The notes beneath the pieces were generated by a model. That model did no database searches and was not told the origin of the DNA. It saw only the letters and a list, made by a program, of their open reading frames with translations. Position numbers and translations under genes: made by a program. From contig JAKFUF010000215.1 of the NCBI GenBank assembly GCA_021732845.1, positions 1 to 37,129 on the forward strand: DNA of 37,129 nucleotides, written 5' to 3'. Numbering within the stretch: position 1 is the first letter of the stretch; each line of letters begins with the position of its first letter. The DNA comes from Planctomycetaceae bacterium. GTDB taxonomy: Bacteria; Planctomycetota; Planctomycetia; Planctomycetales; Planctomycetaceae. Shown here one piece after another: positions 1 through 37,129 of this stretch.

Positions 1-104
1 GGATCCACCATGTGCCGCATCGTGCCGCTCCAGCCACCGCCACTGCTGTCAGAAATCCATCACCGGCTAAAACGTTAGCGCCCAAACGAACCGCTGTCCA
101 GGCT

Positions 105-316
105 CCCGACTTTTGTCGGACACGTCAAATTTCAGATTTCAAATTTCACAGTAAAATACTTTTTCGCGACATCTGCCCTTCCGGGCGAGAGTTACGTCCT
201 TCGCCGTGGATGCGTGGCCGATAGTTCGATGTGGTCGCACAGACTGTGAAATTTGAAATTTGAAATTCCATAAAGCTGAGACGCCCGACTTTTGTCGGAA
301 ACGTCAAATTTGAAAT
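105..316. repeat. Interspersed inverted-repeat element, copy A
   Basis: Two arms in inverted orientation share the words AAATTTCAGATTTCAAATTT, CACAGT and the small palindrome CCGACTTTTGTCGG. The left arm is about 105-163 and the right arm about 239-316. The core (about 164-238) contains CCTTCCGGGCGAGAG and AGTTCGATGTGGTCGCACAG. Related copies lie at 5764-5890, 16411-16546 and 27426-27603. No transposase is encoded, so this resembles a MITE- or REP-like non-autonomous element. It fills most of the stretch before the first gene; I see nothing else in 1-104. Confidence 0.75.
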
Positions 317-342
317 TGAGTGAGCCGGACACGTCAGATCTC

Positions 343-1530
343 ATGCGGATCGCTGAACTGATTGCGTACCACGTGCGGATTCCGCTGAAGCGGACAATCC
401 GCCATGCGTCGCACTCGCGGAATCAGAACGAGACGCTGCTCGTTTGCTGCCGTCTGGAGGACGGGACGGAGGGCTGGGGAGAGGGGCTGCCGCGCGAGTA
501 TGTGACGGGCGAAACCATCGACTCGGCGCTGGAGCATGTCCGTACGGCGGATTTCTCCGCATTTGGCGGGGGCATCACGGATTTGCGTGATGCGGTGCAG
601 CGCTGTGACCGGTTTGAACTGCCGCAGCTTGCCAATGTTGGCGGCAGTCCGCGGCGCGAGTGCTTCGGGAATGCCGCCCGGTGTGCCATTGAACTGAGCG
701 TTCTCGATGCCTGCGCGCAGGCCGAGGGCGTTGCTTTGTCGGCCGTGACAGGTCTTTTGCCCGAGGCGTTGCCGCTGCGGAGCCGGCAGACCGAGGTGCG
801 GTACAGCGTGGTGCTGACGTCGATGGCTCCCTGGCGCGAGTGGGTGCGGGCCTGGAAGGTGAAGGTCTACGGCTTTCGGCAGGGGAAGGTGAAAGTCGGG
901 ATCTCGGGCCGGGATGATCGAGCCACGCTGGCCCGGTACCGGTGGATGCTGGGAAAGAATTTCGGGCTGCGGCTGGACGCGAACGAAGCGTGGACCTGTG
1001 ACACACTGGAGGCCCGTCTGGCACCATTGCTGCCCTTTGGCGTTGAGTCGATCGAACAGCCGGTGCCACATGGTGCCGTCGACGGACTGACTGCGCTGCG
1101 CCGCTCCTTGCCCACGCCGATCATGCTTGATGAATCGCTGTGCAGCCTGGAGGACGCCCACCGCGCGATTGAGCGCGGACTGTGCGACCAGTTCAACGTG
1201 CGGCTTTCCAAATGCGGCGGATTCATTCGTTCCCTGCGAATCACCGCGCTGGCGCGGGCTCACGGCCTGGGCGCGCAACTGGGGTGCCAGGTGGGAGAGA
1301 CGGGGATTCTCTCCGCCGCGGGGAGACACTTCGCCTGTTCGGTCAGCGGCCTGACCGCAGTGGAGGGCAGTTACGACCGCTTTCTGGTGCGGGAGCCACT
1401 GACCAATGAAGATGTCTCGTTCCGCCGGGGAGGTCGCGGACGGGAGCTGCCAGGTCCGGGTCTGGGAATCAGCATCGATCGACGCGCCCTGCGGCGCGTG
1501 CAGGTGTCGGAAGAACACTTCCCGCTGTGA
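343..1530 (+). CDS. Enolase-superfamily enzyme (muconate cycloisomerase / dipeptide epimerase-like)
   Basis: This is a soluble TIM-barrel enzyme of about 395 residues that should abstract an alpha proton from a carboxylate substrate and use one Mg2+. Seen in order: a capping-domain start with GWGEG, a KVKVG motif (K182/K184), metal-ligand motifs DANEAW (D212), EQP (E238) and DES (D263), and SKCGG with K290 as the second catalytic lysine. This KxK...D...E...D...K order is that of the muconate lactonizing enzyme subgroup. The exact reaction (epimerase, cycloisomerase or o-succinylbenzoate synthase) cannot be decided. The reading frame extends upstream to a TTG at 292, but that part lies in a repeat, so I chose ATG 343. 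The downstream DUF971 gene is convergent. Confidence 0.85.
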   Translation: MRIAELIAYHVRIPLKRTIRHASHSRNQNETLLVCCRLEDGTEGWGEGLPREYVTGETIDSALEHVRTADFSAFGGGITDLRDAVQRCDRFELPQLANVGGSPRRECFGNAARCAIELSVLDACAQAEGVALSAVTGLLPEALPLRSRQTEVRYSVVLTSMAPWREWVRAWKVKVYGFRQGKVKVGISGRDDRATLARYRWMLGKNFGLRLDANEAWTCDTLEARLAPLLPFGVESIEQPVPHGAVDGLTALRRSLPTPIMLDESLCSLEDAHRAIERGLCDQFNVRLSKCGGFIRSLRITALARAHGLGAQLGCQVGETGILSAAGRHFACSVSGLTAVEGSYDRFLVREPLTNEDVSFRRGGRGRELPGPGLGISIDRRALRRVQVSEEHFPL

Positions 1531-1563
1531 GATCATCCGCGGCGGGGATCGTTCACTCGGAGC

Positions 1564-1869
1564 TTATTCCGCGCGGAACTGCTCGGCGATTTGCCGCAAG
1601 TGTTCCCAGGTGTAAAGGCCCGTGGCGTGGCTGTCTGTCCAGACAATTTTTACGGCGTAACTGCCGACAAAACTCATCCCGGTGGGCTGGATGCTGTCCG
1701 GGACGGTCGCTGGATCCAGAATCCGCTGGCCGGTGTGTTCGTCGATGCATCCGGCGCAGGGGCACTGGCAGCGGACGTATTTGAACGGCAATCGAACGGC
1801 CAGTTCTGGCCACTCCAGTTGGAAAACGCCGTCCTGCTTCAGAGCCCGCAAGGTTGTGGGGGGATGCAC
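1564..1869 (-). CDS. DUF971 domain protein
   Basis: Small protein of about 101 residues that is one DUF971 domain, the fold also found at the N-terminus of gamma-butyrobetaine hydroxylases and in some Fe-S-related proteins. Seen: LEWPEL near the start, the cysteine cluster CQCPCAGC, PDSIQP, and the hallmark C-terminal VGSYAVKIVW, then HATGLYTWEHLR. The cysteines could bind metal; this is inference. I chose GTG 1869 because GAGG lies seven bases before it. The frame stays open to a GTG at 1911. The gene converges on the enolase-superfamily gene with about 30 bases between stops. Its biological role is unknown. Confidence 0.8.
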   Translation of the reverse strand: MHPPTTLRALKQDGVFQLEWPELAVRLPFKYVRCQCPCAGCIDEHTGQRILDPATVPDSIQPTGMSFVGSYAVKIVWTDSHATGLYTWEHLRQIAEQFRAE

Positions 1870-2071
1870 TGCAAATCCTCGGTCAAGCCAGCCAATGTCA
1901 CATGGACGCACAATCGATCAGCAGTCTGAACGTGATAACGGTTGATGCCCCAGAGCGTCCAGTCAGTTCCTGCTTCGCCACCAGCGTCGCAGCCGGCGAA
2001 AAACCATCTCGACACTGGCATTCCGGCGAAGGCATCGGCAAGAATTGATGCAACACTTCCCCACAATGGCA

Positions 2072-2099
2072 TTACTGGCGAACAAAAATGCGGTATAAC
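2072..2099 (+). promoter_or_regulatory. Candidate sigma70-like promoter of the kinase gene
   Basis: TTACTG (2072-2077) and TATAAC (2094-2099) are separated by 16 bases, about 140 bases upstream of the chosen kinase start. The -10 match is good and the -35 match weak. The rest of 1870-2236 shows no other gene or repeat that I can support. Confidence 0.35.
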
Positions 2100-2236
2100 T
2101 GTAGAAGCGGTCGCAGAGGGGCACTCAAGCCACCGGCATGACTGGCGACGAACACGGCGGTTGGCAGGGTGTCCGTGGTTGTGCGCCGGCAGGTTTTGAA
2201 AACAGCGGCACATTGAGCAGGAGAGGGGCGTCCAAC

Positions 2237-3817
2237 ATGGCTGATCGTCCGGGCGAGCCTGCCCGTCCTGCAAAGAATCCGTCCGCTTCGGCGCCGGTTG
2301 ACTCGGCGCACGCACAGACGGAGGACGAGGTTCCGCAACTGCTGGGCGAGTTTCGCCTGATTCGGCGGCTGGGGCGCGGCGGCATGGCGGAGGTGTTTCT
2401 GGCCGAGCAGGTGAGCCTCAAACGCAATGTGGCCGTGAAAGTGCTGCGGGCCGAGTATCTGGCCGACGCGGTGCAGATCAAGCGGTTCGAGACGGAGGCC
2501 AAGGCGGCGGCGGGGTTGAACCACGCGAACATCGTTGGTGTCTACACGATTGGCAGCGATTCCGGGGTGAACTACATCGCCCAGGAATACGTTCAGGGCC
2601 AGAATCTGAAGGAGTTCGTCCAACGCAAAGGGCCGCCGGAACTCAACGTTGTTTTGCACATCATGCGCCAGGTGGCCGCGGCGCTGCAGGCGGCCGGTGA
2701 AGCCGGCATCGTGCATCGCGACATCAAGCCCGAAAACATCATGATCACCCGCAAGGGGGATGTGAAAGTCGCCGATTTCGGACTGGCACAACTGACGCAG
2801 GGGGGCGCGGAGCCCCTGAACCTGACGCGGGAAAACACGACGGTGGGCACGCCGCTGTACATGAGCCCCGAGCAAGTCAACGGACAGAAGCTCGACTCGC
2901 GCAGCGACATCTATTCCTTTGGGGTGACCTGCTATTACCTGCTGGCCGGGCGGCCACCCTTCCGCGGCGAAACAGCGCTGTCGGTGGCGATTCAGCACGT
3001 CAAGAACGAACCCGAGGCGCTGTCGTCCTTGCGGCCGGAACTGCCGCCGCTGCTGTGCAAGATCGTCCACAAGATGCTGGCGAAGCCCCTCGGCGAGCGC
3101 TACCAGTCGGCGCAGGAGGTCCTGAAGGACCTGAAGCGGCTCAAGCAGGAAGGGTCGAATGCGCAGAGCGAGCCAACCGGTGGCAGCCCGGCCAAAACCG
3201 CCGCCCGGGGGAGCAACTTGGGGCCGGTGCTGTGGAAGTCCCTGGACGGCTCGCTCCGGCGGCATGCCCTCACATTTTTCCTGTCCGTGCTGCTGTTTGG
3301 CAGCGTGGGCGCCGGGCTGGGCTGGGCCTTTCGCACTCCGGATCCGCTGAAGCTGCCCGTTACCCGCCAGGCCAACGTGCCCCCGAAGGACACCGCCACG
3401 GAGCAGTTTCTGTACGCCATGGAGGTCAACACCACCGCGGCCTGGCAGGCGGTGATCGACCGGTTTCCCAACGAACGACTTGTGGCTCAGCGGGCGCGGG
3501 AGAAGCTGGCGCTGTTGTACTTCGTGCAGCGGCGGTACGACGAAGCCCAGGCGGAGTTCGCAACACTGAGCCGTGTTCCGGCCGACCCCGTGGCGAAGGC
3601 GTTCGGAGCGGCAGGCGAAGCGGCCATCTTCACGGTCCGTAAAGATTATCGCCGCTCGCAGGAGTTGTTGACAAAGGTCAAGCCCCACTTCGAGCGGTTG
3701 GATTCAAGGATGCAGGAAGTGGTGCGAAAGACGCTGACCGTGAACCAGGCGCAGCTTCAAAACGAGGCCGAGAAGGGTTGGGAAAAGATTCTCGGAAAGC
3801 CCCCCGAGACCGACTAA
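2237..3817 (+). CDS. Membrane-anchored Ser/Thr protein kinase (PknB-like)
   Basis: Hanks-type kinase of about 526 residues. The catalytic domain spans about residues 38-300: glycine loop GRGGMAEVF (from G46), AVKVL with ATP lysine K68, HRDIKPEN with catalytic D162, DFG with D180, and GTPLYMSPEQ in the activation segment. A basic linker leads to one transmembrane helix (about 342-366, TFFLSVLLFGSVGAG). The C-terminal region after it resembles TPR repeats (YFVQRRYDEAQAEF). The kinase domain is therefore predicted cytoplasmic and the TPR-like part exported. ATG 2237 has GGAGAGG upstream; the frame also allows ATG 2138, which is less likely. The next gene, 94 bases downstream, encodes an FHA-GAF-PPM phosphatase, suggesting a shared phospho-signalling role. 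Confidence 0.93.
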   Translation: MADRPGEPARPAKNPSASAPVDSAHAQTEDEVPQLLGEFRLIRRLGRGGMAEVFLAEQVSLKRNVAVKVLRAEYLADAVQIKRFETEAKAAAGLNHANIVGVYTIGSDSGVNYIAQEYVQGQNLKEFVQRKGPPELNVVLHIMRQVAAALQAAGEAGIVHRDIKPENIMITRKGDVKVADFGLAQLTQGGAEPLNLTRENTTVGTPLYMSPEQVNGQKLDSRSDIYSFGVTCYYLLAGRPPFRGETALSVAIQHVKNEPEALSSLRPELPPLLCKIVHKMLAKPLGERYQSAQEVLKDLKRLKQEGSNAQSEPTGGSPAKTAARGSNLGPVLWKSLDGSLRRHALTFFLSVLLFGSVGAGLGWAFRTPDPLKLPVTRQANVPPKDTATEQFLYAMEVNTTAAWQAVIDRFPNERLVAQRAREKLALLYFVQRRYDEAQAEFATLSRVPADPVAKAFGAAGEAAIFTVRKDYRRSQELLTKVKPHFERLDSRMQEVVRKTLTVNQAQLQNEAEKGWEKILGKPPETD

Positions 3818-3911
3818 AGTTGTGGTGGCGACCCTGCCTGTGGCCGAGCCGCGACAAGTGGACGTGCGCCCGGCCCGGCAGAAGGTGTGACAGTTTTTTG
3901 GGAGAGACAGT

Positions 3912-5726
3912 GTGGCCATCCTTGAAGTGATCTCCGGGAGTTGCCCCGGCCAGATTGTCGAGCTGCTGGGCGAACGGATGGTCATGGGGCGGCATCCCAC
4001 CTGCCACATCGTGATCGACAATGCCGCCGTCAGCCGCAACCATGCGCAGATTCTGGAGAACCATGGCGCGTATTACGTCGAGGACCTGCGCAGCCGCAAC
4101 GGGACGCAGATCAACGGCAAGACGGTCAAGGGACGTGTGGAACTGCAGGAGAACGACGAGATCCGCGTGTGCGAGATGGCGTTCCGGTTCCGCACGAGTG
4201 GCACACCCGAACAGTCGTCGACAGTGATTTCCCGCCGGCAACTGGAGCCCGAGGAGATCCGCACGGACCAGCGGGCGGCCACCGTCGGCGAGGAAGTGAT
4301 CAAGGAGTTTCTCGACACCGACACCGCGCCGGGGAAGAGGAAGTCGCACCACATCGACCCCGACTCCCTGGACGGGTCGTCGATCATCTCCACGCTGGAT
4401 GTCGCCTCGACGCGGCATCCGCGGATCGCCGTGCGTCCCGAGGCGAAACTGCGGGCCGTGCTGGAAATCAGCAAGACCCTGGGAAACGCGCTGGACCTGA
4501 CGCAGGTGCTGCCGCGGATTCTGGACGGGCTGTTTCACATCTTTCCCCAGGCGGACCGCGGCGCCATTGTCCTGAAGGATCCGGATTCGAGCGAGCTGCA
4601 CATCGAGGCGCTGAAGAACCGGAGGGACGATCCGGGACAGTCGGACCGGCTGAGCAGCCAGATCATCCACAAGGCGATGAAGTCGGCGCAGGCGATTCTC
4701 AGCACCGACGTGCAGAAGGATGTGCAGGCGGAGCGGTTTTCCAAGTCGGACAGCGTCTACGGAATGCGGGTCTGCTCACTGATGTGCGCGCCGCTCGTCG
4801 GCCATGGGGGAGAATCGCAGGGCGTCATTCAGCTTGACACCCGCGACACCCGGCAACAGTTCTCCCAGGATGACCTGGATGTGCTGGCGAGTGTCGCCGC
4901 GCAGGCGGTGCTGGCGGTCGAAAACGCGCGGCTGCACGCGTCCGTCATGCACAAGCGGGACCTCGAACGGGAATTGCAGTTTGCCCACCAGGTCCAGCTC
5001 GGGTTTCTGCCGACCGAACGACCGCATCTCCCGGGCTACGAGTTCTACGATTTCTACGAGGCGGCCTACCGCGTCGGCGGAGACTTCTTCGACTACGTGC
5101 CGCTGCCGGATGGCCGTGTCGCCATGGCTCTGGGCGACGTGGCCGGCAAGGGCGTCCCCGCCGCGCTGCTGATGGCCCGGATGTACGCCTCCGCCCGCTA
5201 TGAACTCCTTTCGCGGCCGACGGCCGCCGGGGCGATGGACGGCCTGAACAATGGGCTGGTGGCCGGGGGCGTCGGGCACCGGTTCGTGACGATGATCCTC
5301 GCGATTCTGGATCCGCGGACACATGTGCTGACAATGGTCAACGCCGGACATCTGCCCCCGCTGCGGCGCGATGCGTCGGGCAAAGTCACGAAGATCGGCG
5401 ACAAGGAATCGGGCCTTCCGCTGGGTGTGAAGCCCGACTACGGATATCACGAAAGCCAGGTGACACTGGCCCCCGGTGACAGCGTGCTGATGTTCACCGA
5501 TGGTGTCACCGAGGCGATGAACCCCGCGAACGACATGTACGGATCGCGCCGGCTGCTGGACTACTTCGCGCGGGCTCCCGAAGCCATTGATCTGGTGGGC
5601 GAGCAGCTCATTGCTGACATCGAAACCTTCTGCGAGAACTGCGACCAGCGCGATGATATCTGCGTGATCGGCTTCCAGCGGCTCCTCCCCGAGGACCGTG
5701 GCAAGGCCGCCGCGGTCAAACGCTAA
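3912..5726 (+). CDS. FHA-GAF-SpoIIE (PPM) protein phosphatase
   Basis: A 604-residue signalling protein. Residues 1-95 form an FHA phosphothreonine-binding domain (MGRHPTCHIVID, SRNHAQI, SRNGTQING). A GAF-type sensor domain follows at about 176-345 (ISKTLGNALDLTQVLPRILD; CAPLVGHGGESQGVIQLD). The C-terminal third is an RsbU/SpoIIE PPM phosphatase with VGGDFFD (D391), ALGDVAGKGVPAALLM, NAGHLPP, FTDGVTEA and DDICVIGF, so the metal-binding aspartates are present. It starts at GTG 3912 with GGAGAG just upstream. Family knowledge suggests dephosphorylation of a Ser/Thr-phosphorylated partner under control of GAF and FHA inputs. The upstream kinase is a plausible partner. No anti-sigma or STAS gene lies nearby. 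Confidence 0.92.
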   Translation: MAILEVISGSCPGQIVELLGERMVMGRHPTCHIVIDNAAVSRNHAQILENHGAYYVEDLRSRNGTQINGKTVKGRVELQENDEIRVCEMAFRFRTSGTPEQSSTVISRRQLEPEEIRTDQRAATVGEEVIKEFLDTDTAPGKRKSHHIDPDSLDGSSIISTLDVASTRHPRIAVRPEAKLRAVLEISKTLGNALDLTQVLPRILDGLFHIFPQADRGAIVLKDPDSSELHIEALKNRRDDPGQSDRLSSQIIHKAMKSAQAILSTDVQKDVQAERFSKSDSVYGMRVCSLMCAPLVGHGGESQGVIQLDTRDTRQQFSQDDLDVLASVAAQAVLAVENARLHASVMHKRDLERELQFAHQVQLGFLPTERPHLPGYEFYDFYEAAYRVGGDFFDYVPLPDGRVAMALGDVAGKGVPAALLMARMYASARYELLSRPTAAGAMDGLNNGLVAGGVGHRFVTMILAILDPRTHVLTMVNAGHLPPLRRDASGKVTKIGDKESGLPLGVKPDYGYHESQVTLAPGDSVLMFTDGVTEAMNPANDMYGSRRLLDYFARAPEAIDLVGEQLIADIETFCENCDQRDDICVIGFQRLLPEDRGKAAAVKR

Positions 5727-5763
5727 ACGGCCTTGCGCGATTCCGGGACGCCGCCTGAGGATC

Positions 5764-5890
5764 TCAAATCTGACGTGTCCGACAAAGTCGGGCGTCTCAG
5801 TTTCATGGAATTTCAAATTTCAGATTTCAAATTTCACAGTAAAATACCTTTTCGCCGCATCAGGCCTTCCAGGCGAGAGTTCTTGCCTCG
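5764..5890 (+). repeat. Interspersed element, copy B (one arm plus core)
   Basis: Contains GACGTGTCCGACAAAGTCGGG, GGAATTTCAAATTTC and TTTCACAGTAAAATACC, then the core word CCTTCCAGGCGAGAG shared with copy A. Its left end matches the reverse complement of copy A's right arm. No right arm like that of copies A and D is visible. The CCGAC/GTCGG palindrome just after the phosphatase gene could also help termination, but it lacks a clear T-run. Confidence 0.7.
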
Positions 5891-6012
5891 GCATTGAAAC
5901 TGACTCACCTCACCGCCGCGCGATTGGAATGGCTCCACGGAATTCTCGGGATTCACGGATCGTGGCTCCGATATTTCTCGTGTCAGAGTCGACCGGCAAA
6001 ATCCACTCTGAT
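5886..6012 (+). repeat. 125-bp direct repeat E, upstream copy
   Basis: Shares CCTCGGCATT, CACCGCCG, GCGATTGGA, CACGGAATTC and ATTTCTCGTGTC in the same order as 7509-7633. The two copies bracket the unrecognised gene at 6213-7520. The remaining bases to about 6100 contain nothing I can name. Confidence 0.65.
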
Positions 6013-6146
6013 TGATGGCCCGGTCCCAAGCGCCCCATGGGCCGCCGTGGAACACCATCCCCGTCCCGTGCCGTGTTTCATCACCTTCACCACGACACGG
6101 ATTGCATATCTTTGACCAAAGTTTTTAAAAAGATTCTACTTTGTTA

Positions 6147-6175
6147 TTGACGTCCACTCTGAACGTTCGTATCGT
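6147..6175 (+). promoter_or_regulatory. Sigma70-like promoter of the gene at 6213
   Basis: TTGACG (6147-6152) is followed after exactly 17 bases by TATCGT (6170-6175), in a locally AT-rich stretch (6105-6200) that stands out from its GC-rich surroundings. Transcription would begin near 6182, about 30 bases before ATG 6213. This supports the gene being real. Confidence 0.55.
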
Positions 6176-6212
6176 ACTGTGATATGAACTGTGGTATATC
6201 AGTGCATTGGGG

Positions 6213-7520
6213 ATGAGAATGGGCGTTTCCAGAGTCGGCGGCAGGGTGACGGAGAGCCAGTTGTTTGAGGCGATGTGCCAAAATTTCGGGGTCCTGGCCT
6301 GTGCCGCACTCTCCGTGGGGCTGACCCTGGCGTCGCTGGTGCAGCGCGTGGCCCGCTCGAAGCGTCTGCGGGCCTGGCGGGATGGCGCGCGGAGCGTGCT
6401 GATCCGCCATGCCGGTGAACGGCTGCAAGGGGCGGTGGCCGCGGGGGAGGCGTGGGCGCTGCAGTTTCAAGCGCGGGCTGGCGTGAAGGCCGCTGTTGCG
6501 GCAGTCACAGGAAAGCCGGTGGAGATGCTGTCGTTTTCCGCGCCTCGCGTGGCTCAACCGGTCGCGCAGGGTGTGCCACGGCTGGATTTGGCAGAGGCAA
6601 TGAGCCGGCGGTTGGTCGTCGCGCTGGACCGCGGCGAGCCGTGGGCGGTGATGTACTGTTTGAGCCACCTGGATCCAGAAGGACCGTTTTTCGCCAAGTG
6701 CCGCCGTGGCCGGCAGCACGACTTGTGGGCGGAGCAGCTTGCGGCGGCTGCGCTGGTCACGGAGAGTGCTGCAGAAGTTGGCGACATCAACGGGTTGCTG
6801 CGGGCTGTGGCTGTGGACGGGGCGGTCAATATGCCGGAGGAAAATGGAGATGCTGAGCCACGGTTGATGGTTGACGCTGATGCGGGCTTGGACGGTTTGG
6901 TGGCAGCGCCGCCTGTCGGCACCCGTAGTGTGGACTTCAGGCCAAAACCAGGTTGCCGGCTCGTCATGGCCGTGTCGGCTCAAGCCGACGCCACGAAATC
7001 AGCCTGCATCGCGCCCCCTCTCTGTGGCAACCCGTTCGAGAGTGGGCTGCGCCTGGCCGCCGGTGAGTCCGGGGTCGGGTGTTCAAATTTCAAAATTGAT
7101 GGGCTCATGGATGGCCTGGACCGCCTGAACATCGCACCAATCTTGAAATTTGAATGCCCGACCCCAGTTGTTGCCGCGCCCCCTGTCGGCGCCCGTGGTG
7201 TGGCCTTCAGGCCACGGCCAAATTGCCGGCAGTTGATGGCCGCGTCGGCCGAAGCCGTCGCCACGAGAACAACCTGTCTCGCGCCCCCTCTCTCTGGCGG
7301 GCAGCTCGAACGTCGGCCGTGCCTGCCCGCCGGTGGATCAGAGGTCGGGCGGTTCGGGGAGCGCCGCCTGTCTGCGCGCAGATGGAGCGAACTTCGATGC
7401 GAGGATTTGCGCCACCTGTTACGAAAACGATCGCGTTGGCCCCACCAGCGAAGCCGCGCCCCTGTCAGCGCTCGTGGCGTGCACAAAGAATTCGGTCGAC
7501 AAACACGACCTCGGCATTAA
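6213..7520 (+). CDS. Unrecognised protein, HTH-like N-terminal half and repeat-derived C-terminal half
   Basis: I cannot name this ~435-residue protein. The first ~100 residues (FEAMCQNFGVLACAALSVG, then SKRLRAWRDG and AGERLQGAVAAGEAWALQF) resemble the helix-turn-helix layout of small-terminase or Fis-like DNA-binding proteins. A second similar pattern (AEAMSRRLVVALDRGEPWAVMYCLSHL) follows at about residues 130-155. From about residue 231 the sequence consists of two ~58-residue modules beginning APPVG and containing FRP, GCR/NCR and APPL, roughly 60% identical to each other, with a third partial copy. A 95-bp hairpin separates the first two. The C-terminal part may be intergenic repeat sequence captured in frame, so the functional protein could end near residue 230. 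ATG 6213 is preceded by a good promoter. Confidence 0.5.
   Translation: MRMGVSRVGGRVTESQLFEAMCQNFGVLACAALSVGLTLASLVQRVARSKRLRAWRDGARSVLIRHAGERLQGAVAAGEAWALQFQARAGVKAAVAAVTGKPVEMLSFSAPRVAQPVAQGVPRLDLAEAMSRRLVVALDRGEPWAVMYCLSHLDPEGPFFAKCRRGRQHDLWAEQLAAAALVTESAAEVGDINGLLRAVAVDGAVNMPEENGDAEPRLMVDADAGLDGLVAAPPVGTRSVDFRPKPGCRLVMAVSAQADATKSACIAPPLCGNPFESGLRLAAGESGVGCSNFKIDGLMDGLDRLNIAPILKFECPTPVVAAPPVGARGVAFRPRPNCRQLMAASAEAVATRTTCLAPPLSGGQLERRPCLPAGGSEVGRFGERRLSARRWSELRCEDLRHLLRKRSRWPHQRSRAPVSARGVHKEFGRQTRPRH
6903..7490 (+). repeat. Tandem ~270-280-bp modules
   Basis: Modules start at 6903, 7173 and 7453, each with GC(A/C)GCGCC followed by CCTGTC(G/A)GC, and a CCGTGGTGTGG-like word. Spacings are 270 and 280 bases. 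Conservation spans about 180 bases in the first two modules and about 35 in the third. All lie in the open frame of the unrecognised gene. Confidence 0.65.
7071..7165. repeat. Long inverted repeat (hairpin) within the ORF
   Basis: Left arm GGGGTCGGGTGTTCAAATTT continues to about 7101; the right arm at about 7138-7165 (ATCTTGAAATTTGAATGCCC then GACCCC) is its near-perfect reverse complement. The unpaired centre is about 36 bases. The TTCAAATTTC words recall the interspersed elements A-D, so this may be a relative of them. Confidence 0.75.
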
Positions 7521-7633
7521 ACTCCAATTCACCGCCGGGCGATTGGAGTGTCTTCACGGAATTCCCCGTATTCTTCGACGGCAGCTCCGACATTTCTCGT
7601 GTCGGAGGCATTCCGGTTCCCAAGTCGATCCAG
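7509..7633 (+). repeat. 125-bp direct repeat E, downstream copy
   Basis: Same ordered blocks as 5886-6012 (CCTCGGCATT, CACCGCCGGGCGATTGGA, CACGGAATTC, ATTTCTCGTGTC) with substitutions and small indels. Overlaps the last codons of the unrecognised gene. Confidence 0.65.
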
Positions 7634-7902
7634 TCGTGCGTTTGTTTCGTGCTGGGAATGCCGGCTGCGCATAAAACTCTTCGACCGCAGCGGGTGTCAG
7701 GGTATTCCCTGCAATGTACGCAGCCATCGCCAATGGCAGCCCCGGGGCATTGTTCCGGAACGGGCTTCAAGTTAACTTTTCGGACGTCGGGCAAGCCACG
7801 CCGGGCGACGTCTCTTGCTGGCGTTCACTGGGCAATGTCATCATACTGCAGCGCGGTTGAAGCAAACGGGTTCGACTGGATTTTCAAACGCAGGAGCTGC
7901 CC
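7634..7902. other. Gene-free stretch upstream of the DUF3500 gene
   Basis: No convincing ORF, hairpin or promoter pair. The only clear element is AGGAG about ten bases before ATG 7903. With repeat E this makes a gap of about 380 bases between genes. Confidence 0.5.
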
Positions 7903-8982
7903 ATGTCACCTGAAAAAAACTGCCCCGACTGCGAACCAACGCCCCCCCCTCCGAGCTTCGCGGGGGGCATGAACCGCCGCGACTTCGTGCGGGTTGTCTC
8001 CCTCTCTGCGGCGGCGGCGGCCCTGCCGGGGTTGAGCCACGCCGAGGAGCCAGCCAAGCCCAAGCCCGAAGCGCTGGTCAAGGCGCTGTATGATTCGCTG
8101 ACGATGCCGCAGCGCGAGGAGATCTGCTTCGCCTGGGACCACACCGACGACCGCGGCCTGCTCCGGACCCACGTCTCCAACAATTGGAACGTGGTCGACG
8201 AAAAACAGTTCAACATTTCCGGAAAATTCTTCACAAAAGATCAGCAGGAGATCATCCGCGCGATCTTTCTGGGTCTGTACAACCCGAAGTGGCATGACCG
8301 GATTGAGAAGCAGCTTCGGGACGACGCCGGCGGCTACGGGCTGCATCAGACGATCGCCCTGTTTGGCGAACCGGGAACGGGAAAGTTCGAATTCCTGATG
8401 ACCGGCCGGCACTGCACCATCCGCTGCGATGGCGACAGCAGCGAGCATGTGGCCTTCGGCGGGCCGATCTTTTACGGCCATGCCGCCTCGGGTTTCAACG
8501 AGCAGGTGGGACACCCCGACAATGTCTACTGGCCTCTCGCCCAGAAGGCGAACGGCCTGTTCAAGATGCTGGACGGCACCCAGCGGGAGAAGGCACTGAT
8601 TCTGACGGCCCCCGGCGAAAGCCAGGTCGCCTTCCGTGGCAAGGGGGGAGAGATTCCCGGCCTTGCCGTTGGCGAACTGAGCAGCGACCAGAAGGAGTTT
8701 GCGCAGAAGGTGCTGCTGTCGCTGCTGGAACCGTACCGCACCTCCGATCAGGACGAAGTGCTGCAGGCACTGAAAGCGCAGGGTGGGCTCGACCAATGCC
8801 GCCTGTCTTACTATCGTCAGAATTCGAAGGGCGAATCGGTCGACCTGGGGGATGATGGCGAGTGGGATGTATGGCGTCTGGAGGGGCCGGCGTTTGTCTG
8901 GCACTTCCGGGGTGTGCCGCATGTGCATGTGTGGGTCAACGTCGCCGATGACCCCTCGGTCAAGCTCAACGCGCGTGGGTAG
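7903..8982 (+). CDS. DUF3500 family protein with Tat signal
   Basis: A 359-residue exported protein. Residues 25-50 carry a twin-arginine signal (NRRDFVRVVSLSAAAAALPG) ending near SHAEE, indicating folded export through Tat. The mature part matches the DUF3500 pattern: LYDSLTMPQREEICF near the start, FEFLMTGRHCTIRCDGDS, AFGGPIFYGH, and the C-terminal LEGPAFVWHFRG then PHVHVWVNV. DUF3500 proteins have no established reaction; the conserved His and acidic residues suggest a metal site, but that is inference. AGGAG precedes ATG 7903. The gene stands alone, with gaps on both sides. Confidence 0.85.
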   Translation: MSPEKNCPDCEPTPPPPSFAGGMNRRDFVRVVSLSAAAAALPGLSHAEEPAKPKPEALVKALYDSLTMPQREEICFAWDHTDDRGLLRTHVSNNWNVVDEKQFNISGKFFTKDQQEIIRAIFLGLYNPKWHDRIEKQLRDDAGGYGLHQTIALFGEPGTGKFEFLMTGRHCTIRCDGDSSEHVAFGGPIFYGHAASGFNEQVGHPDNVYWPLAQKANGLFKMLDGTQREKALILTAPGESQVAFRGKGGEIPGLAVGELSSDQKEFAQKVLLSLLEPYRTSDQDEVLQALKAQGGLDQCRLSYYRQNSKGESVDLGDDGEWDVWRLEGPAFVWHFRGVPHVHVWVNVADDPSVKLNARG

Positions 8983-9225
8983 TTCGCTGCTGTTGGGTTG
9001 AGAGGTTCAGGAGCAGTGAGCAGCAGGTGTGCGGCACTAGGCCGCAGGGGCATTTCTAGGATCATTTCCAGGCAAATTTCTCCGGGCTCGGCTGGGAGCA
9101 CGGATTCCGTCACCGACTTCCAGCCTGATTCTCCGTCCCGTTGAGTGTGGGTCACTCCGCAGGGCGAAAGGGTTGGGCAGGACGTGGGTTTGTGGAGGAG
9201 AATTCGACTGAACACGCACATCCCG

Positions 9226-10122
9226 ATGACCGCTGCCGGAAAGGATTCACCGGCTCCAGCCTGTGGATGGATCGCGCTGTCGCGACTGTCGCTGAACCAG
9301 ATGACGACGCTCCGCGCGTCTTTCATCGATGATGTCCTGGCCCTTCAACAGGCCGGATTCCGCACACTGGGGGTCTGGCGTCAAAAGCTGATCGAATATG
9401 GTGAAGAGCGGGCAGTTGACCTGCTGCGCGATTCTGGTGTGCGCGTCTCCAGCCTCTCGTGGGCGGGCGGGTTCACCGGAGCCGACGGACTCTCTTACCG
9501 CGAAGCCCTGCACGATGCCCAACAGGCACTGCGGACGGCTTCCGAGTTGGAGTCCGCCTCGCTGACGATCGTGACCGGGCCGCGCGCCCGCTTCACGCAC
9601 AACCATGCCCGCCGCCTGGTCAGCGATGCCCTGCGCGCCTTGGGCGACATGGCGGGCGAACTGGGCATTCACCTCTGCCTGCAGGCGGTGCCCCGCAACG
9701 AGGGGAAACGCTGGACGTTCCTGCACACGGTGGATGCGGCCCTCGACCTGCTGGGCAAGTGCGACCACCCGCAACTTGGCCTGCTGTTCGACACTCATCA
9801 ATTGTCGCACGAACCCGCACTCCTGGCCCGGTTGCCAGAACTGGTGCCCTTCATCCGGTCCGTGGCGCTGTGCGACAGTCAGGCCGATCTGGCGGGCAAA
9901 CCGACGCGATGTCTTCCCGGGCGTGGCTCACTTCCCCTGTTGGACATCATCGTCCAGCTCGAACAGGCTGGCTACCGGGGCTACTACGAAGCCCAGGTGC
10001 TTTCGCGAACCTGCTGGGATGCCATTCCTGCCGAAGTCGCCCAGGACTGCGCCGACCTGCTCCGGCAGTTGCAGCGTCAGTACCGCATTCAACAGCCCGA
10101 GGCCGAAACGCGTACAGTATGA
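9226..10122 (+). CDS. Sugar phosphate isomerase/epimerase-like TIM-barrel protein
   Basis: About 298 residues with the pattern of the xylose isomerase-like / AP endonuclease 2 superfamily: ALQQAGFRTLGVW, LRDSGVRVSSLSW, LGIHLCLQAVP, LGLLFDTHQL with metal-type D189 and H191, PGRGSLPL, and GYRGYYEAQV near the end. The residue usually Glu in the strand-5 metal site appears as Gln (Q153, CLQAVP), so metal binding may differ. Soluble; substrate unknown. Start choice is awkward: the strong GGAGGAG at 9194-9200 is ideally placed for CTG 9208, while the first ATG is at 9226. I report ATG 9226. Confidence 0.75.
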   Translation: MTAAGKDSPAPACGWIALSRLSLNQMTTLRASFIDDVLALQQAGFRTLGVWRQKLIEYGEERAVDLLRDSGVRVSSLSWAGGFTGADGLSYREALHDAQQALRTASELESASLTIVTGPRARFTHNHARRLVSDALRALGDMAGELGIHLCLQAVPRNEGKRWTFLHTVDAALDLLGKCDHPQLGLLFDTHQLSHEPALLARLPELVPFIRSVALCDSQADLAGKPTRCLPGRGSLPLLDIIVQLEQAGYRGYYEAQVLSRTCWDAIPAEVAQDCADLLRQLQRQYRIQQPEAETRTV

Positions 10123-10191
10123 TGGTCGCCAGGGAAGGTCACCAAAATTGCAGTTCCGCAGATTGTTCTCAGCCTCAAGAAGGATGACGTG

Positions 10192-10701
10192 ATGCGTAAG
10201 GTATTTCTCTGGATTCTGATTGTGGGATCCGTGACCAGCCTGACCGGCTGCCCGCCATTGCCCCAGATGAGTCCGCATGAGACGCCGGTCAGCTCGGCCC
10301 CTCCGATCACGCCAAACCTCCCGCCCCCCAACCTGCCGGGCAAGGAAGACCCCGATGCTCCGCGGGAGTTCACGACGACCAAATCAGGGCTGAAATACCG
10401 CATCCTGCGCAAGGGCAATGGCAAGAAGCCCAGGCTCAGCAACGAAGTCACCGTACATTATCGCGGCACCCTCGACGATGGCACGCAGTTCGACAGTTCT
10501 TACGACCGTGGCGAGACCACCTCCTTCCCGCTGAGTGGTGTCGTTCCAGGCTGGCAGGAGGGGCTGCAACTGATCGATCAGGGCGGGATGATTGAACTGG
10601 AGATTCCCTCCGAGTTGGGATACGGAGAACGCGGGGCGGGAGGCAGCATCCCTCCCAACGCCACGCTGCACTTCATCGTCGAGCTGTTCAAAATCCAGTG
10701 A
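10192..10701 (+). CDS. FKBP-type peptidyl-prolyl isomerase lipoprotein
   Basis: About 169 residues. An N-terminal lipoprotein signal (LWILIVGSVTSLTGC, lipobox LTGC) is followed by a proline-rich linker and one FKBP domain. Domain signs: TKSGLKYRIL, VTVHYRGTLDDGTQFDSSYDRG, FPLSGVVPGWQEGL, IPSELGYGERGAGG, IPPNATLHFIVELF. The active-site aromatic residues of FKBPs are largely present. Likely role: folding of envelope proteins at a membrane. ATG 10192 is preceded by AAGGA; a GTG at 10189 would add one residue. The gene follows the isomerase-like gene by about 70 bases and could share its transcript. Confidence 0.93.
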   Translation: MRKVFLWILIVGSVTSLTGCPPLPQMSPHETPVSSAPPITPNLPPPNLPGKEDPDAPREFTTTKSGLKYRILRKGNGKKPRLSNEVTVHYRGTLDDGTQFDSSYDRGETTSFPLSGVVPGWQEGLQLIDQGGMIELEIPSELGYGERGAGGSIPPNATLHFIVELFKIQ

Positions 10702-10790
10702 GTCTGGCGACTCATTTCGGTCGGCGGGTCGCTCCCATTCGGACCGTGCCGCACTGCGGCAGCGACAGTGGCAAAATGAAAAAACCGGTC

Positions 10791-10820
10791 TGGACAGAAT
10801 CGATTTCTCAAGTGTAGAGT
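10791..10820 (+). promoter_or_regulatory. Candidate promoter of the cold-shock gene
   Basis: TGGACA (10791-10796) and TAGAGT (10815-10820) are 18 bases apart, leaving a leader of about 65 bases before ATG 10891. The match is moderate. Confidence 0.35.
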
Positions 10821-10890
10821 CAATGAGTGAACCGCCTGAACCCGTCGTGTCGGGCACAAACACTGAGTTTTCTGATTGAGGATGTGAAGG

Positions 10891-11088
10891 ATGCCAGAAG
10901 GTACCATCAAGCGACTGACGGAGAAGGGCTTCGGGTTCATCGACACGGGGACTGGCAAAGATCTGTTCTTCCACATGTCCGCTCTCGAAGGTGTCCGCTA
11001 CGACGACCTGCGCGAAGGTCAGCATGTCTCGTACAAGGTCGGCCAGGGTCCCAAGGGACCATGCGCCGAAGGGGTTAAAGTCGTCTGA
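10891..11088 (+). CDS. Cold-shock domain protein
   Basis: A 65-residue, single-domain protein that covers a whole cold-shock domain. RNP1 is visible as KGFGFI and RNP2 as DLFFHMS, the two motifs that stack on single-stranded nucleic acid. The product should bind RNA or ssDNA as a chaperone or anti-terminator. TGAAGG precedes ATG 10891 closely. The gene has its own candidate promoter and a strong terminator-like hairpin downstream, so it is probably monocistronic. Sequence alone does not show whether it is cold-induced. Confidence 0.95.
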   Translation: MPEGTIKRLTEKGFGFIDTGTGKDLFFHMSALEGVRYDDLREGQHVSYKVGQGPKGPCAEGVKVV

Positions 11089-11118
11089 TTGCAAAGCAAC
11101 AGATGACATCGAATCATG

Positions 11119-11153
11119 CGAGGCCGATGGAAACATCGGTCTCGTTTGCTTTG
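11119..11153 (+). terminator. Rho-independent-like terminator after the cold-shock gene
   Basis: A stem of GAGGCCGATG with CATCGGTCTC (one G-T pair) around a GAAA tetraloop at 11120-11143 is followed by GTTTGCTTTGG. The stem is strong; the T-tract is interrupted. Confidence 0.7.
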
Positions 11154-11747
11154 GCCAGACGTGCTTGGATCGGTTCACGTGTGCCATGTCGATGTCGACC
11201 CGATTCCTGGCATGATCAGATCGAAGAAAGCCATCAGCATCAACGACTGTCCTGCGTACTTGTCTGAACTCAATATGCGGTCTCCGATGTTTCAACCCAC
11301 GCCGTCGTCCCGGCCACGCTGCGCAATCATGAAATCTTTCCAGTTTCCCGGTTGAGCGAAGTCGCACTTTCGATCGTGCGAAGTTCCAATCCGCTGTCCG
11401 CCGCGGAGATTGAACTGCTTGAAAACTTGTATCAAAAGCGCGGGGTCTCGGCGGACCAACTTCTCTCACACCGATGCCGCCACCATGCCGGCGAAAAGGG
11501 ACCTGCCCGAATCGCTGCGTCCCTTCGCCTTCCGCAACGCCTCCGAACTGCGTTCCGGGAGCGACCTGCGAATCCACCTCGAGCGGCTGTTGATTGTTCT
11601 CACCTCCGCCTGGTCCCATTCTCCACGCTACGCCCATGGTCCGTAATCGAGTACGATGCCGCTCTCTGATTCGTTGGCCCTCCAGCTTCCCCACCCCTGT
11701 CGGTTGATCGCCTGAAACCGTGGCGACACCAATTCTGGACGCTTCTC
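11154..11747. other. Long stretch without a supported gene
   Basis: Nearly 600 bases without a recognisable product. A 53-codon frame starting at ATG 11485 and a 105-codon frame starting at TTG 11352 exist, but neither has a Shine-Dalgarno sequence or a recognisable motif. The last part presumably holds the promoter of the aldolase gene. I see no repeats here. Confidence 0.45.
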
Positions 11748-12542
11748 ATGAAACGCAACCCCGTCAAGGCGGCACTCAAGGCCGGCCAGCCCCAGGTCGG
11801 CACGTGGCTCTCCTGCGGTGATTTGTATGCCACGCGCGTGATGGCACGCGTCGGCTTTCCGTGGCTCACTGTCGACCTCGAACATTCGCCGATCGACATC
11901 AGCCAGGCCTCCGCCCTGTTCGGAGCGATCGCCGAGGCCGGCTGCGTCCCCCTGGCCCGTGTGCCACGGGGCACGCACGAGAACATCAAGCGGGTGCTGG
12001 ATGGCGGCGCGCACGGGATCGTGGTGCCGATGGTGAACACCGTCGAAGAAGCCAAGGTGGCCATCGCCGCCGCCAAATATCCGCCCACCGGCAACCGCTC
12101 GATCGGTGGCGGCCTTGCCGCCCTGAACTACGACAGCACCGCCGGAGACTATTTCAAGCATGCCAATGACGAAATCGCTGTGATTCTCCAGACGGAGTCC
12201 CCAGAAGGGGTCCAGAACGCCGAAGCGATCTACAGTCTGCCGGGCGTCGACGCCATTTTCGTTGGCCCGAACGATTTGACGGCGCAGATGCGCGGTCCCG
12301 ACGGAATTGACCCGTCGCCCGCTGAACTGGAAGAAATGCTGCAGCGCGTACTCGCCGCCGGCAAGAAAGTCGGCACGCCCGTCGGTCTGCATGTCCAGAC
12401 CATCGAACAAGTGAAGCAGCGGATCGAGGAAGGCTGGCAGTTCATCGCCATCGGCAGCGAACTCCGGTTCATGACGCTGGAAGCGCAGAAAATCGTCACT
12501 GGCCTGAATCTAAAGAAAGCCACCGATCTGGCTCGGTATTAA
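11748..12542 (+). CDS. HpcH/HpaI family aldolase
   Basis: A 264-residue class II (divalent metal) pyruvate aldolase. Catalytic residues line up one position later than in E. coli HpaI: H46 in DLEHSP, R71 in LARVPRG, metal ligands E150 in QTESPEG and D176 in [17 protein letters not shown] and the R-S-I-G-G-G segment ([10 protein letters not shown]) are also typical. Such enzymes cleave 4-hydroxy-2-oxo acids, for example 2-keto-3-deoxy-L-rhamnonate or 4-hydroxy-2-oxoheptanedioate, to pyruvate and an aldehyde. The substrate cannot be read from sequence. Together with the enolase-superfamily and isomerase-like genes it hints at sugar-acid use, though these genes are not in one operon. A terminator-like hairpin follows. 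Confidence 0.92.
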
Positions 12543-12583
12543 GTCCCGTTCCGGGTAAGCCGCGGCTGAAAAGATTCCAAACC

Positions 12584-12608
12584 CCACCGAGTTCATCTCG
12601 GTGGTTTT
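12584..12608 (+). terminator. Rho-independent terminator after the aldolase gene
   Basis: CCACCGAG and CTCGGTGG form a perfect eight-base stem around TTCAT, followed by TTTT. It starts about 40 bases after the aldolase stop. Confidence 0.8.
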
Positions 12609-12767
12609 CGGGACTCTGCACTACGGGCGTGCGGTTTGTCCATCGTCCAGAAGTTAAAAAAACCTGCCAGGCAGTACAAAAGGCCGGCTTGGAGCAAAGT
12701 CTTCCCATAGACGAGCGGCAGCACTCCTCCGAGCGCAGAAGGCTTTGCTCGACACGGGTGGTGAACC

Positions 12768-14642
12768 ATGATGAAATTCGGCCTGGGGATCTTTGCGCTG
12801 CTCGTGGCTCCGCTGGCTCTGTCACGGGCCGACGAGTTCGAACAGTTGGATGCCAACCGCGATGGCATCATCACTCGTGAAGAATTCACCCGCAGCCGCG
12901 CGCCTGCAAAAACTCTTTCCTTCGACACGAGGGAGGCGGCACGGGCACATGCCGCCGCCCGGCGTGCGGCCAACTTCAAGTTGTTTGCCGAAGCCTTCGA
13001 ACAGGGAAAAGCTCTGACAACCCGCGCCAGGCTCGAACGGGCAGCGGCAGTCAGCGCCGAGCTTGTCTCCAAGGCCGAGGGGGTGACGGATCCCAAAACC
13101 GCCGAGCAGATGGCCAAGGGCGGCTATGCGTCACGCTCTCCGGTCTATCCACGCGAGAGCCACATTGTCCGGCTGATCTGCGCCCGCACGTGGCTCCGCG
13201 ACAGCATCCAACCCAATTCGGCGAGCTGGCTGTTGCTGGCCGACACCGTGGAACTGCGCTGGCCAACGGAAGAAAACCAGGCCGAATTGCGGACCCTTGT
13301 TCAGGATCATGACCCCGAAATTCGGGCCATGGCCATTGAGGCCCTCGCCACCCTGCATGATCCCGCCGATCTGGAGTTTTTAGCGAGTCAATACACGGGA
13401 CATTTCTCAGCCGAGTCACCCACATCCGCCATCTTTGTGAAACAGTTGCCGGTCTGGGCGAATGGATGGCCCAATCAATGGGCGGCACCGGAAGAAGACC
13501 CGCTGTGCCTCGACCTCTTCTGGCGGCAGCCAACGCTCGGCGAACATGTCGATCGGGCCTTGCAGGAAATCACAGGGGACCGAGTGACCCGCGCGACGTT
13601 CAAGGATTGGGTGGCAAAGCACGGCAACACGCGGCAGAGCTTCTGGTACTGGCAGCAGAAGTTGCAGAGACAGTTCGACCAGACGCAATTTGTTGTCCAT
13701 CGGCTCGCCGCAGCGGATCCGGTTGCGTTTGAGCGAGCACTGTCGGCGGCGTTCGACAAGTTGCGTAAAACCGTTCGCGCGGAGTTGGCAACGCTGGACC
13801 CTCAAACGGAGGCCAAGGTTGTGCTGCTGGCGAAGAATACGAAAACTGGAACCCATGACTTGGCCCTCCCGGAAAATCGGTTCTTCGATCCCCCCTGGCA
13901 AACTCGTCTGACCAACGACGAACTGTTCGCCCTGTTGGAAGGTGGTCGCCCCTGGGGTGATGTCGACTGGGTCGACGCGCAGGGGAACACGGGCGAGCTG
14001 CGGACCCGGGTGGTGACGCGGGTCATGCTCAACGCCGAACAGGCGTTTGCCCGCGAGGATGTGCCACGGCTTCAGAAGTTGCTCGACGCGCCCGATCCGC
14101 CATTCTGGTGGCCGGCCCGCGCTGCCACACTGATCGGCATTTCGCGGCTATTGCCCGCGGCCACCCTGGACGCTCTCGACGATCCGCAGACCACAGGCGG
14201 CTACCTCCGCCGGGCGCTTGGGGCGGAGCCAGAAGCCCTCGTTCGCGGCTATGTGGCTCGCGAACTGGTCCGGGTCGGACTGCCGGCGAACAAGCCGTTC
14301 CTGCTCCAGCAGTTTTTTGACGAAAAAGACAGCAACACCCTGGAAGACGTTCGATTCTCGATCCTGGAAGCCCTGGGCGAGAAGCCGCTGTCGATCGAGA
14401 AACGCACGTTTCTGATCGAGCTGTGGAAGGACAACCGCTCCCGCGTGCTGTTCACCCGCCCACGCACATCAATCAGCAGTGGCTGGCACCGCCGCGCCGC
14501 CGTGAAATCCTTCAACGCGCACGCCGGGCGGGAACTCGTCACGATCGAGGATCTCAACGATCTGCTGCAGGATGAAAAGGCCGAAGCGACATTCGATCGG
14601 ATTCTGAAGCTCATCAGGGACATGGAAGCCCTCGCTAAGTAG
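12768..14642 (+). CDS. Secreted EF-hand protein of unknown function
   Basis: I do not recognise a named family for this 624-residue protein. The first ~21 residues look like a Sec signal peptide (GLGIFALLVAPLALSRA). Immediately after it lies one EF-hand loop, DANRDGIITREEF (from D28), expected to bind Ca2+. The rest is largely alpha-helical and soluble, with a HEAT-like segment (DHDPEIRAMAIEALATLHDP, about 181-200) and further repeats rich in Arg, Glu and Leu. EF-hands near signal peptides are common in planctomycete secreted proteins. Starts at ATG 12768 or 12771. It stands alone between the aldolase terminator and a repeat block. Confidence 0.75.
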   Translation: MMKFGLGIFALLVAPLALSRADEFEQLDANRDGIITREEFTRSRAPAKTLSFDTREAARAHAAARRAANFKLFAEAFEQGKALTTRARLERAAAVSAELVSKAEGVTDPKTAEQMAKGGYASRSPVYPRESHIVRLICARTWLRDSIQPNSASWLLLADTVELRWPTEENQAELRTLVQDHDPEIRAMAIEALATLHDPADLEFLASQYTGHFSAESPTSAIFVKQLPVWANGWPNQWAAPEEDPLCLDLFWRQPTLGEHVDRALQEITGDRVTRATFKDWVAKHGNTRQSFWYWQQKLQRQFDQTQFVVHRLAAADPVAFERALSAAFDKLRKTVRAELATLDPQTEAKVVLLAKNTKTGTHDLALPENRFFDPPWQTRLTNDELFALLEGGRPWGDVDWVDAQGNTGELRTRVVTRVMLNAEQAFAREDVPRLQKLLDAPDPPFWWPARAATLIGISRLLPAATLDALDDPQTTGGYLRRALGAEPEALVRGYVARELVRVGLPANKPFLLQQFFDEKDSNTLEDVRFSILEALGEKPLSIEKRTFLIELWKDNRSRVLFTRPRTSISSGWHRRAAVKSFNAHAGRELVTIEDLNDLLQDEKAEATFDRILKLIRDMEALAK

Positions 14643-14712
14643 CCTTCGTTCTAGCGGCATGGCGCAAGCCGTCCGGTGAGTGCTTTCGAACAACGAGCGT
14701 CGCCCGCTCTTG

Positions 14713-14850
14713 TTAGGACCGCGGCAAGAATAACTGTCGATTTTTGACGAGCCGCACAGCCAATGAGCCGGAGGGCCTTAGCCGGCCTTAGCCGGCCTTA
14801 GCCCCCGGTTGGAGGATGATCGGAAGACGCCAACGCCACGAACCGGACGC
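14713..14850 (+). repeat. Interspersed repeat G, copy 1 (three 10-bp units)
   Basis: Nearly identical to 18213-18340 from TTAGGACCGCGGCAAGAATA to CGAACCGGACGC. Inside, the unit CCTTAGCCGG occurs three times here and twice in copy 2, accounting exactly for the length difference (138 versus 128 bases). It fills much of the gap after the EF-hand gene. Confidence 0.85.
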
Positions 14851-14921
14851 CAACGCGCGCTAACGCGTGCCGGCTGATGAATCTGCCCTCAATCGGCGTC
14901 CATCCCAAGCAACTTCACCAT

Positions 14922-15033
14922 GTTATTGTTGTCGCGATCCTTAGCGTCCGGTTCGTCGGCGTTGCCAATGCGAACTTTTTCACCGAACCGGGGGCTAATG
15001 CCGGCTAATGCCTCCGGCTGAGGCTGGTCATCC
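14922..15033 (-). repeat. Inverted partial copy of repeat G
   Basis: GTTATTGTTGTCGCGATCCT (14922-14941) is the degenerate reverse complement of the start of repeat G. GCGTCCGGTTCG and CCGGGGGCTAATGCCGGCTA, then CCTCCGGCTGA, are inverted versions of its body. With copy 1 this makes an imperfect inverted repeat about 320 bases long. The remaining bases to 15150 hold nothing I can name. Confidence 0.65.
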
Positions 15034-15150
15034 GTGAACTCGGCCTGCCCAAGGTTTGAATTGCCACGTTGAACTGCTATAGACGAAAGACGTTCACTCG
15101 CGACGATGGCGGCCGAGGACAGATTCTTCCCATGGGCGATGCACTGCGTG

Positions 15151-16371
15151 ATGGCGAAGGCGGAGTTACATTTTGGGACGACGGGCGTGTGCCACGTCGA
15201 GCTGCATCCCGAGCGGGCGCATGTGGTTCGGACTGCGCCGCCGGCGATCTCTGACCCTGCGCAGGCAGTGCGTTCGGCCCTCGAGCATCCCCTCGACTTC
15301 CCCCCGCTGGGGCAGTTGTGCACACCGGGTGACCGGGTGGTGCTGGCCTTGGACCGCAACACGCCGCAAGCAGGCCTGGTGCTGGGGGAGGTTCTGCCCA
15401 TCCTGCAGCAGCGGGGAGTCGCGCCGGACCAAGTGACCATTCTGCAACCGGCTGCCTTGTCGGGGGAAACGCCAGATCCGCGCGGCAGTTTTGCGCCAGA
15501 ATTGCGAGAAGCCGTCGCTTGGAAAATCCACGACCCCACCGACGAGACGCAACTGGGATATCTCGCCACAACCGCTCGCAACGAGAGGATTTACCTCGCC
15601 CGCGATCTGCTGAACGCGGATGTCGTCGTTTCCATTGGCGGAATGGAATACGACCCGGTGATCGGGTTTCGCGGAACCGGCAGCGTCTTCTACCCCGGTC
15701 TGTCTTCGGCGGCCGCGATCGCACATGCCCACGGAATGGCCCACAGCGAACTTGACCCCGACGACGAACGCCCGCTGCGGCAAGAGATCGACGAGATCGC
15801 GTGGCTCGTGGGAGCCCAGTTCTCCATTCAGGTCGTGCCGGCCGGCGGCTCGGGCGTGGCTGCGGTGCTGGCCGGCGCGGTCGAATCCGTCGCCAAGGCC
15901 GGGAAGGAACTGCTGGCGAAGCACTGGCTGGTGGAAACTCCGGAACGTGTGCCGGTGGTGGTCTGTGCCGTCGATGCCGATGCTGGCGGACATGGCTGGG
16001 ACCAGGTGGGGGCCGCCATGGCCGCCGCCCGCAGCCTGGTGACGAAGGGGGGGCGAATCGTCATCCTCTCCCAGTTGCATGGAACGCTCGGAGCCGGCAT
16101 GCGGCTGATCAGCGAGAGCCGCAGTCCGCGGGACGCCCTGCAACCGCTGCGGCAGCTCACGCCGCCCGACTGGATTGCCGCCAGCCAACTCGCCATGGCC
16201 GCCGACTGGGCACACCTGTACCTGCTGAGCGACCTGCACCCGGAAGCGGTGGACTCCCTGTTCGTCTCGCGCATGACCCACGAGCGGGAACTGCAGCGCC
16301 TGCTGGATGCCGCCCCCGCCGCATTGCTGCTGCCCAGTGCGCAGCATGTCTGCGGACATGTTCTGGGATAG
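15151..16371 (+). CDS. LarA-like (DUF2088) protein lacking key nickel-pincer residues
   Basis: About 406 residues with the layout of lactate racemase LarA and related nickel-pincer enzymes: AELHFGTTG start, WKIHDPTDETQLGYL, LLNADVVVSIGG, GFRGTGSVFYPGLSSA and a C-terminal domain with VTKGGRIVILSQL. With a constant offset of six from L. plantarum LarA, H200 is kept as H194, but H174 is D168, cofactor-binding K184 is S178 (GTGS instead of GGGK), and H108 falls on or next to A102. The protein probably cannot hold the pincer covalently and may have another function. ATG 15151 fits the family start; ATG 15106 is also possible. No larB, larC or larE genes lie nearby. Confidence 0.75.
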   Translation: MAKAELHFGTTGVCHVELHPERAHVVRTAPPAISDPAQAVRSALEHPLDFPPLGQLCTPGDRVVLALDRNTPQAGLVLGEVLPILQQRGVAPDQVTILQPAALSGETPDPRGSFAPELREAVAWKIHDPTDETQLGYLATTARNERIYLARDLLNADVVVSIGGMEYDPVIGFRGTGSVFYPGLSSAAAIAHAHGMAHSELDPDDERPLRQEIDEIAWLVGAQFSIQVVPAGGSGVAAVLAGAVESVAKAGKELLAKHWLVETPERVPVVVCAVDADAGGHGWDQVGAAMAAARSLVTKGGRIVILSQLHGTLGAGMRLISESRSPRDALQPLRQLTPPDWIAASQLAMAADWAHLYLLSDLHPEAVDSLFVSRMTHERELQRLLDAAPAALLLPSAQHVCGHVLG

Positions 16372-16410
16372 GTTCGGCGGGGCGGGCGTTCTGAAGAACG
16401 AACGCCAAAT

Positions 16411-16546
16411 AATTTCAAATTTCAGATTTAAAATTTCACAGTAAAATGCCTTGCTGGAGCATTTTATTTGCGGGGTGAAAGCTGCGTCCCGCACCGCCGA
16501 GATGCAGCAGCCAGTTCGACGCCGCTGCAAAGGCTGTGAGATTTGC
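16411..16546. repeat. Interspersed element, copy C (decayed)
   Basis: The left end AATTTCAAATTTCAGATTTA and TTTCACAGTAAAATGCC match copies A and B. The right end CCAGTTCGACGCCGCTGCAA, then GGCTGTGAGATTTG, is a degraded form of the right ends of A and D. Nothing else is evident in the gap to the PAS gene. Confidence 0.65.
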
Positions 16547-16807
16547 CGACCGTCACGGATTTGTGTGGGGCACGCCAGTTCATCTGAGCCAGGATGAGAG
16601 AGGATGCTTTCATTCAACGCTGTCGCCAGCAGATCCTTTCCCATCCACTGGTTGCCGGCGGCCTGCAGGTCAATCTCGCGTAATCTGCGGCTGGCAGTTA
16701 TATAAGGGTTTGGGGAGTCGGATTCCTTGTGGATTCAGCCTGACCGCACGCCCGCCGCCCCGCACTTTAGCTGCACAAAGCCCACATCTGTTGGACCACG
16801 GTTGGCT

Positions 16808-17230
16808 TTGAGAGTCGATTTTTGCCGGAGATCTGCCATTTCCTCTCCCAAACCGCTTCAGCTCATTCTGGCACGGCAGTTGGCCAGCAGCCTGGCCATG
16901 CCGATCATCATTGTCGACACGCTCGGCACGCTGATTTATTACAACGAGCCGGCTGAGGTGATTCTGGCCCAGCGGTTCGAAGAGACCGGGGAAATGCCGG
17001 CCAATGAATGGGGCGCGGCATTCGCCGTGACCGATGAGGACCGGCAGCCGATCGCCCATGAAAAATGGCCGCTGGTCATCGCCATCACGCAGCAAAAGCC
17101 AATCTCGCGGATCATCTGGCTCCGCAGTCCGGATGGACACTGGCGGCACATCAACTGGACCTCGGTCCCGTTTATCGCTCAGGGAGGGGAATTCCTGGGA
17201 GTGCAGAGCATTTTCTGGGAGGTGGCCTAG
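16808..17230 (+). CDS. PAS domain protein
   Basis: A small cytoplasmic protein that is little more than one PAS domain: LARQLASSLAMPIIIVDTLG, TLIYYNEPAEVIL, RFEETGEMPANEW, and a C-terminal beta-sheet with WLRSPDGHWRHINWTSVPF. The bound ligand, if any, is unknown. No output domain is present, so it may regulate its neighbour. The start is uncertain: the frame has TTG at 16808, but GGAG at 16827-16830 sits seven bases before an ATT at 16838, just where the conserved sequence begins. The first in-frame ATG inside the PAS domain (16898) would cut into it. The stop is one base before the next gene's ATG, indicating translational coupling. Confidence 0.8.
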   Translation: MRVDFCRRSAISSPKPLQLILARQLASSLAMPIIIVDTLGTLIYYNEPAEVILAQRFEETGEMPANEWGAAFAVTDEDRQPIAHEKWPLVIAITQQKPISRIIWLRSPDGHWRHINWTSVPFIAQGGEFLGVQSIFWEVA

Positions 17231-17231
17231 C

Positions 17232-18074
17232 ATGGAAGTCACGCTGTGGGGCACCCGCGGATCCTTGGCGACACCGGGACCGGAAACCGCCCGCTACGGC
17301 GGGAACACGGCGTGCATCGGTGTGCGGGGACGCGAGGGCACGATTCTGGTGCTGGATGCCGGCACGGGTATTCGCCGCCTGGGGACGTCCCTGCCAGCCA
17401 AACTGGAACGTGTGGATGTCATGCTGACACACCTGCACATGGACCATGTGCAGGGGCTGGGGTTCTTTGCCCCGCTGTATCGCGCGGGCGTCAATGTCCA
17501 CATTTGGGGACCGGCCAGCGCGACCATGGGCCTGCAGGAGCGGCTGAAACGCTACCTTTCGCCGCCGCTGTTCCCCGTGCATCTCAGCGAACTCCCCTGC
17601 AACGCGACGTTCCACGCGATTCCCAACGGCGAAGTGGAGATTGGTGAATTCCGCGTGACCGCCGACCTGATCTGCCATCCCGGCCCCACGGTCGGCTATC
17701 GGGTGACCGATGGCCAGGGCAAGGTGATGACCTTCATGCCGGATCATGAGCCGGCCTTGGGCAATCCACATTTCCCCAACATGCCCTTCGAATGGACCTC
17801 CGGGGCGCATCTGGCCGCCAACGCCGACCTGCTGATCCACGACAGCCAGTACAGCTCCCAGGAGTATTGGGACCACTGTGGCTGGGGTCACAGTTCGCTG
17901 GCACAGGCGATCAATTTTGGGCGGCTGTGCGAGATCCGGCGGCTGTCGACGTTTCACCACGACCCGAATCACAACGACGCCGACCTCGACAAGCTGATCG
18001 CCGACGCCATCGAAGAGACGCACCCGCCGTTTGAGGTTGTGCCGGGGTGTGAAGGAAGCGTGTTCAACCTTTGA
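17232..18074 (+). CDS. Metallo-beta-lactamase-fold hydrolase
   Basis: A 280-residue MBL-fold protein. Seen: a start MEVTLWGTRGSLATPGPETA with a conserved YGGNTAC, DAGTG, the zinc motif THLHMDH, a later histidine in LICHPGPT, D in MPDHEP, GWGHSS and FHHDP. This arrangement is typical of the RNase Z / PqqB-like and phosphodiesterase branch, not of true beta-lactamases. The substrate is unknown; a cyclic nucleotide or phosphodiester is possible. GGGAGGTGG lies six bases before ATG 17232, inside the PAS gene end, so the two proteins are made together and the PAS protein may act as its sensor subunit. Confidence 0.9.
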   Translation: MEVTLWGTRGSLATPGPETARYGGNTACIGVRGREGTILVLDAGTGIRRLGTSLPAKLERVDVMLTHLHMDHVQGLGFFAPLYRAGVNVHIWGPASATMGLQERLKRYLSPPLFPVHLSELPCNATFHAIPNGEVEIGEFRVTADLICHPGPTVGYRVTDGQGKVMTFMPDHEPALGNPHFPNMPFEWTSGAHLAANADLLIHDSQYSSQEYWDHCGWGHSSLAQAINFGRLCEIRRLSTFHHDPNHNDADLDKLIADAIEETHPPFEVVPGCEGSVFNL

Positions 18075-18138
18075 GGTCTGGCCAGCAATTCAAGCTGGCC
18101 AACGGCGAGGATCATTCCTGGCGAACCCGACGCGCGAC

Positions 18139-18186
18139 GCGACTGGTTCCGCGACTGGTTCCGCGACTGGTTCCGCGACTGGTTCC
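18139..18186 (+). repeat. 12-bp tandem repeat, four perfect units
   Basis: GCGACTGGTTCC occurs four times without a change, followed by a degenerate GCGACGGCTCC. It is not in a supported gene. Confidence 0.9.
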
Positions 18187-18212
18187 GCGACGGCTCCGCT
18201 CGGAGACGGTCC

Positions 18213-18340
18213 TTAGGACCGCGGCAAGAATAACTGTCGACTTTTGACAAGCCGTACAGCCAATGAGCCGGAGGGCCTTAGCCGGCCTTAGCCCCCGGTT
18301 GGTGGATCATCGGAAGACGCCAGCGCCACGAACCGGACGC
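18213..18340 (+). repeat. Interspersed repeat G, copy 2 (two 10-bp units)
   Basis: Second copy of the element at 14713-14850, with one fewer CCTTAGCCGG unit and a few substitutions. Its first bases recur inverted at 18650-18673. Confidence 0.85.
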
Positions 18341-18416
18341 TACTAAGTACCGGACAAAGAATAAAGCACGCTTCAAGGTGCTAACCGAAGGCTGGTCTTA
18401 GGCAACGAGAAGGGGG

Positions 18417-18538
18417 AACCACGAATTTTCACGAATACGACGAATGTCACGAATAACAACGCGCAGGATTCCGTCACCCGCGAAGCCTTGCCAGTTGATC
18501 ATTCGTGATATTCGTAAGATTCGTGAAAATTCGTGGTT
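18417..18538. repeat. Inverted repeat with ~44-bp arms
   Basis: AACCACGAATTTTCACGAAT (18417-18436) has its exact reverse complement at 18519-18538. Similarity continues inward with CGAATGTCACGAAT against ATTCGTGATATTCG. A fragment of the same word, ACCACGAATTTTCA, occurs near 36992. Confidence 0.85.
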
Positions 18539-18649
18539 AATTTATGACCGTACGATTCCCGCACCGTTTTGCCAGGCCTGTCGACTTCACCACCAACTTC
18601 ATCCGTTGTCCTTGATGGCGTTCGCTGCTGGATAGGGAGATAAATATCA

Positions 18650-18673
18650 CAGTTATTGTTGCGGCGGTCCTTA
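18650..18673 (-). repeat. Inverted end motif of repeat G overlapping a stop codon
   Basis: CAGTTATTGTTGCGGCGGTC, then CTTA, matches the reverse complement of the first 24 bases of repeat G at 21 of 24 positions. Its last three bases are the stop codon of the secretin-N gene. Confidence 0.7.
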
Positions 18674-21600
18674 CTCCCCGCCGCCAAAGCCCACCTGCTG
18701 CTCTTGTGCCTCCTGCCGCATTGGCTGGCCGGGCTGCCCTGGCTGGCCGGGTTGTCCTGGGGCCAGTGGTGGTTTGCCCATCAGTTTTTGCAGCTTCTGC
18801 TGCAGCGATGTCGAATCGACTTTGCCCGACAGCCGCAGGACCTGCATGCTGGTGGAACGGGGCTGGGCGACACGGTCCAGCGATTCAATCGTTTCCATGA
18901 CGTTTTCCAGCAGCCGCTCCGAGGCGGAGATGATCAGCGTGTTGCTGAGTTCATCCATGCCGATCGACAACAGCCCTTTGAACTTGATGGGGGTCTCCGG
19001 CTTCTCATCGTCGCCGCCGCCATAGATGAAGGTGTAGTTGTCTCCAGCGGGCCGTTTGTCCTCCTGCTTTTGCGGGCCACCGGCGAGGGCCTTGTCGTTC
19101 GAGCTGAGCAGGTCGCGGTAGACGTCCTTGACCGCTTCCATCACCACTTTGGCCCGGGCATGCTTGAGCGTCACCAGCTTGGTCAGCCGTTCCGACTTGG
19201 TTTCATGGGCCGGTGGCTGGTCATAGATCGCGACCAAATCGTCAATGATCTTCATTTGTTCGGAATCCGCGCCCACGACCAGAATGCTGTTGGTGTCGGA
19301 GTCCGAGATGAACTTCAGCGGTCGGCGCTTGGAGAGCTTTTTCGGACTCGAATCACCCTGCTGCGGCAGCATTCCATAATCATAGATGATGGTCCGGCCA
19401 CGGGCGTTTTTTTCGTCCTTGGCTTTTTCATCGAAGAAGTCCTTGAGATTGGCCGCCACCCCATAAGCCCACGTGCTGGGGTACTTCAACTGGATGATTT
19501 TGTAGTCTTTTCGCGGCGGAATCAGCTCGGCGGACATCTCTTCCAGCATGTCGAGCGCCTGGGTGTCCTGCGAGCGGATGATGAGCCGCCCATCGGGGGC
19601 CAGCAGAACATCGACCGGCGGGCGTCCTTCGGTCCCGCGCCGCGTGGTTTCCGGTTCCTCCACTTCCTCGGCCGGCATTTCTGCCTCGGGAGTCTCGGTC
19701 TCTTCGGTTGCGGAGGGAAGCCCTTGATCCAGCGGGACAGGCTTCACCGGGGTGTCGTCCGGGACCTCCAAATCTTCGTCGTCCACCTGCGCCAGTTCAT
19801 CGGCGTTTGTCAGCATCCGCGCGGGCCGGACCAATTTCGGGGGCACCAGCGCTTTCGGCTTTTCATTCCGTGCGTCCGTGGGCGGGGCCGAAATTGTTTT
19901 GGCGGGCCGTGGCTTAGCCGGTTTGGCGGCTGCTCGCGGAGCGCGCCGCGCGGGTTCCTCCTCGGGAATGACTTCGGCTTCGGGGTCGACCTGGAGCTTG
20001 TTGGGAGCCACATCGGGCCAGGATTGCTTGAGCCGTCTCAGGAACTCCTGGGCCTCTTCGCCCTGCACGTCCAGCACCCGCGTGGTGCGGCTGTCGCCGC
20101 CTTCAGGCGGGATCTCTCCCAACTTGACCAGCAGTTTGCGGACTTCCGCCAGTTCCAATTCATCCGCCCACAACAGCAGGCGGTTGTATTCGGTGTCGGC
20201 TTCGACTTTGAATTTTCTGGGGTCGTCACTGTCCGACTTGTTGCCGCCCATGCCGAACGGCTGGAAGTCGTAATAGAACGGGTTGCGTTGCTGGGCCGGT
20301 TTCTTCTCCTCGCCGCCGAACATCACCTGGATGGTGTTGGCCACCACGTCGGCACCCAGCCGCCGCAGGCGGATGACTTCAAACCTGCGGCCGTTGCCGT
20401 CCAGCTTTTGGACCAGCATGCGGATCGTCATGTGATCGGCCAGTGACGCATAGGCGATGATCGACCGCTTTTTGCTGTCGATCTTCAACTCTGTCTCCGG
20501 GTCGAGATCTCCCAGCTCCTGCAGGAGCTTGACCAGTGGCTCGGCGTCCAGGGAATTCAGTCTGTAGACCTGCATCCGGTTCAGATTCTGCATCAGGTCG
20601 CCGCCGCGGGCACCGGGCACATCCACCGTTTCAATCGCCTCGGCAATGATCGCCATCTGGTCTGCCGGAGCGTTCGCCAGGATGCTGTTGTCACGGGTGT
20701 TGACCACCAGGCGAATCTTCGTGGGGCCACCCGCCGCGCCGCCTGGCGGCTGCGGTCCGCCGCGCTGCTGCTGCATTTGCTGCATCTGCATTTGCATTTG
20801 CTGCTGCTGTTCGGGGGTCATGCCCGCCATCGGATTCGCCGGCGCGTCCAGTCCCAGCAGCGGCTTGAGCAGTTCATGGACGGTGGCGGCGCGGGTGTGC
20901 TTCAGGCGAAACTCACGCACGAGCCGCTTCGGACCTTCCTGGGACTGTTCTTCCGCCAGCACTTCGGCGATGGCCTGCAGGTTGACCGCCGCGTCCATCG
21001 CTTCAATCCGGTTGGTCGCCTTGAGGGGCGTGATCTTGCCGTTCGGACTGAGCATTGGCTTCAGTTCTTCCACCGCCGCTTCGGCCAGCAAATTCTTGAG
21101 AGTGAATTGAACCTTCACGAACTCATGCGAATCGCGTTTCGCCAGTTCTTCCACTGAGACGCGGGGCACCAGGCTCGGGTCGAGTTTCTTGATGTTCACC
21201 ACCGTCATCACCTCGCCCTGCAGCAGCAGGGTGAAGCCACGGTCGAGCAGGTGCCGGTTCAGCAGGTCGCGGGCCTCGTCGAGCGTGTAGCTCCGCTGTG
21301 TCCGGAGGTTGAGAAAGTCGCCCGGCAATTCCTGCCAGTCGAAGCTCAACTTCGAGATTCGCGCAAACCATTCCAGCACATCGGGCCAGGGCTGACCCTT
21401 GAAGTTGAAGCGGATCTTCTGCTCGGCATCCGGCACCACCTTGAGTTCTTCCGGGTCCGCCGGAGCCACGGGCTTGGTGGGACGCGACCGCGGACCGGCG
21501 GGGGCCGCCGCGCCAGCCGGGGGCGCGCCTGCGGGAGGCGTCGCCGGTGGTGTTGCTCCAGGCGCACCGGTTGCGCCGGGCATGGGATTTCCCGGCTGCC

Positions 21601-21784
21601 CCGGCTTGCCTTCAGGCGGCATCTTTTGTGGTGCGGCAACCGCAGGCGCGCCCTCTGCCGGGACCGCCTGAACTTCAAAGACCGCACCCTCGGGCTGGGC
21701 CAGGGCCAGTGAAGGAGTGCCCCACGCCGTCCATGACAGGACACCAATCAACAAACCCCGCCGCCAACAGCAATGCCTGCACAT
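18671..21784 (-). CDS. Secretin N-domain repeat protein, envelope-associated
   Basis: A very large exported protein of about 1037 residues. I chose ATG 21784 because a signal peptide follows directly (RRGLLIGVLSWTAWGTPSLALA); the frame is open to 22021. After a Pro/Gly/Ala-rich linker come several secretin-N or GspD-N type beta-alpha modules, each with a pattern like LKHTRAATVHELLKPLL, YRLNSLDAEPLVKLLQEL or LKHARAKVVMEAVKDVY. A Met/Gln-rich stretch and acidic linkers separate modules. The C-terminus ends in a GQP repeat. I see no secretin beta-barrel domain, so it is unlikely to form a pore alone. It is transcribed divergently from an FHA/PQQ protein, and the two may work together at the envelope. 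The stop lies in a repeat. Confidence 0.85.
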   Translation of the reverse strand: MCRHCCWRRGLLIGVLSWTAWGTPSLALAQPEGAVFEVQAVPAEGAPAVAAPQKMPPEGKPGQPGNPMPGATGAPGATPPATPPAGAPPAGAAAPAGPRSRPTKPVAPADPEELKVVPDAEQKIRFNFKGQPWPDVLEWFARISKLSFDWQELPGDFLNLRTQRSYTLDEARDLLNRHLLDRGFTLLLQGEVMTVVNIKKLDPSLVPRVSVEELAKRDSHEFVKVQFTLKNLLAEAAVEELKPMLSPNGKITPLKATNRIEAMDAAVNLQAIAEVLAEEQSQEGPKRLVREFRLKHTRAATVHELLKPLLGLDAPANPMAGMTPEQQQQMQMQMQQMQQQRGGPQPPGGAAGGPTKIRLVVNTRDNSILANAPADQMAIIAEAIETVDVPGARGGDLMQNLNRMQVYRLNSLDAEPLVKLLQELGDLDPETELKIDSKKRSIIAYASLADHMTIRMLVQKLDGNGRRFEVIRLRRLGADVVANTIQVMFGGEEKKPAQQRNPFYYDFQPFGMGGNKSDSDDPRKFKVEADTEYNRLLLWADELELAEVRKLLVKLGEIPPEGGDSRTTRVLDVQGEEAQEFLRRLKQSWPDVAPNKLQVDPEAEVIPEEEPARRAPRAAAKPAKPRPAKTISAPPTDARNEKPKALVPPKLVRPARMLTNADELAQVDDEDLEVPDDTPVKPVPLDQGLPSATEETETPEAEMPAEEVEEPETTRRGTEGRPPVDVLLAPDGRLIIRSQDTQALDMLEEMSAELIPPRKDYKIIQLKYPSTWAYGVAANLKDFFDEKAKDEKNARGRTIIYDYGMLPQQGDSSPKKLSKRRPLKFISDSDTNSILVVGADSEQMKIIDDLVAIYDQPPAHETKSERLTKLVTLKHARAKVVMEAVKDVYRDLLSSNDKALAGGPQKQEDKRPAGDNYTFIYGGGDDEKPETPIKFKGLLSIGMDELSNTLIISASERLLENVMETIESLDRVAQPRSTSMQVLRLSGKVDSTSLQQKLQKLMGKPPLAPGQPGQPGQPGQPMRQEAQEQQVGFGGGE

Positions 21785-22199
21785 ACGATCACCCGAGAGA
21801 GGACACTCGTGAGACTCAAACAATTCTGAATTTGCCGCAAAGGTCAGATTGGTGCCGCGACACCGCATGGTGTCCCACACCCAATCACAGATTCGCCAGA
21901 ATGCCGAATTTGTCCACAAAGATTCATGGAGTATGCAGCAGTTGCCAAGATCTCGCAAGACACAATGTCTGTGGATCGGTGGGTTTTCGGCATTTCGCGT
22001 ACAGTATTTCAGTCCCGTCACAATCCGCGCGTACCTTCGGCATTTGTGCGGTGTTAAGATTGAGCCGCTGAATAGCCCTGCGAAATTCCGGTCAACTGCC
22101 GATGGAGGACGGCGCGTGCCTTGGGCGCGTCAGAACCACAATTGGCCTGCTGGAATTCCGCAATGTGAGTTGCGTTTTGTTCATCGCAGAAGGTTGTTC
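21785..22199. other. Divergent intergenic region of two giant genes
   Basis: Must contain promoters for both the secretin-N gene (leftward) and the FHA/PQQ gene (rightward). No promoter pair stands out enough to place. Both reading frames run into this stretch, but without signal or domain features. Confidence 0.5.
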
Positions 22200-25100
22200 A
22201 TGTCCGCGCTTGAGATTCGTCACGCTGATGGCCGGATCGACGTTTGTGAAATGGCGCCGGGTACGCAAATCCTGGTCGGACGAATGGCCATGGCGGACAT
22301 TCAGATCGATCAGGAGGACGTGGCTCCCATCCATTGCCGCTTCACGCACAAGGCCAATTCCTGTTTGCTGACGGCGGCAACCCCCGATGGAGTTCTGTGC
22401 AACGGCATCAACGTCAGTTCCCTCAAGCTCAGCCCCGGCGACATGGTGCGCGTGGGCGACACCTTGATCTGTTACATGGACGGACGGTCGAACTCCGCGG
22501 AACTCTCCCCCGGTCGCCAGGCGCGGGTCGGCGGCGAGACGCCGCTGGCTCCCCGCCGGCCCGCCGGACCCGCTGACGCGCCCGGCGCGGAATCTCCTGA
22601 AGAGGCCACCCCGTTGAAGCTGCCGGGGACTGTCATGCCGCCGCCAGAGGCGCCCGTGGACAACCGGCCGGCGTGGCTGCCGGTTCGCGAAACAACCGTG
22701 GTTCCGCCGCCGACCGAGCCGCCTCGCGCTCCGCCGTTTGCACCAGCGCAGATCCCCTCCGCCGATTCAGCGGCCTTCGCAAGTCTCCAAGGGAGCGGTT
22801 CGTTTGGAGATTTTTCGGACGAGTCCGCCCGCATTCCGATCCCAAGATTTGCCGCGGAGCCCGACCCTGGCCAGAGTTCCACCTTTGCAAAGTTCAAAAA
22901 GTCGCTGACCGGCCCGCCCCGGCGGCCGGGTGAGGAGGAGCTGGCCCGCTCGCCGATGGTGATGATCCTCACCGGCGGCACCCTGGCGCTGCTGCTGGGG
23001 GCGCTCACCGTGTGGTTCATCCTCGGCCGGGAAGCGGCCCGCAAGCAGTTCACGCTGGCCGAAAACGCGCGAATCCATTCGCAGTATGCCGATGCCATCA
23101 CCGCCTATGAACAGTTCATCAAAAAGTTCCCCAACGATGCGCGCGTCGAGGAAGCCCGCGCCGCCATCGGAACCGCCACGGTCGAACTGCTCATCTCCGG
23201 ACGGGCCAACTGGCAGGAGGGGCTGGACGCGCTCAACAAGTTGGTTCTGGACAACCGCGACCGCCCGGAATTCGAACCGGAGGACTCTCCCGTCCGTGGC
23301 TTCGTCCGCACGATGGCCCTAAAGATCACCCGCGGCGCGGCGCAGTCCGCCGACAGGCAGGGGCTTCGGCCCCTGTTGCTGGTTTCTGACCAGGCCCGCG
23401 ACCTGTACGACCGCTATCAGCCCTCCGCCAAGAATGAAAAGCTCGTCGCGGAACTGGCCGAATTGCGGCGGACAGCGGAACACAGCGTCCGCCGCAAGGA
23501 GACCTTCGACACGGCCGTCGCGGCGATCGACAAGCAGTTGACCGCCACGCAGCCCCTGGAGGCGATGCAGACCTATAAAAACCTGCTGGTCAAATACCCG
23601 GAACTGGCCACAACGTCGGGCACTTCCAAGGTGCTGCGCGAGCGGTTGGGCAAGTCGGCGGCACTGGAGCAGACGCTCGACACGCGCGAGCCCCTGAGCC
23701 GGGAAGCCCGCACCGACGACCATGCGCTACCGGGCATGCCGTTGATGCTGGCGCGCCGCGCCCGCGAACGCAGCGACGTGGCCTCGGCCGGCGAGGTGGT
23801 GTGCGTGATGGTCGAGGACAGTTGCGTGGGGCTGGACAGCATGACCGGCGAAATCAAGTTTCGCCGGGTCGTCGGCCTGGACCCGCCGTTCTTCCCGCAA
23901 CAGGTCAACGGCCGCGTGCCCGGCTGGCTGCTCTACGACAGCCAGAACGGCGAACTGGCGTTGATTGACCGCCGCGATGGCAAGCTCCAGTGGCGTCAAC
24001 CGCTGGACTGTATTCCGGTCGGTGCCCCGCTGGTGCACGAAGGCCAGATTTATCTGGCGACCAAGCCTTTGACGGAGCCAGCCCCGTCACCCGCGCTCGA
24101 CAAGGCCGCAGAAAAGAATGCCGAGCAGAACGCTGAGAAACCTGCCGCCCAGCCCAAGGCCTTCGGGCAGTTGCTGCAGTTGGATTTCGACACCGGCAAG
24201 CTGTCGGCCCGGGTCCGGTTTTCTCAAGGGATCGGTGGCCCGCCGGTGCTGACTCCCGAAGACCGGATGTGTGTCGTTGGACGCGAGAACGTCCTGTACA
24301 TCCTCACCCGCCGGCCGCTGGCCTGCGAGCGCGTGGTCTACCTCGGCCATGGGCCGGGAGGCATTGTCGCCCCCGGCCTGCTCCTGCGGAACTACCTGCT
24401 GCTGGCCGAGAACGACCGCCTGCAGAGCGCGAAGCTGCATCTGCTCAAGATGGTCCCCGCCGACCAGCCACCGGTGGAGATTCCCATCTCGGTGCGGACT
24501 TCGGGGCAGGTTCGTGAACCCTGTGTCGTCCGCGGCAATGTGCTGTTTGTTCCCTCCCGGCCGGAACAAATCCGCGCCTTCACCGTCGTCGAGAGTGACG
24601 ATGCAAAGTCTCTCGTTCCCATCGCCGAGTACCGGGTGCCCAGCCCCACCCCCGCGCCGTTGTATCTGTCCCTCGCGGCTGACGGACAGATGTGGATGGC
24701 CAGCACCGGTCTCCGCAAGTTTCAGTTGACGAAGGACGTGATTGTTCCCGAAGGCAAGCCCCTGGCCGAGGGAATCTGCTCACAGCCGTTGCAGGCGGTC
24801 GGTCAGGCCCTGTTTGTCGCCCGCAGACTGCCCTACTGCCGTGCGGTCACCATCACGGAGGCCAACCGTGAGCAGATGCTGAGCAATTGGCAGGTCACTC
24901 TCGGCGGAACTGTCCTGGCGCTGGCCGCACAGGCAACGCCCGCCGGCCCGAACCCGCCCCCCGCCACGCTGGCGGTCACCGCCACGGGGGATGTCTTCCG
25001 CCTGAATGCCGACCGGCTGACTTCTGCTGGCTTTGAAATGCAGCCTCTTGGCGCGCTGCCCCTGCCGGCGGCAAACCGGTCACCCCTGTCGGCCGCGAAG

Positions 25101-25940
25101 CTGGCGGATGGCACGCTCGCGGTTTGGCTCGGCGGTGCCGAGCCACGCCTGTTTCAGCTCGGCGGCGAGTCACCCGTGCGGCCGCTGAAACTGTCCGAAC
25201 CACTGCAGGCCGCGCCGGTCTTGCTCGCGGGCGGCTGGCTGCTGCCTCTCGCTGGAAAACTGAAGCTGGAGTTTCGCCCAACGGGCAAGCCCGCGCTGCA
25301 GGATCTGCTCGTCGATTTTGCCGGCGATGCGGCCCCAGCCTGGCGCGGTCTGGTCCCGCTGGACGCCACCCAGGTGCTCGCCACGAACGCCAATGGGCGT
25401 GTCTGCCGGGTGCAGGCGATCGAAACGGCGGTGCCGCACCTCGAAGACGTGGCTCATTGGGATGCCGAAGTGCCGGTCGATCTGCCGCCGGTCCTCGCCG
25501 GGGGTGGACTGGTGGTCGTGGACTCCACACCAAAACTGACCCTGTTGGATGCCAGTTCGCTGGAGCCACTGGAACAGATCCCGCTTCCCCAGGCGGCGAC
25601 ACGCCTGTCATCCAGCGGCCGCTCGGTGTTTGTCGAACTGGCTGGTAAAAAACTGCTGACGTTTGCGGTTGATGCCGCCCAGCGCAAGTTGACCCCGGAG
25701 CCGGAGCTTCCGTTGACGCATGGCCCGCTCGCCGGGCCGCCGCTGCAGCGCGGACCAGAGACCATTCTCGCGTTTCTCAGTGGGCATGTGGCGGCATTTG
25801 ACGCGGCGGGCAAGCCAGTGAAACAGGTCGACCTTCGCCAGGCCCTCGCCTGCGGACCAGAGCTTGTGGGCGACCAGGTGCTGGTGGGAACGCTTGACGG
25901 CAGCCTCTACCGGGTGGACAACCTGCTGAAAGCCCCGTGA
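22200..25940 (+). CDS. FHA / transmembrane / TPR / PQQ-like propeller protein
   Basis: A 1246-residue protein. Residues 1-95 form a divergent FHA domain (GTQILVGRMAMADIQID, PIHCRF, DGVLCNGINV). A Pro-rich linker leads to one transmembrane helix at about 253-277 (MVMILTGGTLALLLGALTVW). TPR-like helices follow (YADAITAYEQFIKKFPNDAR). The remaining ~800 residues repeat beta-strand patterns of a PQQ-type propeller (GLDSMTGEIKF, LIDRRDGKLQW, LDSMTG-like words). Topology: FHA inside, propeller outside or in the periplasm. The FHA domain could bind phosphothreonine on a kinase such as the one at 2237-3817; this is inference. ATG 22200 follows AGAAGG. Divergent partner: the secretin-N gene. Confidence 0.85.
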   Translation: MSALEIRHADGRIDVCEMAPGTQILVGRMAMADIQIDQEDVAPIHCRFTHKANSCLLTAATPDGVLCNGINVSSLKLSPGDMVRVGDTLICYMDGRSNSAELSPGRQARVGGETPLAPRRPAGPADAPGAESPEEATPLKLPGTVMPPPEAPVDNRPAWLPVRETTVVPPPTEPPRAPPFAPAQIPSADSAAFASLQGSGSFGDFSDESARIPIPRFAAEPDPGQSSTFAKFKKSLTGPPRRPGEEELARSPMVMILTGGTLALLLGALTVWFILGREAARKQFTLAENARIHSQYADAITAYEQFIKKFPNDARVEEARAAIGTATVELLISGRANWQEGLDALNKLVLDNRDRPEFEPEDSPVRGFVRTMALKITRGAAQSADRQGLRPLLLVSDQARDLYDRYQPSAKNEKLVAELAELRRTAEHSVRRKETFDTAVAAIDKQLTATQPLEAMQTYKNLLVKYPELATTSGTSKVLRERLGKSAALEQTLDTREPLSREARTDDHALPGMPLMLARRARERSDVASAGEVVCVMVEDSCVGLDSMTGEIKFRRVVGLDPPFFPQQVNGRVPGWLLYDSQNGELALIDRRDGKLQWRQPLDCIPVGAPLVHEGQIYLATKPLTEPAPSPALDKAAEKNAEQNAEKPAAQPKAFGQLLQLDFDTGKLSARVRFSQGIGGPPVLTPEDRMCVVGRENVLYILTRRPLACERVVYLGHGPGGIVAPGLLLRNYLLLAENDRLQSAKLHLLKMVPADQPPVEIPISVRTSGQVREPCVVRGNVLFVPSRPEQIRAFTVVESDDAKSLVPIAEYRVPSPTPAPLYLSLAADGQMWMASTGLRKFQLTKDVIVPEGKPLAEGICSQPLQAVGQALFVARRLPYCRAVTITEANREQMLSNWQVTLGGTVLALAAQATPAGPNPPPATLAVTATGDVFRLNADRLTSAGFEMQPLGALPLPAANRSPLSAAKLADGTLAVWLGGAEPRLFQLGGESPVRPLKLSEPLQAAPVLLAGGWLLPLAGKLKLEFRPTGKPALQDLLVDFAGDAAPAWRGLVPLDATQVLATNANGRVCRVQAIETAVPHLEDVAHWDAEVPVDLPPVLAGGGLVVVDSTPKLTLLDASSLEPLEQIPLPQAATRLSSSGRSVFVELAGKKLLTFAVDAAQRKLTPEPELPLTHGPLAGPPLQRGPETILAFLSGHVAAFDAAGKPVKQVDLRQALACGPELVGDQVLVGTLDGSLYRVDNLLKAP

Positions 25941-25984
25941 TGCGCCAGCATCGGACCGTCACGTCGAAGGCGAGTCAAGCTGTT

Positions 25985-26100
25985 GGACAGGATGAAAAGG
26001 ATGGGAAAGGATTTGTTTGTGACAGCTTTCAAGGTGAACATCCTTTCTTATCCTCTCTCATCCTTTCTTATCCTCTCTCATCCTTTCAATCCTGTCTCAA
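25985..26100. repeat. 20-bp tandem repeat with an inverted companion
   Basis: TCCTTTCTTATCCTCTCTCA is repeated exactly at 26041-26060 and 26061-26080, with a degenerate third unit to 26100. GGACAGGATGAAAAGGATGG, then GAAAGGATTTG (25985-26015), is an inverted relative. The rest of the ~300-base gap (25941-26248) before mraY shows nothing more. Confidence 0.85.
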
Positions 26101-26248
26101 AAGGCCGGAACGGCTGTTGGCGTCGGATGAACCCCAGAGCGCGGACAGGCCGGAACAAACTGCGCATTGATTGATCTTGCCGTTTTGCTGAGAATGCGGC
26201 TCCCCGGTGCAACCACGCCCGCCGCGCTCACTCCAGGCTTCCTCATAA

Positions 26249-27361
26249 ATGCTCCTTTGGCTCCTGCATCGATACGGACATCTGCTGGAGCATCTCGAAC
26301 CGGCGGACGTGGCGGCCGAGACGCGGGTGTTCATCACCTCGCGGACGGCTCTGGCGAGCTTCACCGCCTTTCTGCTCGCCGTGATTTTTGGCCCCGCGGC
26401 CATCCGCTGGCTGAAGGGCCGCTTTCGGGAACGGATCGCCAGCGATTCCGCGCGGCTCAACGAACTCCACAAGGCCAAGGAACGCACCCCCACGATGGGC
26501 GGGCTGCTCATCATGGGGGCCATGTTCACGGCCGTCCTGCTGTGGGGCAACCTGTCCAACCGCTATGTGCAACTGGCGATGCTGCTGTCGCTGGGGATGG
26601 GCGCGATCGGCACGCTCGACGACTGGATCAAGCTCAGCACCACCCGCAAGGGGCTGACGGTTCGACAGAAATTCATGGGGCAACTGGTGGTGTCGCTGGT
26701 GGTCTCGGCCCTGTTGTACGTCGAGCACCGCACGCGGCCGCACGGGTTGGAACTGCTCTGGCCGTATGGAGCGTTTGGCATTTCGCTGGGGCCGCTGTTT
26801 GTCGGGTGGAGCATGCTGCTGTTGGTCTACAGCAGCAACGCCGTGAACCTCACCGACGGGCTGGATGGCCTGGCCGCCGGCTGCATGGTGTTTGCCGGCG
26901 CGGCATTCGTCGCCCTCTCCTACCTCGGCGGACACAAGCAACTGGCGGGTTACCTCGGCACTCCCTACATGCCCGGCTGTGGAGAACTGACCGTCGTCCT
27001 GGGGGCGATGGTGGGGGCCGTGCTGGGATTCCTCTGGTTCAACTGCCATCCGGCGGAGGTCTTCATGGGGGACGCCGGCTCACTGCCCCTGGGCGGGCTG
27101 ATCGGCCTGGCTGCCCTGGTGACCCGGCAGGAGATCCTGCTGGCGATCGTCGGCGGCATTTTCCTCATCGAAACCCTCAGCGTCGTGGCTCAGGTTGCGT
27201 GGTACCGCCGCACCAAAACCCGCATCCTCTTATGCAGCCCGCTGCACAACCATTTCCTGTTTCAGGGCATGCACGAAACCAAGATCGTGACGCGGTTCTG
27301 GATCACCGCCGCCCTCCTGGCCATCGCCGCCATCGCCAGCCTGAAGCTGCGTGCGGGGTGA
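26249..27361 (+). CDS. mraY: Phospho-N-acetylmuramoyl-pentapeptide transferase (MraY)
   Basis: A 370-residue polytopic membrane enzyme that transfers phospho-MurNAc-pentapeptide to undecaprenyl phosphate, making lipid I. Seen: KERTPTMGG, GTLDDWIK with D124/D125, NAVNLTDGLDGLA with D203, NCHPAEVFMGDAGSLPLGG with D275, and the C-terminal PLHNHFLFQGMHETKIVTRFW region. The motif that is HHH in most MraY enzymes is H333-N334-H335 here. About ten hydrophobic segments fit the family. The gene is outside any visible mur/fts cluster. No Shine-Dalgarno sequence precedes ATG 26249. Its presence implies the organism makes peptidoglycan precursors. Confidence 0.95.
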   Translation: MLLWLLHRYGHLLEHLEPADVAAETRVFITSRTALASFTAFLLAVIFGPAAIRWLKGRFRERIASDSARLNELHKAKERTPTMGGLLIMGAMFTAVLLWGNLSNRYVQLAMLLSLGMGAIGTLDDWIKLSTTRKGLTVRQKFMGQLVVSLVVSALLYVEHRTRPHGLELLWPYGAFGISLGPLFVGWSMLLLVYSSNAVNLTDGLDGLAAGCMVFAGAAFVALSYLGGHKQLAGYLGTPYMPGCGELTVVLGAMVGAVLGFLWFNCHPAEVFMGDAGSLPLGGLIGLAALVTRQEILLAIVGGIFLIETLSVVAQVAWYRRTKTRILLCSPLHNHFLFQGMHETKIVTRFWITAALLAIAAIASLKLRAG

Positions 27362-27425
27362 ACAACGGCCCATCGGGAGTGTTGCCCCCCCCGCAATTGG
27401 TGTCGGGTCCGTTGAAGCCCGTCTT

Positions 27426-27603
27426 GACGTGTCCGACAAAAGTCGGGCGTCTCAGTTTCATGGGATTTCAAATTTCACAGGAAAATGACCACTGGCCGAC
27501 ACTCGATCTGCAGAGCGCGTCTTGCATCTGGCATTGTGCCGCGCCAGACAGTTCGATTTGGCCGCACAGGACTGTGAAATTTGAAATCTGAAATTTGAAA
27601 TTA
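27426..27603. repeat. Interspersed element, copy D
   Basis: The left arm has GACGTGTCCGACAAAAGTCG and GGGATTTCAAATTTCACAG; the right arm has CAGTTCGATTTGGCCGCACA and ACTGTGAAATTTGAAATCTG. The arms are inverted relative to each other. This is the best-preserved copy after A. The rest of the 27362-27721 gap holds nothing else I can name. Confidence 0.75.
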
Positions 27604-27721
27604 TTCTGTGTAAACCACACCAGTTGCGAATTCAGGTTCTTGCGGGTTCACATGCGTGGCGACGGAATGTCCGCGAAGCAGTCGCTTGCAGCCGATCTCT
27701 GCGTTCCGCTATTTAAATCGT

Positions 27722-28615
27722 ATGCCTGCTTCACCTGACACCCCCCATTCCCGCTCTGGTTTCGAGGCGGAATACCCGTTTGAATCGCGGTTCTTTTCGC
27801 TCGGAAACCTCAAGTATCACTATGTCGACGAGGGCCACGGCAGCGAGGTGGTGCTGTGCGTGCATGGCAACCCGACCTGGAGTTTTGCCTTTCGCAACGT
27901 CATCAAGTCGCTGTCGGGCCAGCGGCGGGTGATCGCCGTCGACCACATCGGCTGTGGCTTCTCGGACAAGCCACAGGAGTACGAGTACACGCTGCGGCAG
28001 CACATCGAGAACCTCTCGCAGTTCATCACCGGACTGGACCTGAAGCAGATCACGCTGCTGGCTCACGACTGGGGTGGAGCCATCGGCATGGGCACCGCCG
28101 TCCGCATGCCAGACCGCTTTGAGCGGCTGGTGTTGTGCAACACCGCGGCGTTTCGTTCCAAGCGGATCCCGTTTCGGATCGCGATGTGCCGCTGGCCGCT
28201 GTTTGGCGCGATTGGAGTCCGTGGTTTCAACCTGTTCGCCCGCGCGGCGCTCTCCATGGCGGTCAGCAAACGCGACAGCCTGCCCCCCGCCGTCCGCAAG
28301 GGGCTGATCGCCCCCTACGGCAACTGGCACGACCGCGTGGCCATCCACCGCTTCGTGCAGGACATCCCCATGTCCCCGTCCCACCCCAGCTATGCCGACC
28401 TCGTGGCTCTGGAAGACGCCCTGCCCACCCTCAAGGGCAAGCCGATGTTGCTCCTGTGGGGCGAACGCGACTGGTGCTTCACCACCCACTTCCGCGACGA
28501 GTTCCAACGCCGCTTCCCGGAGGCCCAGTCGCTCTCATTCCCCGATGCCGGACACTACGTGATTGAGGACGCGAGAGAGCGGTTGATTGCGCGGCTGCGG
28601 GAGTTTTTGCTTTGA
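27722..28615 (+). CDS. oleB: OleB-like alpha/beta hydrolase (haloalkane dehalogenase family)
   Basis: A 297-residue alpha/beta hydrolase. Seen: oxyanion-hole HGNPTWSFAFR, DHIGCGFSDKP, nucleophile elbow HDWGGAIG with Asp116 as nucleophile, LCNTAAFRSKRIPF, GVRGFNLFARAAL, IAPYGNWHDRVAIHRFVQDI, acid candidate GERDW (D250), and AGHYVIED with His278. These words fit OleB, the beta-lactone decarboxylase of head-to-head long-chain olefin synthesis, better than classical dehalogenases. oleA, oleC and oleD are not in this window, so the pathway assignment is inference; a haloalkane dehalogenase or other ester hydrolase remains possible. ATG 27722 has no Shine-Dalgarno sequence. Confidence 0.8.
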   Translation: MPASPDTPHSRSGFEAEYPFESRFFSLGNLKYHYVDEGHGSEVVLCVHGNPTWSFAFRNVIKSLSGQRRVIAVDHIGCGFSDKPQEYEYTLRQHIENLSQFITGLDLKQITLLAHDWGGAIGMGTAVRMPDRFERLVLCNTAAFRSKRIPFRIAMCRWPLFGAIGVRGFNLFARAALSMAVSKRDSLPPAVRKGLIAPYGNWHDRVAIHRFVQDIPMSPSHPSYADLVALEDALPTLKGKPMLLLWGERDWCFTTHFRDEFQRRFPEAQSLSFPDAGHYVIEDARERLIARLREFLL

Positions 28616-28888
28616 GCCTCAGCCCAGACCGCAGCACTTTTGTTCGCTGGGCGATGTGGTGAGAGGGCTCCAGCTCCTGCTGGGCCGCGGTGAACAGTGC
28701 GCGCTGATTCCTTGGTCGGCTTTCTCGCAAGTGGCTCATGTTTCCTTCAAAAGCCGGAGCAGCCTGTTGCTCGCGGCTCTGGCGGACCAGAGCCCTCCCG
28801 CCACGCCGATCACATCGTGGAAACGGCCCGCTTGGGAGAGCAGATTTAGACGACCGGACACTTGCTCCAAGCCGCTCTCTGAGAACCA

Positions 28889-32002
<3,114 letters not shown>

Positions 32003-32517
32003 GAATATGGAGTCCTGCACAAATTCCGGCGGGGACCAAAAGGCGGGACGATGGATGGCGACCCGCGCAACCCATCGGGATTCCTTCATTAGACTTAACG
32101 GGAATGGCGAATGCCAGATCGAGCTGTTTTCGATTTTCGAAGGAGGATTTTCGGTGGGGTCTCCGACTGGCGGCTCGTGGTTGAAATCTGCAAACCTCGG
32201 CGGAACGTGGGCGACAGCGACCATCAACGACGGGCGACCAACGTATGATCCTGAATTGTTGGCGTCCCCGGTTGCCGCTATCGTGCGGATTCACCGCAAT
32301 TGGCCCGGCTTCGCATTCCGCGACGCACCAATTGCGATTTCGATTGCCAGTCGTCAGGGCGTGCGCCAATGCCAGTCGAAGCCAAGCCACTGTTCCGACC
32401 CGATGTGCCCCGCATGCCGTTGCTGGCATTCTCGTTGCCGGACACAGCCTTGCAGGTCAAAAATCCGCCGCGGCCACCAGCGTGTCGCGGATTGGGGCGA
32501 GCCACAGAGGTGCCAGC
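32003..32517. other. Gap between the PSD1 and DUF1016 genes
   Basis: About 500 bases with no supported gene. It holds the upstream region of the leftward PSD1 gene and, at its right end, AGAGGTG about eight bases before ATG 32518. Small similar words such as CAATTGGC and ACCAATTG recur but I see no defined repeat. Confidence 0.45.
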
Positions 32518-32831
32518 ATGAGGAAAAAGGCCATTCCGCGCCGACCGTCCGGCCCCGAACTCGTCTACGGGCGGATCCGGGGAATTCTGGATTCTGCACG
32601 GACGAACGTCGCGCGCACGGTCAACTCCACACAGGTGATGGCCAACTGGCTGATTGGGCGGGAGATCATTGAAGAGGAGCAGCACGGGAGCGAGAAGGCA
32701 GGCTATGGACGCAGGCTGATTGATGAACTTTCCGCGAAGTTGCAGGCTGAATTTGGCGGCGGATTCAGTCCAACAAGCTTGAAGCTGTGCCGTCAGTTCT
32801 ACTTGATTTATCCCGCACTCCTGCCGCCTGG

Positions 32832-32934
32832 AATTGGTCACACACTGTGTGACCAATTGGGATCGCCCGTGGAGAACGGGGGGAACCGCGTCTCTCCCAG
32901 TGGACAGGATCAGATTAGTCACACAGTGTGTGAC
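32832..32934. repeat. Two related palindromes inside the DUF1016 gene
   Basis: A 27-base palindrome centred on GGTCACACACTGTGTGACC (32832-32858) and a 17-base one, GTCACACAGTGTGTGAC (32918-32934), share the core TCACACA...TGTGTGA. They encode the paired GHTLCDQ and SHTVCDQ segments. Confidence 0.85.
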
Positions 32935-33444
32935 CAGAGTTGGAAGGCCGGGCAACTCCATCCCAATCTGTCGTGGTCATTGTATCGGCACCTCGTGAAG
33001 GTGGCGGACAAACTGGCCCGCGGGTTTTACGAGATCGAAGCCATTCAGAACAACTGGTCAGCCCGTGAACTGGAACGGCAGATCAACAGCCTGCTCTTTG
33101 AGCGCCTGGCCAAAAGCCGCGACAAGGCGGGGCTGCGGCGGCTGGCAACGCGAGGGCAGGAAATCCTCCATCCCACGGACATCTTCAAGGATCCGCTGGT
33201 CATCGAATTTCTGGGCCTGCCCGAATCGCCAAAACTTGTCGAATCCGACCTGGAAACCGCGCTGCTCAACAACCTGCAAGCGTTCTTGATGGAACTGGGC
33301 CGAGGCTTTGCCTTCATTGGCAGACAGGAGCGAATCACGCTGGAAGGAGATCATTTTTATGTCGATCTGGTTTTCTATCACGTCGTCCTGAAATGTTATG
33401 TGCTGATCGACTTGAAGGTGGGCAAGCTGACCCACGGCGACCTC

Positions 33445-33536
33445 GATAGTACTGCACGACTCCGGCACACCTATCGCGGATCCGCTCGGCAGGCCTCGCA
33501 CCCGATCCGCTGGCGGTGTCCCGGAGTCTTGCAAGG
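33445..33536. mobile_element. 92-bp palindromic (REPIN/MITE-like) insertion in DUF1016 gene
   Basis: Outer arms GACTCCGGCACACC (33458-33471) and GGTGTCCCGGAGTC (33515-33528) pair at 13 of 14 positions. Inner arms GCGGATC (33476-33482) and GATCCGC (33504-33510) pair perfectly, with four unpaired bases on each side between the stems and a 21-base loop. TGCA flanks both sides. No target-site duplication is evident. Its excision restores the host gene's frame exactly. Confidence 0.75.
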
Positions 33537-33995
33537 GGGCAACTGCAGCTCTATGTGAATTACTTTGACGAGGAGCGCTGCTCGGATGACGACAATCCGA
33601 CGCTCGGGCTGATCCTCTGCACCGACAAAAATGACGCCGTGGTGAAATACACGCTGGGACCGGAACAAACCCGGAAGATCTTTGCCAGTCGGTACAAGCT
33701 CTACCTGCCCACGGAACAGGAACTTCGCGAGGAGCTGCGCCGGGAGGCACGGCTGATCCCGTCGGCACCGCCGCCGTCAGACAAGCTGCCCGGCAAGACC
33801 CGGCATCTGGAAAGGAAGCCGAACAAAAAATGAACCGTCATCCATGTCGGAACCGTCATTCGACTCATCCGCAGACGATGGCTGTGACGCAGAAATCTTC
33901 TGCCACACAACACCGCCGAAACCGAATCGCCTCCAGGTTGGTATACTCCCGCACGATCCCGTGGCTCGTGCCGTCTGTTCCTCGTGAGAGACCTG

Positions 33996-35504
33996 ATGAA
34001 TCGCTTCAACGTGAAGGCCGTGGCAGTGCTGGTTCTGCTGTCGGGCATGGTTGGCCAACGGATGGCTGTCGCGGAGACGGCGAAGCCTGCGGATGTGACC
34101 TACACCAAAGACATTGCGGCGATTCTGTGGAAGAACTGCGCCGGCTGTCACCGGCCCGGCGAAGTCGGGCCGTTCTCGTTGCTGAAGTATCAGGACGCCG
34201 CCAAGCGGGCGGATTTTCTCGTGCAGATTACCGCCGACAAACGGATGCCGCCGTGGAAGGCCGAAGCGGGTCACATCCAGTACCGGGACGAACGTCGGCT
34301 GAGCGAAGAGGATCTGGCCAAGCTGGCGGCCTGGGCCAAGGCCGGCGCGCCTGAGGGCGACCCGAAGGATCTGCCCGAGGCTCCCAAGTTTGCCGAAGGG
34401 TGGCAGTTGGGCGAGCCCGACATGATCCTGAAGATGGAGGAATCGTTCACGATTCCGGCGGACGGCAACGATATTTACCGCTGCTTCGTGCTGCCGATGA
34501 ACCTCAGCGAAGACCGGTATGTCGAAGCGGTGGAATTTCGCCCCGGCAACCGCCGCGTGGTGCATCATGCGATCATGTATCTGGATGCGCTGGGGCAGGG
34601 GCAGAAGAAGGATGCGGCGGATCCAGGACCGGGCTATGAGAGCTTTGGCGGACCGGGAATCCTGCCCACAGGCAGCTTGGGCGGATGGGCTCCAGGAGCC
34701 ACGCCGATGCGGTTTCCCGCCGATATGGGTCGGTTTGTGAAGAAGGGCTCACAACTGATCATGCAGGTGCATTACCACCCGTGGGGCAAGGAAGAGCAGG
34801 ATCAGTCGCAGCTTGGCGTGTACTTCACCAAAGCCAAACCCAGCCAGGTGGTCCTGGGCATTCCGATGATCCAGACGAGGCTCAAGATTCCGGCCGGCGA
34901 GGCCCGACATAGGGTGACCACTGAAACGGTGGTTCCCGCGGATGTTCTGGCGATTGGGATTTCTCCGCACATGCACCTGATTGGCCGAGAGATGAAGGTC
35001 ACGGCGACCGCGCCGGACGGTAACAAACAGGTTCTGTTGTGGATCAAGGACTGGGATTTTAATTGGCAGGGTGCATATGGATTTGCCACGCCGATTCCCA
35101 TCAAGAAGGGCACGAAGCTGGAACTGGAAGCCTTCTACGACAACTCCCAGGACAACCCGAAGAACCCCAACTCTCCGCCGAAAATGGTTCGCTGGGGCGA
35201 ACAGACCACCGACGAAATGTGTCTCTGCGGCCTGACCGTGGCTACGGCCGACCACGCCTCAATGACCGCCCTGGCAATGATGCGCGGAGCGCGGATTGGG
35301 CTGATCTTTGGCGGAGGCTTCCCTGTCGACAACATGAAGCAGGCGGGCGGCGTGCCGATTCCCGACGATTACAAAGCCGTCCTGGCACCCTTCGACAAGA
35401 ACAGCGACGGCCGCCTCTCCGATGACGAGATCAACGCCATGCCGCCGGGCGTGAAGGAACGGGTTCGGGCGGCGATCAGTGAACTGGTGGGCGGCGCGGA
35501 ATGA
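33996..35504 (+). CDS. Cytochrome c / copper type II monooxygenase-like / EF-hand protein
   Basis: A ~502-residue exported protein. A signal peptide (VAVLVLLSGMVGQRMAVAE) leads to a cytochrome c-like domain with heme motif CAGCH (AAILWKNCAGCHRPGEVGPF) and MPPW. The central part resembles ascorbate-dependent copper monooxygenases (PHM/DBH fold): VVHHAIMYLD and QVHYHPWG offer the first copper site, and PHMH in ISPHMHLIGREMKV plus M in TTDEMC the second. The C-terminus has one EF-hand, DKNSDGRLSDDEI. Function is likely periplasmic oxidation with electrons passed through the heme; substrate unknown. ATG 33996 follows GAGAG; GTG 33984 is an alternative. A TATACT at 33942 may be its -10 box. Confidence 0.88.
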   Translation: MNRFNVKAVAVLVLLSGMVGQRMAVAETAKPADVTYTKDIAAILWKNCAGCHRPGEVGPFSLLKYQDAAKRADFLVQITADKRMPPWKAEAGHIQYRDERRLSEEDLAKLAAWAKAGAPEGDPKDLPEAPKFAEGWQLGEPDMILKMEESFTIPADGNDIYRCFVLPMNLSEDRYVEAVEFRPGNRRVVHHAIMYLDALGQGQKKDAADPGPGYESFGGPGILPTGSLGGWAPGATPMRFPADMGRFVKKGSQLIMQVHYHPWGKEEQDQSQLGVYFTKAKPSQVVLGIPMIQTRLKIPAGEARHRVTTETVVPADVLAIGISPHMHLIGREMKVTATAPDGNKQVLLWIKDWDFNWQGAYGFATPIPIKKGTKLELEAFYDNSQDNPKNPNSPPKMVRWGEQTTDEMCLCGLTVATADHASMTALAMMRGARIGLIFGGGFPVDNMKQAGGVPIPDDYKAVLAPFDKNSDGRLSDDEINAMPPGVKERVRAAISELVGGAE

Positions 35505-35566
35505 GACGTTCTGGCGGCCCGTGACCAGCATGGCAGGCATTGACGGCGCAAAGTTGAGGAATCCGC

Positions 35567-35596
35567 GTGACGACACACGCGAGTCGGCCCTATAAT
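35567..35596 (+). promoter_or_regulatory. Candidate promoter of the PP2C gene
   Basis: A perfect TATAAT at 35591-35596 is preceded after 18 bases by GTGACG (35567-35572), a partial -35 match. The leader to ATG 35641 is about 40 bases. Confidence 0.5.
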
Positions 35597-35640
35597 CAAA
35601 TTCCTTGGGGGTGCTAACGATTTGAATTGAAAGCTCCGTA

Positions 35641-36939
35641 ATGCTGTGGGAGCAGAAGGTCGAATACGCGGTGCAGAGCGATATTGGCTTCCGGCGACGG
35701 AACAACCAGGATTCGTTCGCCGTTCAGATCGCCCCAGATCGCGAGATCTGGGAGCGGCGTGGCCATTTGTTTCTAGTCGCCGACGGCATGGGCGGGCACG
35801 CGGTTGGCGAACTGGCCAGCAAGCTGGCTGCCGACACCATCCCTCACACCTTCTTCAAGTCCACCGAGGAAGCCACCGAGTTTGCGCTGCAGGATGCGAT
35901 CACCACGGCGCATCGCGCGATTCACGAGCGGGGCACGCAGAACCGCGACTTCACCCGCATGGGAACGACCTGCACCACATTGGTGCTGTCGCCCCGCGGG
36001 GCGATTCTGGGGCATGTGGGCGACAGCCGCTGTTATCGGATCCGTGGCGGTCGCATTGAACAGTTGACGTTTGATCACAGTCTGCAATGGGAACTGCTGC
36101 GTCAGGGGCGGATGTCGCCGGAAGAGATTTTCCTGCAGCAACCCCGCAATGTGATCACCCGCAGCCTCGGGCCAGAGCCGACCGTCGAGGTCGATGTCGA
36201 GGGACCGTATGTCATCCATCCAGGGGATGTCTATCTGCTGTGCAGCGATGGGTTGTCGGGACTGCTCAAGGATGAAGAGATCGGCACCATCGCCGCTGAA
36301 CTTCCGCCGCCAGCCGCCTGCCGGCTGCTGGTCGACCTGGCGAATCTGCGTGGCGGGTCCGACAACATCACGGTGTTGATCGCGCGGGTCGGCGAGCCAC
36401 CGCCGGGTGCCGTGGCTCTGCCTCCGCCGGAACCTCCTGTCCGCGAATCGCAGTATGGCTGGGGCTGGCTGGCCGGATTCCTGGCCGTCGGTGTGACCTT
36501 CGTCACAGGGCTGGCGGCGGCGATGCTCGACCGTCCGGTCGAAGGCGTTTACATCGAAGCTCTGGCGGTCGTGGGAATGGGGGCGTTGATCCTCTGCTGG
36601 CTGCGGTTTCGCCGCGAGCGGCGGGAACCCATTCTCGCCGCCGTCTCGGCGGGAACACCCTACCGCACGGCCTCTGCCCAGGTCACGTCCAAGTTTGTCA
36701 GCGACCTGGCCCGCGTGGAATCGGGACTACAGAAAAACGCGCACGAAGAGGGCTGGACGGTGAACTGGGAAGAGCATGACCTGGCGTTCAAGGCGGCGAA
36801 GGCCGCGCTCTTGGACCGCCAGTATTCGCTGTGCCTGAAGCACTACGCCAGCTCGATCCGGGCCCTGATGTCCGCCGTCCAGCAGCATCGGCGGCAAAGC
36901 GACAAGTCGATCAAGTGGGGCACCAAGCCGACAAATTGA
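35641..36939 (+). CDS. Membrane PP2C-type (PPM) Ser/Thr phosphatase
   Basis: A 432-residue protein. The N-terminal ~255 residues form a PP2C domain: SDIGFRRRNNQDSF, VADGMGGHAVGE with metal-binding D48, RMGTTCTTLVL, LGHVGDSRCYRIR, LTFDHSLQWELL, NVITRSLGPEP, LLCSDGLSGLL and GGSDNITVLI. A Pro-rich linker and two hydrophobic helices follow (WLAGFLAVGVTFVTGLAAAM; ALAVVGMGALILCW), then a cytoplasmic helical tail that resembles a short TPR (AAKAALLDRQYSLCLKHYAS). Expected to reverse phosphorylation by Hanks-type kinases, Mn2+/Mg2+-dependent. It stands alone with a good -10 box upstream. It differs from the FHA-GAF phosphatase at 3912-5726 in belonging to the PP2C, not the SpoIIE, branch. Confidence 0.93.
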   Translation: MLWEQKVEYAVQSDIGFRRRNNQDSFAVQIAPDREIWERRGHLFLVADGMGGHAVGELASKLAADTIPHTFFKSTEEATEFALQDAITTAHRAIHERGTQNRDFTRMGTTCTTLVLSPRGAILGHVGDSRCYRIRGGRIEQLTFDHSLQWELLRQGRMSPEEIFLQQPRNVITRSLGPEPTVEVDVEGPYVIHPGDVYLLCSDGLSGLLKDEEIGTIAAELPPPAACRLLVDLANLRGGSDNITVLIARVGEPPPGAVALPPPEPPVRESQYGWGWLAGFLAVGVTFVTGLAAAMLDRPVEGVYIEALAVVGMGALILCWLRFRRERREPILAAVSAGTPYRTASAQVTSKFVSDLARVESGLQKNAHEEGWTVNWEEHDLAFKAAKAALLDRQYSLCLKHYASSIRALMSAVQQHRRQSDKSIKWGTKPTN

Positions 36940-37077
36940 AAGTTCCCGTGACAGGCGGCACGGTCCTTGGACCGGATGGTCAGAAATTTGACCACGAATT
37001 TTCATGGCGCGGGCTTGCCCGAAACCCAACACCCCTTAGTGTCGCATCGTCAGCCCCAAGGGGGCAGAATTCGATAG

Positions 37078-37114
37078 CCCAGGGCGAAGTTGGCAACGCC
37101 AACGGAGCCCTGGG
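37078..37114. repeat. Cruciform-like nested inverted repeat
   Basis: Outer arms CCCAGGGC and GCCCTGGG and inner arms GTTGGC and GCCAAC (loop AAC) are perfect; three bases separate them on each side. It lies in the gene-free end of the window after the PP2C gene, which also carries the ACCACGAATTTTCA fragment near 36992. Confidence 0.8.
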
Positions 37115-37129
37115 TGCAATGACGACGAA

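Follow-up and report, generated by a model that had tools for sequence, protein, structure and literature searches.

A REP-like tiered palindromic repeat interrupting a DUF1016/YhcG nuclease gene in a Planctomycetaceae bacterium

A gene coding for a DUF1016/YhcG nuclease in a Planctomycetaceae bacterium is interrupted by a palindromic repeat of 92 bases that truncates the protein. The site lies in a stretch of 37,129 nucleotides, referred to here as the window, which is one contig (C89) of a 9.25-Mb draft genome (262 contigs, 95.7% complete). The insert is a member of a genome-specific family of roughly 120-160 copies with a covarying hairpin structure, sharp boundaries, an enrichment of the dinucleotide CT at the left edge and no target duplication at the two sites examined. 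We consider it fairly probable that the element is non-autonomous and mobilised as a single strand by a Y1 enzyme acting in trans.

The insertion is placed between a leucine codon and a glycine codon of the nuclease gene (Table 1). Its edge is ambiguous by one base: removal of 33445-33536 leaves ...GAC CTC/GGG CAA..., removal of the equally possible 33444-33535 leaves ...GAC CTG/GGG CAA..., and GDLGQ is restored both ways. The Pfam profile YhcG_C (PF06250) is matched at positions 2-87 upstream of the insert and at positions 89-156 downstream of it, in another frame. Besides the window gene, 12 homologous loci were searched with tblastn; the two halves are contiguous, with zero extra residues, in all nine that align to both, while two align to the first half only and one to neither. 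The exact deletion proposed in an earlier note made from the sequence of the window is thus borne out to within one base. That note had also called for a search for an uninterrupted orthologue. The homologues of the nuclease are 28-54% identical and no relative with the gene uninterrupted at the DNA level was found, a point against the mechanism favoured below.

Since the length of the insert is not a multiple of three, the frame is broken. The upstream frame passes through the insert to a stop at 33558, so that 37 residues substitute for the 98-residue tail, and the insert is in this respect not devoid of coding content as had been stated. The downstream frame is still open over 98 codons, with a stop that ends at 33833. 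The D...DLK stretch of the nuclease, which is probably catalytic, lies upstream of the insert.

Table 1. Features in the window. Positions are counted from the first base of the window.
Feature	Position	Strand	Basis or remarks
Possible degenerate relative of the element, conserved right end GCAAGGCCGTTTAG	5723..5819	-	22.8 bits, E 0.0013 over 95 kb
Second possible degenerate relative, right end CGCAGGGCTATTCAG	22068..22172	-	21.2 bits, E 0.0035 over 95 kb
5' part of DUF1016/YhcG nuclease gene	32518..33444	+	start codon assumed; DUF1016_N and YhcG_C profile 2-87
CT dinucleotide at left boundary, putative cleavage/target site	33442..33443	+	CT enrichment at the left edge of the family
Inserted palindromic element	33445..33536	+	excision rejoins both YhcG frames; profile split 87/89; contiguous homologues; genome BLAST matches
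Outer stem, left arm	33453..33471	+	19 nt, 17/19 positions paired in the window copy; alignment columns 11-29 vs 74-92
Inner stem, left arm GCGGATC	33476..33482	+	97.1% of cells paired, 25 copies
Inner stem, right arm GATCCGC	33504..33510	+	covariation analysis, 25 copies
Outer stem, right arm	33515..33533	+	inverted repeat and covariation analysis
Severed 3' part of nuclease gene	33537..33833	+	YhcG_C 89-156; frame still open

The element is highly repeated in its own genome. At least 46 BLAST matches were obtained, the window copy included (40 of 177 candidates scored; one place is matched on both strands), and at least 145 matches to a covariance model of the family (150 of 8419 candidates scored). 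A 16-mer of the core was matched 159 times with up to two mismatches against 7 times for the reversed control. Five model matches above 60 bits, all full copies, lie in 398 kb (contigs C1, C2 and the start of C3), which corresponds to about 116 per genome. Most model matches (the model has 102 positions) are 92-103 bp long. Among the 130 copies with flanks, nine contigs carry tandem neighbours (periods of 80-98 bp), the longest run comprising up to five copies on C96; on C32 an additional pair lies 60 bp apart, one member of which is a fragment. By eye, no transposase was recognised beside the tandem arrays in seven loci.

Outside this genome the element was not retrieved. There was no BLAST match in 58 relatives (up to 15 candidates scored in each), no covariance-model match under stricter filters in 169 further genomes of the order (with up to 23 candidates per genome scored), no BLAST match among plasmids and phages at E 0.001 and no match of a 20-mer of the element in viral contigs. 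An exact 25-mer was found in no stretch of the genome contigs searched, and an exact 20-mer once, in Rhodococcus phenolicus, which by estimate is about the chance expectation; both searches possibly omit the genome itself and its near relatives. As far as the compared genomes go, the family is therefore specific to the species or the genus, because the nearest of them belong to other genera. The earlier note had proposed a search for further copies in the genome and its relatives and had counted a lack of them in relatives against its reading; the former are numerous and none of the latter was found. No published account of the family was found in the open literature, as judged by titles and the openings of abstracts.

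The boundaries of the element were derived from 97 copies, left from the 130 of 145 matches that have flanks after dropping 23 with a copy just upstream, 9 duplicates and 1 fragment. The left flank carries at most 0.07 bits of information from -20 to -3, and conservation then sets in sharply, with C at -1 in 71/97 copies and T at +1 in 54/97. An AT-rich foot follows the CT and leads to TTGC at the hairpin, the composition of the left end being CT..T.T.A.ATTGC. CT stands at the left edge in 47 of the 97 copies, which have distinct left flanks (45/95 without two copies nested in a 394-bp repeat described below). Elsewhere in the left flank it occurs in 2-10 copies at offsets -12 to -4, in 14 at -3 and in 8 at -2. 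The right end varies more: GCAAGGC occurs often, an extended ...ATTTAG-like end was counted in 16/106 copies (one pattern) and AG occupies the last position in 21/106.

A second insertion site was provided by a repeat of 394 bp (e.g. L081:1862-2255) that occurs both with and without the palindrome inside. Across the 37 loci examined the element is present in 18, absent in 14 and not placeable in 5; by coordinates, 19 of the 145 model matches lie inside this repeat. The filled form reads CTCGC/TGTATC...AAGGC/[A/T]TGCTG. The empty forms carry CAG (9), AGG (3), AGGCTT (1) or ACACGC (1); in the two single cases the edges are slightly shifted. AGGCTT and similar remnants look like the right end of the element. 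On a tree built from 22 of 32 rows (at least 240 bases each), filled and empty copies interleave; supported branches force at least three changes, with bootstrap values not settled, and the labels are no more clustered than shuffled ones (289/500 shuffles as low). Repeated gain at a single base is less likely than several losses or exchange among copies. The empty copies therefore cannot serve as the ancestral site, and the 394-bp site represents a sharp presence/absence rather than a fresh insertion. Repeats of this type, about 400-490 bp long, have by eye the ends TTAGG...CCTTA and enclose a large inverted repeat. The proposal of the earlier note that the nuclease was truncated by the arrival of a mobile palindromic repeat in its gene is upheld by the copy number, the scattered sites, this presence/absence and the open downstream frame.

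In the mechanism that we favour, a Y1 (HUH) transposase provided in trans would recognise the tiered hairpin on single-stranded DNA, cleave at a CT that precedes the hairpin foot by about ten bases and join the strand to another CT with no duplication of the target, in the manner of REP and IS200/IS605 elements. Landing after ...GACCT in the YhcG gene would then have cost the nuclease its last 98 residues and given it 37 others. Single-stranded transfer, cutting at CT and the Y1 enzyme as mover are all three inferred. The reading is supported by the copy number and the covarying structure, by the exact junction with intact homologues and the second site without duplication, and by the onset of conservation at a left-edge CT, the dinucleotide at which the studied TnpA-REP enzymes are described to cut, recognising hairpins with a 5' foot (PMC8266576). 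Against it, CT is missing from the left edge of 50/97 copies, the right boundary is not at CT either in the window or in the 394-bp repeat, and the empty copies of that repeat may be losses rather than pre-insertion sites.

The enzyme required by this mechanism belongs to a group that is represented in the genome. Five matches to Y1_Tnp were found. Two are IS200-like: L031, which is without the first part of the profile, and L034, which is interrupted by a copy of another palindrome called here sister family 2. The uninterrupted Y1 frames are L032, L033 and L035, the last of which codes for the protein P0003. With the NCBIfam model of REP-associated transposases, L032 scored 56.7 and L033 63.6 bits, both under the 80-bit cut-off; P0003 scored weakly (21.6) with the same model and lies just below the Pfam cut-off. 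P0003 is probably a class-3 TnpA, an assignment made from its ...YTVEAQD motif and flanking arrays rather than from a class profile. The earlier note had advised looking for a RAYT (Y1 transposase) gene elsewhere in the genome; RAYT-like genes do exist, but their neighbours are other repeats. The 16-mer core of the family (up to two mismatches) is absent from the 8.1-10.7 kb around L031, L032, L033 and L035 (stretches L097-L100) and from the 3.1 kb around L034, which hold only sister family 2, and the covariance model likewise found no family copy in the shorter Y1 loci. None of the five Y1 genes thus has the family beside it, which counts against the favoured mechanism, in a draft that at 95.7% completeness may miss a gene. 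Beside the RAYT-like gene L033, hairpins follow one another in tandem (L099:3240-4240, contig C57), and some of them carry GTAG at the foot (GTAGCCGAGTCACTCCGTGACTCG). Sequences of the form AACCACGAATTTT...ACGAAT occur near a RAYT-like gene (L098:2147-2268) and at C2:40710-40760.

The gene of P0003 (L100:2154-2660, contig C215) is bracketed by tandem tiered palindromes (L100:1630-2960) with a period near 82 bp. A 19-nt arm of this palindrome has 479 matches in the genome, where both arms of a unit can count, against 0 for the control. One such arm lies in the window as an exact 19-mer match (14661-14679, strand -). Sister family 2 is likewise abundant, an 18-mer having 194 matches against 1 for the control, and many of its copies are arrayed at a spacing of about 80-92 bp. 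It is weakly matched by the covariance model of the element's family (R1; best 35.1 bits), and one of its units aligns near full length with two units of that family (0 and 1 of 500 shuffles as high). Its similarity to the P0003 arrays is weak (9 and 27 of 500 shuffles reach the score). An 88-bp copy stands inside the IS200-like gene L034 (about 1628-1723, contig C4); it is absent in L031, and the flanks are 90-91% identical. The presence of Y1 genes and this intragenic copy are in line with mobilisation of such palindromes by a Y1 enzyme. Two tandem copies of sister family 2 apparently lie within a reading frame (C1:19500-20400; by eye), and another copy overlaps the end of the tail-matching region of a further DUF1016 gene in this genome (L048:1199-1257, contig C38).

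Two extensions of this mechanism were considered. Tentatively, the genome may host a guild of palindromic parasites comprising at least three families of tiered palindromes: that of the element, that which flanks P0003, and sister family 2. The family of the element, and perhaps sister family 2, would lack a transposase of its own and depend on a Y1 enzyme whose recognition is guided less by sequence than by the architecture of the hairpin; the class-3-like TnpA is a possible candidate. If so, a satellite of this kind would have inserted recently in the window. It is also doubtful that P0003 specifically is the mover. Genes of class 3 TnpA-Y1, a class reported from Planctomycetes, are described as having atypical palindromes of high copy number on their flanks (Quentin et al. 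2018, PMC6006769); the gene of P0003 is flanked by such arrays, to which sister family 2 shows its weak similarity. The family of the element itself has no significant similarity to them (275 and 49 of 500 shuffles as high), and their foot GGGTCRGT occurs at all in only 3/29 loci of P0003 homologues from other genomes. As a general mark of class-3 genes or P0003 homologues GGGTCRGT was ruled out, being absent or sporadic around the 29 homologues.

Homologues of P0003, counted by similarity and not by class, are present in 132/297 sampled genomes of the bacterial class, its own included (E up to 1e-6). In 20 of the 29 homologue loci from other genomes there are 14-mers repeated at least three times; the closest relative of P0003 (L233, 78% identical) is among the 9 loci without them. 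Long palindromes stand directly beside the gene in most of 13 loci viewed by eye, which were picked from those 20 for their repeats. A search for relatives of P0003 among solved structures returned none by sequence at E up to 1.

The structure of the element is that of one nested hairpin. In the window copy, two inverted-repeat arms of 30 nt (33453-33482 and 33504-33533) are 80% complementary. In the structure of the element, 19 pairs make up the outer stem, which a four-by-four internal loop separates from the inner stem of 7 pairs. Taken alone, this copy folds no better than its GC content predicts (z = -1.16; 24/200 shuffles equal); it stands above chance because the family repeats and covaries, not by its own stability. 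The structural alignment, from which the covariance model was built, holds 25 of 30 retrieved copies, near-duplicates and one deleted copy being excluded. Over these copies 91.5% of the cells are paired, and 8 pairs are changed on both sides, in 29 cells. The percentage paired, the pair count, the cell count and the covariation score were each reached by 0/500 shuffles, a comparison in which relatedness of the copies alone can exceed such shuffles, whereas a fifth measure, the number of further pair types, is ordinary (193/500 shuffles reach it). Pairing falls to 28-49% when the partner columns are slid by 1-3. RNAalifold adds a small third tier, of which the pair 47-52 is changed on both sides in 11 copies. 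The two-tier hairpin seen in the earlier note is confirmed by these arms and by their covariation.

The same note had offered a MITE-like element as one label, i.e. a miniature element bounded by terminal inverted repeats that a DDE transposase moves via double-stranded DNA. The element is indeed short, non-coding, palindromic and present in many copies. Nevertheless, this origin is unlikely: target duplication is absent both at the window junction and in the 394-bp repeat, and the inverted repeat covers the entire element with a conserved inner tier. Mobilisation of a single strand by a Y1 enzyme is preferred because of the missing duplication and the left-edge CT.

Quite unlikely as well is a conserved RNA element, such as a terminator or regulatory hairpin, that spread by duplication and came to lie in the gene by accident. 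The hairpin covaries and copies inside genes are few, as would be expected of it. The fold is conserved, but covariation of a palindrome fits RNA and single-stranded DNA alike, no Rfam match was obtained in the window at gathering thresholds, and the tandem arrays and the insertions into a reading frame and into another repeat better suit a mobile repeat. That the insert is removable, ribosome bypassing or RNA processing skipping the 92 bases so that full nuclease is made, would agree with the codon-exact join and the intact tail frame, but is highly improbable, as any clean insertion gives an exact join and most copies do not lie within genes. Of the 145 matches, 129 have flanks long enough to be judged: a coding signal is missing from both sides in 56 of them and is present on both sides, on the same strand, in 11. 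By eye, the 10 of these besides the window copy comprise 6 with a new gene start just downstream, 3 unclear cases and one (on C122) that looks intragenic.

The value of this genome is that several families of palindromes occur together with a host repeat seen both filled and empty and with a clean insertion inside a gene. Tests of how such repeats move thereby gain concrete substrates and boundaries and a candidate CT target. The question is of wider relevance in view of the frequency of P0003 homologues in this bacterial class and of the intermediate place suggested for class-3 TnpA enzymes in PMC6006769.

The element can finally be compared with known systems. A REPIN unit consists of two REP hairpins in inverted order, and rickettsial palindromic elements are palindromes within protein genes. 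The element shares the intragenic position with the latter, which are among the repeats named in PMC3733652, but its length is not a multiple of three and it breaks the frame. IS200/IS605 elements have hairpin ends and insert beside a short target without duplication (PMC6006769), traits that the present element may share; in contrast, it has no transposase inside, and a single hairpin takes the place of distinct left and right ends. Class-3 TnpA enzymes are described as possible intermediates between IS200 transposases and RAYTs, of untested behaviour, and their palindromes as bearing a 5' tetranucleotide foot CnGA (PMC6006769). The element resembles these palindromes as a long tiered palindrome of high copy number in arrays, but the sole class-3-like gene here is flanked by a different palindrome with no significant link to the family. 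With REPs and REPINs the element has in common a high copy number with a mostly intergenic location, as in the definition of REPs and REPtrons, and a hairpin preceded by a 5' foot. Like them it occurs in tandem arrays, shows no target duplication at the two sites examined and carries CT at the left boundary in about half of the copies. REPs are, however, defined by an unpaired GTAG or CGTC tag at one end and a size of 20-40 bp (PMC3733652), elsewhere given as 21-65 nt (PMC6006769), whereas the element is about 92 bp long and shows no such tag in the left-end composition of 97 copies. Nor is it a REPIN in the strict sense, the other label of the earlier note: one nested two-tier hairpin explains the conserved pairs, and no RAYT gene flanked by copies was seen among the five Y1 genes. 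Overall, the element works like a REP yet stands outside the definitions of REP, REPIN and MITE, and is best called a new REP-like variant.
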